Below are positions 1 through 64,000 of a stretch of 64,000 nucleotides of DNA, piece by piece (within the stretch, counting starts at the first letter, position 1; every line of letters starts with the position of its first letter). The notes beneath the pieces were generated by a model. That model was given only the letters and a program-made list of their open reading frames with translations, was not told the origin of the DNA and made no database searches. Source of the DNA: Thalassospira profundimaris. Lineage in GTDB: Bacteria > Pseudomonadota > Alphaproteobacteria > Rhodospirillales > Thalassospiraceae. The position numbers were made by a program, and so were the translations under genes. The stretch is taken from contig NZ_JPWF01000010.1 in the NCBI RefSeq assembly GCF_003326675.1, positions 124,001 to 188,000 on the forward strand. The letters run 5' to 3'.

Positions 1-1
1 G

Positions 2-385
2 GATGTCATTGCATTGATGAAAAACGAACGGCTTGATTTCGTTCAGGTGACCTATAACCCGGTTGACCGCAAGGTGGAGGAATATTTACTGCCGCTTGCC
101 TATGATCGCGGGATTGCGGTGATCGTTAATCGACCGTTCCGGGGCGGCAGCCTGACCCAAAGCCTTGAAGGGGAGCCATTGCCGGAGTTTGCAGCCGAGC
201 TGAAGGTCGATAGTTGGGCGCAGTTGATTTTGAAATATCTGATTGCCCATCCGGCGGTGACCTGTCCGATCCCGGCAACGACCAATCCGGCCCATGCAGC
301 GGAAAATATGCGGGCGGCAACCGGGCAGCTGCCCGATGACAAGATGCGCGAACAGATCGCGGCTGTTATCGGATTACTGGTTTAG
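2..385 (+). CDS. Aldo/keto reductase, C-terminal part (cut by window edge)
   Basis: The frame is open from the first bases of the window, so the 5' part of the gene lies outside it. About 127 residues remain. They match the C-terminal third of aldo/keto reductases: a predicted strand in LDFVQVTYNP, the run GIAVIVNRPFRGG, and the end stretch LIAHPAVTCPIPATTNPAHAAENM, which in this family lines the NADP(H) 2'-phosphate pocket. The family reduces aldehydes and ketones in the cytoplasm. The substrate cannot be told from this fragment. The downstream gene begins about 25 bases after the stop, so the two may be cotranscribed. Confidence 0.8.
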   Translation, partial: DVIALMKNERLDFVQVTYNPVDRKVEEYLLPLAYDRGIAVIVNRPFRGGSLTQSLEGEPLPEFAAELKVDSWAQLILKYLIAHPAVTCPIPATTNPAHAAENMRAATGQLPDDKMREQIAAVIGLLV

Positions 386-409
386 AACGCGGATATGGGG
401 GGCACAGGT

Positions 410-1135
410 ATGAGTGAATGGTGGGATTACGGATTGGCAGACTTTCTGCTGTTTTCGCCGCGTGTCTATTATCGGCTGTTTGAGACCTTGAACAGTGTCT
501 GGTGGATTGCGGTGATTGCTGCCTTTGTTGCGGGGCTTGTTGCTGCCGGAATGGCGATGCGTCACGGCCATCGCGGTAATCGTGTGATCCTTGTGTTGCT
601 TGCGCTGATCTGGGCCTGGTGCGGGTATGGCTTTGTTTGGCAATATTATCAGCCGATAAACTGGGCGGTGGCCTATATCCTGCCGGGCTTTGCGGTCGAG
701 GCCCTGTTGCTTTTGATCTTTGCGGCCCGGCCATTGCCCTTGCGGTTTGGCTGGCGCGGTGATCTGACATCCTATGTCGGGGCCGGGATTATGATTGTCG
801 CACTTGTGGTCTATCCGTTTGTCGGTCTGATCGAAGGGCGCGACTGGATACAGGCGGAACTGTTTGGCAGTGCGGCCGATCCGACCGCACTGGGTACATT
901 GGGATTTGTCCTGATGGCGCGCGGCACATGGCGCTGGTTGCTATTGCCTGTGCCGCTTGTCTGGTGTGGTTTTGCCAGTGCGACCCTTTGGGTGATGGAT
1001 CAACAGGTTGCCTATGTGATGCTGGCCGCAGTTTGGTTGACGATCTTTTCCGGGTGGCTGGACCTTAAGAACGGTGTGACCACCCGCCGCCTGACCGAGG
1101 CCGAACTTGCCCATCCGCCAGCCGCTAGCGACTGA
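410..1135 (+). CDS. Multi-pass membrane protein, DUF6064-like
   Basis: The protein has 241 residues and about seven hydrophobic segments, for example WWIAVIAAFVAGLVAAG, VILVLLALIWAWCGYGF and MIVALVVYPFVGLI. It has no signal peptide other than a start-proximal hydrophilic stretch MSEWWDYGLADFLLFSP. This pattern and the opening WxxYxLxDFLLFSPR resemble the DUF6064 family of unknown function; that assignment is from memory of the family. I chose ATG 410 over ATG 395 because GGGGGG lies seven bases before it. The 3' end overlaps the convergent LysE-type gene by 11 bases. No function can be given beyond an inner-membrane location. Confidence 0.7.
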   Translation: MSEWWDYGLADFLLFSPRVYYRLFETLNSVWWIAVIAAFVAGLVAAGMAMRHGHRGNRVILVLLALIWAWCGYGFVWQYYQPINWAVAYILPGFAVEALLLLIFAARPLPLRFGWRGDLTSYVGAGIMIVALVVYPFVGLIEGRDWIQAELFGSAADPTALGTLGFVLMARGTWRWLLLPVPLVWCGFASATLWVMDQQVAYVMLAAVWLTIFSGWLDLKNGVTTRRLTEAELAHPPAASD

Positions 1136-1781
1136 ACAAAAGCCTGATGCCGACAATGGCAAAAAACACACCAAGGACTGCGTTGATCCAGTTTGCCGCC
1201 CGGCGATAAAGCGATATGGCCGGTGCGGTCGAAAAGGCCGTGGCATAAAGCAGATGGATGCTGGTCGACAAAATGCCGCAGCCAATCACAATCGCCGCCC
1301 CCACCCACATCGGTGCACCGTCATGGAAGCCGATGGAAATGATCGCAATCCAGGTCAGGATGGCCTTGGGATTGGTCAAGTGAAGTGCCAGCCCGCGCAG
1401 GTAATAGCCGCGCCCGGAAATCTGTTGTTCGGATTCTGCCGCGGTCCGAATATCGGATGCCGGTGCCTTGCGAAACGCGGTCCGAAACGCCCGATACGAC
1501 ATCCAAAGCAAATACAACCCGCCAATGATGCGAATGGCCGTCATGGCATCGGCATAGGCGGCCAGAAGGGCAGATAATCCGGTCAGGGTCAAAAGTCCGA
1601 TGGAAAAAGACCCTGTACCAATGCCAAGGGCAAAGCGTTGCCCGGCAAAGCGCCCCCGATCAAGGGAAACGCCCATCAGTCCCAACAGGGCAGGGCCGGG
1701 GCTGATCAACCCGACCAGAAGGGCAGCATAGGACAGCAAAATACCGGGAAGATATATCCCGATTTCGGTAAAGGATGGCAT
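1125..1781 (-). CDS. LysE/RhtB-family amino acid exporter
   Basis: This is a 218-residue inner-membrane protein with about six hydrophobic segments. The first contains SPGPALLGLMGVSLDRGRFAG, the hallmark N-terminal motif of the LysE/RhtB superfamily (proton-driven export of amino acids or derivatives). LTNPKAILTW in the fourth segment is the second conserved motif. Length is normal for the family (about 205-220 residues). The gene is transcribed alone: a factor-independent terminator of the lsr operon lies upstream at 1847-1875, and a convergent membrane-protein gene lies downstream. The exported compound cannot be predicted from sequence. Confidence 0.88.
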   Translation of the reverse strand: MPSFTEIGIYLPGILLSYAALLVGLISPGPALLGLMGVSLDRGRFAGQRFALGIGTGSFSIGLLTLTGLSALLAAYADAMTAIRIIGGLYLLWMSYRAFRTAFRKAPASDIRTAAESEQQISGRGYYLRGLALHLTNPKAILTWIAIISIGFHDGAPMWVGAAIVIGCGILSTSIHLLYATAFSTAPAISLYRRAANWINAVLGVFFAIVGIRLLFSR

Positions 1782-1846
1782 GGGGCGGTTTCCTTATATG
1801 GTGGCGTAAAAACTGTACGCCGGAGATACCCCGGTGTCGAGCAGCC

Positions 1847-1875
1847 AAAAAAGAACCCCTGCAAATGACAGGGGT
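1847..1875 (-). terminator. Factor-independent terminator ending the leftward lsr operon
   Basis: On the minus strand ACCCCTG and CAGGGGT form a perfect 7-bp stem with a 7-base loop, followed after two bases by TTTTTT. It lies 65 bases beyond the aldolase stop, between that gene and the lysE-type gene, and so isolates the two transcription units. Confidence 0.8.
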
Positions 1876-1939
1876 CGAGGTGGTTTGCAGTCGTTCCGGC
1901 CCCAAGTGGGGGAGTGAGAGGCATTGGAACAACAGGGAG

Positions 1940-3187
1940 TTATTTCTTCTGGAGTTTCGCCTGTTCAAGCGACCAGTATTCCATGTCAAACAGATCAGCT
2001 TCGTTGATCGGCTGGAAGGTGCCGACTTCTTCGGCAGCATTGATGATGCGTGCGGTCTGTTCGCCAAGATCACCGGCAATACGTGCCGCCTTGTCATTGG
2101 CACCAAGCCCGATAAGGCCGACACCCTTGACCAGAACCATGCGCGGCCATGCATCAAGCATGACTTTCGTTTCACTGGCATTCGGGGCATTGCGTTCGAA
2201 ATAGGCGGTGTAACGGTTTTTGAAATCGGCCAGTGCGGCGGCGATGTCATCAACACTGGCACCCGCGCCAATGATCAGCGGGAACGGCTTTATGCGGATC
2301 ACGTGATCCGGCGTTGCGGTGCCGCGCACAGCAATGGTTTCAAGATCGCCATTTTCAAGGTAGCGGCGGATTGATGGTGTGCTGCGGAAATCAAGGGCAA
2401 GTCCACCGGCAAACGGCGAGTTGTCAGCGCGAAGGACGGTTTCAACATTCGCCGCCAGTGCCGGGTCAATGTCACGATCCGAGCTTTCCGGGCCGGGTAG
2501 GGCGATACCCTTGGCGGCCAGATAGTTTTCGGCATCGGTGACGAAATCGATCATGCGGTCATAGGATTGCTTGGCAGTATTGCCAAAGGTGAACAGGCCA
2601 TGGTTCTTAAGCCACAGACCTTCGCAATTCGGGAACTGGTCAAACAGATCAGCACCGGCAATCGACAAATCATAGCCCGGCATGACATAGGGCAGGAATG
2701 CAAGGCGATCACCATAGATTTCCCGCATGATTTCTTCGGAATGGTCCTGGTTGGCAAGCGCGAGGACGGCCGTGGAATGGGTGTGGTCGACGAAATCAAA
2801 CGGAAGATAGGCATGCAGCAATGCTTCGACCGACGGGTTCGGGGCGGACGGATCAAGCAGGTTGCTGCGCAGAAGGGCGACCATTTCCGGATCGGAAAGC
2901 TTTTTGCCTTTGCGTGCGGCATGAAGCGGGGCGAGCTTCACCGCAGGCAAACCGGGGGCTTCGATGGTTTCAAGGTCCCAGCCGCTGCCTTTAACATGCA
3001 TGATGGCTTCGCCGTCGGTATCGGTAACCTTGACCGATGTATTGCCACCGCCATGCAGAACAAGGTCGGCGACCTGACCGATGATGCGCGAGGTGTAAAC
3101 GCGCAGGCCAAGGGCCTCGGGCTGACCGGCTTCGCGGGCTTCGTTGGCATAGCGCGCGGCATCGTTATCGTTCCAAAGGTTTTCCAT
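1940..3187 (-). CDS. Class II aldolase, stand-alone; takes the place of lsrF
   Basis: This 415-residue cytoplasmic enzyme resembles the aldolase half of the bifunctional class II aldolase/short-chain dehydrogenase proteins that include rhamnulose-1-phosphate aldolases. HGGGNTSVK near residue 46 is the phosphate-binding loop. HTHSTAVLA (near 135) and the NHG of LKNHGLFTFG supply the metal-binding histidines. The chain stops where the dehydrogenase half would begin; no Rossmann GxGxxG segment or remnant follows. It is the last gene of lsrACDB, where enteric operons carry lsrF. Inference: it acts on phospho-AI-2 or a product of it, or on another sugar phosphate brought in by the same transporter. 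Simple retro-aldol chemistry does not obviously fit the LsrG product, so the substrate is open. Start is ATG 3187, with GGA eight bases upstream. Confidence 0.85.
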   Translation of the reverse strand: MENLWNDNDAARYANEAREAGQPEALGLRVYTSRIIGQVADLVLHGGGNTSVKVTDTDGEAIMHVKGSGWDLETIEAPGLPAVKLAPLHAARKGKKLSDPEMVALLRSNLLDPSAPNPSVEALLHAYLPFDFVDHTHSTAVLALANQDHSEEIMREIYGDRLAFLPYVMPGYDLSIAGADLFDQFPNCEGLWLKNHGLFTFGNTAKQSYDRMIDFVTDAENYLAAKGIALPGPESSDRDIDPALAANVETVLRADNSPFAGGLALDFRSTPSIRRYLENGDLETIAVRGTATPDHVIRIKPFPLIIGAGASVDDIAAALADFKNRYTAYFERNAPNASETKVMLDAWPRMVLVKGVGLIGLGANDKAARIAGDLGEQTARIINAAEEVGTFQPINEADLFDMEYWSLEQAKLQKK

Positions 3188-3227
3188 CAAAAATTCCGTA
3201 GCTTTAAAAATAATGACTAAACAAATC

Positions 3228-3261
3228 CGGGTACGGCAAACCCCCAGGACTGCCGTACCCG
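3228..3261 (-). other. Intercistronic stem-loop between lsrB and the aldolase
   Basis: CGGGTACGGCA (3228-3238) and TGCCGTACCCG (3251-3261) form a perfect 11-bp stem with a 12-base loop. No T-run follows on the minus strand, so it is unlikely to be a full terminator. Position just after a periplasmic binding-protein gene is typical of hairpins that protect the upstream mRNA and raise binding-protein yield over downstream genes. That role is inferred. Confidence 0.65.
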
Positions 3262-3273
3262 TTGCGCCAAAGA

Positions 3274-4299
3274 TCAGAAATCGAAGTTGTCGATATTGTC
3301 TTTGGTGAAGACGGTACGCTGCGGCAGCAGGATGATGCCGTTGCCGTCAGCTTCGTAGTCGTAGCCCTGAACGCTGTTCGGGGAAACTTCGACGGTGCCA
3401 ACACCCGGAATGTCAAGCTTGTCGCCAACATTCATCGGGCCGTTATCAAGAACATGGTTGGCAACAAAGACCGAGATTTTACCCTGTTCGGTGACGTCCC
3501 AAAGACCGAAACGCTCGACAGTGCCGCGTTTGACATAAGGACGCATGACGTTCGGGGTCGAGAAGCCGACAATGGTAACCTTGCCAGCGCGATCAAGGTT
3601 TTCAGCCGCCTGTGCAGATGCCGGAAGGGCATTGGCATCCGGTGCGATGATTGCATCAAGATCCGGATAGGCTTTCAGGATGCTTTCAGCAGTCTGAAGG
3701 GATTTCTGTGCATCGTTATAGCCGTACTGGGTGGTGACGATTTCCCAGCCCGGATGTTCAGCAGCAATTTTCGCCTTGGCGGCATTGGCCCAGGCATTCT
3801 GGTCGGTCACGGTCGGGCTGGAATAGAAGAAGGCAACCTTGGCCTTTTCCTTTTTCACGCCGTCATTTGCCATATCAACAAGAAGACCGCCGAGCTGTTC
3901 CGGGGTGCCCTGGTTGACATAGTAGGAACGGCATTCCGGCTTCACGTCACTGTCCCAGGTCATGACCAGAACGTCGCGCTTCATGGCGCGCTGCAGGGCC
4001 GGGCACAGACCGTCCGGGGAAACAGACGACAAAATGATTGAGTTGTAACCCTGGTTCACGAAGTTGTTCACGAACTGGACCTGACCGGAAACGCTTGGTT
4101 CGGTCGGGCCGTCATAGGTCACATCGATGCCCAGTTCCTTGCCGGCTGTGGTTGCGCCGTTGCCGCCACTGGTAAAGAAGCCAACACCGACAAGTTTCGG
4201 AATGAAGGCGATCTGGTTTTCGGCAAATGCCGGTGCTGCTGCCAGAAGCGAGCCGGCAAAGGCTGCTGCGGTCATCAGTTTAAGCGTTCTTCCTGACAT
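3274..4299 (-). CDS. lsrB: AI-2 periplasmic binding protein LsrB
   Basis: This 341-residue protein has a signal peptide ending near APAFA-EN (residues 1-26). The mature protein follows enteric LsrB almost residue for residue as I recall it, including [18 protein letters not shown] and the C-terminal [17 protein letters not shown]. Counting from the start, the residues reported to contact AI-2 in Salmonella LsrB all fall at the same numbers: Lys35, Asp116, Asp166, Gln167, Pro220 and Ala222. This makes AI-2 the expected ligand rather than rhamnose or ribose. It delivers the ligand to the LsrC-LsrD-LsrA importer encoded just upstream. A stem-loop follows the gene and probably stabilises its mRNA. 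Confidence 0.96.
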
Positions 4300-4310
4300 T
4301 TCTTTCCTCC

Positions 4311-5312
4311 TTATGATGCTGCGCGTTTTCGGTTCGTCGCCATTATTCGCGCAGCGACAAAATCGGCCAGCACTGCGCTTCCATGGCGCAATGCGACCGC
4401 AACCACCAGCAACGCACCGGAGAGCGCGCTGGAAATCTGACTTGGGACACCGCTCATTTGCAGGCCCTGCTGCAAATAGCCGATGACAAGGGTGGCCAGA
4501 AGGGTGCCGATGATCGAACCCTGACCGCCATAAATGGATGCACCACCAAGGACCGCTGCGGTAATCGCAGGCAGCAATGTCGCGGTGCCAAGGTCCACAC
4601 GTGCCGATCCGAAATAGGATGACAGAACAAGACCGGCAATCGCGGCAAACACGCCGGTCATGACATAAGTGATGGTTTGAATGGTTTTGATCGGAAGGCC
4701 GCTATAGCGTGCTGCATGTTCGCTTAGTCCGCACATAAAGACCGACCGGCCAAAGCGCGAATAATGCAAAACAATAAACAGGATTACCGCTTCGACCAGC
4801 AGGACCAGGAACGGTGCGGGCAAACCACCCAGTTCGAAATAGGCAAAGGACGTGAAGGCATCGGGGAAGTTGCCAATCCCCTCATAACCGCTTGCCCCGA
4901 CAACACCCGAAAGCACGGTTGCCGCGCCGCCAAACAGATACAGGCTGCCCAGTGTTACGACGAGTGGCTGAATGCGCGATACATGAATGACGGTGGCGTT
5001 AAACAGACCCGCCGCCGCACCCGCCGCAAGAGATGCCAGAATGGATACCGGCAGCGGCATGCCAAAGAAGTTGGCAATGCCAAAGACAATGGCACAAAGA
5101 CCAACCGCAGAAGCAAATGACACATCAATGCCGCCCGCGATGATCACGATGGTCAGGGGCAGGGCAACGATACCGATCTGGGCAAAGTCACTGGTGCTGT
5201 AAAGCAGGTTCGACAGATTAAGGAAGCGCGGATTGATCATGCCAAAGATCGCAAATTCGGCAATCAGCATGGCCAGAAGGGCAGTTTCCCAACGCAGAAG
5301 ATAACGTTTCAT
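4311..5312 (-). CDS. lsrD: AI-2 ABC transporter permease LsrD
   Basis: This 333-residue inner-membrane permease belongs to the branched RbsC/LsrC/LsrD family, with eight to ten hydrophobic segments. [17 protein letters not shown] in the second to third segment and [18 protein letters not shown] near the C-terminus are the family signatures; the latter includes the loop that meets the ATPase. The start codon shares one base with the lsrC stop (TAATG), so the two permease subunits are translationally coupled. It probably forms a heterodimer with LsrC. Gene order lsrA-C-D-B is that of enteric lsr operons. Confidence 0.93.
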
Positions 5313-6361
5313 TATTCACCTGCCTCCTGGGTGCGGGACTTGGACATGGTTTCGGAATTGGTTGGTGCCGATGGAGCGGGGGTGTTGTGGTGATGCACCG
5401 CATAGCGTTTTGCGCGGATGGCACGATCAACGGCCATGCGCACACGACCATCAAGCAACAGCACCAAAAGCAACACCGCACCGGCAATGAAATCGTTCCA
5501 GAAGGCAGGGATTTTCAGGAAAACCAGCGCACTGTCGATCGAGGTCAGGAAAATGACGCCGACAAAAATGCCCGGAACCGTGCCGCTGCCACCCAAAAGA
5601 CTGACACCGCCAAGAACGTTTGCTGCAATCGCTTTAAGTTCCAGTCCGTTACCGGCCTGATTGGGGATAAAGCCGATCTGTGCGGCAAAGATCATGCCCG
5701 CGATTGCGGCCAATACACCGGCGGCAACAAAGGCCGCGATCTGCACCAGTTTAACCGGAATGCCAAGATGGCGGGCAGCTTCGCGGTTATCGCCGACCGC
5801 ATAGAAATAACGCCCAAAGCGGGTCTGGCGGACAAGCAGGCCGACCACGATCAGGGATGCAATGACAATGACAGTCAGGACCGAGAAACCAACAGCACCA
5901 TTATCGGCCAATGCCTTAAGCGACAGGGGAAGTTCTTCGATCCAGTTGCCGCCGGTCAAAATCAGCATCACGCCACGAAACAGGCCAAGGGTGCCAAGGG
6001 TGGCAATGATCGACGGCACATTTAGCATGGTCACCAACAGGCCGTTGATCAGCCCGGCAACCGCCCCGGTCAAAAGGCAGGCCGCAATCGCAAGGCCAAG
6101 GCTGTGCCCGTCATTAAGCATCATGCCAAGCACCACGGCACTTAGTCCCAGTACCGAACCGCTTGAAACATCAATGTTGCGGGTCAGGATCACCAGCATG
6201 GTGCCCAGTGCCACCGACATCAGAACAAGGCTGTTGGACATGACAACCGATGCGGTTGACAACGACAGATATCCCGGCGCCGCTGCCCCGATCAGAAGAA
6301 AGGCAAGAATGGTGACAGCACACAGGGTCGCCACGCGATTACGTGCGAAGAAGTCAAGCAT
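5312..6361 (-). CDS. lsrC: AI-2 ABC transporter permease LsrC
   Basis: This 349-residue permease has family motifs RNIDVSSGSVLGLSAVVLG (third segment) and GGVSLLGGSGTVPGIFVG (ATPase-contact loop). I placed the start at ATG 6361 (MLDFFARNR), which overlaps the lsrA stop by eight bases. The longer open frame reaching to 6475 would run 114 bases into lsrA and begins with non-membrane sequence. The C-terminus carries a proline-rich tail of about 35 residues after the last membrane segment, longer than in enteric LsrC by my recollection. It works with LsrD as the import channel. Confidence 0.92.
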   Translation of the reverse strand: MLDFFARNRVATLCAVTILAFLLIGAAAPGYLSLSTASVVMSNSLVLMSVALGTMLVILTRNIDVSSGSVLGLSAVVLGMMLNDGHSLGLAIAACLLTGAVAGLINGLLVTMLNVPSIIATLGTLGLFRGVMLILTGGNWIEELPLSLKALADNGAVGFSVLTVIVIASLIVVGLLVRQTRFGRYFYAVGDNREAARHLGIPVKLVQIAAFVAAGVLAAIAGMIFAAQIGFIPNQAGNGLELKAIAANVLGGVSLLGGSGTVPGIFVGVIFLTSIDSALVFLKIPAFWNDFIAGAVLLLVLLLDGRVRMAVDRAIRAKRYAVHHHNTPAPSAPTNSETMSKSRTQEAGE

Positions 6362-7859
6362 GTGAGTGGCTCCCGGACTCGAAGGCAAGATGGGCAACGG
6401 CGTCAACCGTAACGGCGTCACGTTCCAGCGCGCCGCATTGCAGGCCATGCGCCATGACGACAACCCGGTCGGCAAGTTGTTCTATCTCGTCAAAGTCAGA
6501 CGAAATCAGAACCACGCCCAGTCCCTTGGCAGCCAGTTCACGAATAAGACGGTAAATGTCGTTGCGTGCGGCAACGTCAACCCCGCGGGTCGGCTCATCA
6601 AGGATCAGAACCCGCGGATCGGCGGCAAGGCATTTGGCCAAAAGCACTTTTTGCTGGTTGCCGCCTGACAGGCGACCCGCTTGCTGGCCTTCGCCCTCGC
6701 ACTTGATGCCAAGGCTTTGACGGAACGCATCAAAGGCCGATGTCTCGTCCTTGCGTTTCGGGAAGAAACCAAGGCGATGCATGGTGTAGCCCGACATGTT
6801 CCATGCAAGGGATGCTTCAAGGAACAGGCCGTTCTGCTGACGGTCTTCGGGAAGGTAAACCAGACCGGCATCAACGCAATCACGCGGGGAGCGTTTGGTA
6901 AGCGGCGTGCCCAGAAGATTAAGGTTGCCGCTGCGGGCCGGGCGCAAACCAAACAGGGTTTCGGCCAGTTCGGAACGACCCGCGCCAACCACGCCCGCCA
7001 GACCGACAATCTCGCCGGCACGGACATTAAAGGAAATGTCGCGGAATCCTTCGCCGCTGAAACGGTCGATTTCAAGAACCACGTCGCGGGTGCTGAAATC
7101 AATGTCGGTTTCCGCACGTGCAACCGGCTGGGCCGATTGGACGGTTTTGGTCATGGCTTCGACGATTTGATTGTCGTCATAATCGGAAAGCGGACCGGAA
7201 AGGACAATTGCACCATCGCGCAGGACGCTGATCACGCTGCAAATTTCGCGGATTTCGCGCAGCTTGTGCGAAATAAAGAAGATGCCAACACCCTGTGCCT
7301 TAAGCTGACGGACGCGATCAAACAGGGCGTTTGCCTCGTGCGGGGTCAGGGCGGATGTCGGTTCGTCAAGGATCAGCACGCTGGCCTTGCGAATAAGCCC
7401 GCGCATGATTTCGACAATCTGGCGGTCGGCAATTTCAAGGGTGGCGGCCTGCGCATCAAGATCAAGCGAAACCGCAAGATCGCGCAGCAGGGCTTCGGCC
7501 TCGGCGCGAAGGGCGCGCGGCTTGGCTTTCAGGCCAAGGCAGATATTTTCAAGAACGGACTGGTTCGGAAGAATATGTGCTTCCTGCGGGACCAGATACA
7601 GACCAAGGGACTGGGCCGCCGATGGAGATGCGGTTCCCAGAGTCTGTTCGTTGATTTCAACGGTTCCCTGATTGGCATCGACCAGACCGGCAATCGTTTT
7701 CATCAAGGTAGATTTGCCCGCACCGTTCCCGCCCAGAAGGGCATGAACCTGTCCGGCAAGCAATTCGATATTGATCCCCTTAAGAACCGGTGTGCCGCCA
7801 TAGGATTTCCATATGTCGGCAACGCGGACCGCGATCCGGGGTGTTGTATTCTGTTCCAT
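6354..7859 (-). CDS. lsrA: AI-2 ABC transporter ATP-binding protein LsrA
   Basis: This is a tandem ATPase of 501 residues. The first domain has Walker A GGNGAGKST (residues 43-51), a degenerate signature around IADRQIVEIMRG, and Walker B VLILDEPTSAL. The second has a diverged Walker A GVVGAGRSE, a canonical signature LSGGNQQKVLLAKCL and Walker B VLILDEPTRGVD. One intact and one degenerate site is normal for sugar-type double ATPases (RbsA, XylG, LsrA). It is the first gene of the leftward operon. ATG 7859 is preferred over ATG 7877, which has no ribosome-binding sequence; a GGCTCC AGG-type match lies 9 bases before 7859. Confidence 0.94.
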   Translation of the reverse strand: MEQNTTPRIAVRVADIWKSYGGTPVLKGINIELLAGQVHALLGGNGAGKSTLMKTIAGLVDANQGTVEINEQTLGTASPSAAQSLGLYLVPQEAHILPNQSVLENICLGLKAKPRALRAEAEALLRDLAVSLDLDAQAATLEIADRQIVEIMRGLIRKASVLILDEPTSALTPHEANALFDRVRQLKAQGVGIFFISHKLREIREICSVISVLRDGAIVLSGPLSDYDDNQIVEAMTKTVQSAQPVARAETDIDFSTRDVVLEIDRFSGEGFRDISFNVRAGEIVGLAGVVGAGRSELAETLFGLRPARSGNLNLLGTPLTKRSPRDCVDAGLVYLPEDRQQNGLFLEASLAWNMSGYTMHRLGFFPKRKDETSAFDAFRQSLGIKCEGEGQQAGRLSGGNQQKVLLAKCLAADPRVLILDEPTRGVDVAARNDIYRLIRELAAKGLGVVLISSDFDEIEQLADRVVVMAHGLQCGALERDAVTVDAVAHLAFESGSHSHA

Positions 7860-8096
7860 CCCTAGGAGCCTGTTCATTTGTTTTTATGAGAAACATTTGA
7901 TCACATGATTCCAAATCCGTCAATAACCATGATTTTCGAATGAAGATCATTATTTTTGGCTATATATGGCAATATTTCTGCTGCATTGCAGTATATGGCA
8001 CTGCAATTTTATGGTGTGCGCGGACCTGTTGACGTGATCATTTGTTTCATAGATAATCAAATGAACAGCGATACAGAAAATTCAGGGACTGGAAAT
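7860..8096. promoter_or_regulatory. Divergent lsrA / lsrR promoter region with inverted-repeat operator candidates
   Basis: The 237-base AT-rich gap separates two divergent units. An 11-bp element occurs twice in opposite orientation: CTGTTCATTTG at 7870-7880 and CAAATGAACAG at 8058-8068. The right element is also half of a local inverted repeat, TCATTTG (8038-8044) and CAAATGA (8058-8064), whose half-sites are 20 bases apart, two helical turns. A second related pair is AAACATTTGATCAC (7891-7904) and the complement of GTGATCATTTGTTT (8034-8047), identical at 12 of 14 positions. This layout fits binding of the tetrameric SorC-family repressor LsrR at both promoters with possible looping. The repeats are seen directly; the binding is inferred. 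Confidence 0.6.
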
Positions 8097-9041
8097 ATGG
8101 CGTCGGATGCAAACGACTGGAGTTATGCGGATGCGGAGGAGGAAACTCTAACCCGTATTGCGTGGTACTACTATAACGATGGCATGACCCAGGGTGAGAT
8201 CGGCGACAAGCTTGGTCTGTCGCGGATCAAGGTTTCCCGTCTGCTTGAAAGCGGACGTCGTACCGGCATCATTCAGGTGCGCATCAATTCCCGTTATCAG
8301 GGATGCCTTGAACACGAACAGCGTCTTCAGGATGCCTGGGGCCTGCGCGAAGTGCGGGTTGTTCCCAATCTGGAAAATGGCGATCTGAACGAACGTCTTG
8401 GCCAGGCGGCTGCGCAATTTCTGATGCAGCGTTTGGGCAATGATGACCTGCTTGCCGTGGGTTGGGGTGCAACAGTAAGCCACACCATCCAGCGTATTGG
8501 TCATATGGCCAATGAACGCAATGTGTCGCTGGTCAGTCTTACCGGCGGGGTTGCGACCTATGTCGATGGTATGCGCACGGCCAACTGGGGTAGCAGCGTT
8601 CATCTTTTGCCGGCCCCGCTTGTTGTTTCCGAGGATGCGGTCGCGACCGCCCTTATGGGCGAGCCGGGCATTTCCAATGTTCTCGAAATGGCGATGAATG
8701 CGGCCTATCAGCTTGTCGGTATTGGTGAACTTAATAACGAGTCGACCGTTGTGCGCAGCGGATATGTCACCCCGGCCGAGGTCGAGCCCCTGCGTCGCAA
8801 GGGCGCGGTTGGGGATATCTTGTGCCAATTCTTTGATGACAATGGCGATGTACTTGATCTGTCGCTGCATCAGCGCGTGATCGGTGCGCGTCTCGAATCC
8901 CTGAATAAATCAAAGAATGTCATCGCTGCCGCGGGTGGTGACAGCAAGGTGCGCGCGATCCGGGCCGCACTTAAAGGAAAATATGTCGACATCCTGATTA
9001 CGGATGAAAAAACGGCAGAAAAATTGTTGGAGGAAGTCTAG
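8097..9041 (+). CDS. lsrR: LsrR, SorC-family repressor responding to phospho-AI-2
   Basis: This 314-residue cytoplasmic regulator has an N-terminal helix-turn-helix (ARIAWYYYNDGMTQ-type segment, then GDKLGLSRIKVSRLLE, about residues 20-55) and a sugar-binding domain with LVSLTGGVATY, RKGAVGDILCQFFD and VIAAAGGDSKVRAIRAALKG. The length matches enteric LsrR (317). In the known system phospho-AI-2 made by LsrK releases LsrR from the lsr promoters. I chose ATG 8097 because AGGGA lies eight bases upstream and the length then fits. The frame is open to 7956, but earlier starts lack ribosome-binding sites and run into the operator region. lsrK follows after three bases. Confidence 0.93.
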   Translation: MASDANDWSYADAEEETLTRIAWYYYNDGMTQGEIGDKLGLSRIKVSRLLESGRRTGIIQVRINSRYQGCLEHEQRLQDAWGLREVRVVPNLENGDLNERLGQAAAQFLMQRLGNDDLLAVGWGATVSHTIQRIGHMANERNVSLVSLTGGVATYVDGMRTANWGSSVHLLPAPLVVSEDAVATALMGEPGISNVLEMAMNAAYQLVGIGELNNESTVVRSGYVTPAEVEPLRRKGAVGDILCQFFDDNGDVLDLSLHQRVIGARLESLNKSKNVIAAAGGDSKVRAIRAALKGKYVDILITDEKTAEKLLEEV

Positions 9042-9044
9042 GGA

Positions 9045-10610
9045 ATGTCAGCAGGAAATTACCTGCTTGCGATCGATGCCGGAACGGGCAGCGGTCGGGC
9101 AGTTGTGTTTGATCGGGATGGTCATCAGCTTGGCGCTTGCCAGCGTGAATGGTGGCACAAGGAAGATCCGCGTTTTCCCGGATCAATGGATTTTGATGTT
9201 GATGGCAACTGGAAGCTGATTTGCGACTGTATTGCCGGTGCGCTGTCCGAGGCCGGTGTATCGGGCGATGATATTGCCGCCGTCAGTGCCACGTCGATGC
9301 GCGAGGCCATTGTTGCCTTTGACGCGGATGGCAAGGAAATCTGGGCATGTGCCAATGTCGACGGACGTGCTGTTGATCAGGTGCGCGCGCTTAAGGAAAG
9401 CTTCCCGGGTGTCGAGGAAGACCTTTATGGCAAAACCGGCCAGACCTTTGCGCTTGGTGCGTTGCCGCGGCTTCTTTGGATCGGCCAGCAGATGCCAGAT
9501 ATCTATGAAAAGATTGATCGCATCGCGATGCTTTCGGACTGGGTGGTTGCAAGGCTTTCGGGGGTGATTGCATCTGATCCGTCAAATGCCGGGACCACCG
9601 GCATTTTCGGTTTGCGTGAACGCGACTGGCTGCCTGAGGCCATGCGTGCTGTCGGGCTTCGCGATGATATCTTTCCGCAGGCCTGTGAAACCGGCACTGC
9701 CGTTGGCCATGTAACCGCAAAGGCGGCAGCGGAAACCGGACTTTCGACCAAAACAACGGTTGTTGTCGGTGGCGGGGATTGTCAGTTGGGAACGGCCGGG
9801 CTTGGCGTTACCGGGATCGGCGATTGTGCCGTTCTTGGGGGGACGTTCTGGCAGCAGATCGTCAATGTCGATTTGACCCTGACCGACCCGTCGATGAATT
9901 TGCGCATCAACCCGCATGTGATCACCGGACTTAATCAGGCCGAAGCGATCAGTTTCTTTGTTGGTGCAGTCATGCGCTGGTTCCGGGATGCCTTTGGGCA
10001 GGAGGAACTGTCCAAGGTCGATGATCCGGGCAAAGCCTATACACTTCTGGAAAATCTGTCAAAGGATGTGCCGCTTGGGGCGCACGGTGTTATTCCGATT
10101 TTCTCGGACGTGATGCGCTATGGCAGCTGGTATCACGCAGCCCCTTCGTTCCTTAATCTAAGCATCGATCCCGAAAAATCCGGCAAGGCGGTGCTGTTCC
10201 GGGCGTTGCAGGAAAATGCCTGTATCGTCGCGGCGCGGAACCTTGATGCGATCTTTAAGCTGAGTGGTACGCGCCCTGACAAGATCGTCTTTGCTGCCGG
10301 TGCGGCAAAAAGCCCGCATTGGTCACAGATGCTTGCCGATGTGACCGGCATTCCTGTTGCAACCCCGGTGATCAAGGAGGCAACCGCACTTGGCTGTGCG
10401 GCGGCCGCCGCCGTTGGCGGTGGATTGCACAATGATCTTGCCGCCCTTGGGCGGGAATGGGTGCGCTGGGAAGGCACGTTTGAGCCAAATGACAAGGTCA
10501 AATCCGACTATGACGCATTGGGTGAACGCTGGGCGCAGGCCTATGCCGCGCAGCGCCAATTGGTCGATCAGGGGGTTACGACCTCTATGTGGAAAGCGCC
10601 GGGCATCTGA
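9045..10610 (+). CDS. lsrK: Autoinducer-2 kinase LsrK
   Basis: This 521-residue member of the FGGY carbohydrate kinase family phosphorylates the linear form of AI-2 (DPD) at its C5 hydroxyl, trapping it in the cytoplasm. The phosphate-binding start LLAIDAGTGSGRAVVFD (residues 6-22) begins the first actin-like domain. SMREAIVAFD, MLSDWVVARLSG, DPSNAGTTG and AVLGGTFWQQ follow. The ATP-site segment FAAGAAKSPHWSQMLADVTG and KEATALGCAAAAAVGGG lie near residues 410-470. These stretches match enteric LsrK far better than glycerol or xylulose kinases. Translation is probably coupled to lsrR: AGGAAG sits at the lsrR 3' end. Confidence 0.94.
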   Translation: MSAGNYLLAIDAGTGSGRAVVFDRDGHQLGACQREWWHKEDPRFPGSMDFDVDGNWKLICDCIAGALSEAGVSGDDIAAVSATSMREAIVAFDADGKEIWACANVDGRAVDQVRALKESFPGVEEDLYGKTGQTFALGALPRLLWIGQQMPDIYEKIDRIAMLSDWVVARLSGVIASDPSNAGTTGIFGLRERDWLPEAMRAVGLRDDIFPQACETGTAVGHVTAKAAAETGLSTKTTVVVGGGDCQLGTAGLGVTGIGDCAVLGGTFWQQIVNVDLTLTDPSMNLRINPHVITGLNQAEAISFFVGAVMRWFRDAFGQEELSKVDDPGKAYTLLENLSKDVPLGAHGVIPIFSDVMRYGSWYHAAPSFLNLSIDPEKSGKAVLFRALQENACIVAARNLDAIFKLSGTRPDKIVFAAGAAKSPHWSQMLADVTGIPVATPVIKEATALGCAAAAAVGGGLHNDLAALGREWVRWEGTFEPNDKVKSDYDALGERWAQAYAAQRQLVDQGVTTSMWKAPGI

Positions 10611-10658
10611 TCCCGGCAAGACATTTATCGAAGTGAATTAAGTTAAAAAGGATACATT

Positions 10659-10964
10659 ATGCTCGTACAAATGGTGCATATCGAAGTCAAACCGGGACAT
10701 GTCGACGAATTCATCGAAGCGTTTCGGATCAATTACGAAGGCACGCGCAAGAACGAGGAAGGCAACCTGCGTTTTGACGTGCTGCGCGACCCGGAAAACG
10801 AACATAAATTCATGATCTATGAAGTGTTCCGTTCCGAAGACGATTTTCAGGCCCATCGCCAGACCGAGCATTACAAGGAATGCGTGCGCCGTATCGATCC
10901 GATCATCACCGGCCCGCGCACCAAAACCTATTTCAATGCGGAAATGGCCGACTATCTGGCCTAG
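10659..10964 (+). CDS. lsrG: Phospho-AI-2 isomerase LsrG
   Basis: This is a 101-residue dimeric alpha/beta-barrel (antibiotic biosynthesis monooxygenase fold) protein. KPGHVDEFIEAFRINYEGT, EGNLRFDVLRDPEN and the end MTGP-like ITGPRTKTYFNAEMADYL correspond closely to enteric LsrG (96 residues). LsrG converts phospho-DPD to 3-hydroxy-5-phosphonooxypentane-2,4-dione, and so removes the LsrR inducer. AAGGA lies eight bases before the ATG. It is the third gene of lsrRKG, 48 bases after lsrK. In enterics it sits on the transporter operon next to lsrF; here it has moved to the regulator side. Confidence 0.92.
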   Translation: MLVQMVHIEVKPGHVDEFIEAFRINYEGTRKNEEGNLRFDVLRDPENEHKFMIYEVFRSEDDFQAHRQTEHYKECVRRIDPIITGPRTKTYFNAEMADYLA

Positions 10965-11010
10965 ATTTGCGATCCGATTTTTCGGGCGGTCTGTCAGCGT
11001 CCGTCAAATG

Positions 11011-11041
11011 ACAAAGCCCCGGCATGTGACCGGGGCTTTGT
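11011..11041. terminator. Bidirectional terminator after lsrG
   Basis: ACAAAGCCCCGG and CCGGGGCTTTGT form a perfect 12-bp stem around a 7-base loop. It lies between the convergent lsrG and the frnE-like gene and can serve both. Confidence 0.8.
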
Positions 11042-11080
11042 GTATTATATAACGTGTCTGATCCTTGCCGTGCAGATTGA

Positions 11081-11776
11081 TCAGGCTTCGCTTTCGGCTT
11101 CTGCCAGGATTTCATCCCCCTGACGGGCGATTTCAGAAAGTGCCTGTTCGAAGACTTCGGGCGGGTGACCGCCGGAAATGGCAAATTTACCATTCACAAC
11201 ATAGGTCGGGACCGAACTGATGCCGGCTTCGCCGAACTCGTCTTCTTCGGCGCGGACTTCTGCGGCGAATTCATCGCTGGCAAGAATTTCTGCCGCACGG
11301 TCCGGCGAAAGACCGACTTCCTCGACCGCGCGTTTCAGGACACCATGATCGGACGGGTTGTCCCCACCCTGGAAATAGGCGGCAAACAGATTAAGCTTAA
11401 GTGCTGTCTGCTGGCCGTATTCACCTTCCTTGCCAGCCCAATAGAGCAGGCGGTGGGCATCAAAGGTGTTGTAGATGCGGCTGTCCGAGCTGAAATGGAT
11501 CGGGAAGCCGACATTTTCGCCCATCATGGTGATGCGCGCACGGTTGTCCGCGCTCTGATCGGCGCTAAGACCGTATTTTTCCTTGATATGCTCGGCGAGG
11601 TCCTGACCCTCTGGCGGCATGTCACGGTTCAGTTCGAACGGATGCCAGCGCAGGGTGACGTTGATCTCGCCATCAAGACGGCTGATGGCATCTTCAAGGT
11701 TTTTATACCCGATAATGCACCAGGGGCAGACAACGTCGGAAACGATGTCAATCTGCATGGGAATGGCGTTCGTCAT
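11081..11776 (-). CDS. FrnE-like DsbA-family oxidoreductase
   Basis: This 231-residue thioredoxin-fold protein has the helical insert of the DsbA/2-hydroxychromene-2-carboxylate isomerase group. The dithiol centre CPWC lies at residues 17-20 in SDVVCPWCIIGYKN. DAHRLLYWAGKEGE and ISSVPTYVVNGKFAISGG, with the cis-proline loop SVP, follow the FrnE pattern. There is no signal peptide, so it is cytoplasmic. FrnE proteins have been linked to oxidative stress resistance and disulfide exchange, but the natural substrate of this one is unknown. It is a single-gene unit with a terminator on its 3' side. Confidence 0.88.
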   Translation of the reverse strand: MTNAIPMQIDIVSDVVCPWCIIGYKNLEDAISRLDGEINVTLRWHPFELNRDMPPEGQDLAEHIKEKYGLSADQSADNRARITMMGENVGFPIHFSSDSRIYNTFDAHRLLYWAGKEGEYGQQTALKLNLFAAYFQGGDNPSDHGVLKRAVEEVGLSPDRAAEILASDEFAAEVRAEEDEFGEAGISSVPTYVVNGKFAISGGHPPEVFEQALSEIARQGDEILAEAESEA

Positions 11777-11966
11777 TTATAAGCCTTGCGTTATGTAACT
11801 TTGTACTGCCCATGACATAATATGTATGGGGCCAAACGCAAGAACAGATCGCAAAGCTTTGTCAGAAAGGCGGCGGCCATGCGCCGTTTCCATGACAAAC
11901 ACCCGCCCAAAACGGGTCAAACAATCGCACGGATTTCAGGAAAGACGCACCGGGATCGAACCGGGT

Positions 11967-12227
11967 CTATTCCGGGCTTTCGAACGGACTGCGCCGGGCG
12001 TGGTCGACCATATATTCGGCAAATGTTTCAAGGATCGGGCAGGACCAGTTCGCACGGGTGCGTTCGCCGTCGCGTTCCCATTCCCCGTACCAGCGTTCAT
12101 CAATGTCGCGGAAAATTGTGTATTGGGCGAACCTGTCCGATGCCGCCCAACAATTCTTACCGGTCCGTTCCCAGGTAAGTCCGGCAAGCATCATAATATC
12201 AACGCTGCTGGTGGCTTCATATGCCAT
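11967..12227 (-). CDS. Small hypothetical protein
   Basis: This 86-residue tryptophan- and acid-rich protein (WERTGKNCWAASD, ERWYGEWERDGER) has no signal peptide or membrane segment. I do not recognise the family. Support for coding is an AGGGA sequence eight bases before the ATG and an ordinary amino-acid composition, whereas the overlapping plus-strand frames give arginine/proline-rich translations typical of shadows. It stands alone, 190 bases from the frnE-like gene on the same strand. Confidence 0.5.
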   Translation of the reverse strand: MAYEATSSVDIMMLAGLTWERTGKNCWAASDRFAQYTIFRDIDERWYGEWERDGERTRANWSCPILETFAEYMVDHARRSPFESPE

Positions 12228-12532
12228 CGTCGATGTCCCTAGTCGCAGCAGGTCTGCCTCAATTTATCGAACAGAACCCGACCGCTTTACAATGTAAGGT
12301 AGAGTTAAGCATTGATAGGTGGGGGTTACAATCATTCAGGGGGACAGGTCTGCTATCCTTATGGGGAGTCAGGGGTGGGATAGGGTCCGAATTTGCGGGA
12401 AATGCCCGATTTGCGTAATGCTGTTGCGCTGTGGGTTGTTTTGCTGCAATTTGCCAGACCCGATGGCGGGAACAGGCCGATCCGTAAGGAAAAGCACCCC
12501 TGCCGCAAAGAGAGAATATCGATCAGTTTGGA
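12228..12532. other. Intergenic stretch before citramalate synthase
   Basis: About 305 bases between two divergent genes. It should hold the cimA promoter and leader and the promoter of the small minus-strand gene, but I see no convincing -35/-10 pair, hairpin or riboswitch core. The plus-strand frames that cross it have no ribosome-binding site and unnatural composition. Confidence 0.4.
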
Positions 12533-14152
12533 ATGAATATGTCAGACAAGCGCGTCTATCTTTATGACAGTACCTTGCGCGACGGGCAGCAAACCCAGGG
12601 CGTGGATTTTTCGGCAGCGGATAAAACCGCAATTGCCAAGGCACTGGACGAATTGTCGATTGACTATATTGAAGGCGGCTGGCCCGGGGCAAACCCGACC
12701 GATGACGCGTTTTTTGCCAATCCGCCCAAGCTTAAAAACTCCAAACTGACCGCATTTGGCATGACCCGTCGGGCCGGGCGTTCGGCGTCCAATGATCCGG
12801 GGCTTAATAGCCTTGCGCAGAATGCGCCGATTGTTTGCATGGTCGGTAAAAGCTGGGATTTTCAGGTAACCGAAGCACTCGGGATCGAGCTTGAAGAAAA
12901 TCTTGCGATGATTTCGGAATCCATCGCGCATCTGAAATCCAAGGTTTCCGAAGTCATGTTCGATGCCGAGCATTTCTTTGACGGCTATAAGGCCAACCGG
13001 GATTATGCCCTGGCCGCCATCAAATCGGCCTATGAGGCCGGCGCGCGCTGGGTCGTGCTGTGCGACACCAATGGCGGCACGTTGCCCGACGAGATTTTTG
13101 ATATCGTTACTGATGTCTGTACTGTCATTCCGGGCGGTAATGTTGGCATTCACTGCCATAACGATACCGAAAATGCGGTCGCGAACTCTTTGGCAGCGGT
13201 GCGCGCCGGTGCGCGACAGATTCAGGGCACCCTGAATGGTCTGGGCGAACGGTGCGGCAATGCCAACCTGATTTCGATCATTCCGACCCTGATGTTGAAG
13301 ATGGGCTATGACGTTGGCATTTCGCGTGAACAACTGACCCATCTGCGCCGGATTTCGCACATTCTGGACGAGCGTCTTAACCGTGAGCCGCTGCGTCAGG
13401 CAGCCTATGTCGGTGACAGTGCCTTTGCCCACAAGGGCGGATTGCATGTTTCGGCGGTGGAAAAGAACCCGGCCTGTTACGAGCATGTTGAACCCGAACT
13501 GGTGGGTAACCAGCGCCATATCCTTGTTTCGGATCAGGCGGGACGTTCAAACATTCTGGCCCGTTTCCGTGAAATCGGGGTCGAGGTTGATCCGAAATCC
13601 GAAGCAATCGGCAAGCTGGTTGAAACCGTCAAGCAGCGTGAATTTGACGGTTATGCCTATGACGGGGCCGAGGCCAGCTTTGAATTGCTGGCGCGTAAAG
13701 CCATGGGCGAGCTTGATCGCTATTTCCGCGTGACATCGTTCCGCGTCATTGACGAACGTCGCTGGGTCGATGAACAGGACGAACAGGTCATCACCATGTC
13801 CGAGGCCACCGTCAAGGTCGTGGTCGGTGACGAACAATATATGTCGGTTGCCGAGGGTAACGGCCCGGTCAACGCCCTTGATGCGGCCCTGCGCAAGGTT
13901 CTGGTAACGGTGCCCGAATACCGCGAAGCGGTCGAGCAGATCGAACTGATAGATTATAAGGTCCGCATCATAACCCGCGGCGACGGTACGCGTGCAGTAA
14001 CCCGCGTTATGATCGAAAGCCGCGACAAGGAAGGCAATAGCTGGTCGACGGTTGGTGTTTCGACCAACATTATCGAGGCATCCTATAACGCCCTTCGCGA
14101 TTCCATTACCTACAAGCTGTTCAAATCAGGCGTGCGCAGCCAGCACGGCTAA
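12533..14152 (+). CDS. cimA: (R)-citramalate synthase
   Basis: This 539-residue enzyme of the alpha-isopropylmalate/homocitrate synthase family condenses pyruvate with acetyl-CoA to (R)-citramalate, giving 2-oxobutanoate for isoleucine without threonine deaminase. The N-terminal TIM barrel opens with YDSTLRDGQQTQGVDFS, and the metal site HCHNDTENAVANSLAAV is near residue 205. GLGERCGNANL and FAHKGGLHVSA are also conserved. The C-terminal 140 residues form the LeuA-type allosteric domain, so feedback control by isoleucine or leucine is expected. Length and the GGWPGANPTDDAFF segment fit the citramalate rather than isopropylmalate branch. ATG 12539 is an equally possible start, with GGA six bases upstream. 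Confidence 0.9.
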   Translation: MNMSDKRVYLYDSTLRDGQQTQGVDFSAADKTAIAKALDELSIDYIEGGWPGANPTDDAFFANPPKLKNSKLTAFGMTRRAGRSASNDPGLNSLAQNAPIVCMVGKSWDFQVTEALGIELEENLAMISESIAHLKSKVSEVMFDAEHFFDGYKANRDYALAAIKSAYEAGARWVVLCDTNGGTLPDEIFDIVTDVCTVIPGGNVGIHCHNDTENAVANSLAAVRAGARQIQGTLNGLGERCGNANLISIIPTLMLKMGYDVGISREQLTHLRRISHILDERLNREPLRQAAYVGDSAFAHKGGLHVSAVEKNPACYEHVEPELVGNQRHILVSDQAGRSNILARFREIGVEVDPKSEAIGKLVETVKQREFDGYAYDGAEASFELLARKAMGELDRYFRVTSFRVIDERRWVDEQDEQVITMSEATVKVVVGDEQYMSVAEGNGPVNALDAALRKVLVTVPEYREAVEQIELIDYKVRIITRGDGTRAVTRVMIESRDKEGNSWSTVGVSTNIIEASYNALRDSITYKLFKSGVRSQHG

Positions 14153-14180
14153 GTGCTGATACTGAATCGAAAACGTCATG

Positions 14181-14208
14181 CGGCCGGGTAATCATTGCCC
14201 GGCCGTTT
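14181..14208 (+). terminator. Terminator after cimA
   Basis: CGGCCGGG and CCCGGCCG pair over a 9-base loop, followed by TTT. The T-run is short, so termination may be partial. Confidence 0.6.
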
Positions 14209-14353
14209 GCATTTGATGGTGCTTGTGCCCCGGTGCTCTGTATCATCATATGCAAGGAGACTGGCGCGAGCGGTTGGCTTTTGCTAAGTAAGCGCCAATA
14301 TGGACGGGAATATCCGTCACCACCCCGCATATCACGACCGGAGATCTGACCCG

Positions 14354-15136
14354 ATGAGCGACGCCGTAGGGAGTGCCAAGCCCGAAACAGGGGGCATTGC
14401 CAATCCGCCCGTAATCATTCTGATTGAACCGCAGCTTGGCGATAATATCGGCAAGGCGGCGCGCGCGATGCTGAATTGTGGTCTGGTTGATTTGCGTCTG
14501 GTGCGGCCACGCGATGGCTGGCCCAATGAGCGGGCGACGGCCAATGCGTCGGGTGCCGATATCGTCATTGATAACACCAAGGTGTTCGAACGCGAAGAAG
14601 ATGCGCTTGCCGATCTGAACCGTGTTTATGTGACAACGGCACGTACCCGCGATGCAATCAAGCCGGTCTTTACCCCCAAGGGTCTGGCGCCGGAAATGCG
14701 CAATGTGATTTCACGTGGTGAAAAAGTTGGCGTGATGTTTGGTCCGGAACGGACCGGGGTGCGCAATGAACACATCGCCATGGGTGATGCGGTTGTGACT
14801 GTGCCGCTTAATCCCGGTTTCACGTCACTTAATCTGGCGCAGGCAGTTCTTCTGATCGGCTATGAATGGTGGCAGGCCGGTGTCGATGTGCCCGATTATC
14901 AGATGATGATGAATGACACCTTCCCGGCGACCAAGGATGATATGGAGCGCCTGTTTGTTCATCTGGAGGCCGAGCTTGATGAGTCGGGTTTCTTCCGGGT
15001 CGAGGAAAAGCGCCCGAACATGCAGCGTAATATTCGCAACATCTTTAACCGTGCAAACCTGACCCATCAGGAGGTTCAGACCCTGCGCGGGATGATTGTT
15101 GCCATGCGCGGTGGCAAGTTCAAAGCCAAGGGCTGA
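14354..15136 (+). CDS. trmJ: tRNA (cytidine/uridine-2'-O-)-methyltransferase TrmJ
   Basis: This 260-residue member of the SPOUT superfamily methylates the ribose of nucleotide 32 in the anticodon loop of tRNAs, using S-adenosylmethionine. Motif 1 (IEPQLGDNIGKAARAMLNCGL) and the knot motifs VGVMFGPERTGVRNEHI and VPLNPGFTSLNLAQAVLLIGYE are intact. The C-terminal 80 residues are the TrmJ-type helical extension. Start is ATG 14354 with GGAG ten bases upstream; the open frame extends to 14300 without a better start. Single-gene unit ended by a strong hairpin. Confidence 0.9.
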   Translation: MSDAVGSAKPETGGIANPPVIILIEPQLGDNIGKAARAMLNCGLVDLRLVRPRDGWPNERATANASGADIVIDNTKVFEREEDALADLNRVYVTTARTRDAIKPVFTPKGLAPEMRNVISRGEKVGVMFGPERTGVRNEHIAMGDAVVTVPLNPGFTSLNLAQAVLLIGYEWWQAGVDVPDYQMMMNDTFPATKDDMERLFVHLEAELDESGFFRVEEKRPNMQRNIRNIFNRANLTHQEVQTLRGMIVAMRGGKFKAKG

Positions 15137-15160
15137 TTTTTGCCGTCACGGGCAATGCAA

Positions 15161-15195
15161 AACACCCGGCCTTTATGGCCGGGTGTTGTCTTTTG
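15161..15195. terminator. Terminator between trmJ and the fasciclin lipoprotein gene
   Basis: AACACCCGGCC and GGCCGGGTGTT form an 11-bp stem with a 5-base loop, followed by GTCTTTT on the plus strand. Its place between two convergent genes lets it act in both directions. Confidence 0.8.
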
Positions 15196-15218
15196 CGGGC
15201 GGCTATGTTGGGACGCAA

Positions 15219-15803
15219 TCAGCCCGGCAAAAGAACCGTGTCGACGACGTGGATAACGCCGTTTGATTGCATGACATTGGCAATGGTGATTTTTGACCAC
15301 TGGCCTTTGTCATCCACGACGTAAAGGCCGCCATTTTTCATTTCGGCGGTGATGGTTCCACCCGATGCGGTGGTCATTTCATATTTGCCGCCCATCGCCT
15401 TGGTCTTTTCCATCAGATCGGCCGCGGTCAGGGTGCCCGGGACAACGTGATAGGTCAAAACCTTGGTCAGGGTTGCCTTGTTTTCAGGTTTAAGCAGGGT
15501 ATCGACCGTACCGTCGGGCAGTTTGGCGAAGGCGGCATTTGTCGGTGCAAAGACTGTGAACGGGCCGGGACTTGCCAGAGTGTCAACCAGACCGGCGGCC
15601 TGAACGGCTGCGACCAGCGTGGTGTGGTCTTTGGAATTCACCGCATTTTCAACGATATTTTTGGACGGATACATTGGCGCGCCACCGACCATTACGGTTT
15701 TCTCGTCCGACATTGCGTGGTCGGAACCTGTATTCCCGGCACAAGCGCCGAGGCTGAGTGCGATGACCGATGCGGCGATGACCATCTTGGTGTTCTTAAA
15801 CAT
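15219..15803 (-). CDS. Fasciclin-domain lipoprotein
   Basis: This 194-residue protein has a lipoprotein signal: lysine-containing start, hydrophobic VIAASVIALS, and a lipobox LGAC at residues 18-21. After a short linker comes one fasciclin (FAS1) domain, with the H1 motif FTVFAPTNAAFAKLP and the H2 region GVIHVVDTVLLPG. Secreted single FAS1 proteins are common in marine proteobacteria and are usually assigned to adhesion or envelope roles. Nothing in the context narrows this. It is expected in the outer or inner membrane facing the periplasm. Confidence 0.88.
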   Translation of the reverse strand: MFKNTKMVIAASVIALSLGACAGNTGSDHAMSDEKTVMVGGAPMYPSKNIVENAVNSKDHTTLVAAVQAAGLVDTLASPGPFTVFAPTNAAFAKLPDGTVDTLLKPENKATLTKVLTYHVVPGTLTAADLMEKTKAMGGKYEMTTASGGTITAEMKNGGLYVVDDKGQWSKITIANVMQSNGVIHVVDTVLLPG

Positions 15804-16131
15804 CTAAAAAGGTGTCCTTGTCAGTTTGCCTCCGCGGCGCGGTTTGTTCTTGTGCGTGCTTCTGCCGCGTGAAATCAGGGTTTCTGTCATTCCCAAGAGC
15901 CGACTTTGTCATCGGTTTTTCCTGTTCGAGCACGCATTCCACCCGAAGCTACGCAGGGCTGTGCCATCGGGTTTCAGATTTGATGATGTTTTTTTTACCA
16001 AGGGGTTAGGGCGAGCGGAGCCGGGCATTGCGCAACGGCGGGGGATGTGGGAAAAGAAGGCGCAGTGTCAAACCGGCTCAATGCGGCAGAAACGCAGGGC
16101 TTGTATGCAAGTCACGGGCGGCGATTAATGT
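15804..16131. other. Gene-free stretch between the fasciclin gene and the rpsD promoter
   Basis: Frames crossing this stretch have cysteine- and arginine-rich translations and no ribosome-binding sites, so I see no gene. It must contain the fasciclin gene promoter, which I cannot locate with confidence. Confidence 0.45.
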
Positions 16132-16159
16132 TTGACTCTTGATCAATCATCTCTATATT
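16132..16159 (+). promoter_or_regulatory. Sigma-70 promoter of rpsD
   Basis: TTGACT (16132-16137) and TATATT (16154-16159) are separated by 16 bases. Both are near-consensus, as expected for a strongly expressed ribosomal protein gene. Confidence 0.7.
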
Positions 16160-16165
16160 GCGCCT

Positions 16166-16282
16166 CACTTCCGAGAAAGCGGGTCGAAACAGGTGTTTTC
16201 GTCCCCGTTCCGTATGTCCGTGTTCCGGGCCTTCGGAAACTATCGGGACAATAAGTGATCTTTAAAAAAAGAGAGTTACAAA
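16166..16282 (+). promoter_or_regulatory. Structured rpsD leader, possible S4 autoregulatory target
   Basis: The leader of about 115 bases can fold into a two-level hairpin. The outer stem pairs TGTCCG (16215-16220) with CGGGACA (16244-16250, one bulge). The inner stem pairs TTCCG (16223-16227) with CGGAA (16234-16238). An A-rich stretch and GAGAG precede the ATG. S4 represses its own mRNA in several bacteria by binding the leader, so this is a reasonable candidate, but the structure is only hand-folded. Confidence 0.35.
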
Positions 16283-16900
16283 ATGTCGAAACGTATTGCT
16301 GCAAAGCATAAGATTGACCGTCGCCTTGGCGTTAACCTTTGGGGTCGTGCAAAGTCGCCGCTGAACAAGCGCGAATACGCACCAGGCATGCACGGCGCAA
16401 CCCGTCGTAAGAAGCCGACCGACTATGGTACCCAGCTGTTCGCTAAACAGCAGCTCAAAGGCTACTACGGTTCCATCTCCGAAAAACAGTTCCTGCGTTA
16501 CTTCAAAGAAGCATCGCGCCGTCCGGGTGACACCTCGGAAACCCTCGTTGGTATCCTTGAGCAGCGCCTTGACGCGGTTATCTACCGCATGAAATTCGTT
16601 CCGACCGTGTTTGCTGCACGTCAGTTCGTTAACCACGGCCACATTCTTGTCAACGGCAAGAAAGTAACCATTCCGTCCTACCTGGTTCAGGAAGGTGACG
16701 TTGTCGAAGTGAAATCCGCTTCGCGTGAAATCCCGATGGTTCTCGAAGCTGCTACCCTTGCAGAACGTGACGTTCCGGAATATCTCGACGTTGATGCGAA
16801 AGCCTTCAAAGGTACCTTCGTTCGCGTTCCGAAATTCGCAGAAATTCCGTACCCGGTTCAGATGCAGCCGAACCTGGTCGTCGAATTCTACTCGCGTTAA
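16283..16900 (+). CDS. rpsD: 30S ribosomal protein S4
   Basis: This 205-residue protein has the N-terminal S4 region ([26 protein letters not shown]) and an S4 RNA-binding domain around residues 95-155 ([34 protein letters not shown]). It binds 16S rRNA early in 30S assembly. The zinc-ribbon cysteines found in some S4 proteins are absent. It lies alone rather than in the alpha operon with rpsM, rpsK and rpoA, which is the usual arrangement in Alphaproteobacteria. Its last codons are duplicated downstream together with the terminator. Confidence 0.98.
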
Positions 16901-16933
16901 TCCTTACGGATTTCACGACGAAACGATACGAAG

Positions 16934-16962
16934 ACGCCCGCTGGAAACAGCGGGCGTTTTTG
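16934..16962 (+). terminator. rpsD terminator 1
   Basis: ACGCCCGCTG and CAGCGGGCGT form a perfect 10-bp stem with a GAAA tetraloop, followed by TTTTGTTTG. Confidence 0.85.
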
Positions 16963-17019
16963 TTTGTTGAATTCCATTTGCGTTGATCCTTATGGATTTT
17001 GCGACAAGACGATACGAAG

Positions 17020-17049
17020 GCGTCCGCGGGAAAGCGGGCGCTTTTTTTT
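17020..17049 (+). terminator. rpsD terminator 2 (duplicated copy)
   Basis: GCGTCCGC and GCGGGCGC pair over an 8-bp stem with one T-G wobble, loop GGGAAA, followed by eight T. It is the counterpart of terminator 1 in the second repeat copy. Confidence 0.82.
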
Positions 17050-17062
17050 GTTGTCTGAATTC

Positions 17063-17524
17063 TGGTGGAAGGATTCGGGGCGACGGGTTTGTGGTCTATC
17101 CGGCGGGGATTGGACCGGTAAAACAGCGGATGATAATTGTATTATGAGTGTTATTTTTTAAAATTTTCATATGATGAATTTTGGTGATTCCCGCATTGAT
17201 TGGCGGTTTTTGGCCGGTATTCGGGTTTCGGTAATGACAATGTCATAATATGTTATTTACATCCTTTATTCTATTTCCTACAGTGTCGCGCAGAATGAAA
17301 TCACCGCATATCAGTGTCCTTGCGGTGAAGAAGCAGAGGTTGTCTTGCATTCCGGGTGAGAGTCCGCAAAACAAGTTGTCAGATAACCATTCATCTTATG
17401 AATTTTAAAAGTAAGGCGGCCCTGTAAAACGAGCTTGTACCCGCGCCGGTCAAAAAGAAGTGCGAAGCACCGACGGCAAAAAGAAGTTCCCTGTCTTCAA
17501 GGGCAGGACATCACGGAGGAAACA
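17063..17524. promoter_or_regulatory. AT-rich region upstream of tctCBA with palindrome
   Basis: About 460 bases without a supportable gene; 17130-17300 is markedly AT-rich. It holds a 13-base palindrome ATGACA-A-TGTCAT at 17234-17246. The same core, TGACA-N-TGTCA, occurs 22 bases before the AEC carrier gene (20682-20694), suggesting one regulator for both. The tctC ribosome-binding site GGAGGA is at 17515-17520. Confidence 0.4.
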
Positions 17525-18505
17525 ATGAAATCACTTTTGAAAATCGCTGGCGCTGCGCTGGCATTCACCATTGGTTTTGGTGGCCAGTCATTTGCTGCTG
17601 ACTATCCGACAAAAGATATCCGCATGGTGATCCCATGGGGTGCCGGTGGCGGTACCGACGGGATCGTCCGTAAGCTGAGCACGATTGCCGAAAAAGAAAT
17701 CGGCCAGTCGGTCTATGCGGAAAATATCGAAGGCGGCATCAGCGCGACCGGCGTCATGCAGGTCATGAAAGCACGTCCGGACGGCTATACCGTCGGTTCG
17801 CTGACCTATGACAGTGTTGTCACTGTTCCGTGGCAGGGGCTTCTGCCGACCTACAAGCTTGAAAAGCTGAAACTGATTGCGCGTGTGACCAGCGAACCTG
17901 ATGCAATTCTGGTTTCGTCCAACGCACCGTACAAATCCGTTGCTGACCTGATTGCCGCAGCCAAAGCAAATCCGGGAACAATCAAGGTTGCCATTCAGAA
18001 CACCGGTTCGCGTTTGCATCTTGCGATGTTGCAGTTCCAGGAAAAAACCGGCACCGAGTTCAAGTTGATTGCCTATCCGGGTGGTGCTGCCCCGCAGAAG
18101 GAAGCCATCCTGTCGAAAGAAGTCGACGTGGTCGCAACCAGCATGGGGGATTTCTCGGCCTTGATCGAGGGCGGTGATGTTCGCGGTCTTGTTGAATTCT
18201 CTGACAGCCGTAACCCGACTTTCCCGGACGTCCCGACCGCCAAGGAAGAAGGCGTTGATCTTCAGATCGGCAGCTTCATCGTTCTTGCAGCACCGGCAAA
18301 TACGCCCGATGACGTCGTTGCAAAGATCGAAGCCAGCTACAAGTCCGCGCTTGAAAGCAGCGAGTTCCAGGAATGGGTTTCCAAAGTTGGTGTATCGCCG
18401 AACTGGCTTGGCACCGACGAGGTAACCGAATGGGCCGACGGTACGCAGAAGACCCTGTTTGATCAGATGCAGACCCTGGTCGATCAGGGCGTTATCAAGA
18501 AGTAA
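17525..18505 (+). CDS. tctC: Tripartite tricarboxylate transporter binding protein TctC
   Basis: This 326-residue periplasmic protein has a signal peptide ending at QSFAAD (about residue 24). The mature protein opens with YPTKDIRMVIPWGAGGGTDGIVRKL, the signature of the TctC/BugT family of extracytoplasmic solute receptors. NTGSRLHLAMLQFQEKTG and YPGGAAPQKEAILSKEVDVVATS are also typical. It captures a carboxylate (citrate-type or related acids) for the TctA-TctB secondary transporter encoded next. GGAGGA lies four bases before the ATG; upstream in-frame codons to 17435 are leader. The precise ligand is unknown. Confidence 0.92.
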   Translation: MKSLLKIAGAALAFTIGFGGQSFAADYPTKDIRMVIPWGAGGGTDGIVRKLSTIAEKEIGQSVYAENIEGGISATGVMQVMKARPDGYTVGSLTYDSVVTVPWQGLLPTYKLEKLKLIARVTSEPDAILVSSNAPYKSVADLIAAAKANPGTIKVAIQNTGSRLHLAMLQFQEKTGTEFKLIAYPGGAAPQKEAILSKEVDVVATSMGDFSALIEGGDVRGLVEFSDSRNPTFPDVPTAKEEGVDLQIGSFIVLAAPANTPDDVVAKIEASYKSALESSEFQEWVSKVGVSPNWLGTDEVTEWADGTQKTLFDQMQTLVDQGVIKK

Positions 18506-18600
18506 CTAGTCCCGGATACGGTTCGGACGGCGCATCATCAAAATATGGTGGCTGTCCGGACCTGTTTGGGTTGAGCACTGCCGGAACGGAGTTCGCCGCA

Positions 18601-19107
18601 ATGTCATCTTCCAGCATTGCCGCAAGACGGGAAAGCATTCTGATGCTTCTTTTCTTGCTGATCATTACGACTATCTACCTTGCCACTGCACTTCAAATTA
18701 CCCCTCAGTTCGACGAAGGATTGGTCGGACCGTCTTTCGTTCCGGTTCTTGCATCAATCTTAATGTATCTCGCACTGGGTTTTGTTTTTCGCGATGTCCT
18801 TATGACTTCAAAGGCACAAAGTGCCGCTGATAGCGAAACACAAGATACATCGGACGAGGAAACATCGCTTGTCGTTCCGATTAAGGTTGTCGGTGTTACC
18901 GCCCTTTATATCGCGGCGTTCAAGACCGTCGGTTATCCGATTTCGACCTTCCTTTATGTCTATGCGCTGCTGTTTCTCTTCAAGCTTGAAAATACCGGGC
19001 AGCTTCGTCGCATCGCTTATTCCGTGATCATTACCGGCGTGTTTTATGTGTTGTTTGCTGTGATTTTCCAGGTTCGTCTACCGTTGCTGGAGGGGCTGCT
19101 ACCATGA
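18601..19107 (+). CDS. tctB: Tripartite tricarboxylate transporter small subunit TctB
   Basis: This 168-residue protein has four predicted membrane segments (ILMLLFLLIITTIYLATAL, SFVPVLASILMYLALGFVF, VVGVTALYIAAFKTVGYPI and the C-terminal VIITGVFYVLFAVIFQV) and a hydrophilic loop between segments two and three. This is the TctB architecture. It forms the small membrane subunit with TctA. The stop overlaps the tctA start by four bases (ATGA). ATG 18601 is chosen over the upstream TTG at 18571; GGAG lies ten bases before it. Confidence 0.85.
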   Translation: MSSSSIAARRESILMLLFLLIITTIYLATALQITPQFDEGLVGPSFVPVLASILMYLALGFVFRDVLMTSKAQSAADSETQDTSDEETSLVVPIKVVGVTALYIAAFKTVGYPISTFLYVYALLFLFKLENTGQLRRIAYSVIITGVFYVLFAVIFQVRLPLLEGLLP

Positions 19108-20618
19108 ATTTCATTGTCGAAATTCTCGGCGGGTTTAGTGCCCTCGCATCCCCGGAAGTTCTGGCCTACATGATTGTCGGCTTTTTGATCGGGACCTTTT
19201 TTGGCAGTGTTCCCGGTTTGACGTCGGTTCTGGCGATTGCGCTGTTATTGCCGATTACCTACAGCCTTGATGTTGTTCCGGCGCTGGTGATGTGCGCATC
19301 AATCTTCATGTCCGGCATGTATGCCGGATCAATCACCGCAACCACGATCAATATTCCGGGTGCGCCATCATCCATGATGACCTCGATCGAGGGCTATGCC
19401 CTGATGAAACAGGGCTATGGTGCGAATGCCCTTGGTCATGCCGCCCTTGGCTCGATGATTGGTGGCGTGGTTGGCGCATTGTTGTTGATCGCATTGACCC
19501 CTGTTGCCGCCAAGGTCTCGTTGCTGATCCAGACGCCGGGCAAATTTTCGCTGATCCTGTTTGCGATGGTCGTGATCGTCATTTCCCAGCGCGATGCGAT
19601 TGCCAAGGGTATGGTTGCGACCCTTCTGGGGATTATGATTGCGACAATCGGTATTGATGTCATGCAACCGATTGCGCGGTTTAACTTTGGGACTGAGGCG
19701 CTGGTTGAAGGTATCGACATGATGCCGTTGATCATCGGCACCTTTGCCATCAGTGAAATCCTGTATCAGGCCTATCAACGCCGTGATCCGCTTGCGATTG
19801 ATGTCGATACGCGCAAGCTGGCGCCGATCCGGCGCAGGGATTTCCTGCCACCCTTGCGTGAAATTCGGGAAATCGGTGTCTTTACCTATCTTAAAAGTGC
19901 GCTGATCGGATATTTCATTGGTGTTCTGCCGGGGGCTGGCGGATCGATGGCGGCCTTTGTGTCCTATGCCGAAGCCATGCGGAAATCAAAGAAACCGCAA
20001 GAATATGGTAAAGGATCGCGCGAAGGCATTGCCGCTGCGGAAACGGCGAACAATTCCATGTGCGGCGGGGCTTTCGTGCCGATGCTGATGTTCGGTATTC
20101 CGGGGGATCCGACCACGGCAATCGTTCTGGGCGTTCTGGTGATCAATGGTCTGCAACCCGGGCCGCGGCTGCTTGATACGCAGCTTGATCTGATCGCACC
20201 GATGTTCGCATCGCTTTTGATCAGTGCCCTGATTTTGATCCCGTTGACGCTGTTCCTTCTGGGGCCGTACTTCGTCAAAATCGTTTCGATCCGCAAGGCG
20301 CTTTTATATTCCTGCATCGCGGTTGTGGCGCTGGTCGGAAGCTATGTCGCGACCTATTCGCCGTTCCAGATGATGCTGGCCCTTGTCTTTGGTGTTCTGG
20401 CCTTCTTCCTGCGCAAGCAGAACTACCCGACCGTGACCTTGTTGCTGGGCTTTATTCTGGGGCCGGATCTTGAACAGTATTTGCGTCGTTCGCTGTCATT
20501 GAATGACGGAAATCCGCTGACATTCGTGACCAGTCCCGACAGTCTGTTCTTCCTGGTCCTGACAGCTATCTTCTTCTATTTCATGGTCATTCGAGTGCCG
20601 AAAACACCCAAGGCTTGA
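19104..20618 (+). CDS. tctA: Tripartite tricarboxylate transporter large subunit TctA
   Basis: This 504-residue permease has about eleven membrane segments and the TctA motifs GLIGTFFG-type IVGFLIGTFFGSVPGLTSV, YAGSITATTINIPGAPSSMMTSIEGY and IGVLPGAGGSMAAFVSYAEA. The second half repeats the pattern with GIPGDPTTAIVLGVLVINGLQPGP. It carries out cation-coupled uptake of the substrate delivered by TctC. It is translationally coupled to tctB and ended by a strong hairpin. The TctDE two-component regulators that often accompany such operons are not in the window. Confidence 0.93.
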   Translation: MNFIVEILGGFSALASPEVLAYMIVGFLIGTFFGSVPGLTSVLAIALLLPITYSLDVVPALVMCASIFMSGMYAGSITATTINIPGAPSSMMTSIEGYALMKQGYGANALGHAALGSMIGGVVGALLLIALTPVAAKVSLLIQTPGKFSLILFAMVVIVISQRDAIAKGMVATLLGIMIATIGIDVMQPIARFNFGTEALVEGIDMMPLIIGTFAISEILYQAYQRRDPLAIDVDTRKLAPIRRRDFLPPLREIREIGVFTYLKSALIGYFIGVLPGAGGSMAAFVSYAEAMRKSKKPQEYGKGSREGIAAAETANNSMCGGAFVPMLMFGIPGDPTTAIVLGVLVINGLQPGPRLLDTQLDLIAPMFASLLISALILIPLTLFLLGPYFVKIVSIRKALLYSCIAVVALVGSYVATYSPFQMMLALVFGVLAFFLRKQNYPTVTLLLGFILGPDLEQYLRRSLSLNDGNPLTFVTSPDSLFFLVLTAIFFYFMVIRVPKTPKA

Positions 20619-20636
20619 CAATCTCCTGCTGAACTT

Positions 20637-20682
20637 GCCATCTGCCTCGTTTCCTTCCCGAGGCAGGTGGCCTTTTCTTTTT
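20637..20682 (+). terminator. Terminator after tctA
   Basis: GCCA-T-CTGCCTCG and CGAGGCAG-G-TGGC pair in a 13-bp stem including one T-G wobble, with a 9-base loop, followed by CTTTTCTTTTTT. Confidence 0.85.
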
Positions 20683-20694
20683 TGACACTGTCAA
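20682..20694. promoter_or_regulatory. Operator-like palindrome before the AEC carrier gene
   Basis: TTGACA-C-TGTCAA is a perfect 13-base palindrome 21 bases upstream of the start codon. It shares TGACA-N-TGTCA with the palindrome at 17234-17246 upstream of tctC. Its left arm could double as a -35 box. Confidence 0.4.
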
Positions 20695-20715
20695 TGCATA
20701 CCATGAACTGGAACT

Positions 20716-21657
20716 ATGATGCTGATTAACCTTGTCGATCAACTTGGCCCGATTTTCCTGCTGGTGGCGATGGGATACGGGCTGGCCAAGATCGGTTTGG
20801 TAGAGAAGGCATCAATTGCCGGCATGACCAAGATGACGTTTTGGACGCTTATTCCGGCGACCCTGTTTGTTACAATTTCAGCAAACCGGGTGTCTGAACT
20901 GTTCAATCTGTCGATCTGGATCGCCTATTACGGTGCCGTCGCGCTGACGGCCATTTCTGTTTTTATCGTCCTGCGCCTGACCAAGGGAAACAGCACGCCC
21001 GAGGCAATCGTTCTGGCCTTCGGGGCGATCTTTTCCAATATCGGGATGTTGGGAATCCCGGTGGTGGATATTCTGTTCGGGCATCAGGGACTGCTTGTTC
21101 TGGCGACCATTCTTTGTATCCACGCCATCAGCCTTTTGACTTTGACGATCATGTTGCTGGAATGGACACGCAATCGAAGCGGTAATCCGGCCGCCATCGT
21201 CGTTAAAACCCTGCGTGCGCAAATCTGCAATCCGATTATCGTCGCCATCCTGTGCGGGGTGATTGTTGCATCCTTTGAAATCCCCGTGCCGCAGTTCGCG
21301 ACCACCTTTTTGGGCATGCTGAAGTCTGCGATGCCGCCAATTGCCCTGTTGCTGATCGGGGCGGGCATTTACGGCCAGAAACTGCGCGGCAATCTTGGGG
21401 CGAGTATTATCGGTGCTGTTGCCAAGGTCTGCCTGATGCCCGCCCTGGTCTTTGTGATTGGCATGATGTTGGGGGTTCCGATGCAAAGTCTGGCACCAGC
21501 CATTATCATCGCGGCCCTGCCGCCGGGTGTGAATTCGGTTCTGATGGCGTCAACCTATGAAACCGCGCGCGAACGGACGGCCACCACCATGCTGGTGGCG
21601 ACCGTCCTTGCCTTGATTGTTTTGCCGGTGCTGGCCATTTTCCTGGCCTTTGACTGA
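20716..21657 (+). CDS. AEC-family (auxin efflux carrier-like) transporter
   Basis: This 313-residue inner-membrane protein has ten predicted helices in two repeats. The first half contains FGAIFSNIGMLGIPVVDILFG, equivalent to the family's conserved SNxGxxGxP. The second half has PPIALLLIGAGIYGQKL and PPGVNSVLMASTYETARERTAT. Members such as MleP and MdcF move malate, malonate or other carboxylates. Placement behind tctCBA and the shared palindrome fit a carboxylate-handling role here. That is inference. Confidence 0.87.
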   Translation: MMLINLVDQLGPIFLLVAMGYGLAKIGLVEKASIAGMTKMTFWTLIPATLFVTISANRVSELFNLSIWIAYYGAVALTAISVFIVLRLTKGNSTPEAIVLAFGAIFSNIGMLGIPVVDILFGHQGLLVLATILCIHAISLLTLTIMLLEWTRNRSGNPAAIVVKTLRAQICNPIIVAILCGVIVASFEIPVPQFATTFLGMLKSAMPPIALLLIGAGIYGQKLRGNLGASIIGAVAKVCLMPALVFVIGMMLGVPMQSLAPAIIIAALPPGVNSVLMASTYETARERTATTMLVATVLALIVLPVLAIFLAFD

Positions 21658-21693
21658 CGAAAATTTCAAACAGGTTCGTGGAGCGCAGGCAGG

Positions 21694-23883
21694 CTAGGGC
21701 TGCATTTGCTGCTCTGATGCCTGTTGGGCGGCGGCGGCGGCGGCTTCCTGTTTCTGTTCGGGCGTGGCATCGGCGGGGACGTCGACCTTGACGTTGCGTG
21801 ATGCCATCTGGATACCGTTTTCCTTGAACATCGCCAGAACGCTTTGATAGACGGTTTTGCGGATGGTGAATTGTTCGCCGGGCTTGGAGGTATATTTAAG
21901 CCCGATCACCATGTTGAATTCTTCCATCCGGCGTACGCCCTGGGACTTTAACGGTTCGATGAAGCTGTCCCCGATCAGCGGATCATTCAAAAGCTCCGCC
22001 GCCAGCTTTTTGACCAGCTTCTTGATCTTGTTGACATCGGTATCGAACGGCACCCGGAATTCGAGTTTGACGATCACCCAGTCACGGCTGTGGTTGACGA
22101 TTGATTTGATCTCGCCAAACGGGATGGTTTGAAGCGGGCCGCGATGGTGGCGTAACTGCATCGAGCGGATGGAAATGTTTTCGACCCGCCCGCGCAGGTT
22201 ATCGACTTCGATATATTCGCCAAGGCGAAACGCATCATCAAGCAGGAAGAAAACCCCGGCGACAACGTCACGGACCAGTGCCTGACTGCCAAAACCAAGG
22301 GCCAAGCCGACCACACCGGCACCGGCAATCAGCGGCCCGATATCAACGCCCAGTGATGACAGGGTCAACATGATGACCATGATAACAATCACGGTCAGGG
22401 CAAAGTTCTTGAGCAACGGTAAAAGGGTTTCAATGCGCGAAAGGCCGGTTCCGCCGCCCTCATCCCCGGCATTTCCCTGATTGCTGCTGCTCATGCGTTC
22501 GTCAAGATAGGTGCGGGTCAGTGACCAGACGAGATCGGCAATCAAAAGGACCATGATGATCTCGGTCGAGGCATCAATGATCCGGGCAAAGATCCCGGCA
22601 TCTGTCGAAAGTGCCAGGCGATCCAATCCCCAGATGCGCCACATGCTGGCCAAAACAAAGACAAGTGCCAGAAGGCGCACCGCCCGTTTCAGAACGCTGG
22701 TAAAGACCGGCATTTTGGGTTTAACCGGTTCGAACTCTTCGTCGGTCTCGATTGCGGCGGCCTCGGCGGCGGCGTTTTGTTCGTGGGCAAGCTGTTCGGC
22801 GACTTGTGCCTTTTTGCGATGCTGGCTTTCGATGATGTTGCGCAAGACGACATCAAACAAACAGGCAAAGCCAATCGCCAGAAGGGCCTTAAGCCCGCGT
22901 TCGGCCCCGATAATGGCGGTCGCCCCGGTGACGATCAGCCATGCACAGACAATTGTCGGCCACAAGCGTGCGATTGACGTCGGCAGGGCGATGGCTTCTA
23001 TCTGATCGCCGGATTTATGGACGGCAAAGAACCGGCCAAGTGACAGGCTGGCGATACAGAACGACGCCACAGTGATGATAACAGCCATATCAAACAGGAT
23101 GATATCGCTTGTCACCATGGTTTCGGCGGCGCTAAACACCCCGGCCAATCCGAATGAAAACAGCGACACGGCCGCGGCAATCGTGATGGTCTTGCTCAGT
23201 CTCCTTGCCGCCAACGGATCAAGATTGATCATCCGCAACCCGTCGGCCTTTGGCGCAAACAGGAATTGCAGGGCTATCATCAGAATGCGCAGCATAAAGA
23301 ACGCCATCAAAAGCGACATCAGCGCCTTTTTCATGATCTCGGTCCAGTCAAAGATCATGAAAGTGCCGATGGACCCGATGGCAAAGACCGTCAAAGACAG
23401 GATCGACAGAACGGACAGAACCGCAATCTGTTTGAGCTTGTTGACGAACAGGGTCGGGGTTTGCGCTTCAACAAAGGCGCACATCGGGGCGGTTGCCCGA
23501 CGATAAATCAGCTCGGCAATGATCCCGACACCAACAAAGATCACGGTAAACATGATCAGATGTATCAAGCCCCGGGAGCCGACATCGGTTGATAGGTATG
23601 TGGAAGTCGCATCCCACTCCGCACCGAAATTGGTCAGGCCTGCCTGTGTTTCGGCGATGCGTTCCTGGGTGCGTTCAACGCCTTCGTCGAGGAATTCGTA
23701 ATAACTGAATGTATCGGCGGCGACGTCACTTGCGACACTTGTCGGGGGGGACGTGTTGTCACTGGAACTTGCGATGGCGGCAAGGGCCGCTGCCTGCGCA
23801 AATGCCGGTGCATTGGGTAATGTCACGCCCGCAGCAAAGACCATAAGTGCCAGACAGACGATTGATTTAATTGCGTGTTTCAT
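21694..23883 (-). CDS. MscS-family mechanosensitive channel, large type
   Basis: This 729-residue protein has a cleavable signal peptide (to about PAFAQA) and a periplasmic segment. About nine membrane helices follow. The C-terminal MscS core has the pore-lining helix GPLIAGAGVVGLALGFGSQALVRDVVAGVFFLLDDAF, then the beta domain starting LGEYIEVDNLRGRVENISIRSMQLR. The protein ends in a glutamine/alanine-rich tail. Such long MscS proteins (YbdG, MscM or YnaI relatives) sense membrane tension under osmotic downshock. A cytoplasmic charged loop near residues 380-420 is unusual only in length. Start ATG 23883 is set by the signal peptide. Confidence 0.9.
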   Translation of the reverse strand: MKHAIKSIVCLALMVFAAGVTLPNAPAFAQAAALAAIASSSDNTSPPTSVASDVAADTFSYYEFLDEGVERTQERIAETQAGLTNFGAEWDATSTYLSTDVGSRGLIHLIMFTVIFVGVGIIAELIYRRATAPMCAFVEAQTPTLFVNKLKQIAVLSVLSILSLTVFAIGSIGTFMIFDWTEIMKKALMSLLMAFFMLRILMIALQFLFAPKADGLRMINLDPLAARRLSKTITIAAAVSLFSFGLAGVFSAAETMVTSDIILFDMAVIITVASFCIASLSLGRFFAVHKSGDQIEAIALPTSIARLWPTIVCAWLIVTGATAIIGAERGLKALLAIGFACLFDVVLRNIIESQHRKKAQVAEQLAHEQNAAAEAAAIETDEEFEPVKPKMPVFTSVLKRAVRLLALVFVLASMWRIWGLDRLALSTDAGIFARIIDASTEIIMVLLIADLVWSLTRTYLDERMSSSNQGNAGDEGGGTGLSRIETLLPLLKNFALTVIVIMVIMLTLSSLGVDIGPLIAGAGVVGLALGFGSQALVRDVVAGVFFLLDDAFRLGEYIEVDNLRGRVENISIRSMQLRHHRGPLQTIPFGEIKSIVNHSRDWVIVKLEFRVPFDTDVNKIKKLVKKLAAELLNDPLIGDSFIEPLKSQGVRRMEEFNMVIGLKYTSKPGEQFTIRKTVYQSVLAMFKENGIQMASRNVKVDVPADATPEQKQEAAAAAAQQASEQQMQP

Positions 23884-24019
23884 CCCCGAAACTTCCCCCA
23901 GTGACGCGATGTGATCGCATCCATCAAAGATGGGGAAGTTCGGGCAAGTCATCAAGGAATAGTTTTGCCAGCATCGGTTCAATAAACGCAAAAGATGTGT
24001 TTTCCAGACCGGTGGGCAA

Positions 24020-24055
24020 GAAAAAACGCGCTGGCGATATTGCACAGCGCGTTTT
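24020..24055 (-). terminator. Terminator after the monothiol glutaredoxin gene
   Basis: AAAACGCGCTG (24023-24033) and CAGCGCGTTTT (24045-24055) form an 11-bp stem with an 11-base loop. On the minus strand a run of six T follows. Confidence 0.8.
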
Positions 24056-24077
24056 CTGATCGGGTATCTATCGCGCC

Positions 24078-24413
24078 TTAGGCAGCGACAGCAACGCCCT
24101 TGTCTTTCATGTGCTGGGCCAGTTCGCCCGACGCAAACATTTCACGAACGATGTCGCAACCGCCAACGAATTCGCCTTTAACATAAAGCTGCGGAATGGT
24201 CGGCCAGTTGGAGAAGTCCTTGATGCCCTGACGGATTGCCGGATCGACCAGAACGTTGACGTCTTTGAACTGAACGCCGAGTTCCGCCATGACCTGAACC
24301 ACAGCAGCAGAGAAACCGCACTGCGGGAACATTGCAGTACCCTTCATGAACAGAACGATGTCGTTATCGTTAATGTCCTTCTGGATGCGATCGAAAACCG
24401 GATTGTCGGTCAT
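24078..24413 (-). CDS. grxD: Monothiol glutaredoxin, Grx4/GrxD type
   Basis: This 111-residue protein has the CGFS active site at residues 32-35 in KGTAMFPQCGFSAAVVQ, plus WPTIPQLYVKGEFVGGCDIV for glutathione binding. CGFS glutaredoxins bind a [2Fe-2S] cluster as a dimer or as a heterodimer with BolA, and pass it to target proteins. The bolA gene lies 1.1 kb upstream on the same strand with rarD between them. In many Alphaproteobacteria bolA and grxD are adjacent, so an insertion or rearrangement is likely. Confidence 0.94.
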   Translation of the reverse strand: MTDNPVFDRIQKDINDNDIVLFMKGTAMFPQCGFSAAVVQVMAELGVQFKDVNVLVDPAIRQGIKDFSNWPTIPQLYVKGEFVGGCDIVREMFASGELAQHMKDKGVAVAA

Positions 24414-24505
24414 AATGATTGTCCTTGGCTTGGGCGGCGATCTCTCGTCCGCGGAAACAGATTAAACTTTTATGGCCGAAGATATGGCTGGAACCTGTGG
24501 TTCTG

Positions 24506-25414
24506 TCAACTGTTGCGGCGGTTTTTGCGCACGTTGTGCAGGTTATCCCAGGTGAAAACAGCCAGTCCGAACCACACCAGCCCATACGTCACCATATGCG
24601 CACTGGTAAAGGTTTCGCCAAATACCAGAACCGCGACAAAGAATTGCAGGGTGGGATTAAGATACTGCATCAGTCCCAGCACCGAAAATTTCATGTTCCG
24701 GGCGGCATAGGCAAACATGATCAGCGGGATCGTGGTGCAAACCCCAAGCCCGATAAACAGCAAATCATTGGTAAGGCCGGTATTGCCAAACGCCATGTCG
24801 CCCTGTGCATGCAGCCAGATCATATAGATCAGGGCAATGGGCGTGATCAGGGCGCATTCAACAAAAAGACCGGCAATCGGATCGGCCGGGACAAATTTGC
24901 GGATCACCCCGTAAAACCCGAAAAGCGACGACAGGCTAAGCGCGATCCAGGGCAAATGCCCATAGGACACCAGAAGGTTCAAAACCCCCAGCGCACAAAT
25001 GCCAACCGACAGGATCTGGATGCGGTTAAGCTTTTCGGCAAAGAAGATGCGCGCCAAAATCAGCATGATCAGCGGCATGATGTAATAGCCAAGGCTTGCT
25101 TCAAGTGCGTTGCCGGTATTGACCGCCCAGATATAAATCACCCAGTTCCCGGCGACCAAAAGGCTGCTCAGGAACAAAAGCCCCAAGGTGCGCGCCGATG
25201 AAATCAGCACCCAGAGTTGCTTGCGGCGGCCCAGCGCAAAAATCATCGCAAATGTCAAAACCGCCGACCAGATGATCCGGTGCGACAGAATTTCAAGCGG
25301 CACCGCAAAGGACACCATTTTGAAATACAGGCCGAAAATGCCCCAGATGGTAAAGGCACCAAGTCCGGCAAGCGGTCCGGCACCGATCAAAGCCGGTTTA
25401 TCCTGAGATGACAT
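24506..25414 (-). CDS. rarD: RarD-like EamA-family permease
   Basis: This 302-residue protein has ten predicted membrane helices as two EamA repeats. WGIFGLYFKMV, EILSHRIIWSAVLT, NWVIYIWAVNTGNALEASLGYYIMPL and LGLMQYLNPTLQFFVAVLVFGE are the conserved segments of the RarD (chloramphenicol-sensitive protein) subgroup. The true substrate of RarD proteins is not established. It sits between bolA and grxD on the same strand, 92 bases ahead of grxD and 146 bases after bolA. Confidence 0.88.
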   Translation of the reverse strand: MSSQDKPALIGAGPLAGLGAFTIWGIFGLYFKMVSFAVPLEILSHRIIWSAVLTFAMIFALGRRKQLWVLISSARTLGLLFLSSLLVAGNWVIYIWAVNTGNALEASLGYYIMPLIMLILARIFFAEKLNRIQILSVGICALGVLNLLVSYGHLPWIALSLSSLFGFYGVIRKFVPADPIAGLFVECALITPIALIYMIWLHAQGDMAFGNTGLTNDLLFIGLGVCTTIPLIMFAYAARNMKFSVLGLMQYLNPTLQFFVAVLVFGETFTSAHMVTYGLVWFGLAVFTWDNLHNVRKNRRNS

Positions 25415-25560
25415 TTTGATGAGCCGTGGTCAGTTAATGGGGCTGCATGGTCCGGACTGCATGTGGGTGGCGTGCCGTTCCCGGTTTAACGAGATCGGGC
25501 GCCGATTTTATGCCGGCGCCCGAAAAGATCTTGGCGTTTGCCAAATGCCGATTGGCGGGA

Positions 25561-25794
25561 TTATTCCGGCGCAGAAGTCTGAAGGGCAAGGGCGTGAAGT
25601 TCGCCGCCCATTTTGCCTTTCAGCGCGGAATAGACCATCTGGTGCTGAACCACGCGGGTTTTGCCGCGGAAGGATTCAGACACAACGATTGCTGCATAAT
25701 GATCGCCATCACCGCGCAGGTCTTCGATACGGACCTCGGCATCAGGAAGGGCTTCCTTGATCATGCTTTCGATTTCATAGGCTTCCATGGCCAT
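25561..25794 (-). CDS. bolA: BolA-family protein
   Basis: This 77-residue protein has the class II KH-like BolA fold. SFRGKTRVVQHQMVYSALKGKMGGELHALAL contains the conserved histidine region and the RVxxHRxVYxxL-like motif, here with Gln in place of Arg (VVQHQMVYSAL). It resembles the short YrbA/IbaG or alphaproteobacterial BolA3 type. Family members bind CGFS glutaredoxins to handle Fe-S clusters, and grxD is nearby. Confidence 0.92.
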   Translation of the reverse strand: MAMEAYEIESMIKEALPDAEVRIEDLRGDGDHYAAIVVSESFRGKTRVVQHQMVYSALKGKMGGELHALALQTSAPE

Positions 25795-26104
25795 GGCGTT
25801 TATTCCTTATAATTGATCGGGCATCCTTGGCGGGCCCGATATAACCTGCTTTATCTGGTATATGTTGTTGCGCCGGGGGCTGTCAATTTCTGCGCACGGG
25901 GGCGGATCAATCATTGGTGAATGATGCTGCAAGGCTTGTCTTGGGCAAGATATTAAGCTAATTACCCAGCCTTGGGTTGCGCACACCCGCCGTCCGCAAG
26001 GTTCATCCTTTGGTAAAGGGGCGCTTATAGATAAATCGGACCCGTTTCCCGATCAGGGTACGGCCCGGCAATGCGGACCCCCGGCCTCCTGTGTGGAGAC
26101 GACA
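25795..26104. other. Intergenic stretch between bolA and the divergent small operon
   Basis: About 310 bases holding the divergent promoters of bolA and the gene at 26105. A loose long-range inverted pair, CAAGGCT (25930-25936) and AGCCTTG (25968-25974), is present. I see no clear -35/-10 pair and no gene. Confidence 0.4.
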
Positions 26105-26599
26105 ATGACTTCTAATACGCTCAATATCAGCCGTGCCGAGATCGACACGGACCCGACCGAGCAATTCAAGGCACAGGCCAAACGCCTGCGCAAAGCCTTG
26201 GCTGCGCGTGATGTTTCGATATCACATGCCGGATCGCTGGAACTTCTGGCCCAAAGCCACGGTTTTCGCGATTGGAATACGGCGGTTGCCATGGCGCGTC
26301 GCAATATCCCGACCAATGTTTCCGACCTTGGTATCGGCAAACGTTTTGCCGGATCATATCTTGGTCATGCGGTCACCGGCCTGATCCGCAGTGTCACGGC
26401 AACGCCAACACCGGGCGTGTTCCGGGTCGAGGTGCATCTGGATGAACCGGTCGACGTGGTTGCCTCAAAACGCTTCAGCGGTTTTCGCCAACGCATTGCC
26501 GCCCGGATCAACGAGCATTGTGAACCGGTGCTGGTCAACGGCATGGCCGGACCGGGGCTTTCGATTGATCTGCTGCTCCGCGATCCAGATAATTCGTGA
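26105..26599 (+). CDS. Conserved small protein with a glyoxalase-related helical domain
   Basis: This is a 164-residue soluble protein. The first half, KAQAKRLRKALAARDVSISHAGSLELLAQSHGFRDWNTAVA, matches what I recall of a short glyoxalase-related domain (Glyoxalase_8) with its conserved SH..LELLA..xGFRDWNT pattern. It is not a full glyoxalase fold, and I see no metal ligands for such activity. The second half is predicted beta and not recognised. ATG 26105 has GGAG seven bases upstream. Its stop overlaps the GTG start of the next gene, so the pair is coupled. Confidence 0.7.
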   Translation: MTSNTLNISRAEIDTDPTEQFKAQAKRLRKALAARDVSISHAGSLELLAQSHGFRDWNTAVAMARRNIPTNVSDLGIGKRFAGSYLGHAVTGLIRSVTATPTPGVFRVEVHLDEPVDVVASKRFSGFRQRIAARINEHCEPVLVNGMAGPGLSIDLLLRDPDNS

Positions 26600-27054
26600 C
26601 CCGGTTTTTCCAAGAGATAAATGACGAAACGCTCCGGCAGCTTCCCAAAGTTGCCGGGGCATATGTTTTGGTGATCGAACTCGCCACTGACCTGACTCTT
26701 CAAAACAAACGTTTCGCCGGAACGATATTAGCCAAAGGCACCTATCTTTACTGCGGCTCGGCCAATGGCCCCGGCGGCATTGCCGCACGCGTCAAACGTC
26801 ACTGCAAGCAGGACAAGAAACCCCACTGGCATGTTGATGAACTGACTTCAAACGGGGTCGGGCGGGTTGTAAGTGTTCTGGTGGTGCCGGACGGGAACGA
26901 GTGCGAACTTCGGGCGAAGTTTCAGGAACCAAATACAGTTGTTCCGGTCCCCGGCTTTGGCAGCAGCGATTGCGCTGATTGCCCGTCGCATCTGGTACAG
27001 ATGCGGATCGGTTGGGACGCTGATTTTTCGAAGATTGATGGCGGAGGCAATTAG
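26596..27054 (+). CDS. DUF123 / GIY-YIG-like protein
   Basis: This 152-residue protein has the features of the DUF123 family, a GIY-YIG-related domain sometimes fused to endonuclease [12 protein letters not shown] stands for the GIY strand, [22 protein letters not shown] for the YIG strand and arginine helix, and the C-terminal [23 protein letters not shown] has conserved cysteines. Whether these proteins cut DNA is not established. It starts with GTG overlapping the preceding stop and ends four bases into the convergent moaA. Confidence 0.8.
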
Positions 27055-28049
27055 CCCCCGGTCATACTCATATGACGACCGACAGCTGGTTTCTGGCCTT
27101 TGCGGTCGATGACGAAATCATGGCCCTTGGGTTTGAGGTCCATGGCGGCATCAAGCATCTGATCAAGGGCGCGGGGATCGCCGGTGCGAAGGGCGGCGCG
27201 CAGATCAACGTGGTCTTCCTGGCCAAGGCACATGTAAAGCGTACCGGTGCAGGTCACGCGTACTCGGTTGCAACCTTCGCAGAAATTATGGGTGAGCGGC
27301 GTGATGAAGCCCAGACGCCCGCCGGTTTCGGCCACGGTGGTATAGCGGGCCGGGCCGGGGGTGACGTGGTCGGACGGGATTAGGGTGAATTCCTGTTCCA
27401 GACGTTCACGGACCACGGTCAGCGGCAAATACTGATCGGTGCGGTCGCCATCGATATCACCGAGCGGCATGGTTTCGATCAGGCAAAGATCGAAACCTTC
27501 CTTGCCGCACCATGACACCAGACGCGACATTTCATCTTCGTTGAAATTCCGAAGCGCGACCGTGTTGATCTTGATGCTGATCCCGGCGGCCTTGGCGGCC
27601 TCCAACCCGGCGAGAACCTGTTCAAGGCGGCCGCGGCGGGTGATTTCGGTGAATTTCTGGGAATCGAGACTATCAAGCGAGATGTTCAGGCGTTTGACGC
27701 CAAGGCGGGCCAGATCATCGGCATAGGTGGCAAGCTGACTGCCATTGGTGGTCATGGTCAGTTCATCAAGCGCACCGGTTTTCAGATGACGCGACAGATC
27801 GGAAATCAAATCCATGATGCCACGGCGCACCAGCGGTTCGCCGCCGGTCAGGCGCAATTTGCGGACACCGCGATTGATAAAGGCCGTGCACAGCTGATCA
27901 AGTTCTTCAAGGGAAAGGACTTCGGACTTGGGCAGGAATGTCATGTTTTCCGCCATGCAATAGGTGCAGCGAAAATCGCAGCGATCCGTTACGGATACGC
28001 GCAGGTACGAGACATGTCGGCCATATTTGTCGATCAGTGGTTTGGTCAT
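27051..28049 (-). CDS. moaA: GTP 3',8-cyclase MoaA
   Basis: This 332-residue radical SAM enzyme takes the first step of molybdenum cofactor synthesis, GTP to 3',8-cH2GTP. The N-terminal cluster motif is [12 protein letters not shown] (Cys-x3-Cys-x2-Cys), [13 protein letters not shown] binds SAM, and a second cluster motif near the C-terminus is [21 protein letters not shown]. The chain ends in the essential GG (SMTGG). The frame allows a GTG start 18 bases further upstream; neither start has a clear ribosome-binding site. No other moa genes are in the window. Confidence 0.95.
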
Positions 28050-28173
28050 GGCGTTGGTTTGCAACACTATTCTGAGTTTCGCGGGGTGTTCTATAACATA
28101 ACTGTCGCACAGCAGCCCCGCTGTTGACCAGCCCGATTAACTGTCGGGCATTCACCTTTCCGTCAGATGAAAA

Positions 28174-28219
28174 GAAAAAAGCCGCGGGCAATATCCAAAG
28201 ATATCGGCTGTGCGGCTTT
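28174..28219 (-). terminator. Terminator after the gene at 28277
   Basis: AAAGCCGC (28178-28185) and GCGGCTTT (28212-28219) pair. The loop holds a second short stem, ATATC (28191-28195) with GATAT (28200-28204). On the minus strand TTTTTT follows the stem. Confidence 0.75.
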
Positions 28220-28276
28220 GATCATATGTCTGTAACGGGTAACCGTTGGGTAAATGTGCGGTTGTCCGCGCCCGGC

Positions 28277-29092
28277 TTACGCCGCAGCGTGACGGGCGAT
28301 ATCCGCATCAATCGATTTCATGACTTCACGCAGGCTTGCGACATCTTCGCTGCCCATTTTCGCGACCAGTTCGGCGGACTGTTCCGGAACGGTCAGGATT
28401 TCACGGACATCACCAAACAGCGCATCGAGCAGACGGACGCAATGGGCCTCGGTAAAGGTCCAGGGAACATCGCCAGCAGGCAGATTGTCATTGACCAGCT
28501 GAAGCAGCCATTTCTTGCGATGTTCATAGTCGCGGAAATGCAGGGCCATGCGCGCAAAGACCAGATTGATCCGCAATTTGACGGCCGGTTCCTTGGCAAG
28601 GTGATCCCAATATTCGGCCGGATCGCGCAGTTCATCATCCTCGTCGGCATGGGCTTCGATGATTTCATGAATTTCGCGGTCGATTTCCTGAAGCATGTCC
28701 ATGCCGACCATCATGCGGATCACCTTGAAGAACGGCTGCAGGATCGAACGCGGCAGGGCACCATGTTCAATGTCACCCGCGGTACTGCCTTCAAGCAGGT
28801 GATCAAAGCGCGAAACAAGCAAACGGCCAAACGGATCATGGCGGACTGCGGCATGTTCGCGGGCCTTGATCGATTCAAGGTCGCTTTCAAGCACGGCCCA
28901 GGCCGCATCAAACAGGTCTTCTTTTTCGCGCAGGCCATCAATGGCCTTGAGAATCTGTTCTTCGGTGATCGCACCGCCATGGTTGCGCGCGAAATGGATC
29001 AGCCCCTGGGAAAATTGTTCCAGTACGGTGAAGGCGGCAACATGGTGGCGCTGCTTGAAGCTGTCGCGTGGTGGTTTGTTGGCTGCAATCAT
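28277..29092 (-). CDS. Conserved protein of unknown function
   Basis: This 271-residue soluble, mostly helical, acidic protein lacks a signal peptide. I do not recognise a domain. Recognisable stretches are FSQGLIHFARNHGGAITEEQ near the start, FFKVIRMMVGMDMLQEIDREIHEIIEAHADEDDE in the middle and WTFTEAHCVRLLDALFGDVREIL near the end. A 328-residue frame on the opposite strand covers the same region. I prefer the minus strand because its composition is natural and a terminator follows it. It appears to be a single-gene unit. Confidence 0.65.
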   Translation of the reverse strand: MIAANKPPRDSFKQRHHVAAFTVLEQFSQGLIHFARNHGGAITEEQILKAIDGLREKEDLFDAAWAVLESDLESIKAREHAAVRHDPFGRLLVSRFDHLLEGSTAGDIEHGALPRSILQPFFKVIRMMVGMDMLQEIDREIHEIIEAHADEDDELRDPAEYWDHLAKEPAVKLRINLVFARMALHFRDYEHRKKWLLQLVNDNLPAGDVPWTFTEAHCVRLLDALFGDVREILTVPEQSAELVAKMGSEDVASLREVMKSIDADIARHAAA

Positions 29093-29310
29093 GAAGTGTC
29101 CAGACCTTGATTATGGCGGAATATGCATGATCAGGCGGGTCTATCTGTTGCGATAGATCCAATAGGGCCCTGAATTCTGCATACGCCGAATTTATTAACA
29201 ATTCGATGTCAGCAATTCGTGTGCCAAGGCGCGGTCATCGGATCAGGATCGATGTCGGCAATCCGTGCGGGGCTCCGGCAGGGATTATCGACAGCCCGGG
29301 TCGTGGAATC

Positions 29311-29496
29311 CTATTCGTAGCCCGCCGCGGCTTCGACAATTTCAAGCACTACATAGCGCGGCCGGATGATCTGGCGGCCAGCTTCTTCGAAATTGACGGC
29401 AATCCTGTCACCGTCAACGGCCTGAATACGGCCCAAACCCCAGTCGGGCTGGTTGGGGTGGCGGACGATGGTGCCTGGGGTCAGCAAGAAATCCAT
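29311..29496 (-). CDS. DUF3553-domain small protein
   Basis: This 61-residue protein begins MDFLLTPGTIVRHPNQPDWGLGRIQAVDGDRIAVNFEEAG, the pattern of the DUF3553 family: a small beta-barrel resembling the CarD/UvrD-tail type 'pdwGlGxV' element. Function is unknown; related modules occur at the ends of DNA helicases and bind RNA polymerase or DNA. The start at 29496 fits family length. The open frame extends 54 bases further. Confidence 0.75.
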   Translation of the reverse strand: MDFLLTPGTIVRHPNQPDWGLGRIQAVDGDRIAVNFEEAGRQIIRPRYVVLEIVEAAAGYE

Positions 29497-29762
29497 GGGG
29501 TGCTCTGTCTTGAATGTATCGTGACTGTAATATAGGTCGCTTGCGTCCATCGCACAAATTTGTCGGGTCGTACAAACAGGTTTTGGTCATGTTTGCAGGT
29601 TCCGTCGGCAAATTTTGCCGGGTCGGGATCGCTTAATTTTCATCCTCGCTAAATAAGCTCTTAACATATCAAGGTCAATCATGGGGCCCGAGAGACCGGG
29701 CATCATGTTTGGGGACGTGATGCATTGATGAATAGATCAAAATACCTTGGAGAACCCGCGTA

Positions 29763-30368
29763 ATGGTTCAGGACCACGCCCTTGAAATGACGCTGATTGA
29801 ATTGATCAGTTCGCGCATTTGCCATGATCTTGTCGGCCCGGTTGGTGCCGTCAATGCCGGGGCGGAACTGATGGGCGAAGACGGTGTTGCCGATGACGAG
29901 GCGCTTGCCCTTATGCGCAAAAGCGGCCTTGAAGCAGCGCGCCGTTTGCAATTGTTCCGTCTGGCCTTTGGCCGGGCGGGCAACAGTGTTGATACCAAAT
30001 CCATGCGCGATGCAGCACGCCAGACCTATGAAGCCGAAGGCAAGGTCAGTCTGGATTGGACCGACCTTGGAATTGATCCAGCTCATGGACGAGTCGTCCT
30101 GAACATGGTGATGTTGGCCCGCGAGGCTTTGCCCTTTGGCGGAGACATTACCGTTTCACACGAATCCGGTCGTACAACTGTCCTTGCAGAAGGCAAACGT
30201 GCGGCATTTCGTCCGGAAGTTATGGAGGTCTTGGAGAAAGATGTGGCGGCGGATACACTTGATCCGCGTACTGTTCACGGGTTTTTCGTCAGGAATCTTG
30301 CCAATCGGACGGGCGGGGCGCTTTCGGTCTTGCAACAGGACGGAAATATTGCATTGATCTATGTATAA
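29763..30368 (+). CDS. chpT: Histidine phosphotransferase ChpT
   Basis: This 201-residue dimeric phosphotransferase resembles a degenerate histidine kinase. The phospho-accepting His21 lies in SSRICHDLVGPVGAVNAGAELM, and the C-terminal part is a decayed ATPase-like domain. In Caulobacter and relatives ChpT passes phosphate from the hybrid kinase CckA to CtrA and CpdR. A ctrA gene lies 8 kb downstream, and chpT directly precedes the chemotaxis operon (cheA begins 143 bases later), linking cell-cycle signalling to motility. Confidence 0.88.
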   Translation: MVQDHALEMTLIELISSRICHDLVGPVGAVNAGAELMGEDGVADDEALALMRKSGLEAARRLQLFRLAFGRAGNSVDTKSMRDAARQTYEAEGKVSLDWTDLGIDPAHGRVVLNMVMLAREALPFGGDITVSHESGRTTVLAEGKRAAFRPEVMEVLEKDVAADTLDPRTVHGFFVRNLANRTGGALSVLQQDGNIALIYV

Positions 30369-30511
30369 AAATTTGACCTGTGGGTCTGGTAATAACGTGT
30401 GCTAGCTTCTACGTAAGTAACCGATGTAACATACGTTTCTGGCCATGAGCACGTGGAATGGGAGTTCCGGTTCCGGCAAACGTTCCTTTGTCGGAGATTT
30501 GGAGGGGGTAT

Positions 30512-33217
30512 ATGGACGATCTATTAAGTGAATTTCTGACCGAGACTTCGGAAAGTCTTTCGACGCTTGACGTTGAGCTGGTGAAGCTTGAGCAGAACCC
30601 GAATGATCCGGACATTCTGTCGAACATCTTCCGTCTGGTGCATACCATCAAGGGGACCTGTGGTTTCCTTGGGCTGCCGCGCCTTGAAGCCGTTGCGCAT
30701 GCCGGTGAAAACGTTCTTGGCAAAATCCGCGATGGCGAGCTGGTTGTGACCGCCGAGGCGGTGACGCTGGTTCTGGAATCCATCGATACGATTAAATATC
30801 TGCTGGGCGAGCTTGAACAGAACGAAGCCGAGCCGGATGGCAATGACGCCGATCTGATCGCACGCCTGAACCATTTTGCCGATACCGGCACGATTTTGGG
30901 TGGTTCTGCACCGGCAGCAGCTGCTGCGCCGGAACCCGAACCGGTCGAAGAGCCGCCGCTCGACGTTCCGGAAAGCGGTGTCGCGGTTGATAGCGATGCG
31001 CTTCAGGCTGCGTTTGACGCAACCGAAGTCGATCCCGAATTTGCAACTTCGTCCGAACCGGAAGCACCGGCGCCTGCACCGGCACCCCCGGCAGCGGCGA
31101 AGTCCCAGCAGGTTGCACCGGCCAAGAAACCGGCAGCCGAGCAAAAGGCCGAAGCCCCGCGTGGCGAAGCCAAGGAAAGCTCGGTCGCAGCCCAGACCAT
31201 TCGTGTGAATGTCGAGTTGCTTGAAAACCTGATGACCCTGGTTTCCGAGCTTGTCCTGACCCGTAACCAGCTGTTGCAGATGGTACGCGGCAAGGATGAC
31301 AGTGAATTTACCGTACCGTTGCAGCGCCTGTCGCACATCACCACCGACCTTCAGGAAGGTGTGATGAAGACCCGTATGCAGCCGATCGGCAATGCTTGGG
31401 CGAAACTGCCGCGTATTGTTCGCGACCTTGCGCTTGAGATGAACAAAAAGATCGATCTGCAAATGATCGGTGCCGATACCGAACTGGATCGCCAGGTTCT
31501 TGAACTGATCAAGGATCCGCTGACCCACATGGTTCGTAACTCTGCCGACCATGGTCTGGAAGATATTCCGGGCCGTCGCGAAGCAGGCAAGCCTGAAACC
31601 GGTACCGTGACGCTGAATGCGTATCACGAAGGCGGTCACATCATCATCGAGATTTCCGATGACGGTCGTGGCCTGAACCTTGATCGTATCAAGGCAAAGG
31701 CAATTGCCAACGGCCTGACCACCGAAAGCGAACTTGAAGGGATGGCTGAACAGCAGATTCAGCAGTTCATCTTCAAGCCGGGCTTCTCGACCGCCGAAAA
31801 GGTAACGTCGGTTTCCGGTCGCGGCGTGGGTATGGACGTTGTGCGTACCAACATCGAAAAGATCGGTGGTACGGTTGAACTGAAATCGGTCGAAGGCCGT
31901 GGTTCGACCTTTATCATCAAGATCCCGCTGACCCTTGCGATTGTTTCGGCCCTTATCGTCGAAAGTGGCGGCGAACGCTTTGCCATTCCGCAGATCAGCG
32001 TCCTTGAACTTGTTCGTGCATCGAACAATTCCGAACATTCGATCGAACGTATCCACGACACGCCGGTTCTGCGTTTGCGCAACCGTCTGTTGCCGCTGGT
32101 GACGTTGAAGAAAATTCTCGGTCTGGATACCAAGGAAGAAAGTGACGAGGGCGTCGATGAAGAAGCATTCATCGTTGTTGCCCAGGTCGGCACCTATTCG
32201 TTCGGTATCATCGTTGACCGCGTCTTCGATACCGAGGAAATCGTTGTTAAACCGGTCGCACCGATCCTGCGTGATCTGTCGCTGTTCTCGGGTAACACGA
32301 TCCTTGGCGATGGCAGCGTGATCATGATCCTTGATCCGAACGGCATTGCGACCCGCACCGGCGAAATCACCGTGGGTGGTTCGCAGGGTGTCGAAGGCAA
32401 AGCCAAAACCGATGCTTCGGATCGCGAAACCACCTCGATGCTGGTCTTCCGGGCCGGTGGCAGCGAAGTGCGTGCGGTTCCGCTCGCCCTTGTTGCCCGT
32501 CTTGAAGAAATCGATGTCGAGAATATCGAACATTCCAACGGTCGCCCGCTGGTTCAGTATCGTGGCAAGCTGATGCCGCTGGTCTTTATTGACGGCAGCT
32601 ATCAGATGAAGGCCGAAGGTCGCCAGCCGACCCTGGTCTTCCAGGATCGCGAACGGACCATGGGTCTGGTGGTTGATGAAATCGTCGATATCGTCGATGA
32701 TGTCCTTAATGTTGAATTGACCGCAGATCAGGACGGACTTGTTGGTTCGGCTGTGATCGATGGCAAGGCAACCGACCTTATTGATGCCGGTTACTATCTT
32801 GAACTGGCGTTCAGTGACTGGTTCGGAACCGAGGATAATGGCGGCGAGAAGAAGCGTGTTCTTCTGATCGATGACAGCCCGTTCTTCCGTAACCTGCTGA
32901 CACCGATGCTGTCGGTGGCCGGTTTCCGGGTGACGGCGGTCGAGACCGCAGAACAGGCGATGGAACTTAAGAACCGCGGCGATCTGTTTGATGCGATCAT
33001 CAGCGATATTGAAATGCCGGGTATGAACGGCTTTGAATTCGCCGAGGCGCTTCAGAATGACGAGCAGTGGGGCGAAGTTCCGATCATTGCCCTGTCTTCG
33101 CACACCAGCGAAGAAGATTTCGAACGCGGTCGTCAGGTCGGTTTCAGCGACTATGTCGCGAAGTTTGACCGTGATGCGCTTGTCTCGACCCTGGTCCAGA
33201 CATTGAGCAACGTATAA
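30512..33217 (+). CDS. cheA: Chemotaxis hybrid kinase CheA with C-terminal receiver
   Basis: This 901-residue kinase has domains in this order. An HPt domain carries phospho-accepting His44 in RLVHTIKGTCGFLG. A Pro/Ala-rich linker covers about residues 135-225. Then come a dimerisation helix pair, the ATP-binding domain (HMVRNSADHGLE, DDGRGLNLD, GRGVGMDVVRTNI), two successive CheW-like regulatory domains (about 490-640 and 650-770), and a receiver domain beginning RVLLIDDSPFF with acceptor Asp in AIISDIEMPG. E. coli CheA (654 residues) has neither the second CheW domain nor the receiver, which is the FrzE/CheA-Y arrangement. GGAGGGGG precedes the ATG at 30512. It leads cheA-W-Y-B-R. Confidence 0.95.
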   Translation: MDDLLSEFLTETSESLSTLDVELVKLEQNPNDPDILSNIFRLVHTIKGTCGFLGLPRLEAVAHAGENVLGKIRDGELVVTAEAVTLVLESIDTIKYLLGELEQNEAEPDGNDADLIARLNHFADTGTILGGSAPAAAAAPEPEPVEEPPLDVPESGVAVDSDALQAAFDATEVDPEFATSSEPEAPAPAPAPPAAAKSQQVAPAKKPAAEQKAEAPRGEAKESSVAAQTIRVNVELLENLMTLVSELVLTRNQLLQMVRGKDDSEFTVPLQRLSHITTDLQEGVMKTRMQPIGNAWAKLPRIVRDLALEMNKKIDLQMIGADTELDRQVLELIKDPLTHMVRNSADHGLEDIPGRREAGKPETGTVTLNAYHEGGHIIIEISDDGRGLNLDRIKAKAIANGLTTESELEGMAEQQIQQFIFKPGFSTAEKVTSVSGRGVGMDVVRTNIEKIGGTVELKSVEGRGSTFIIKIPLTLAIVSALIVESGGERFAIPQISVLELVRASNNSEHSIERIHDTPVLRLRNRLLPLVTLKKILGLDTKEESDEGVDEEAFIVVAQVGTYSFGIIVDRVFDTEEIVVKPVAPILRDLSLFSGNTILGDGSVIMILDPNGIATRTGEITVGGSQGVEGKAKTDASDRETTSMLVFRAGGSEVRAVPLALVARLEEIDVENIEHSNGRPLVQYRGKLMPLVFIDGSYQMKAEGRQPTLVFQDRERTMGLVVDEIVDIVDDVLNVELTADQDGLVGSAVIDGKATDLIDAGYYLELAFSDWFGTEDNGGEKKRVLLIDDSPFFRNLLTPMLSVAGFRVTAVETAEQAMELKNRGDLFDAIISDIEMPGMNGFEFAEALQNDEQWGEVPIIALSSHTSEEDFERGRQVGFSDYVAKFDRDALVSTLVQTLSNV

Positions 33218-33232
33218 TCGGGAGAAAGTACA

Positions 33233-33739
33233 ATGAGCGATAGCAACGCACTCGTCCCGAGCCACGAAAGAGGCGGCGCGCTTGATCTTGGTGGTGACAG
33301 CCAGGATTTCGTTACCGCCTATATCGGCAAGCAGCTTTTTGGCATTCCGGTTCTGACCGTTCAGGACGTGCTTGGTCCGCAGCGCATTACGCGCATTCCG
33401 CTGGCCCCGCCAGAAGTTGCCGGTTCGCTGAACCTGCGCGGACGTATCGTGACTGCCATTGATGTGCGCAAGCGTCTTGGTCTGCGTGACAAGGATGACG
33501 ACAATCCCGGCATGAGCATCGTGGTCGATCAGGGCGGCGAGCTTTACAGCCTGATGGTCGATCAGGTTGGCGAAGTTCTGAGCGTGCCGAAAAAGGCGTT
33601 CGAGCAGAACCCGGCAACGCTTGATCCGCGCTGGCGCGAGTTTTCCGACGGTATCTTCCGTCTGGATAAAAAGCTTCTGGTGATTCTCGACGTCACACGT
33701 CTTCTTGATTTTACCTCGTCGATCAAGCAGGCTGGGTAA
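33233..33739 (+). CDS. cheW: Chemotaxis coupling protein CheW
   Basis: This 168-residue double beta-barrel adaptor links receptors to CheA. FVTAYIGKQLFGIPVLTVQDVLGPQRITRIPLAPPEVAGSLNLRGRIV is the classical CheW core. SLMVDQVGEVLSVPK and a C-terminal VILDVTRLLDF follow. An N-terminal extension of about 20 polar residues precedes the fold. It begins 15 bases after cheA with GGAGA upstream. Confidence 0.95.
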   Translation: MSDSNALVPSHERGGALDLGGDSQDFVTAYIGKQLFGIPVLTVQDVLGPQRITRIPLAPPEVAGSLNLRGRIVTAIDVRKRLGLRDKDDDNPGMSIVVDQGGELYSLMVDQVGEVLSVPKKAFEQNPATLDPRWREFSDGIFRLDKKLLVILDVTRLLDFTSSIKQAG

Positions 33740-33755
33740 TATAGATTTTGACATG

Positions 33756-33776
33756 CCGGGCGCGTAATGTGCCCGG
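33756..33776 (+). other. Small hairpin between cheW and cheY
   Basis: CCGGGC and GCCCGG pair around a 9-base loop; no T-run follows. It may adjust relative mRNA levels within the operon. Function is inferred only from position. Confidence 0.35.
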
Positions 33777-33825
33777 TATTCTGCCGTTAGTGGCTTAACG
33801 ACCTAAATAAACGAGAAGGAAGTCG

Positions 33826-34191
33826 ATGAAGAGTTGTCTCGTCGTCGATGATTCGAAAGTCATCCGAATGGTGGCGCGCCGCATCCTTGAAGAATTGGGC
33901 TTTGCGGTCGTAGAGGCAGTAGACGGACAAGAGGCGTTGGAAAAATGCCTTGAATCCATGCCAGATGCGGTTCTGCTTGACTGGAACATGCCAGTTAAAA
34001 GCGGGATCGAGTTCCTGCGTGACTTGCGTGCAACTCCGGGCGGAGATGAGCCGGTTGTCGTTTTCTGTACGACGGAAAACGATCTGGAGCATATTCAGGA
34101 AGCAATCACAGCCGGTGCGAACGAATACATCATGAAACCGTTCGACAGCGAGATCATTCAGGCGAAATTTGAACAGGTCGGCCTGATCTAG
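33826..34191 (+). CDS. cheY: Chemotaxis response regulator CheY
   Basis: This 121-residue single receiver domain has the acidic pair VVDDSK at residues 7-8 region, acceptor Asp52 in AVLLDWNMP, Thr in VVFCTTEND and the conserved lysine in YIMKPF. Phosphorylated by CheA, it binds the flagellar switch. It lies 86 bases after cheW, after a small hairpin, and 73 bases before cheB. Confidence 0.95.
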   Translation: MKSCLVVDDSKVIRMVARRILEELGFAVVEAVDGQEALEKCLESMPDAVLLDWNMPVKSGIEFLRDLRATPGGDEPVVVFCTTENDLEHIQEAITAGANEYIMKPFDSEIIQAKFEQVGLI

Positions 34192-34264
34192 ACTGGATGG
34201 CACTTTTGCGGTGCCATTCCAGTATTTCGAGATTGATCTCCTGATCCAAGCGGGGACCTGCTAC

Positions 34265-35962
34265 GTGGAAGACACGCCTATCCATTCGCCATACAAAACT
34301 CTGATCGTGGATGATTCCGCCATTGTGCGCGGACTTGTGACACGCATGATGTCCGATGACGCGGAAATCGAAGTCATCGGATCGGTCAGCAATGGCGAAG
34401 AAGCATTATCGGTAATGGAACAAGGTGGCGTCGAAGTCATTGTTCTTGATATCGAAATGCCGGTTATGGATGGCTTGACGGCCTTGCCCAAACTGTTGGA
34501 AATCGATCCGACCGTTCGGGTGATCATGGCATCGACCCTGACCAAGCGAAATGCCGATATCAGTTTTCAGGCCATGACCCTTGGTGCGGTGGATTACATC
34601 CCCAAGCCGAGTTCATCCAAAGACCTGAATGTCGGTGCCGGTTTCCGTGCCGAGCTTCTTGACAAGGTCAAGGCATGGGCGGAACAGCGTCGCAAGATGC
34701 TGGAAGTCGAAGAGGCGGCAACAGCGGCTGCGCATGCGGATGCCGAGCCAACCCACGAAGACGATCACGCTCCGGAAGAAGCATCTGCACATCCGGCCGA
34801 AGCCGATCATGATCATCCGGCTGATGACGGACATCATGATGGCAAGCAGGGCCCGTTCCGTGCGGAAATGTCGGTCGAACATCAGCAACTGCAAAAGCAG
34901 GGGCGCATCCAGCGCAAAAGATTTACCGCCGAACTGCGTCCGCGTCCGATGCAACAGCATCCGCGCCCGCAGGCCATGCAGATGCGGCAGGCACCGGTTC
35001 AGCCACATCATCCGGCACCGCAGACCTCAGCATCGTCCCAGCCCCAGAATCTTAAGGACAACAGTCCTGCTGATGGTGTTTCGGGAACCCGCAGTGCGGC
35101 GGTTGCCAACAGCATTCCGACCCGTCCGCAAACCCCTTCGCGTGATCCGGGGCGTTTGATCCGTGATGCCGCGATTGCGGCAGGGGGCGCACCGAAATCG
35201 GCATCTGCAACGCCAACACGGCCAATGCAGGCATCACCTGCTGCTGCGCCACGTCGTGCGGCTGCAAATGCTTCCGAAGGGGCGACAAAGCCCGGCCGTT
35301 TAAAGGGCGCGCGTGATGCTTCGGCACCGGCGCCGGTGCGCCGTCCTGCATCGCGCGGCGAGATAAGCCTGTTGCCGGAAAAGCGGGTGAATGTCGAAGC
35401 CATTGCAATCGGCAGCTCGACAGGTGGGCCGCAGGCCTTGTTTGAAGTTTTGCGCGGTCTGAACGGTGTAAGACAGCCGATTTTCATTACCCAGCATATG
35501 CCTGCGACCTTTACGACGATTTTGGCCGAACATATTACGCGCCTGACCGGTTTGAAGTGTCAGGAAGGCAAGAACAATATGCCGATTGTTGGCGGACAGG
35601 TTTATCTTGCGCCCGGTGATTACCACATGACAGTGGAGGGACGCGGTGGTTCCCGGCATCTGATGCTGAACCAGAATGCACCGGAAAACTTCTGTCGTCC
35701 GTCGGTTGATCCGATGTTGCGCAGTCTGGTCGCCAGTTACGGTGGAAATATTCTAACCGCGATACTGACCGGAATGGGTCAGGATGGTATGTTGGGTGGT
35801 CGCGACGTAGTGAATGCCGGGGGGATGGTCGTTGCGCAGGATGAACAAAGCAGTGTTGTGTGGGGGATGCCAGGCGCAGCAGCACATGCAGGTATCTGTT
35901 CCGCCGTCTTGCCGGTTGGCGGAATTGCGGCCTATATCAAAAAATTTGCGGGGGGTCGTTAA
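34265..35962 (+). CDS. cheB: Receptor methylesterase CheB with a long linker
   Basis: From the GTG at 34265 (GGGGA nine bases upstream) the protein has 565 residues against about 350 in E. coli. An N-terminal receiver has Asp62 in VIVLDIEMPVMDG. A linker of roughly 230 residues (about 142-372) contains a histidine/aspartate-rich run (DHPADDGHHDG and neighbours), then Gln/Pro/Arg-rich sequence. The C-terminal methylesterase domain has the catalytic triad: Ser in AIGSSTGGP (near 384), His in FITQHMP (near 409) and Asp in GMGQDGM (near 507). It removes methyl or amide groups from chemoreceptors. The start is uncertain: a GTG at 34211 would add 18 residues. Confidence 0.93.
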   Translation: MEDTPIHSPYKTLIVDDSAIVRGLVTRMMSDDAEIEVIGSVSNGEEALSVMEQGGVEVIVLDIEMPVMDGLTALPKLLEIDPTVRVIMASTLTKRNADISFQAMTLGAVDYIPKPSSSKDLNVGAGFRAELLDKVKAWAEQRRKMLEVEEAATAAAHADAEPTHEDDHAPEEASAHPAEADHDHPADDGHHDGKQGPFRAEMSVEHQQLQKQGRIQRKRFTAELRPRPMQQHPRPQAMQMRQAPVQPHHPAPQTSASSQPQNLKDNSPADGVSGTRSAAVANSIPTRPQTPSRDPGRLIRDAAIAAGGAPKSASATPTRPMQASPAAAPRRAAANASEGATKPGRLKGARDASAPAPVRRPASRGEISLLPEKRVNVEAIAIGSSTGGPQALFEVLRGLNGVRQPIFITQHMPATFTTILAEHITRLTGLKCQEGKNNMPIVGGQVYLAPGDYHMTVEGRGGSRHLMLNQNAPENFCRPSVDPMLRSLVASYGGNILTAILTGMGQDGMLGGRDVVNAGGMVVAQDEQSSVVWGMPGAAAHAGICSAVLPVGGIAAYIKKFAGGR

Positions 35963-35968
35963 CCCACA

Positions 35969-37366
35969 ATGATGAAGCCGGAAGACTTCGATTTCGTAAG
36001 CAGACTGATTAAGTCCAAGTCCGGGCTCGTTCTGAGCGAGGACAAGACTTATCTGCTCGAAAGCCGGCTGATGCCGATTGCGCGCAAGCGTGGGCTTAAG
36101 GATCTCGGCGAACTTATCGGAACCCTGCGTGGTGGCGACCGTAATCTGGTCGAAGAAGTCGTCGATGCGATGACCACCAATGAAAGTTTCTTCTTCCGCG
36201 ATACCAAACCGTTTGACCAGTTCCGCCATGTTGTGTTGCCACACATGATCAAGGAACGTGCGTCGAAACGTCATTTGCGCATCTGGTGTGCGGCGGCATC
36301 ATCGGGGCAGGAACCCTATTCGCTTGCCATGATCCTGGATGAATTCAAATCCCAGCTTGCGGGCTGGCGGGTTGAAATCATCGGGACCGACATTTCGCGT
36401 GAAATTCTGACCAAGGCGCGGGCCGGTCTTTATTCCCAGTTCGAAGTCCAAAGGGGACTGCCGATCGGGCTTCTGGTCAAATATTTCCAGAAGAAAGAAG
36501 ACCAGTGGCAGATTTCATCGGAAATTCGCTCCAAGGTCCAGTACAAGGAATTCAACCTTCTGGAAGATTTCCGTCCGCTGGGGCAGTTTGATGTCGTTTA
36601 TTGCCGCAACGTCCTGATCTATTTCGATCAGCCGACCAAAAGTGATGTGTTGTCGCGCGTGGCGGCATTGATGCCCGACGACGGTTTCCTGTTCCTTGGC
36701 GGTGCGGAAACGGTTCTGGGGATTTCTGACAAGTTCAAACCGCTTGCCCGTCAGCGCGGCATTTATCAGCTGAACCGTCCGGGGGCACCGGATGTTGATG
36801 TCAGTGCTCTTGAAAAAGTGCAGGCCGCCGGTGCCGGTGCCGGTGCCGCAGCAGGTGCGGCGGCGGGCGGCTTTGCCTTCCCGAAACCAAAACACATGCA
36901 AACCGGTGCGGCGGGTACCGCCGGTACGGCTGGCAGCACACCACCACCCCGTCCGACGACAACCACAGGCACCGGTACAGCCGGCCTGCGTCCGTCGACA
37001 ACGGGCGGTCTTGGGTCTACAACGCGCCCGACCACAACGGGAACAACCGGCACTGTTGGTACGGGAACGCAGCGGCCACTTGGCGGGATCGGTTCGACGA
37101 CCCGTCCGGGGACCACTGGCACCACCGGAACAACAGGAAGCTCGTTCAGCAAACCGTCAGGTTCGACTGGTACAGGTTCGACAACCCGTCCGGGGACGAC
37201 CGGAACCACCGGTTCGACCTATCGCCGTCCACTGGGTACTGGAACAGGTGCCGGTGGAACGACGTCAAACCCGTCCAGTGGCAGTTCGTCCGGTACATCC
37301 GGAACCACCCGCCCTGCTTCGACGTTTGATCGGTCACGTTTCGGCAAACCGGACGACAAAAAGTAG
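35969..37366 (+). CDS. cheR: Chemoreceptor methyltransferase CheR with Thr/Gly-rich tail
   Basis: This protein has 465 residues; a typical CheR has about 280. Residues 1-75 form the N-terminal helical domain. The SAM-binding domain has RIWCAAASSGQEPYSLAM and the NVLIYFD motif in DVVYCRNVLIYFD. After about residue 275 the protein becomes low-complexity: alanine/glycine, then a tail of about 150 residues built of imperfect units such as GSTTRPGTTGTTG. The last residues are charged (SRFGKPDDKK). It adds methyl groups to receptor glutamates. Tail function is unknown; in some CheR proteins a C-terminal region tethers the enzyme to receptors. It is the last gene of the operon. Confidence 0.94.
   Translation: MMKPEDFDFVSRLIKSKSGLVLSEDKTYLLESRLMPIARKRGLKDLGELIGTLRGGDRNLVEEVVDAMTTNESFFFRDTKPFDQFRHVVLPHMIKERASKRHLRIWCAAASSGQEPYSLAMILDEFKSQLAGWRVEIIGTDISREILTKARAGLYSQFEVQRGLPIGLLVKYFQKKEDQWQISSEIRSKVQYKEFNLLEDFRPLGQFDVVYCRNVLIYFDQPTKSDVLSRVAALMPDDGFLFLGGAETVLGISDKFKPLARQRGIYQLNRPGAPDVDVSALEKVQAAGAGAGAAAGAAAGGFAFPKPKHMQTGAAGTAGTAGSTPPPRPTTTTGTGTAGLRPSTTGGLGSTTRPTTTGTTGTVGTGTQRPLGGIGSTTRPGTTGTTGTTGSSFSKPSGSTGTGSTTRPGTTGTTGSTYRRPLGTGTGAGGTTSNPSSGSSSGTSGTTRPASTFDRSRFGKPDDKK
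36955..37260 (+). repeat. Imperfect coding repeats in the cheR tail
   Basis: Imperfect units rich in ACCGG, ACAAC and GGTTCGAC encode Thr-Gly-Thr-Thr-Arg-Pro variants. GGTTCGACGACCCGTCCGG and its near copies occur at about 37013, 37091 and 37176. They explain the long open frames on the opposite strand and make the region prone to slippage. Confidence 0.6.
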
Positions 37367-37416
37367 TCGGCAGCCGGTTCATTGCCGACTGTTTCCGTTA
37401 AACTGAAACGTCGGGA

Positions 37417-38070
37417 ATGAACATGATCCCTCAATTGACCCAGACAATCGCCGCGCCGCGTCAGGCATTGACGTTGCTGCAACGTCGCCGCAAGTTGATT
37501 ATTGCGGCGCTTGCCGTTGTATTGCTTGGTGCCTTGCCGATGATCCAGTCACTGGCCAAGGTGCAGATGTCGACCCATGAACTGGTCGAGGCGGCGGGCA
37601 TGTTGCTGATTGCCATTGCCATTTTCGGCCGGGCCTGGTGCACGCTTTATATTGGTGGTCGCAAGGCGCAGCAACTGACCGATACTGGTCCTTATTCCAT
37701 CAGTCGCAATCCCCTTTATGTTTTCAGCTTTATCGGTGCGGCCGGTGTTGGCGCGCAGACAGGCAGCATTGTTATTTCAATGGTCTTTGTGCTGGGGGCG
37801 GTTGCGGTGTTTTTGCCGGTGATCCTGCGCGAGGAACGCGCCCTTGCCGAATTGTTTGGCGACACGTTTAAGGAATATCAGGCACGTGTGCCGCGTTTCG
37901 GTCCGCGCTTTGCGACCTGGAAGGATCAGGAAACGATCGCGGTTCGGCCGAAACTGTTGTGGCGGACATTGCGGGACGGAATGGTGTTTTTCCTGGCTGT
38001 GCCGCTGATGGAATTGTTTGACTGGCTTCAGGTGAACGGGATGATCCATCCGTTTATTCATCTGCCCTAA
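37417..38070 (+). CDS. Isoprenylcysteine carboxyl methyltransferase-like membrane protein
   Basis: This 217-residue protein has four to five membrane helices. GPYSISRNPLYVFSFIGAAGVG and the following REERALAELFGDTFKEYQARVPRFGP carry the RHPxY-like and EE...Y motifs shared by ICMT/PEMT-type integral methyltransferases, which use SAM in the membrane. The substrate in bacteria is generally unknown. It starts about 50 bases after cheR and may be read through from it. A strong bidirectional terminator follows. Confidence 0.8.
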   Translation: MNMIPQLTQTIAAPRQALTLLQRRRKLIIAALAVVLLGALPMIQSLAKVQMSTHELVEAAGMLLIAIAIFGRAWCTLYIGGRKAQQLTDTGPYSISRNPLYVFSFIGAAGVGAQTGSIVISMVFVLGAVAVFLPVILREERALAELFGDTFKEYQARVPRFGPRFATWKDQETIAVRPKLLWRTLRDGMVFFLAVPLMELFDWLQVNGMIHPFIHLP

Positions 38071-38096
38071 CGGTCGATACCGGCAAACTGGAATGC

Positions 38097-38127
38097 AAAA
38101 AGCCCCGGTGCAGAACCGGGGCTTTTT
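38097..38127. terminator. Bidirectional terminator between the methyltransferase-like gene and ctrA
   Basis: AAAAAGCCCCGGT and ACCGGGGCTTTTT form a perfect 13-bp stem around a 5-base loop, with T-runs on both strands. Confidence 0.88.
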
Positions 38128-38184
38128 GTGTAACGAGCACTGCAGAGACGTTTCCGGACACAGTTGGACAGGAAAGGTCGGAAA

Positions 38185-38880
38185 TCAGGCGGCAGCGCTA
38201 TTGGTATCAGGATCGCGCAGGACGTAACCGCGGCCCCAAACCGTATGAATGTAGTTGTCGCCTTTGGTTGCAGACTGGATTTTCTTGCGCAGTTTGCAGA
38301 CAAAGACGTCAATGATCTTGAGTTCCGGTTCGTCCATCCCACCATAAAGATGGTTGAGGAACATTTCCTTGGTCAGTGTCGTGCCCTTGCGCAGCGACAA
38401 CAGTTCAAGGATACCATATTCCTTGCCGGTCAGATGCAGCGGCGAACCGTCAACATCGACGGTGCGTGCATCAAGGTTCACGTTAAGTTTGCCGGTCGAA
38501 ATCATCGACTGGGCATGGCCACGCGAACGACGAACGATCGCCTGGATACGTGCCAGCAATTCGACCTTGTCGAATGGTTTGGTCAGATAGTCGTCGGCGC
38601 CAAAGCCAAGGCCTTTGACCTTGTCTTCGGTTTCGGTCAGACCCGACAGGATCAAAACCGGCGTGTCGACGCGCGCATCGCGCAAACGTCGAAGGACCTC
38701 GTAGCCGTCAATATCTGGCAGCATCAGGTCCAAAAGAATAATGTCGTAGTCATACAGCTTGCCGATCTCGAGGCCATCTTCCCCAAGGTCGGTTGTGTCA
38801 ATCACCATGCCTTCCGACTTAAGCATCAATTCGATGCTATCGGCATAGGTGTTGTCATCCTCTACAAGCAGCACCCGCAT
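38185..38880 (-). CDS. ctrA: Cell-cycle/motility master regulator CtrA
   Basis: This 231-residue OmpR-type response regulator has a receiver with Asp51 in [19 protein letters not shown] and switch lysine in YLTKPFDK. The DNA-binding winged helix includes [52 protein letters not shown], a stretch almost invariant in CtrA proteins. The C-terminus ends in Ala-Ala (NSAAA), as needed for ClpXP turnover in Caulobacter. Phosphate should come from CckA through ChpT, encoded 8 kb away. In Rhodospirillales CtrA is mainly known for controlling motility genes. It diverges from fliI. Confidence 0.95.
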
Positions 38881-39257
38881 GTCTCTGCTCCGTTACCGTG
38901 TTCCGCAATAAGTCCGTGTTGATCCGGTTATTTGACAAGCGCCCCAACGTTTGTCGGTAGGAAATTTTTTCCCATTCCGTTAACGATACGTTGCTTTGCG
39001 ACTCGTGGCAAGCAGGCGAGTCGCATCTTGTTAACTTTTTTTCATCCCAAAACACGACTCGGGGCCGGAATGCGAGTTTTCCCAACGGTTTGCGACGTTA
39101 ACCCACTGGGGGCGCACAGACAAAATTTTTGCCTTTTTGTCGTCTACACAGCTTTTTAACGTCGAATATGCCAATATATTTGGTACGACGCGGCGCGATT
39201 TGCCAGTCCCCGTGTCACGGAGTTTGATATCAACCGCTGGCTGAAAAGTTCAGAGAC
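38881..39257. promoter_or_regulatory. ctrA-fliI divergent region with GANTC and TTAAC clusters
   Basis: Within 377 bases lie three GANTC sites (39000-39004, 39018-39022, 39056-39060), the CcrM methylation target, packed in 61 bases. Four TTAAC elements are present, three of them as GTTAAC palindromes (38979-38984, 39030-39035, 39097-39102) and one at 39156-39160. TTAAC resembles the half-site of the CtrA box (TTAA-N7-TTAA). No full-spaced box is present. The layout recalls the Caulobacter ctrA promoter, where methylation state and CtrA itself set timing. The sites are seen; the control is inferred. Confidence 0.5.
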
Positions 39258-40820
39258 GTGTTTCAGATTGGTCGTAACATCATCGCCGAGCTTCGTCGCA
39301 TTCCCGATTACCGCGTGGTCGGACGGGTAACTGCGGTGCTTGGCTTGCTGGTCGAAATTGGCGGTGTCGAAGGCGCACTGTCGGTTGGCGACCGCTGCAA
39401 GGTCAAGCGACGTGATGGCAAGGCGGTGATCTGCGAGGTGGTCGGTTTCCGCAACGAACGGGCCCTTTTGATGCCGTTTGGTATCCTTGATGGCATCGGG
39501 ATCGGGTGCGAGGTCGAACTGGGCGATACCCAACCACAGGTCTATCCCGATGAAAGCTGGTTGGGGCGTGTTGTGAATGCCTTTGGCGAGCCGGTTGACG
39601 GCAAAGGACCGCTGTCAGAGGGTAACAAGGCCTATCCGATGCGCAATATGCCGCCATCGGCCCATTCGCGTCAGCGCGTGTCGGGCAAGATTGATCTGGG
39701 CATCAGGGCGATGAACACATTCCTGACCTGTTGTCGCGGGCAACGTATGGGCATCTTTGCCGGGTCGGGTGTTGGTAAATCCAGTTTGCTGTCGATGATG
39801 ACCCGGCACACGACATCGGATGTTTCGGTGGTCGGACTGATCGGGGAACGTGGTCGCGAAGCGCGTGAATTCATCGAGGATGATCTGGGCGAAGAAGGTC
39901 TGCGCCGGTCGGTGGTCGTTGTGGCGACGTCGGACGAACCCCCGTTGATGCGCCGTCAGGCGGCCTATATGACCATGGCGATTTCGGAATATTTCCGCGA
40001 TATCGGGCGTGATGTTTTGTGCATGATGGATTCCGTTACCCGTTTTGCCATGGCACAGCGTGAAATCAGCCTGTCGGTCGGCGAACCGCCTGCATCCAAG
40101 GGCTATACGCCAACCGTGTTCGCGGAATTGCCACGCCTTCTTGAACGTGCCGGTCCCGGTGGTCCGGGGCAGGGATCGATTACCGGTCTGTTCACCGTCC
40201 TTGTTGACGGGGATGATCATAACGAACCGATTTCCGATGCGGTGCGTGGTATTCTTGACGGGCACGTTGTTCTGGATCGTTCGATTGCCGAACAGGGGCG
40301 CTATCCGGCGATCAATATCCTGCGCAGTGTGTCGCGTACCATGCCCGGCTGTAACAGCGAGGAAGAAAACCAGATCGTTGCCCGCGCCCGTCAGTTGCTT
40401 GCAACCTACGAAGATATGGCCGAACTGATCCGGTTGGGGGCTTATCGGCAGGGGACGGACCCCAAAGTCGACGAAGCCATCCATTATTTCCCGCTGATCG
40501 AAGAATTCCTGAAACAGCGCAAAATCGAATGTACCCGCCTTAATGAAGGGTATCACGAGCTGGCGCGCAGACTTGATATGCTGGCAGCAGAACCCGATCC
40601 GGCACAAGCGGCACAACAGGGGGCCAGAAACGGGCAGGCCAACCGGCCCGGGGCGCAGGGTGTTCCAAATGAAATGCCGGCCGCTGCACCGGCACCGCCG
40701 CCTTCGACGGGTCCCAAAATCAATCGCGGGCCGAAGGTCAACAGCCGGTCAAATTCCGGTGGTGAACGCGATTTGAACGAAGCCAAGCGCGCCCTTCGCC
40801 GTGATGGCAATCGGGGATAA
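39258..40820 (+). CDS. fliI: Flagellar export ATPase FliI with C-terminal extension
   Basis: This 520-residue protein has an F1-beta-like hexameric ATPase core: Walker A GSGVGKS at residues 169-175, [16 protein letters not shown], Walker B-type [37 protein letters not shown], and the C-terminal helical region. After about residue 440 comes an extension of about 75 residues rich in Gln, Asn, Pro and Arg that E. coli FliI (457 residues) lacks. It powers export of flagellar rod, hook and filament subunits with FliH and FliJ. It starts with GTG and is separated from the other export genes, which lie 11-20 kb away. Confidence 0.95.
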
Positions 40821-40862
40821 TATCGCGTGATGGCATTTGTCTGGAATGTCGGGACGTAACCG

Positions 40863-41291
40863 ATGGCCAAGGATTTCAAAACACTGGTACGCATGCGCAA
40901 ATGGGCGCTTGATGACAAGCAACGCCAGCTTGGTGAAATGTTTGGCGTGCTGGGGAAGCTTGAGGCCGAGAAGGAAGCCCTTGAACAGGCCGTTCTTCGC
41001 GAACAGCGCATTGCAGCCGAGAATCCCGAGCTTGCGGGGTTTGCCTATGGCGGGTTTGCCAATGCCGTGATCGCCGAGCGCGAGGCCATCAGCAAAATGA
41101 TTGCCGATCAGGAGGCCAAGATTGATGCCTTCCGCGATGAAGTGGCCGATGCCTTCAAGGAAATGAAGACGGCCGAAATCGCCGAACGCAACCGTGTCGA
41201 AGCCGAACGGGCCGAGCAAGACAAAAAAGAACAGGACGAACTGGACGAGATTGGCACACGTTCCGCCACCCGCGATGACGGGTTGATCTGA
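40863..41291 (+). CDS. fliJ: Flagellar export chaperone FliJ
   Basis: This 142-residue, nearly all-helical coiled coil starts with KTLVRMRKWALDDKQRQLGEMFGVLGKLEAEKEALEQ, the FliJ-type N-terminal helix. The end is highly charged (ERNRVEAERAEQDKKEQDELDEIG). FliJ inserts into the FliI hexamer like the gamma stalk of F1 and contacts FlhA. It lies 42 bases after fliI in the same unit. Confidence 0.85.
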   Translation: MAKDFKTLVRMRKWALDDKQRQLGEMFGVLGKLEAEKEALEQAVLREQRIAAENPELAGFAYGGFANAVIAEREAISKMIADQEAKIDAFRDEVADAFKEMKTAEIAERNRVEAERAEQDKKEQDELDEIGTRSATRDDGLI

Positions 41292-41325
41292 TGTGATCTG
41301 ATGTGGTCGGGATTATCGCGGTTGA

Positions 41326-41805
41326 TCAGGCCGCGATGTGGACCCCGGTGTCAATTCCCGTGACATTGCGCAATTCATCAGGTGTCAGTGAAAACACCGT
41401 TTTGGGCGTGCCTGCGGCAAGCCAGATGGTTTCCTTGGCCAGAAGTTTGGCATCAATCAGGGTTTCAACCGGATGCGCATGACCAAATGGCGGGACGCCG
41501 CCAATGGCGTAACCCGTATGTTCGCGGACTTCGGTGGCATCGGCCTTGCGGATCGATAATCCGATCAGGCTTGCGACCTTGTTCAGATCGACCTGTTCGG
41601 CGCCATTCATGATAATCAGCACGGGTTTATTGCCTTCGGTCATGAAGACCAGTGATTTGCCGATGTCACTGATATCACAGCCAATCGCGTTTGCCGCGTC
41701 AGCAGCCGAGCGCGTGCCATCGGGAAATTCGAACACCTCGACATGATCAAGGTTGTTTTCATCAAACGCGTTTTGCAGGCATTGGGGCGGAGAAACTTTT
41801 TTCAT
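41326..41805 (-). CDS. YbaK/EbsC-family aminoacyl-tRNA deacylase-like protein
   Basis: This 159-residue INS-superfamily domain resembles YbaK/ProXp editing proteins. DISDIGKSLVFMTEGNKPVLIIMNGAEQVDLNKVA contains the conserved lysine, and TGYAIGGVPPFGHAHPVETLID is the GGxPPxGH loop near the active site. Relatives hydrolyse mischarged Cys-tRNA(Pro) or Ala-tRNA(Pro). Which tRNA is used cannot be told. The gene is coupled to the upstream terC-like gene by a four-base overlap. Confidence 0.9.
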   Translation of the reverse strand: MKKVSPPQCLQNAFDENNLDHVEVFEFPDGTRSAADAANAIGCDISDIGKSLVFMTEGNKPVLIIMNGAEQVDLNKVASLIGLSIRKADATEVREHTGYAIGGVPPFGHAHPVETLIDAKLLAKETIWLAAGTPKTVFSLTPDELRNVTGIDTGVHIAA

Positions 41806-42539
41806 GATCCGTTCTCTTGTGCGCGGCGTTTCAGTTTGCGTTTGCGGTTCAAAAGATTAAGGGTTTCGACCGCGAGGCTAAAGGTCATCGCGAAATAGAT
41901 ATATCCTTTGGGGACATGGATCTCGACCCCGTCAAGCAACAGTACAAACCCGACCAGTATCAGGAATGATAGCGCTAACATTTTAACCGACGGGTGCTTT
42001 TCAACAAAGTCGCCAATGGTTTTGGCGGCTGCCAACATGACCAGAACGGACAGGATCACGGCAATCACCATGATTGAAATGTGATCGACCAGACCAACCG
42101 CTGTGATCACGCTATCAAGCGAGAAAATGATATCCAGCAGCATGATCTGGATGATGGTCATGGCAAAGCCGGTCATCAGTTTGCCGGGCCCGTGTTCTTC
42201 GGGTTCGTCAATTGTGTGATGAATTTCCTTGGATGCCTTGGCGATCAAAAACAGACCGCCGACAATCAGGATCAAATCCCGCCCGCTTATTTCCTGTCCG
42301 AAGGCGGCAAATAGCGGGGCGGTCAATTGCATCACCCAGGCAATCCCGGCCAGAAGTGCCAACCGCATTCCCATCGCGGCAAGCAATCCGATCCGTCGTG
42401 CCGCCGCCTGCTGGTTTTTGGGCAGTTTGGAAACGATCACCGAGAGGAAAACGATATTGTCGATCCCCAGAACGATTTCCAACGCGGTCAGGGTGGCAAG
42501 ACCCATCCACATGTGCGGATCGCTCATCCATTCAAACAT
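41802..42539 (-). CDS. TerC-family membrane protein
   Basis: This 245-residue protein has seven membrane helices. LEIVLGIDNIVFLSVI and LLDIIFSLDSVITAVGLVD are the paired DNxxFL/SLDSV motifs of the TerC/YoaE family, whose acidic residues probably bind metal. TerC relatives have been linked to manganese export and to protection of secreted proteins. The C-terminus is basic (NRKRKLKRRAQENG). Start ATG 42539 is chosen over the in-frame codon six bases upstream. Confidence 0.88.
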   Translation of the reverse strand: MFEWMSDPHMWMGLATLTALEIVLGIDNIVFLSVIVSKLPKNQQAAARRIGLLAAMGMRLALLAGIAWVMQLTAPLFAAFGQEISGRDLILIVGGLFLIAKASKEIHHTIDEPEEHGPGKLMTGFAMTIIQIMLLDIIFSLDSVITAVGLVDHISIMVIAVILSVLVMLAAAKTIGDFVEKHPSVKMLALSFLILVGFVLLLDGVEIHVPKGYIYFAMTFSLAVETLNLLNRKRKLKRRAQENGS

Positions 42540-42743
42540 TATCAAAACCCCAATGCAGGCTGTGCGTACGATTAATTGACAGGGAGTAAGGTGTGTTTCA
42601 TCGCGATCTAACGCAAGCGTGAATTGATTTTACTCTGTTGGCGCTTAAAACAATGCCAACAATAAAATCAAGCAGCTACCGCGATCATCCCCATATGAAA
42701 TGGGCGATGGTGACAGGTTATCAGGTGAAAAGGATTGTCCGAC

Positions 42744-43985
42744 ATGCGCTTACGAATGCGTGCTTTTGTCTCTGCGCTGGCCCTGGCAACGGGCATTGCA
42801 ACTGCATCGGTTTCCGTACCGGCCTTTGCCGATCCAGCACCGGATGTCGGCAATTGGCAATCGGTTCTTGATCAGGCACGCGGGCAGACGGTTTACTGGC
42901 ATGCCTGGGGCGGGGAGCCGCGCATTAACGATTATATCGCCTGGGCCGGTGATCAGGTTTTTGAACGTTATGGCGTCAAGGTCGTTCAGGTCAAACTGAC
43001 TGATACCGCCGATGCGGTCACCAAGGTACTGTCAGAAAAGACCGCCGGGGTTAATGACGGCGGGGCGGTTGATATGATCTGGATTAATGGCGAAAACTTT
43101 GCCGCGATGAAACGCAATGAATTGCTGTTTGGTCCGTGGGTCGAAGACACGCCCAACTTTGACTATGTCGATGTCAAAGGCAAGCCGACCGTGGTGAATG
43201 ACTTTACCGTTCCGACCGACGGGCTTGAAGCACCGTGGGGCATGGCGCAGGTCAGTTTCTATTACGACACGGCCAAACTTGATAGCGTGCCGAAATCAGC
43301 ACAAGGTTTGCTGGAATGGCTTGTGAAAAATCCGGGGCGTTTCACCTATCCGCAGCCGCCAAACTATATGGGATCGACTTTCCTGAAGCAGATCCTGACC
43401 GAACTGGTCAAAGACCCCAAGGTATTGCAACAACCCGCAGATGAAGTCGATGCCAAGGCCGTTCTTGAACCGCTTTGGGGATATCTTGAAGATTTGCAGC
43501 CGCTTTTGTGGCGCAATGGACAGGCCTATCCGCAGAACGGGGCGGCGATGCGGACCCTGCTTGGTGATAACGAGGTTGATATCGCATTTTCATTCAGCTC
43601 GGGCGAAGTTTCATCGGCGATCGAGGCGTTCGAGCTTCCTGATACTGTGCGTTCCTATGTGTTTGACAATGGCACGCTGGGCAATACCAACTTTGTTGCC
43701 ATTCCCTATAATGCGTCGGCCAAGGCCGGGGCGGTTGTTCTGGGTGATTTCCTGATGTCACCAGAAGCACAGTTGCGCAAACAGGACCCGCAATATTGGG
43801 GAGCTGATACGGTTTTGGCGATGGATAAACTGCCCGCTGACATGCAGGAAGCCTTTGCCAATCTTGATCTTGGCATTGCGTCCCTGGCACCGGCTGAACG
43901 TGGAACGGTTCTGCCCGAACCCCATCCAAGCTGGATGGAGCTGGTCGAAACCGAATGGCAGAAACATTACGGCGTGGTGCAATAA
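42744..43985 (+). CDS. ABC transporter substrate-binding protein, YnjB-like
   Basis: This 413-residue periplasmic protein has a signal peptide (MRLRMRAFVSALALATGIATASVSVPAFA, cut near residue 29). The mature part, with VYWHAWGGEPRINDYIAWAGDQV, VDMIWINGENFAAMKRN and FSFSSGEVSSAIE, follows E. coli YnjB. Ligand of the YnjBCD system is not established; relatives include thiamine- and iron-type binding proteins. AAGGA lies ten bases before ATG 42744. It is followed after six bases by the permease. Confidence 0.88.
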   Translation: MRLRMRAFVSALALATGIATASVSVPAFADPAPDVGNWQSVLDQARGQTVYWHAWGGEPRINDYIAWAGDQVFERYGVKVVQVKLTDTADAVTKVLSEKTAGVNDGGAVDMIWINGENFAAMKRNELLFGPWVEDTPNFDYVDVKGKPTVVNDFTVPTDGLEAPWGMAQVSFYYDTAKLDSVPKSAQGLLEWLVKNPGRFTYPQPPNYMGSTFLKQILTELVKDPKVLQQPADEVDAKAVLEPLWGYLEDLQPLLWRNGQAYPQNGAAMRTLLGDNEVDIAFSFSSGEVSSAIEAFELPDTVRSYVFDNGTLGNTNFVAIPYNASAKAGAVVLGDFLMSPEAQLRKQDPQYWGADTVLAMDKLPADMQEAFANLDLGIASLAPAERGTVLPEPHPSWMELVETEWQKHYGVVQ

Positions 43986-43991
43986 TCGCGC

Positions 43992-45677
43992 ATGTTGCGA
44001 TTTGTCCCCATCATTACGATTGCCTTTATGATCGGCCCCGTATCTGCCGGGCTGATTGGCACTTTGCTGCCTGCCTTTGGCATTTTACCGGCCCTTGGCG
44101 GGATTGAACCCGGACTTGATCCGTGGATTGCCTTGTTTGACCAACCCGGACTTTGGCAGTCGGTGCGCCTGTCGCTGGTCAATGGTCTTGTTGCCAGTTT
44201 TATCTCGGTTGCGATTGTCATGCTGTTTTGTGCTGCATGGCAGGGGACGGCTGTGTTTCGGGCCATGCAGCGGATATTATCGCCGATCCTGTCCGTGCCC
44301 CATGCAACGGCGGCATTCGGTCTGGCCTTTTTGATTGCGCCATCGGGCTGGATTGCCCGGCTGGTTGCGCAATTTGCCGGTTGGGAACGCCCGCCCGATA
44401 TCGCAATCATTCATGATCCATGGGGTTTGGCGATGATTGCCGGACTGGTTGCCAAGGAAATCCCGTTTCTGTTTTTGATGACACTGGCGGCCCTGCCACA
44501 GGCAGACACCGAACGAACTGCCCAAATAACTGCAACATTGGGCTATGGCCGGATTGCAGGTTGGTTCAAGGCTACATTGCCCCGCATTTACCCCCAAATC
44601 CGGTTGCCGGTTTTGGCCGTACTTGCCTATTCCACCTCGGTTGTTGATGTGGCGATCATTCTGGGACCGACGACGCCCGCGCCGCTTGCGGTTCGGATAT
44701 TGGGCTGGTTATCCGATCCTGATCTTGGTTTGCGCTTTATGGCGTCCAGTGCCGCGATCCTTCAATTGCTTGTTGTCGTTGGGGCGATTGCGATCTGGAT
44801 CGCGGGCGAGCGGATTGTGGCTGTGCTTGGATATGGTTGGGCGCAAAACGGTTGGCGGTTTGCCCGCGATGGCGGGCTTCGGTCCGGTTCAGCCATTTTG
44901 GCGGGGCTTGCCGCCGGTGCGGTGATCCTTGGGCTAGTCATCCTTTTGGTCTGGAGCATTGCGGGTTTTTGGGGTTTTCCCGATATTCTGCCACGCGGTT
45001 TCAGCTTGCGCCTTTGGATGCGTGAATATGATGCGATTGGTCGTCATCTTGGCGCGACGCTTTTAATTGCCATCCCGACTGTTATGATCGCGATTGCGCT
45101 TGTCCTGGGATGTCTCGAACAGGAAACACGCAGCACGCATAAGCCCGGTCGCGGGGCGATGTGGCTTGTTTATTTGCCGCTTCTGGTGCCGCAGATCAGC
45201 TTCATGTTCGGGTTGCAGGTGTTCTTTACCCTGATCGGGTTGGAAAGAACCCTGATATCGGTGGTGGTGGCGCATCTGGTGTTTGTGTTGCCCTATGTGT
45301 TCTTGTCGCTTTCTGATCCGTTTCGCGCCCTTGATCCGCGCTATGGGCAGACGGCATTGTGTCATGGTGCGTCGCCTGCGCGTGTGTTCTGGCAGGTGCG
45401 CCTGCCACTTTTGACCCGTGCGGTTATGACCGCGACGGCGGTCGGGCTGGCGGTGACAGTCGGGCAATATCTGCCAACACTTTTGATCGGTGCCGGACGC
45501 TTTGCCACCGTCACGACCGAGGCCGTGGCACTGGCATCGGGCGGAGACCGGCGGATGATCGGGATTTATGGATTGTTGCAGATGGTTTTGCCATTTGCCG
45601 GATTTGCCTGTGCGTTGCTGATACCGGCAATCCTGTTCCGCCATCGGCGGGGCATGGATGCACAGAACAGGGGATAG
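43992..45677 (+). CDS. ABC transporter permease, fused double-domain, YnjC-like
   Basis: This 561-residue protein contains two permease units in one chain, each with an EAA-type loop: ATLGYGRIAGWFKATLPRIYPQIRLP in the first half and TALCHGASPARVFWQVRLPLLTRAV in the second. About twelve membrane helices are predicted. This duplicated form is the FbpB/ThiP/YnjC layout and makes a complete channel. It lies between the binding protein and ATPase genes in a tight operon. Confidence 0.88.
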   Translation: MLRFVPIITIAFMIGPVSAGLIGTLLPAFGILPALGGIEPGLDPWIALFDQPGLWQSVRLSLVNGLVASFISVAIVMLFCAAWQGTAVFRAMQRILSPILSVPHATAAFGLAFLIAPSGWIARLVAQFAGWERPPDIAIIHDPWGLAMIAGLVAKEIPFLFLMTLAALPQADTERTAQITATLGYGRIAGWFKATLPRIYPQIRLPVLAVLAYSTSVVDVAIILGPTTPAPLAVRILGWLSDPDLGLRFMASSAAILQLLVVVGAIAIWIAGERIVAVLGYGWAQNGWRFARDGGLRSGSAILAGLAAGAVILGLVILLVWSIAGFWGFPDILPRGFSLRLWMREYDAIGRHLGATLLIAIPTVMIAIALVLGCLEQETRSTHKPGRGAMWLVYLPLLVPQISFMFGLQVFFTLIGLERTLISVVVAHLVFVLPYVFLSLSDPFRALDPRYGQTALCHGASPARVFWQVRLPLLTRAVMTATAVGLAVTVGQYLPTLLIGAGRFATVTTEAVALASGGDRRMIGIYGLLQMVLPFAGFACALLIPAILFRHRRGMDAQNRG

Positions 45678-45680
45678 GCG

Positions 45681-46328
45681 ATGGCCGACGGATTAAAAAC
45701 AGGTCTTGCACTTCGCGATGTGCATATCGGTCTTGCCGGTCGGGAACTGGTTGCGGTTGATCTTGTGATTGCGCCGGGCGAAATCGTCACCCTGATGGGG
45801 CCAAGCGGTTCGGGTAAATCAAGCTTGCTGGGGCATATCTGTGGCACCTTGCCCGCGCAGTTTGATGTGTCAGGGCAGGTCATTCTGGATGGTCGGATAC
45901 TTGATGGATGCCCGCCACAGGACCGGCATGTCGGTATTTTGTTTCAGGATGACTTGTTGTTCCCGCATCTTTCGGTTGGCGGCAATCTTGCCTTTGCCTT
46001 GCCCGCATCGATCAAGGGCAAAGACAGCCGGCGGGCACGGGTCGAGGAAGCCCTGAAAAGTGCGGACATGGACGGATTTGCCGATCGAGACCCGGCAACA
46101 TTATCGGGCGGGCAACGTGCACGTGTGGCCCTGATGCGGGTATTGTTGTCCGAGCCCTGTGCGCTTTTGCTTGATGAACCGTTTTCAAAACTTGATAGCG
46201 CATTGCGCGATCAGATCAGGGCCTTTGTTTTTGATCTGTGCCGCAAGAATGGCTTGCCGACCCTGATGGTGACCCATGATCCCGAAGACGGGGCAGCGGC
46301 AGGTGGACGCGTGATCAATCTTGCATAG
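45681..46328 (+). CDS. ABC transporter ATP-binding protein, YnjD-like
   Basis: This 215-residue single ATPase domain has Walker A GPSGSGKSSLL, Q-loop ILFQDDLLFPHLSV, signature LSGGQRARVALMRVLL, Walker B ALLLDEPFSKLD and switch His in LMVTHDPED. It begins three bases after the permease stop. It powers the YnjB/YnjC importer. A weak hairpin, CCCTGTG...CACAGGG (46331-46357), follows without a T-run. Confidence 0.9.
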   Translation: MADGLKTGLALRDVHIGLAGRELVAVDLVIAPGEIVTLMGPSGSGKSSLLGHICGTLPAQFDVSGQVILDGRILDGCPPQDRHVGILFQDDLLFPHLSVGGNLAFALPASIKGKDSRRARVEEALKSADMDGFADRDPATLSGGQRARVALMRVLLSEPCALLLDEPFSKLDSALRDQIRAFVFDLCRKNGLPTLMVTHDPEDGAAAGGRVINLA

Positions 46329-46458
46329 AACCCTGTGATTTATGTCATGGCACAGGGGATCAAATTTGCTGGTATTGCCGGGGGTTTGGTCGTAATAGCA
46401 ACTCACCGCAAAAGAATTGTCTTGGGCCCGAGACGTTAAATCACAAGGCCCGTGCGGC

Positions 46459-47028
46459 ATGGAGAATGTGGTGATGTTCCCTGAAGAAATGTATGCTGTT
46501 GTCCCGAATGCGCTCGATACTGAAACCTGTGATCGTCTGATCGAAGGGTTCGCCCACGAGATGGATGAAGGCGGTCTGGTCCAGGGGCAAACCGCAACCC
46601 ATATCCGCCGTTCGAAAATCACCTGGTTCAATGAAACACAGGAACCGGTCGTGTCCCGCCGGATCATTGATCTGGTGGCCGATGTGAACCGCAATGTGTT
46701 TGATTTCGGCCTGACCGACTTTGCCGAGGACGCCCAGATTGCCTGCTATGCAGGGGACTTGCGCGGTCATTATGACTGGCACAGCGATGTTGGTGCATCC
46801 GAAGTCGCACGTCGTCGCAAACTGACCATGGTGATCCAGCTTTCTGAACCTGATCAGTATGAAGGCGGGCAATTGCAATTAAACCCGGCGGGGCATTTCA
46901 TTGATGCGCCGATGGAACGCGGATCTGCGATCTTCTTTCCTAGCTTTGTTCTGCACCGGGTTGCCCCGACCACCGCGGGCCTTCGTTATTCCCTGACCCA
47001 GTGGGTGCATGGAAATCCGTTCCGCTGA
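46459..47028 (+). CDS. 2-oxoglutarate/Fe(II)-dependent oxygenase
   Basis: This 189-residue cupin-fold oxygenase is of the prolyl-4-hydroxylase (P4Hc) type. Iron ligands are His108 and Asp110 in GHYDWHSD and His166 in SFVLHRVAP. Arg176 in GLRYSLTQWVHG should hold 2-oxoglutarate. It resembles PiuC-like and phage-type Fe(II) hydroxylases, but the substrate (protein or small molecule) is unknown. It follows the YnjBCD-like operon by 130 bases on the same strand. ATG 46474, with GGAG nine bases upstream, is an alternative start. Confidence 0.87.
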   Translation: MENVVMFPEEMYAVVPNALDTETCDRLIEGFAHEMDEGGLVQGQTATHIRRSKITWFNETQEPVVSRRIIDLVADVNRNVFDFGLTDFAEDAQIACYAGDLRGHYDWHSDVGASEVARRRKLTMVIQLSEPDQYEGGQLQLNPAGHFIDAPMERGSAIFFPSFVLHRVAPTTAGLRYSLTQWVHGNPFR

Positions 47029-47059
47029 TCAGGAATAAGGCGTCTTGAAGGGGATGGGC

Positions 47060-47461
47060 CTAGTAGCGTTCCAGACGATCAAGCAGGCGCGGGTTGCCCC
47101 ATTTTGGCTGACGGTCTTCAAGGGCGGTTTCGTGATGGAAGACCTGATCATTATCCGCAGTCTGTTTGTCAAGCCGCAAGCTGATCCAGCGCGGGACCAG
47201 TTCGTTATTGAAATCATCCATCAAAAGAACGGCAGCGGCTTCGAAGCTGTCAAAGGCGATGCTTGATACCTCGGCGTAATATTCTGCCAAACTGTCAGTT
47301 TTAAGGATCAGCCGGTCAGGCACATAGCGCAATGTCATGCGCGCCGGAAAGACGTTTTCAGCACCGGTCAGATTGCTTTGCAACGTCACAACATAGTCCA
47401 CCTGCGGACCGGGATTGGCTTCGGTCAGGATCAGGTTTCGGCGTTGATAGATTTCCAGCAT
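47060..47461 (-). CDS. Conserved protein of unknown function
   Basis: This 133-residue soluble protein starts MLEIYQRRNLILTEANPGPQVDYVVTLQ and continues in beta-rich sequence (FPARMTLRYVPDRLILKTDSL), then a short helical part and a charged C-terminus. I do not recognise the family. Natural composition and its clean fit between a convergent oxygenase gene and a divergent gene support coding. Confidence 0.6.
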   Translation of the reverse strand: MLEIYQRRNLILTEANPGPQVDYVVTLQSNLTGAENVFPARMTLRYVPDRLILKTDSLAEYYAEVSSIAFDSFEAAAVLLMDDFNNELVPRWISLRLDKQTADNDQVFHHETALEDRQPKWGNPRLLDRLERY

Positions 47462-47628
47462 GACGTTGAACCGTTCTTATGTTTCCAGATCAATCAGGAT
47501 ACGCCTGTGTCCAGATCAGGAAAAGCATTCATTTGCCTTTCCCAAGGTGACGAAATTAACAATTTGTCCTTGTGTATCAGCAAGCTGCCCCCACGTTTAA
47601 GGCATTGGAACGGTCGCAAGGGGGCGGC

Positions 47629-48504
47629 ATGAACGTGCAGAGGCGCATCTTGGCTGCTGTGGTCGCGATCGGGATTTGCATTGTCTTGATCGCAGGCAAA
47701 CAGGCGCATGCAGAAGTTTTTCGCCTGGCGATCCTGCATGGTGATGTCGAAGTTTTTGATTATGAAATCGGGGTCGTTAAGCTGGCACTGGAATATGCCG
47801 ATGGCGATCATCAGCTTGAACTGGTTCTGTTACCGCGCACACCGCAGGAACGCCTGTTGCGATTGATGGAAGACGGGACCGAAATCAATGTGTTCTTCAC
47901 CGGGCACAGTCCCGCCCGCGAACAGCATTTTCTTCAGGTCGATTTCCCGATGACCCGTGGTTTGCTGGGCAACCGGATTTTCATCACGCGCCCTGATATG
48001 CTTTCCGCCCTTCAGCGGGTTGAAACATTGGATGACCTGAAACAGTTCAGTGTTGGTTCGGGTACTGATTGGCCTGATACGACCGTGTTTCGCGAAAACG
48101 GCTTTAACGTCGTATCAAGCACCTATGCCAATCTTTGGAAGATGCTTGAAAATGAACGGTTTGATATTTTTAACCGTGGCATTCACGAAGCATTTGTCGA
48201 AATCGAACAGCAGCGTGACCAAGGCCGCGATCTGGTGATCGATCATTCGGTTCAGGTGATCTATCCGTTTGATTATTTTCTGTATGTCAATCGGACCGAC
48301 ACGCGCCGCCATGCGATCCTGACCCAAGGATTGCAGCGGGCCCATGCAAGTGGCGCGTTTGACAGCTATTTCAACAAGCACCCGATGATCAAACGTGTAC
48401 TTGAGGACAGCAAGATGTCGGAACGCAAACATTTCATGATTGATAATCCCGGCATGTCCGAACGATTGCGCAATCTTCCATCGGATTATTGGCGGGTGTT
48501 CTAG
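47629..48504 (+). CDS. Periplasmic solute-binding-like protein (SBP type 3-like)
   Basis: This 291-residue protein has a signal peptide (VQRRILAAVVAIGICIVLIAGKQAHA, cut near residue 28). The mature fold resembles the type 3 periplasmic binding proteins used as sensors or enzymes rather than transport parts. LALEYADGDHQLELVLLPRTPQERLLRLMEDGTEIN resembles the first lobe, and YPFDYFLYVNRTDTRRHAILTQGLQRAHASGAFDSYFNKHP the hinge and C-terminal lobe. No transporter genes adjoin it, so ligand and role are open. It ends 15 bases from the convergent FliK-like gene. Confidence 0.75.
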   Translation: MNVQRRILAAVVAIGICIVLIAGKQAHAEVFRLAILHGDVEVFDYEIGVVKLALEYADGDHQLELVLLPRTPQERLLRLMEDGTEINVFFTGHSPAREQHFLQVDFPMTRGLLGNRIFITRPDMLSALQRVETLDDLKQFSVGSGTDWPDTTVFRENGFNVVSSTYANLWKMLENERFDIFNRGIHEAFVEIEQQRDQGRDLVIDHSVQVIYPFDYFLYVNRTDTRRHAILTQGLQRAHASGAFDSYFNKHPMIKRVLEDSKMSERKHFMIDNPGMSERLRNLPSDYWRVF

Positions 48505-48519
48505 GCAGATATTGCGGGA

Positions 48520-50097
48520 TTACGCTTCGATGCCATGATGGGAATTTGGTCCGCCGCTGTCGGCAGATGGCGCGATATGGACAAAGCGCGAACCATCCTG
48601 AAACAGGATATGGCCGCTATAGCCGGAAATTTGCAATGCCTCGCGGAAGATGCCACGAATGTCGTCGCGGTTATGTGATTGAAGTGGATTTTCCGTGCGA
48701 ATGATCAGATCAAACTTGCTGTCTTCGCCTTTGACCAGTCCGTCCAGTTGGGTATGGCCCACTTCGCTAAAGGACAGATCAAGCAAGAAACGCGTGCCCT
48801 GATCGTCCTTTTTCTCGGCATCTTCGTCCCGGTCCCCGTGACGCCAGCCCAATTGCACCTGTTCAATCTTGCCACCCATATTGAACGGCATCGCCATCAC
48901 GCGCCAGCCATCCGGGCGTTCGTCAGCAGCCATGGCGCGCAACTGGCCAAAGTCACCTTCAAGTCGTTTCAGCCCGCCACCATCTGCTTCGGAAAGGGAT
49001 GACAGGCTGTTGGCGGCACGATCCCCGATCAAGCCCCGTAAGCCGCCTTTGGTACCGGTCATGGCCGCAAAGAAGAACATCATGGTGGTGGTCATCTTCG
49101 GACCGGGTTGGGGCAGGTTGTTCAAAAGCGTCATGGCCGCACCGGGGTCGTGCTGTTGCAATGCGTGAACCGCCTTTTGCAAACTGTCCCAATCATGGGT
49201 CAGGGCGGCATTCTGGCCGCGCAGGATCAAATCTGCCTCGGTCATGGGCATGGATGTCGCAACACGCCCGCTGCCCGTGGCATCGACGCTAAAGGATAAG
49301 GTGGCACCTGTTGGGGCCGGAACCGGCAATTTGATACCGACAACGCCCGCAGAAGTGCGAAGTGCGGTAAAGCCCTGCGGTAACATGCGCGCTTCGGCGC
49401 TATCTGTTGGCAAGACCGTGCCCGTCAGCAGCAGGGTCGTTCCCGGCAAGGCAGCCTGGCCACCGGGTAGTGGCGCGCCAGTCCCGGCCAGCACCCCGCC
49501 AGTCGCCCCGGCGGTGGTGGCGTTCAGAACATTCGCCGCCTGTTGACCCGTAACCGTGCCTTGGCCCAGAAAGATCACCTGTGTCTGGCTTCCTGCCGGT
49601 AACTGGGTGCCATTTGGCATATTAAGGATGGTGGTCGTCACCGCGTTAAATGTCTGACCCGGTGTAAGTGTAGTCGTACCGATATTCCCGGCGGCAAGGT
49701 TGCCAGAAGCCCCCGAAGAGCCGGGCATCAATGTTTGGGGAAGGAGTTGCAACCGCAAACCATCCGCTGCATTGCCAGAACCGGCATTTGATGTGGGGAG
49801 CCGTGCCCAAAGCAAATCGCCCAGATTACCGGGCAGTGGTGTGGGAACCTTGACGGTTACCTGCCCAAGGGCGGTGGCAAGGGTCAGTTGATTGCCGGAC
49901 TGGGATTGTACGGACGCCTGCAACAGTGTTTCGACCGGCAACTTCGCCAGTGCGGCGGCAACCTGTGCGGATGTCGAGGAGGTAACAGTTGCTGTGACCT
50001 GTGCGGGAACAGAGCCCTGTTGTCCGGCAGTGCCGCCCGCCGAGGCCTGACTACCGACCGGGGTGCCCGATGATATGGCCTGTGGCGGAAGGGTCAT
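48520..50097 (-). CDS. FliK-like protein with a hook-length-control C-terminal domain
   Basis: This 525-residue protein is Gly/Thr/Gln/Pro-rich over the first 300 residues. The C-terminal 150 residues (RFLLDLSFSEVGHTQLDGLVKGEDSKFDLIIRTENPLQSHNRDDIRGIFREALQISGYSG) look like the C-terminal domain of FliK. A separate, more typical fliK lies at 63080. This one is the last gene of the flhA-flhF-flhG unit, six bases after flhG. It may be a second ruler-type protein, or a flagellar protein of unknown role that shares the fold. Annotation as FliK itself is not secure. Confidence 0.7.
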   Translation of the reverse strand: MTLPPQAISSGTPVGSQASAGGTAGQQGSVPAQVTATVTSSTSAQVAAALAKLPVETLLQASVQSQSGNQLTLATALGQVTVKVPTPLPGNLGDLLWARLPTSNAGSGNAADGLRLQLLPQTLMPGSSGASGNLAAGNIGTTTLTPGQTFNAVTTTILNMPNGTQLPAGSQTQVIFLGQGTVTGQQAANVLNATTAGATGGVLAGTGAPLPGGQAALPGTTLLLTGTVLPTDSAEARMLPQGFTALRTSAGVVGIKLPVPAPTGATLSFSVDATGSGRVATSMPMTEADLILRGQNAALTHDWDSLQKAVHALQQHDPGAAMTLLNNLPQPGPKMTTTMMFFFAAMTGTKGGLRGLIGDRAANSLSSLSEADGGGLKRLEGDFGQLRAMAADERPDGWRVMAMPFNMGGKIEQVQLGWRHGDRDEDAEKKDDQGTRFLLDLSFSEVGHTQLDGLVKGEDSKFDLIIRTENPLQSHNRDDIRGIFREALQISGYSGHILFQDGSRFVHIAPSADSGGPNSHHGIEA

Positions 50098-50103
50098 GAC
50101 AGA

Positions 50104-50892
50104 TTACTCCGTCAAAAGGATTTGGGCGATGGCCTCGATATCCTGGGCGGCATCGCAATTCGGATGGCGGGTCAAAAGCGGGGTCTGGTTGCGGATGCAT
50201 TCAGATACACGCGCATCGGCCCGGATCACACCAAGCAGCGGCGGCGAAATTTTGAGGAAGCCCTCGCACGCTTTCAGAAGCTTGTTATAGATCGCCTGAC
50301 CTTCCTTTTTGTCCTTTGCCATATTGATCACAACCCGGATGTCGGTTTTGGGACGCGCCATATGGGTGATCTTGATAAAGGCATAGGCATCGGTCAGCGA
50401 CGTCGGATCGCCATTGGTGATGACAATCACGGTATTGGCAAGGCCGGTCATCTGACGCACGCCCTGATCCACGCCCGCACCAAGGTCGATCAGGACCTTG
50501 TCATAGGATTTCCCGGTTTGCAGAAGTTCATCTGAAAGCGCCTGCAAACGGCTTGCCGGAAGGTTGGCAAGGCTTCCCGAACCACTGCGACCAGCAATGA
50601 TATCAAAATCACCATCCGGGAAATGGGTAATGGCGTCTTTCAGGCTGATACGGCCGGAAATCACGCCGCCCAGATCATGCTTGGGCATCAGGCCAAGCTG
50701 GATATCGATGTTTGCAAGACCAAGATCGCCATCAAACAGCAGCGCCTTGTGCCCTTCGAGTACCATCGCATGGGTCAGGGTAATGGAAAACCAGGTCTTG
50801 CCCACGCCGCCTTTACCAGATGCGACAGCAAGAACATTGCGGCCTCTGGTACGCGGGGCAGTTTTGGATGCGGCATCAGACTTGGTAGTCAT
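50104..50892 (-). CDS. flhG: Flagellar number regulator FlhG (MinD-like ATPase)
   Basis: This 262-residue MinD/ParA-family ATPase has the deviant Walker A KGGVGKT at residues 27-33, switch region LLFDGDLGLANIDIQLGL and VLIDLGAGVDQGVRQM. It limits flagellar number together with FlhF. The N-terminus (MTTKSDAASKTAPRTRGRN) lacks the DQAxxLR motif that activates FlhF GTPase in other bacteria. The start codon overlaps the flhF stop by four bases, which rules out the longer upstream frame. Confidence 0.9.
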   Translation of the reverse strand: MTTKSDAASKTAPRTRGRNVLAVASGKGGVGKTWFSITLTHAMVLEGHKALLFDGDLGLANIDIQLGLMPKHDLGGVISGRISLKDAITHFPDGDFDIIAGRSGSGSLANLPASRLQALSDELLQTGKSYDKVLIDLGAGVDQGVRQMTGLANTVIVITNGDPTSLTDAYAFIKITHMARPKTDIRVVINMAKDKKEGQAIYNKLLKACEGFLKISPPLLGVIRADARVSECIRNQTPLLTRHPNCDAAQDIEAIAQILLTE

Positions 50893-51869
50893 TTCACGAC
50901 CTCGGAGAAGCTCGGTTTCGCGGTTTTGGCGCGATTGGACGGTATCAGAAGTTTTGCCAGGGCAAGGGGACTTAGGGCAGTGAGCCCGTCCGCAACCTGG
51001 GCAGTCATACTGACATTGCAAAGGGAAAGATTTCCTGAATCTGCACCGTATAGCGCACCGCCAAGGCGGGCAGCAACATCAAGACGCGAAATCATCACGC
51101 GTGTTGCACCACCATCGGCAAAGGCATTGGCGATATCAGCAGATTCATCAGCATCAATTCCCGCCGGGTTCACCAGGATCGGTTCACTCGGGATAGCTTT
51201 CATGAATTCACAAAGCGTGCCAATCTCGGTTTCCAGATACGGATTGCAGCTTGCGGTATCAATCAGGATCACATCGGCATCGCGAATATCGGCAAATCTG
51301 GATTTCAGTTCGTCCGGTGATTTCGCCTGAAGCAGATCGACCTTGAGAATACGGGTGAACGCTTCGAGCTGCGCAATCCCGCCTGCACGTTTGTAATCGG
51401 TTGAAAGAACAGCAACTTTGCGTTTCTTCATCACCGCACGCGCCGCCGTCTTGGCAACAGCAAGGGTTTTGCCAGAACCCGGTGGACCAACAAAGGCCAG
51501 CGCACGGGGCGTATTCTTTTCCGGAAGCGGCGAGAAATCGAAAATTTCATCAAGTGCACCGGCCAGCAATTGCTGGGCAGAAGCCGCCGCTGTTTCGCGT
51601 GCCATGATATCACACAGGCGGATACGCAACCGTTCCGGCAAATTGTGCCGCGTTAAGGCTTCTTCGGCGGTATCAAGCTGTTCTTGCAGGGCCGGGGCCG
51701 GGGACAGGTCTTCTTCGAAATCCGGGTCGCGATCAAGGGCCGCAGTCAGGCGAACGCCGCTGCCCGGGATGTCCTGTGTGGACACGATGATGGCATCGGA
51801 TCCCATATGCTCTTTAACGAGCGCCATGGCCTCGGTCATGGTGGGGGCGGTAAAGGTCTTAAGACGCAT
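50889..51869 (-). CDS. flhF: Flagellar placement GTPase-like protein FlhF
   Basis: This is a 326-residue SRP-type GTPase relative. It opens MRLKTFTAPTMTEAMALVKEHMGSDAIIVST, the FlhF B-domain start, and has P-loop GPPGSGKT at 128-135. The switch motif reads DTASC (204-208) where active SRP GTPases have DTAG(R/Q), and the guanine-specificity motif reads SRLD (261-264) in place of TKxD. GTP hydrolysis or nucleotide specificity may therefore be altered. FlhF sets where the flagellum is built. It lies 18 bases after flhA. Confidence 0.9.
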   Translation of the reverse strand: MRLKTFTAPTMTEAMALVKEHMGSDAIIVSTQDIPGSGVRLTAALDRDPDFEEDLSPAPALQEQLDTAEEALTRHNLPERLRIRLCDIMARETAAASAQQLLAGALDEIFDFSPLPEKNTPRALAFVGPPGSGKTLAVAKTAARAVMKKRKVAVLSTDYKRAGGIAQLEAFTRILKVDLLQAKSPDELKSRFADIRDADVILIDTASCNPYLETEIGTLCEFMKAIPSEPILVNPAGIDADESADIANAFADGGATRVMISRLDVAARLGGALYGADSGNLSLCNVSMTAQVADGLTALSPLALAKLLIPSNRAKTAKPSFSEVVK

Positions 51870-51887
51870 TTATCTCCTCCTCCATCA

Positions 51888-54050
<2,163 letters not shown>

Positions 54051-54142
54051 GGTGTTTGCTTGTTATCCTGTTGTTTGCTTTGTGTCGTTTGCGCTTTTGT
54101 CGGTTCCCTATGATATGGGGCGCATGCGACAGGATGTCATGT

Positions 54143-55711
54143 TCAGTCCTGGCCGTCACCCGGTGCCGGTACGGCCAGACCTTCGTCGGTATATTGGCGC
54201 AATTTGTTGCGCAATGTCCGGATCGAAATCCCCAGAATGTTGGCCGCATGGGTACGGTTGCCAAAGCAATGTTTCAGCGTGTCGATGATCAGATCGCGCT
54301 CGACGTCGGCAACGGTCCGTCCGACAAGGGCGGCGGTGATTGATCCGTCATTGCCACCGGTTCCTGTGCCGTGCTGATCGGTATTCCCGCTGTCGGCTTC
54401 GGCATAGTTCTGTTCAACCGGTGCCTGCGGCGCAGGTGGCGTTGGCGCAGGTGCGCTGGACTGATAGGCCGATGATGCCGCGCCATAGGCCGCATTTGCA
54501 TTGGCATAGGCCGAACTTGCCCGTGCCGAAGCGGATGAAACCGGCGCAGAGGGCGCAGGCGCAGGTGAATGCGGTGCCGGGCTTGCCGGTGCGCGGGCCG
54601 GTTCGCTGCTGCCTGTACCTGAAAGCATGATGGCTTCGGGGCCGATTTCGCCCGGACCGGCAATCAGAACGGCACGATGCATGGTGTTTTCAAGTTCACG
54701 CACATTGCCGCGCCAGTGATGCGACAACAGGCGCTGGATGGCTAGCGGACTGATCGGGCGGATCGGAACATCATTGGCGTCGGAGTATTTTTTGACGAAG
54801 AACTCGGCCAGCACCGGGATATCGTCCGGACGTTCGCGCAATGACGGAATATCAAGATTGACGACATTCAGGCGGAAATACAAATCTTCGCGGAAATTGC
54901 CGGCATTGACTTCGGCCTCAAGATTGCGGTTCGAGGTCGCCAAAATTCGGACATCCACCTTGACCGGGGTTTTGCCGCCCAGACGGTCAATTTCCTTTTC
55001 CTGAATGGCGCGCAGAAGCTTGGCCTGAAGGCGCACATCCATTTCGCTGATTTCATCAAGCAAAAGGGTTCCGCCATTGGCTTCTTCAAACTTGCCGATC
55101 CGGCGGGCTTGTGCACCGGTAAAGGCACCTTTTTCATGACCGAACAGTTCGGATTCCAGAAGGTTATCGGGGATGGCGGCACAGTTCACCGCGACAAACG
55201 GTTTGTCAGAACGGTTCGATTTGCGGTGGACATAGCGCGAAATGATTTCCTTGCCCGTGCCGCTTTCGCCCGTGATCAGGATCGATGCGGAACTGTTGGC
55301 GACCTGTGCGGCAAGGCGCAGGGTTTCTGCCATGCGGGTATCGCGATGGATCAGGGCGTGGCTTTCTTCAGTAACGGCTTCGAAAATAGCGGCAATCAGA
55401 TCGGCTTCGGGGGGAAGGGGGATGAATTCCTGGGCACCAGCCTTGATTGCATTGACCGCACCATTGACGTCATTGCCAATGCCACAAGCCACGACCGGCA
55501 CGAGGATGCGTTCTTTGACCATGGCATCAATCAGGGCTGCGACATCAAGGGCGATGTCAGCCATGACCAGATCAATACGATTGCCGGCACGCAGGATGTT
55601 AAGCGCAGTGGTTACGCTTTCGGCCAACTGGACCGAAGCGCCGCGCGCCATAGCGATCTTGCTGGCTGCGCCTATTTGTCCGCCCAGTCCACCAACGATC
55701 AGTACCTGCAT
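54143..55711 (-). CDS. flbD: Flagellar sigma-54 activator FlbD
   Basis: This 522-residue activator has an N-terminal receiver-like domain starting MQVLIVGGLGGQIGAASKIAM. Asp52 stands at the acceptor place, but the acidic pair that binds magnesium in true receivers is replaced by Gly-Gly. The AAA+ domain has Walker A GESGTGKE, the sigma-54 contact loop GAFTGA in GHEKGAFTGAQARR, and the arginine-rich sensor region RLSHHWRGNVREL-type. A linker of about 80 residues is Ala/Ser/Pro-rich. A Fis-type helix-turn-helix (GNRTHAANILGISIRTLRNKLRQY) ends the chain. In Caulobacter FlbD turns late flagellar genes on and fliF off, controlled by FliX. Confidence 0.93.
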   Translation of the reverse strand: MQVLIVGGLGGQIGAASKIAMARGASVQLAESVTTALNILRAGNRIDLVMADIALDVAALIDAMVKERILVPVVACGIGNDVNGAVNAIKAGAQEFIPLPPEADLIAAIFEAVTEESHALIHRDTRMAETLRLAAQVANSSASILITGESGTGKEIISRYVHRKSNRSDKPFVAVNCAAIPDNLLESELFGHEKGAFTGAQARRIGKFEEANGGTLLLDEISEMDVRLQAKLLRAIQEKEIDRLGGKTPVKVDVRILATSNRNLEAEVNAGNFREDLYFRLNVVNLDIPSLRERPDDIPVLAEFFVKKYSDANDVPIRPISPLAIQRLLSHHWRGNVRELENTMHRAVLIAGPGEIGPEAIMLSGTGSSEPARAPASPAPHSPAPAPSAPVSSASARASSAYANANAAYGAASSAYQSSAPAPTPPAPQAPVEQNYAEADSGNTDQHGTGTGGNDGSITAALVGRTVADVERDLIIDTLKHCFGNRTHAANILGISIRTLRNKLRQYTDEGLAVPAPGDGQD

Positions 55712-55800
55712 AGTCTCATCTCTTTCCGATCATTTCGAAGTGGCCCCGATTGCCAGACCAGACTGGCAGGCACCCGGGGCCGGGATATTCACGTATGGGA

Positions 55801-56595
55801 TCAATCGAAATAGCTGACGCGTTTTGCCGGCGGCAGGATCGAGTTGATCAGCATTTCCAGACGACGCGGGTTTTCCTGACGACCGATGGAAACCGCACCA
55901 ACCATATAGACCGAGTTCAGAAGTTCTTCGTCGCCCGAGTTGCGTTCAAGTTTACCCGCAAGCGGCATGAACACCATGTTGGCCAGAACCGCACCATAGA
56001 AGGTGGTCAAAAGCGCAACGGCCATGGACGGACCAATCGACGAAGGATCATCAAGGTTACCAAGCATCTGCACCAGACCGATCAGCGTCCCGATCAGGCC
56101 CATTGCCGGGGCAACGTCACCGGCTTTGCGCATGATGTTCGCCCCTTTCTGGTGGCGGCCGATGGTGGCGTTCATGTCTTTGCGCATGATCGCCTCGACT
56201 TCTTCGGCAGGGGTGCCGTCAACAACCAGAGACAGGCCTTTCCACAGATATTCTTCGCTTTGCAAACTGTCGAGATGCCCCTGAAGGGACAGCACACCGC
56301 CTTTACGGGCGATTTCGGCAAGTTGCAGGATTTGCAATGCGGCATCTGCCGGGTTACGCGACTTATGGAAAATCGTGCGCATCAGGATTTTGCCAGAGCC
56401 AAGGAACTCGCCAAGGGCAAAACTGACCGCAGTGATTGCTGCCGTACCGCCGATAACAATCAGAACAGAAGGGATATCGATAAACGCACCGGGCGAACCA
56501 CCCAGGAAAATTGCGGCAACCACCAGCGCAAAGCCAATGATCAGTCCCCCGACTGTCGCAATGTCAAACGACGTTTTAGTCCCCCCTTCGGCCAT
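55801..56595 (-). CDS. motA: Flagellar stator protein MotA/PomA
   Basis: This 264-residue protein has four membrane helices: two near the start (VGGLIIGFALVVAAIFLGG, SVLIVIGGTAAITAVSFALG) and two after the cytoplasmic loop (APAMGLIGTLIGLVQML, MAVALLTTFYGAVLANMVFMPLAGKL). The GLIGTLIGLVQML and YGAVLAN motifs and length match the PomA-like rather than enteric MotA subgroup, and PomA proteins often use sodium. Its partner motB/pomB is not in the window. It is placed between fliN and flbD. Confidence 0.9.
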   Translation of the reverse strand: MAEGGTKTSFDIATVGGLIIGFALVVAAIFLGGSPGAFIDIPSVLIVIGGTAAITAVSFALGEFLGSGKILMRTIFHKSRNPADAALQILQLAEIARKGGVLSLQGHLDSLQSEEYLWKGLSLVVDGTPAEEVEAIMRKDMNATIGRHQKGANIMRKAGDVAPAMGLIGTLIGLVQMLGNLDDPSSIGPSMAVALLTTFYGAVLANMVFMPLAGKLERNSGDEELLNSVYMVGAVSIGRQENPRRLEMLINSILPPAKRVSYFD

Positions 56596-56616
56596 AGTCG
56601 CATATCCTCTCTTGCG

Positions 56617-56979
56617 TTAGCTTTTCTCTGATTTGATGATTTCCGTCATGGTCACGCCAAGACGGTCTTCGACAACCACCACTTCGCCACGTGCGACCAG
56701 ACGGTTGTTCACATAGATATCAATAGCTTCACCAACTTTACGGTCAAGCTCTACGACAGCACCACGACCAAGTTTCAGCAACTGGCTGACCTGCATGGTT
56801 GCTTTGCCAAGGACTGCGGAAACCTGAACGGGAATATCGTAGACGGCCTCAAGGTCTTTGGAGGTCTTCATTTGCTCGCCACCGGCTTCGGCAGCAGCAA
56901 GAAGTTCGGTGCCTTCGCCCTCTAGCTCGATGTGATCACCGTCGAGTTCCGAGAGTTCAAGATCGTCATCTTCAGCCAT
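56617..56979 (-). CDS. fliN: Flagellar motor switch protein FliN
   Basis: This is a 120-residue protein. After an acidic N-terminus comes the surface-presentation domain DIPVQVSAVLGKATMQVSQLLKLGRGAVVELDRKVGEAIDIYVNNRLVARGEVVVVEDRLGVTMTEI, the standard FliN fold of the C-ring. It overlaps the fliH stop by eight bases. FliM and FliG, its partners, are not in the window. Confidence 0.96.
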   Translation of the reverse strand: MAEDDDLELSELDGDHIELEGEGTELLAAAEAGGEQMKTSKDLEAVYDIPVQVSAVLGKATMQVSQLLKLGRGAVVELDRKVGEAIDIYVNNRLVARGEVVVVEDRLGVTMTEIIKSEKS

Positions 56980-58453
56980 TTTCGTCTCCTGCGTCTTTGG
57001 TCGGTTGCTTTACAGCAGCCATTTTTTCGGCGTCTGCGGGATTTGCGGGCGATGCAGTGGCGGTATGTGACCCTTGCGGATTTTGTTGCCCCTGTGGTGC
57101 CGCTGGTGCGGCTTGTGGTTGCTGTACTGCGCCGGGTGTTTGCCCTGATGACCCCTGGCCGGTCGGTCGCTGCGTCGCACCTGCTTGCGATGGTGCCTGT
57201 GCGCCCCCTTGTGTTCCGGTCGGGTTCTGGACTTGGCCCGGTTTTGCCTCGCTTGCTGGTCCTGTTGCCGATTGTGGTCCTGGTGCGGGTGCCTGCGCCT
57301 GATCTACCCGATTTTCCAGTGAGTTGTCGGGCCTTGGCATCGCATTATTTGTCGATGTTTGCACATTCTGCGCGTTGGTGCCATTGCCTTCTTTGGATTG
57401 TACGCCTGCCGGGTTTGCTGCCTGCGGTCGCGGAGCTTGCAAAGGTGGCGCTACATTTCCCTGACCCGTGTTGGCAGATGGTGTTGCAGCCGGTTGGACT
57501 GGTTGCGCAGGTACTTGCTGCGGGTGCCCGGTATTTTGGGGCGCAGGCTGCTGTGCCGGTCGCTGCTGTGGCGCGACAGACGTACCATTTTGCGGGGCGG
57601 ACGGTGGTGTTTGAGGTGCCGTTTGGGCCGGCGCTTGTGGGGCCGCCGCGCCAATCGGCTTTGCCGGGGGCTGTGCGGGGGCAGGGGTGGCCTGTATTTT
57701 GGGATCACCCATATCGCTTTTGGGCAAGTCATGTTCACTGGCATGCAGGGCAAGGGCATTATCAACGATGCCGTTGATTTCGGCCCAGACGCGCGCGCTG
57801 TCACGCACCGCGGTGCCATCACCCCACGACACCATGCAATCACCAACCGCAACATCGGGTTCGCCAACCACGACAACCTTGCCCGAGAAACCGCGTGAAT
57901 CGGCGATGCGCTGCGCGACATCCCCCAGCTGTTTTTCAAGCTCGGGATTAACCTTGATCATGACCTTCGGGGCATCAAACAGATTGGCCAGGCATTGACG
58001 GATGATGTCTTCGATCTCGACCAGTTGATATTGCTTTGACCAGGCAGGGGCGAGTTTACGGATCACACCAAGGGCAACGTGAATGGCGTCCTCGTTGATT
58101 TTGGCATTGGCGCGCTTCTGCTGTTCGTCGATCTGACCGAGCTTTTCGGCGATCACGGATTCAACGTCGCCGATTGCCTTTTCGACTGAGGCCATAACTT
58201 CCTGAAAGCCTTGTTCAAGACCTTGGGCATGACCTTCGGCGTGGCCTTGTGCGTGGGCTTTTTGTTCTGCCTCGGCAACCATCTGGGTTGCCTGTTCTTC
58301 AGTGTAGATGGCGGGTGGCGGTGGCGGCGTATCGTCCTGCTTCTTCTTTTTCTTTTTGCCAAGCTCGTAATGATCATCGCTGTCGCCTGCAGACCGGATA
58401 ACATTGTCTGCATCGTCGAAGCTTAGAGCAAATGTGAACTTTTCAATGGCCAT
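56972..58453 (-). CDS. fliH: Flagellar assembly protein FliH with long Pro/Gln/Ala-rich tail
   Basis: This protein has 493 residues against about 230 in E. coli. The N-terminal 40 residues include a lysine run, KKKKKK. The next 200 follow FliH: a coiled coil with small-residue repeats (AEQKAHAQGHAEGHAQGLEQGF) and the V-type stator-like domain ending near WAEINGIVDNALAL. From about 255 to the end the chain is low-complexity Pro, Gln, Ala, Gly and Thr. FliH dimers hold FliI at the export gate through their C-terminal domain, so the added tail lies next to the FliI contact. Gene position after fliF, without fliG, is noted separately. Confidence 0.92.
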   Translation of the reverse strand: MAIEKFTFALSFDDADNVIRSAGDSDDHYELGKKKKKKQDDTPPPPPAIYTEEQATQMVAEAEQKAHAQGHAEGHAQGLEQGFQEVMASVEKAIGDVESVIAEKLGQIDEQQKRANAKINEDAIHVALGVIRKLAPAWSKQYQLVEIEDIIRQCLANLFDAPKVMIKVNPELEKQLGDVAQRIADSRGFSGKVVVVGEPDVAVGDCMVSWGDGTAVRDSARVWAEINGIVDNALALHASEHDLPKSDMGDPKIQATPAPAQPPAKPIGAAAPQAPAQTAPQTPPSAPQNGTSVAPQQRPAQQPAPQNTGHPQQVPAQPVQPAATPSANTGQGNVAPPLQAPRPQAANPAGVQSKEGNGTNAQNVQTSTNNAMPRPDNSLENRVDQAQAPAPGPQSATGPASEAKPGQVQNPTGTQGGAQAPSQAGATQRPTGQGSSGQTPGAVQQPQAAPAAPQGQQNPQGSHTATASPANPADAEKMAAVKQPTKDAGDENG

Positions 58454-58480
58454 CTAACTGCTGAACCGCCTCAAGCGACA

Positions 58481-58505
58481 AAAGGAAGGCAGCCAGAAGG
58501 CTGCC
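58481..58505 (-). terminator. Hairpin between fliF and fliH
   Basis: On the minus strand GGCAGCC-TTCT-GGCTGCC forms a 7-bp stem with a tetraloop, followed by TTCCTTTTG. It lies in the 77-base gap between fliF and fliH and could act as a partial terminator or mRNA stabiliser inside the operon. Confidence 0.5.
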
Positions 58506-58530
58506 AGTGAGCCGACGGCTGATCGGAAAA

Positions 58531-60180
58531 TCAGTTTTCCTGATACAGCCAGTTGCGAATGATCGAAAGAGCTTCTTCCGGATGCTTTTCCACGATTTCG
58601 CCGATTTTCTTGACCGAAGAAGCCTTAACGCGACCTTCAACCTGCGACAGATTGATCAGTTCCTCGCCGTCATCCATACCCGGTGCCATCGGTACAGGGG
58701 CCGGGCCTTCCAGCGCCGGTGTACCATCGGCAGTCATATCATCCGCCAGAAGCTGGCGCTGGGCCATGTCAGCGGCACTTGGCAGAGTTTCGAACGCACG
58801 GGTCAGGAGCGGGCGAACAACCAGCAGGATGACCAGGATGGCGACGATGGCAAGAACCAGCATCTCGGCGATGCGGAAGATTTCTGCCTTATCAAGACCA
58901 AGGAATGTTTCGATCTCTTCATCGGGGAACAGATCGCCAGCGTCGGCAAACTGCATATTGATGACTTCGACCTGGTCGCTGCGCTGGGGATCATAGCCAA
59001 TCGCGCTGCGAACAAGGGCCGCTATCTTTTCGAGATCTTCGGGGGAACGTTCCTGATATTGACGTTCACCATTTTCATCCGTGGTATAGGTGCCGTCGAC
59101 CAGAACCGCAACAGTAACACGGGAAATCTCGCCGATTTCCTTGATCTGCGTGGTGGTCGTTTTGGAAATCTCGTAGTTTACCGTTTCTTCTGATCGGGTT
59201 TCCTGACTTTGGGCCCCGGCACCGTTTGCGCCACCCAGATTGGGGTCAGGCAGGTTATTTTGCAGGGTTACAGGATCAGTGCCCTCGGTCTCGGAATTGG
59301 TCGAGCTTTCGTCGATCGTCTGACTGGAACGCACAACCCGTTCGTCAGGGTTGAAGCGTTCATCAGCAGTTGTGATCTTGTTGAAGTTCATTTCAACCGC
59401 GACTTCGGCGCGGACTTCACCATAGCCGAGTGACCGGGACAGAAGGTCTTCGATGGTGTTGCGCAGGCGGCTTTCGGTGCGGATGCGCATTTCATCGGCG
59501 GTCTGGGTCAGGAAGGTCGAAGACTGTTGTTCGCCGTCACCACGTGCAAGCAGCCGGCCGCGTTCATCAATGATCGAAACCTTGCTGGGCTGAAGTTGCG
59601 GGACAGCGGCGGACACAAGGTGCTGGATGGCAACAACCTGTTCCGGTTTAAGTTCGCCACCCGCCATTTTAACCGCAATAGAAGCACTGGCTTCCTGTGT
59701 TTCGCGCGAGAACATCTGACGTTTCGGCAAAACAAGGTGGACACGGGCCTGCTGAATGGACTGGATGGATGCAATCGTGCGCGCCAGTTCGCCTTCGAGG
59801 GCGCGAACATGGTTGATGTTCTGCTCGAAACTGGTGGCACCAAAACCGTCGGAATTGTCAAAAAGCTCGTAACCGACAGACCCACCTGCGGGCAGGCCGC
59901 TTTCGGCCATGCTCAGACGCATGCGGTTGACCTGATCGGACGGAACAAGAATTTCGGTGCCGCCATTGAGAAGCTGATACTGGACCTGCTGATCTTCAAG
60001 GCGGTTTACGATCTGGCTGGCATCTGCAGGCGACAGATCGCGATACAGCAGTTCCATATTCGGGGCGGATACACGCATGATCAGGAAGGCAAAGAAGACA
60101 AGCAGCAACACGCCCACGCCGCTGATAGCCATCAGGCGTGTAGGTCCAAGACTTTTGAGTGTTTGCAACAAGCCGCCCAC
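58531..60180 (-). CDS. fliF: Flagellar MS-ring protein FliF
   Basis: This 549-residue protein starts with GTG (GGAG ten bases upstream). Two membrane helices flank the periplasmic part: LMAISGVGVLLLVFFAFLIMRV near residue 25 and IAEMLVLAIVAILVILLVVRPLL near 440. Between them are the YscJ-type domains (ELLYRDLSPADASQIVNRLEDQQVQYQL, GLPAGGSVGYELFD, QARVHLVLPKRQMFSRE). The C-terminal VKASSVKKIGEIVEKHPEEALSIIRNWLYQEN is the FliG-binding segment, so a FliG partner is expected elsewhere. FliF builds the ring in the inner membrane that seeds flagellar assembly. Confidence 0.97.
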   Translation of the reverse strand: MGGLLQTLKSLGPTRLMAISGVGVLLLVFFAFLIMRVSAPNMELLYRDLSPADASQIVNRLEDQQVQYQLLNGGTEILVPSDQVNRMRLSMAESGLPAGGSVGYELFDNSDGFGATSFEQNINHVRALEGELARTIASIQSIQQARVHLVLPKRQMFSRETQEASASIAVKMAGGELKPEQVVAIQHLVSAAVPQLQPSKVSIIDERGRLLARGDGEQQSSTFLTQTADEMRIRTESRLRNTIEDLLSRSLGYGEVRAEVAVEMNFNKITTADERFNPDERVVRSSQTIDESSTNSETEGTDPVTLQNNLPDPNLGGANGAGAQSQETRSEETVNYEISKTTTTQIKEIGEISRVTVAVLVDGTYTTDENGERQYQERSPEDLEKIAALVRSAIGYDPQRSDQVEVINMQFADAGDLFPDEEIETFLGLDKAEIFRIAEMLVLAIVAILVILLVVRPLLTRAFETLPSAADMAQRQLLADDMTADGTPALEGPAPVPMAPGMDDGEELINLSQVEGRVKASSVKKIGEIVEKHPEEALSIIRNWLYQEN

Positions 60181-60400
60181 GTTCGACTGCTCCGAAACCG
60201 AATTTAACCACTGTCCCCGATGCAGGTCGGCCCATACAGAAATCGACCAGCATCAACAACGAATAGTTCTCCATGCTGAAGAACAGGTTAACAACCGGCA
60301 ATTTTTGCCCAGTTAGCTGATTCAAATTCGCCAGTGATTTGAATCATTTGTATCTTTGTTAACCGAAATGGCCTGCATTTAATGTAGTGCGTGATTGTGC

Positions 60401-60429
60401 CAAAAAGAAGCCCGGCAAAAATGCCGGGC
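60401..60429 (-). terminator. Terminator after flgE
   Basis: GCCCGGC (60410-60416) and GCCGGGC (60423-60429) form a 7-bp stem with a 6-base loop, followed on the minus strand by TTCTTTTTGG. Confidence 0.8.
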
Positions 60430-60450
60430 GAGTCCCTGTATATGCAGAAC

Positions 60451-60478
60451 GTGACAGGGCGCGTTAACGCCCTGTCAC
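60451..60478 (-). other. Second stem-loop in the flgE 3' region
   Basis: GTGACAGGGCG and CGCCCTGTCAC form a perfect 11-bp stem around CGTTAA, nine bases past the flgE stop and ahead of the terminator. It probably protects the hook mRNA 3' end. Confidence 0.6.
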
Positions 60479-60487
60479 AGAAATCAA

Positions 60488-62233
60488 TTACCGTTTGATC
60501 CGGATCAGCTCGTCGAGCATTTCGTCGGTGGTGGTAATCGTCTTGGTGTTCGCAGAATAGGCACGCTGGGTGACGATCATGTTGGTGAATTCTTCACCGA
60601 GATCGACGTTCGACCCTTCGAGTGCCGATGCGACAACGTTACCCGCACCGTTCAGACCCGGTTCACGCAACAGGTAATCACCCGACTCACGTGTCTGGCG
60701 ATAAACGTTGCCGGTGTGGTTTTCCAGTTCATCAGCTGCTTCGAACGTTGCAATTGCCAGTTTGTAAACCGGACGTTTGACGCCGTTGGCAAACTCGACC
60801 TGAAGGAAGCCCTCCTCGGTCAGGGCATAGTTCACCATGGTCCCGGCCTGGGCACCGTTCTGGTTGATGAAGTGGGTGGTGTAGTTGACAAGGTTACCGT
60901 TGGCATCTGCACCCGCCGCAAACTGCGTGATACCGTTACTCAGACCAAGAGTACCGAAATCAAGGGTGATCGTGCTGTCTTCGGAACCATTGGTCCACTC
61001 AGCCGAGATATCGGCATTCGAAAGGGCACCGGTGGTACCGACGGTCACCCCGCCGATGGTCGCTGCGACACCGTTAAAGGTCTGCAAGTTGCCCGCGCCA
61101 TCAAAGGTCAAAGTACCCGCCTGGATCAGGCCGTTCGGGTGGTCCGCGGCGTCGAGGTGGCCTGCAGTCGTCTGACCGGTCAATTCAAACGCCCAGCGGT
61201 TCTGACCGAGTTTGACCACTTGAAGGTTGACCGTATGGGAAGAACCAAGTGAGTCATAAATCGTGACAGGCATGGTGTTGTCTTCGTCAACGGTACCGGT
61301 AGCAAGGTCACCAGCGGTATATGTCGGGGCAAGCGTACCAGGGACGCCGGCAAAGTTGATACCGGTTGCACTGAACGGCGTGCCGGTTAGGTTGGCGATC
61401 GTCACGCCCTGGTCAGCAAAGGCACCGGTCAGGGTCAGGGTGTCGTTTGTACCAGTTGTGGTGGTCGTTGCCGTGATGCCGGTGACGGCACTGATGGCAG
61501 CAGCCAGATCTTCAAGTGTATCGCCGGTATTGATGGTGATGGTCGTGGTGGTGCCATCATGGGTGATCGTGAACTGGTCGCCGTTGTTAATACCGGCAAG
61601 AGTGGTCAGATCGGTGGTGTCGTAATCGATACCAAGTGTCGTCGAGGTCGAGGTCCCGCCTGTAACGGCTGTTTCATCGGCGTTCAGGTTGGCGCCAAAC
61701 TCGATATTCGTTGTCGATGCCGCAGCCGTCAGGATCGAGTTGATATCAAGAACCTGAAGGTCGGTAACAGCCGAGCTGTTCGACGAGGTGACGTTCCCGT
61801 CCGCATCCAGAAGCGTACCTTCACGGTCGGTTGCCCAACCCTGAACGTAGTAACCGGCGGTGTTGCGCAGGTAACCATCGTTATCGGGTTTGAAGTCACC
61901 GGCACGGGTAAAGAACAATTCGTCGTTGGTACCCGGGTTTGACGTATCGCGAACGATAAAGAAGCCGTCACCGGAAATTGCGGCAGCCGTGTTTGACGAA
62001 GTTGCCTGCAACAAGCCTTGCTTGCTGATCAGAGCGGTCGGGTGAAACAGCACGCCGCCCGGAGTATAGCGGGTGTTGGACGCGGTTTCGGTTACCAGGG
62101 TCGAGAAACGACCGACAGTTCCCTTATACCCGACGGTATTGAGGTTGGAGATGTTGTCCGAAATGACGCCCAGGTTCTGCGACTGCGCGTTCAGGCCGGA
62201 AACACCGGAAATCATTGCACCAAAAAGGCTCAT
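60488..62233 (-). CDS. flgE: Flagellar hook protein FlgE
   Basis: This 581-residue protein is longer than E. coli FlgE (402). The N-terminal rod/hook signature is MSLFGAMISGVSGLNAQSQNLGVISDNISNLNTVGYKGTV, and the C-terminal one is LEGSNVDLGEEFTNMIVTQRAYSANTKTITTTDEMLDELI. The middle holds extra surface domains rich in Thr, Gly and Asp (about residues 180-330). It is exported and polymerises into the hook under the FlgD cap. It follows flgD by 49 bases. Confidence 0.97.
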   Translation of the reverse strand: MSLFGAMISGVSGLNAQSQNLGVISDNISNLNTVGYKGTVGRFSTLVTETASNTRYTPGGVLFHPTALISKQGLLQATSSNTAAAISGDGFFIVRDTSNPGTNDELFFTRAGDFKPDNDGYLRNTAGYYVQGWATDREGTLLDADGNVTSSNSSAVTDLQVLDINSILTAAASTTNIEFGANLNADETAVTGGTSTSTTLGIDYDTTDLTTLAGINNGDQFTITHDGTTTTITINTGDTLEDLAAAISAVTGITATTTTTGTNDTLTLTGAFADQGVTIANLTGTPFSATGINFAGVPGTLAPTYTAGDLATGTVDEDNTMPVTIYDSLGSSHTVNLQVVKLGQNRWAFELTGQTTAGHLDAADHPNGLIQAGTLTFDGAGNLQTFNGVAATIGGVTVGTTGALSNADISAEWTNGSEDSTITLDFGTLGLSNGITQFAAGADANGNLVNYTTHFINQNGAQAGTMVNYALTEEGFLQVEFANGVKRPVYKLAIATFEAADELENHTGNVYRQTRESGDYLLREPGLNGAGNVVASALEGSNVDLGEEFTNMIVTQRAYSANTKTITTTDEMLDELIRIKR

Positions 62234-62282
62234 TTTTCTTCTCCTGCACTTACAGGGTGTTGATCAAATCGGAAGAAAGCCC

Positions 62283-63059
62283 TCAGGCTGCTTCGTCCTG
62301 TTCGTCACTTCCGTTATCATTGCCGCCATCGCCGCTATCGGCTGTGTCTTCGGTTCCATTCGCGCCCAACTTAACGTTGGTAAGGGTCGAGAACGGAACT
62401 GCAACATCGCCAATACGCAGATAGATGTCGTCATCATCAATATCGACACTGTCGACGGTTCCGATGATGCCGACAGCAACAGATGCCGGATCACCGTCTT
62501 CGTCAGTAAAGGTGTCACCATTTGCGGCCAGCGGCTTGACAACAAGCGTGTAGGCGCCTTCGGCCTGTTCAACGCCACTGTTGTTCTTGCCGTCCCAGGT
62601 AAAGGTCTGGAGGCCGGAAACGTCGGTGAGTTCTTCCGAGTAAACCGTTTTGCCGCTTTGATCCTGGATCTGCAGTTGCAAGCGCGGAACTTCCGGCGAA
62701 ACGTTGTATTTGTATTTGAGCTCGCCACCGTCTTCGAGCCAGTTGGTATCGCCAACCGCTTCGATTTCTGCGCCGACATAAGACAGGGCAGAAAGCTGAC
62801 GTTGCTGACTTTGCATCGCGATCAGGTTTTCAAGGTTTTTATTGCTCTGAATACCCTGCTCAACCTGGGCGAACTGGCTCAGCTGGTCCGTGAATTTGTC
62901 ACTTTCCATCGGCGAGGTCGGGTCCTGGTTCTTAAGCTGCGTGGTCAGAAGCGTCAGGAACGTGTCAAAGTTCTGGGCAAGCTGACTGGCGGAGCTGCTG
63001 GACGCGGCATTGGTGTCATTTTGTGACAGACCAATGTTGGTCAGGGATGAAATGGCCAT
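62283..63059 (-). CDS. flgD: Flagellar hook capping protein FlgD
   Basis: This is a 258-residue protein. The N-terminal export/capping region is FDTFLTLLTTQLKNQDPTSPMESDKFTDQLSQFAQVEQGIQ, with the NQDPxxPM motif. A FlgD Ig-like domain follows (YKYNVSPEVPRLQLQIQDQSGKTVY, FTWDGKNNSG). The C-terminal 25 residues are strongly acidic (DTADSGDGGNDNGSDEQDEAA), an extension not usual in FlgD. It lies between fliK and flgE. Confidence 0.95.
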   Translation of the reverse strand: MAISSLTNIGLSQNDTNAASSSSASQLAQNFDTFLTLLTTQLKNQDPTSPMESDKFTDQLSQFAQVEQGIQSNKNLENLIAMQSQQRQLSALSYVGAEIEAVGDTNWLEDGGELKYKYNVSPEVPRLQLQIQDQSGKTVYSEELTDVSGLQTFTWDGKNNSGVEQAEGAYTLVVKPLAANGDTFTDEDGDPASVAVGIIGTVDSVDIDDDDIYLRIGDVAVPFSTLTNVKLGANGTEDTADSGDGGNDNGSDEQDEAA

Positions 63060-63079
63060 GGGATTGTCCCTTTACCTTT

Positions 63080-64000
63080 CTAAATCCGAATGTCGACAAG
63101 GCCGTTGGGATTGATCCCATAGCCAATGCCAACATGTTCGGCGAGTTCGGCTCCGCTCAGGATATCGCCATCACTTGGGCTGGTGCCCTGATTGGCGGTC
63201 ATCCGAGATTGGCTCTGGCCTTCCTGACCCCGGCCACCTTGATCTCTGTGTTCAAAGGTGAAGCTCTGACTGTCTGCATTCAGGCCGGCATCCCGAAGGG
63301 CCTGCTGCAATGCACGGGAATCCTGACGCAACATGTCGAGAGTTTCACGTGTATCTGCCTGAATGACACCCTGGATACGGCCATCATGGCCGATCTCCAA
63401 TTTTACATCCACGCGCCCCAGATGTTCCGGGCGCAGCTGGACTGAAATTTTATCAACGCCTTCACTGGCGGCGTTTTTGATCGAAACGGCAACCTGCTGC
63501 TGAACTTGCTGGCCGGGTGCCTGACGCGCTGTTTGCGCGGTCTGGCCGGCAGTGGTCTGATGCAGGTTGCTGGTTGAGTTCAGCTGACCATTTCCGGCCT
63601 GAACCGAGGCATCGGTGCTTCCGGTTGCGCCAACTGCGCTGGTGTTCTGGGCTGTTGTCTGTCCGCCGTTTGCGACGCTGTTTTGTTGAACCGGAACACC
63701 TGCTGCTGCGGCTGCCATAGCCTGTTGGGCATTTTGTGCCGGGTTGGTCGCCGTGGTCTGCTGTGTATTCGTTGCAGATGCGGTGTTGCTGGTCGTAGCC
63801 GTTGCACCGGTTGCATCTGTTCTGGTTTTGCCATCGCCGGTCATGGACTCAACGATCCGGGCCAGGAACTTGTCCGACGATGTATCATCGGTTGCAGTGC
63901 CATCGACACCATTCATGGCCATTTTGGCCGAAGACGCGGCGACCGGCTGTGACAGTGCGGTCGAGCTCATCAGGTCATCGGCTGCGGCGGTCTGTTGGCC
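63080..64000 (-). CDS. fliK: Flagellar hook-length control protein FliK (5' part outside window)
   Basis: The frame is open from the window edge at 64000 down to 63080, about 307 residues. An internal ATG at 63970 is unlikely to be the start because coding-type sequence (GQQTAAADDL) continues upstream. The visible N-terminal part is Ala/Thr/Gln/Asn-rich, as in FliK rulers. The C-terminal domain, KISVQLRPEHLGRVDVKLEIGHDGRIQGVIQADTRETLDMLRQDSRALQQALRDAGL, is the classic hook-length switch domain, containing LxPExLGxVxV. It measures the hook and switches the export gate to filament subunits. flgD follows after 20 bases. Confidence 0.92.
   Translation of the reverse strand, partial: GQQTAAADDLMSSTALSQPVAASSAKMAMNGVDGTATDDTSSDKFLARIVESMTGDGKTRTDATGATATTSNTASATNTQQTTATNPAQNAQQAMAAAAAGVPVQQNSVANGGQTTAQNTSAVGATGSTDASVQAGNGQLNSTSNLHQTTAGQTAQTARQAPGQQVQQQVAVSIKNAASEGVDKISVQLRPEHLGRVDVKLEIGHDGRIQGVIQADTRETLDMLRQDSRALQQALRDAGLNADSQSFTFEHRDQGGRGQEGQSQSRMTANQGTSPSDGDILSGAELAEHVGIGYGINPNGLVDIRI

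Follow-up and report, generated by a model that had tools for sequence, protein, structure and literature searches.

Here we describe a variant of the known Lsr system, with a different last enzyme, in a 64,000-nucleotide stretch of Thalassospira DNA (the window) whose LsrB is 99% identical to that of T. povalilytica. Our favoured reading, drawn from sequence comparison and held with moderate confidence, is that this is an alphaproteobacterial locus for AI-2 import and degradation where LsrF has given way to a class II aldolase of one domain, which would cleave P-HPD to DHAP and acetate.

Gene content of the locus

The locus comprises two divergent gene sets, lsrACDB with the gene for the aldolase on one side and lsrR-lsrK-lsrG on the other (Table 1), its eight genes being open frames at the positions given in an earlier note on this DNA. 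Identities were assigned by NCBIfam equivalog cut-offs, which LsrA, LsrB, LsrC and LsrK pass; LsrD, LsrR and LsrG find their best match in the right family at scores below the cut-off. The note's claim that lsrA, C, D, B, R, K and G are all present and intact therefore stands as far as the open frames go, whereas the part of these last three in a complete system rests on context. Window LsrG is 51% identical to its E. coli counterpart, and of the positions in the LsrG alignment, 26 are the same in 95% or more of its 92 rows. The start of lsrR was set by comparison with T. marina (the longest open reading frame begins at 7956), and that of the aldolase is the ATG at 3187, one codon after the TTG at which the listed open reading frame starts. 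LsrB positions K35, D116, D166, Q167, P220 and A222, which we take to be AI-2 contacts, are invariant among the window, S. meliloti 1021, E. coli K-12, Paracoccus aminophilus and T. marina, in keeping with the AI-2-specific residues previously pointed out in this protein.

Table 1. Features of the lsr locus, with positions in the window; scores are against NCBIfam models.
Feature	Position	Strand	Basis
Class II aldolase of 415 aa, at the lsrF slot	1940..3187	-	PF00596 and residues; without dehydrogenase domain
lsrB, AI-2 periplasmic binding protein	3274..4299	-	635 bits, cut-off 384
lsrD, permease	4311..5312	-	Best match LsrD, 392 bits, below cut-off 500
lsrC, permease	5312..6361	-	394 bits, cut-off 388; start picked by comparison
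lsrA, transporter ATPase	6354..7877	-	685 bits, cut-off 586
Divergent intergenic region, presumed LsrR-controlled promoters	7878..8096		Gene positions; inference
lsrR, regulator	8097..9041	+	Best match LsrR, 333 bits, below cut-off 486
lsrK, AI-2 kinase	9045..10610	+	821 bits, cut-off 528
lsrG, phospho-AI-2 isomerase	10659..10964	+	Best match LsrG, 112 bits, below cut-off 135

With the lsrACDBFG/lsrRK system of E. coli K-12 the window shares the transporter, receptor, kinase, regulator and isomerase as well as the divergent layout, and its LsrB is 76% identical to the E. coli protein. Unlike the enteric system, it has a metal-type aldolase in the slot and no LsrF, carries lsrG after lsrRK, and belongs to an assembly in which no luxS was found. 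The LsrF of enterics is a CoA-dependent thiolase with a class I aldolase fold, and enteric lsrF mutants accumulate phospho-AI-2 or P-HPD and overexpress the lsr genes. The same gene order as in the window is seen in the pSymB lsr locus of Sinorhizobium meliloti 1021, a nitrogen-fixing partner of alfalfa, where an aldolase 63% identical to ours lies directly after lsrB. According to the accessible text of PMC8016206, S. meliloti LsrB has been crystallised with AI-2; in the accessible parts of the literature on this locus, no mention of the aldolase was found.

The earlier note had reported no LsrF-like thiolase in the locus and had named an lsrF gene elsewhere in the genome as evidence that would count against its reading. 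Using NF006081 (cut-off 297 bits), we find no LsrF above cut-off in the locus or in the whole assembly. The best and only protein matched, and the sole candidate for an LsrF elsewhere, scores 108.5 bits (C44:323819); it is of the DhnA type and lies within another sugar cluster, read by eye as sugar ABC, SorC, aldo-keto reductase, GlpD-like and FGGY-kinase genes. Matches to PF01791 in the assembly are this DhnA-type protein and DeoC.

The aldolase

As first read, the transporter operon ends with the gene for a 415-residue class II aldolase with metal histidines: the protein passes PF00596 (75 bits, cut-off 22.2), the only such family found in it, and shows no match to the LsrF models, nor was the DeoC/FbaB-type family encountered. 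Its best NCBIfam model is PRK08324.1-6 (NF006192), at 469 bits against a cut-off of 639; this model runs on into a dehydrogenase, and the window protein ends where the dehydrogenase would start. A solved relative of its N-terminal part is the uncharacterised protein 3m4r. Present in the sequence are His135, His137 and His196, Glu121, and the motifs GGNTS (47-51) and KGSG (66-69), which by comparison with FucA and RhaD we take to be the metal ligands, the catalytic residue and the phosphate loop, respectively. The 47 distinct lsr-linked aldolases form one clade, and in 47/47 the three histidines, Glu121, GGN.S and KGSG are kept and the dehydrogenase half is missing. Fused aldolase/short-chain dehydrogenases of the PRK08324 (NF006192) and RhaD_aldol-ADH (TIGR02632) types have an aldolase half about 35-52% identical to the lsr aldolases, and those of the PRK08324 type also have the same active-site residues; the lsr aldolases differ from both in having no dehydrogenase half and in scoring under the family cut-offs.

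Class II aldolase relatives also include epimerases, dehydratases and decarboxylases, and the protein might accordingly move the acetyl group to CoA or phosphate, act on phospho-AI-2 before LsrG, or be an epimerase. We regard this as improbable, given the constancy of Glu121, presumably an aldolase-type catalytic residue, the presence of PF00596 only, and the retention of LsrG wherever the contig extends to it (40/43 aldolase loci, the exceptions L105, L116 and L130 being short contigs).

Distribution across genomes

A search for class II aldolases adjacent to lsrB in other genomes, as the earlier note had suggested, was run over the best 80 of 260 lsrB places: 43 carry the aldolase (contig ends cut two of these, L112 and L132), 32 carry LsrF, two a remnant and two neither, and one is a broken contig. 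None of these best 80 holds both enzymes in one locus, and the 43 aldolase loci rule out a one-genome oddity. Genome-wide, LsrF exceeds its cut-off in 2/42 aldolase-type genomes, both Shinella and both in another cluster. LsrB is found above cut-off in 10 of the 297 genomes of the order that were searched; the aldolase adjoins it in all ten, and none of the ten has an LsrF above cut-off. Elsewhere in the order, there are genomes that combine an LsrF-type thiolase with an aldolase/dehydrogenase, and in part of them the pair lies next to genes of methylthioadenosine salvage.

The slot after lsrB is that of lsrF in E. coli and on a Lacticaseibacillus plasmid, and the spacing from lsrB to the aldolase is 62-121 bases in 47/47 rows measured, a count that excludes Devosia limi (L178), where the gene order is rearranged and the aldolase sits elsewhere in the locus, beside lsrK. 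Four alphaproteobacterial LsrF-type loci (L138, L151, L179, L180) place LsrF before lsrA and not after lsrB, so the slot rule is not universal. The tree of LsrB and LsrK gives a single split between aldolase and LsrF types (SH-aLRT 99), so that the exclusion reflects one ancient swap, since inherited; several independent swaps, which would have made a stronger case, were not found. The claim that the aldolase stands in LsrF's place is supported, well beyond this single genome, by the shared slot, by the mutual exclusion, and by its retention throughout one large clade and in a rearranged locus.

The aldolase might instead serve a second sugar (e.g., a 5-deoxypentose) through the same transporter and LsrK, with no role in AI-2 breakdown. 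Its relatives are indeed sugar-phosphate aldolases, and LsrB and LsrK come from sugar families; this is nonetheless quite unlikely, as no other sugar gene turns up repeatedly among the 51 aldolase-branch loci, the aldolase holds LsrF's position, and an lsr-type aldolase is absent from 32/32 LsrF-type genomes, which share the transporter and kinase. A rhamnulose-1-phosphate aldolase of a rhamnose pathway was rejected on the same lack of recurring sugar genes and because the three rhamnose-type rows (labelled from identity and context) fall outside as a distant outgroup on a long branch (3.1), with Asp in place of Glu121. The genome that contains the window has its own rhamnose-type copy elsewhere (L209).

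Within the aldolase clade, the gene is missing from L115 and L119 and reduced to a remnant in L128 and L148, all with lsrB kept, so the aldolase is not indispensable. That it is a passenger, trapped in the operon and not needed for AI-2, is very improbable all the same, for it persists in Rhizobiaceae, Kaistiaceae, Devosiaceae, Paracoccaceae and Thalassospira, has 107 positions invariant among 36 sequences, and survived the rearrangement in Devosia limi.

Genomic context of relatives

Sister-group relatives with the same active-site residues as the lsr aldolases lie near mtnA in 17/48 genomes examined; mtnA is near 0/95 lsr loci. The mtnA context is that of 5'-deoxynucleoside salvage, a route that yields DHAP by cleavage of 5-deoxyribulose-1-phosphate, from which the LsrG product differs only by a ketone at C4. 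By analogy, a reductase might first reduce the LsrG product at C2 to a 5-deoxy-pentulose-1-phosphate, which the aldolase would then cleave to DHAP and acetaldehyde, the chemistry that the accessible text of PMC10986504 and PMC6079011 gives for the DHAP-shunt aldolases Ald2 and DrdA. L136 and L258 each have an aldehyde dehydrogenase gene beside the aldolase (in L258 together with a DUF779 gene), which would suit an aldehyde product, and aldo-keto reductase-like genes lie about 1.6 kb from the aldolase in L101 and L102 and, read by eye, at 14-385 of the window. However, these are single cases: no reductase recurs in the 51 aldolase-branch loci, aldehyde dehydrogenase genes occur in 4/53 aldolase-branch versus 4/32 LsrF-type loci, and short-chain dehydrogenases are scattered over 9/95 loci, so that a conserved reductase or aldehyde dehydrogenase was rejected. 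All 47 lsr aldolases also lack the dehydrogenase domain that their relatives have, and ordinary aldol cleavage is unfavourable, with an equilibrium of about 1e-4 (accessible text of PMC6079011). We consider this route unlikely, and action on a reduced intermediate, which had been raised for this locus before, is the less likely course.

Discussion

AI-2 import and the LsrK and LsrG steps are known from E. coli. By homology, LsrACDB would here bring AI-2 into the cell, where LsrK would phosphorylate it and LsrG would isomerise phospho-AI-2 to P-HPD, the diketone CH3-CO-CHOH-CO-CH2-O-P. This product is itself predicted, since window LsrG falls below its equivalog cut-off. The metal held by the three histidines would bind the DHAP half of P-HPD. 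The usual class II reaction is a retro-aldol cleavage leaving a metal-bound DHAP enediolate; on P-HPD, water may add to the C2 ketone before the bond breaks, giving DHAP and acetate instead of DHAP and an aldehyde. Such a step would be irreversible and would need neither CoA nor a dehydrogenase; it would end the signal and pass its carbon to glycolysis in a cell without its own LuxS. The substrate, water as acceptor and the products are the inferred parts of this scheme. What is directly seen are the genes, the slot, the exclusion, the clade, the conserved residues, the missing dehydrogenase domain and the lack of LuxS and of any LsrF above cut-off. That AI-2 breakdown ends here in another reaction, as the earlier note proposed, is the best reading, with the reaction itself a putative one.

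We met no documented case of water as the nucleophile in a class II aldolase, and the hydrate of the LsrG product named in the accessible text of PMC8016206 is at C4, the other carbonyl, not C2. Ald2 and DrdA, which act on 5-methylthio- and 5-deoxyribulose-1-phosphate, are class II enzymes that yield DHAP, like the proposed lsr reaction; their substrates match P-HPD except at C4 and, for the methylthio substrate of Ald2, also at C5. Both are fuculose-aldolase-like according to the accessible text of PMC6079011. More tentatively, as a possibility that we would not bet on, a class II aldolase may have turned C-C bond hydrolase, with AI-2 breakdown and 5'-deoxynucleoside salvage sharing P-HPD and exchanging their last enzymes. 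In the mirror image of the same reading, 5-deoxyribulose-1-phosphate could be oxidised to P-HPD, which LsrF would split to acetyl-CoA and DHAP.

The fate of AI-2 in bacteria without LsrF is described as open in the accessible part of the published literature. Among the matches listed, no title or opening of an abstract mentions an lsr locus with a class II aldolase; subscription papers may mention the gene. The present analysis puts forward a candidate enzyme for a branch of LsrF-less AI-2 bacteria to which the model symbiont S. meliloti belongs. If the proposed reaction is true, the class II aldolases would gain an unusual activity, and the locus would show how bacteria without LuxS could use the signal of other species as food.

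Results

The source genome of the window is Thalassospira; T. povalilytica and T. profundimaris PR54-5 have LsrB proteins 99% identical to that of the window. In the profile comparison, LsrA, LsrB, LsrC and LsrK passed their NCBIfam cut-offs; for LsrD, LsrR and LsrG the expected family was the best match, with scores below cut-off. No LuxS was found in the assembly (100% complete by estimate), which makes the cell a probable consumer of AI-2 produced by other organisms. The earlier note had found no LsrF in the locus and an aldolase in its place, and a search of the whole assembly with the LsrF model agrees, returning a single weak relative of 108.5 bits (cut-off 297). Judged by eye, this relative sits with a sugar ABC transporter, a SorC-type regulator, an aldo-keto reductase, a GlpD-like protein and an FGGY kinase; a similar Rhizobiales cluster is given as a putative Lsr system in part of PMC3420918. 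The E. coli control genome fell below the LsrB as well as the LsrF cut-off and thus seems to lack the lsr system; the LsrF model itself works, because 32 of the 297 genomes of the order pass its cut-off. An aldo-keto reductase-like gene lies near the window's aldolase and, in some Thalassospira (L101, L102), about 1.6 kb from it; it is a candidate enzyme if AI-2 breakdown has a reduction step.

Locations of the loci and genes discussed (L, locus; G and C, genome and contig; G000, the window's own genome)
Feature	Location	Strand	Remark
lsrA, lsrC, lsrD, lsrB, class II aldolase (415 residues)	window	minus	
lsrR, lsrK, lsrG	window	plus	
aldo-keto reductase-like gene	window 14-385		
cluster with DhnA aldolase (weak LsrF relative)	G000:C44, L003:2313-12196		labels by eye
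LsrF, aldolase/dehydrogenase, sugar ABC transporter, FGGY kinase	L231:9204-17412		Shinella; likewise L232
mtnP, mtnA, aldolase/dehydrogenase, LsrF equivalog	L196:6981-12252 (G064:C8)		in this order
homologues of LsrF, LsrG, LsrR, LsrK, divergent transporter	L203:7837-16141 (G035:C184)		
lsrK	L096:3587-5185		S. meliloti 1021

Within the order, LsrB passed its cut-off in 10 of 297 genomes, all Thalassospira; the aldolase adjoins lsrB in all ten, and LsrF passes its cut-off in none of them. The lsrB-adjacent class II aldolase described by the earlier note proved a correct and general observation that reaches beyond one genome. In a scan of one genome per species (84,980 species), with gene content assigned by tblastn at the best 80 of 260 lsrB-like places (the other 180 being weaker), the aldolase is present in 43 places (two of them cut by contig ends), LsrF in 32, and both together in none. 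Two places hold an aldolase remnant only (L128, L148) and two hold neither (L115, with transposase-like frames downstream of lsrB up to the contig end, and L119); for the MAG contig piece L142, an aldolase (59%) is on a separate contig. When 398 genomes from across the phylum were sampled separately, 11 had LsrB above cut-off: the aldolase is found in both alphaproteobacteria among them (the window's genome and L190), and LsrF in the other nine. The aldolase follows lsrB on S. meliloti 1021 pSymB and in Tritonibacter, Paracoccus aminophilus, T. marina and a record labelled Roseateles, and LsrF occupies this place on a Lacticaseibacillus plasmid. The rule of the slot after lsrB is not universal: four LsrF-type loci of alphaproteobacteria, from Pseudovibrio and Pleomorphomonas, have LsrF ahead of lsrA.

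Several individual loci showed peculiarities of their own. The lsr locus of Brucella cytisi (L148) is decayed, with aldolase and lsrK aligning partly and lsrB at full length. In the record titled Roseateles sp. XES5 (L258), marked unverified organism, the lsr locus is Shinella-like (against the window, 87% for LsrB and 64% for the aldolase, the same as Shinella zoogloeoides), making the organism label doubtful; a DUF779 gene and an aldehyde dehydrogenase gene lie downstream of the aldolase. LsrF and LsrG of a record titled Caldithrix MAG (L166) match those of E. coli K-12 with 100% identity and are probably contamination. The Lacticaseibacillus paracasei conjugative plasmid (L257) carries an lsr-like operon with LsrF, in which a cupin protein and RbsD, possibly replacing LsrG, stand at its expected place. 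In the model strain S. meliloti 1021 the end of LsrK is in a different reading frame from that of other strains (448 of 521 residues align, versus 517 in strain 4H41, L123), reflecting a strain-specific change or a sequencing error.

The search was also made genome-wide, in 49 genomes, 42 with an aldolase-type locus (L119 was left out, as was L130, from the same MAG as L116). LsrF passed its cut-off outside lsr in 2 of the 42, both Shinella, where its row of neighbours, separate from lsr, is likely a deoxysugar pathway reusing LsrF. No lsr-type aldolase was found in the 32 LsrF-type genomes, of which Yersinia similis alone has a bifunctional aldolase/dehydrogenase relative (44%). Locus L203, in which tblastn found no LsrB, is possibly a second AI-2-like system.

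In a tree of 88 aldolase rows (1 of 89 was left out as incomplete), the 47 lsr aldolases form a single clade (support 95/90, in 94% of bootstrap trees) whose nearest kin are the bifunctional aldolase/dehydrogenases. All 47 distinct lsr aldolases stop at the start of the relatives' dehydrogenase half, with 0-7 residues beyond the aldolase match versus at least 252 in those relatives not cut by the locus end. His135, His137, His196, Glu121, GGN.S (47-51) and KGSG (66-69), whose functions we presume by comparison with FucA/RhaD, occur in 47/47; among the 36 nearest relatives the histidines, Glu121 and GGN.S occur in all, KGSG in 33 and KASG in 3, and three rhamnose-type rows have Asp at position 121. 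Only six positions divide the two groups (at least 90% in the lsr group, at least 80% in relatives), Ser175 being closest in sequence to the active-site motifs.

A quick tree of LsrB and LsrK, from the 78 loci with both proteins long enough, has one branch dividing aldolase/none types from LsrF types (SH-aLRT 99), so the swap occurred once and has been retained since; such a single event is weaker evidence than repeated swaps. The aldolase is retained across several families and lost a few times, and in Devosia limi (L178), where gene order has changed, it is kept, adjoining lsrK. Of the 22 gene groups found most widely across 51 loci, the largest besides lsr, the aldolase and their antisense frames is an ABC ATPase (10 loci), the remaining non-lsr groups each occurring in at most 3. 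Aldehyde dehydrogenase genes are present in 4 of the 53 loci of the aldolase branch, adjoining the aldolase in two of these (L136, L258), and in 4 of the 32 LsrF-type loci.

Discussion

The most likely meaning of these findings, and the one towards which we lean, is that the aldolase is a non-homologous replacement of the final AI-2 breakdown step; our confidence is slightly lowered by the single neighbouring dehydrogenases and aldo-keto reductase. The proposed reaction starts from the likeness of two compounds: 5-deoxyribulose-1-phosphate, the DHAP-shunt substrate (CH3-CHOH-CHOH-CO-CH2-O-P), has an alcohol where the LsrG product, P-HPD (CH3-CO-CHOH-CO-CH2-O-P), has a ketone. Neighbourhoods of the bifunctional relatives were viewed in 48 of the 140 genomes with any match. 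mtnA is nearby at 7 of the 20 best-scoring places (1.5-kb flanks) and at 6 of 20 places chosen on long contigs (about 8 kb seen), together 13 of 36 (four genomes being common to both sets) from ten family codes; twelve further genomes, not a fair sample with eleven picked for LsrF nearby, add 4 cases (17 of 48). Neither mtnA nor mtnP occurs in any of 95 lsr loci. As described in parts of PMC10986504 and PMC6079011, the MtnA product is 5-methylthio- or 5-deoxyribulose-1-phosphate, which DHAP-shunt aldolases split to DHAP and an aldehyde. The carbon skeleton, phosphate and DHAP half of P-HPD may already be accommodated by enzymes of this group. With a ketone instead of the alcohol, cleavage would require an acceptor for the acetyl group, which for LsrF is CoA according to sections of PMC7828210 and PMC8016206. 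A metal aldolase, we infer, could use water: the hydrated ketone would formally be an aldol, and its retro-aldol cleavage would give acetate and DHAP. No aldehyde would be formed, which would account for the missing dehydrogenase half. A passage of PMC7828210 states that the fate of AI-2 without LsrF is undetermined.

The mirror image is seen in the order's 32 LsrF-positive genomes, where LsrB never passes its cut-off: of the 30 loci examined, 15 have an aldolase/dehydrogenase no more than 1.5 kb from LsrF. Among eleven larger pieces (L191-L201), mtn genes occur in three; L195 has the gene order of L196, and in L192 mtnP, mtnA, aldolase/dehydrogenase and LsrF are all nearby. Oxidation of 5-deoxyribulose-1-phosphate at C4 would yield exactly the LsrF substrate, and these three sets are possibly a 5'-deoxynucleoside salvage ending with LsrF thiolysis to acetyl-CoA; among the matches listed there was no published description of a pathway joining mtn genes, aldolase/dehydrogenase and LsrF. 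The presence of LsrF beside mtn genes and an aldolase/dehydrogenase supports the view that AI-2 breakdown and 5'-deoxynucleoside salvage are two pathways that meet at P-HPD.
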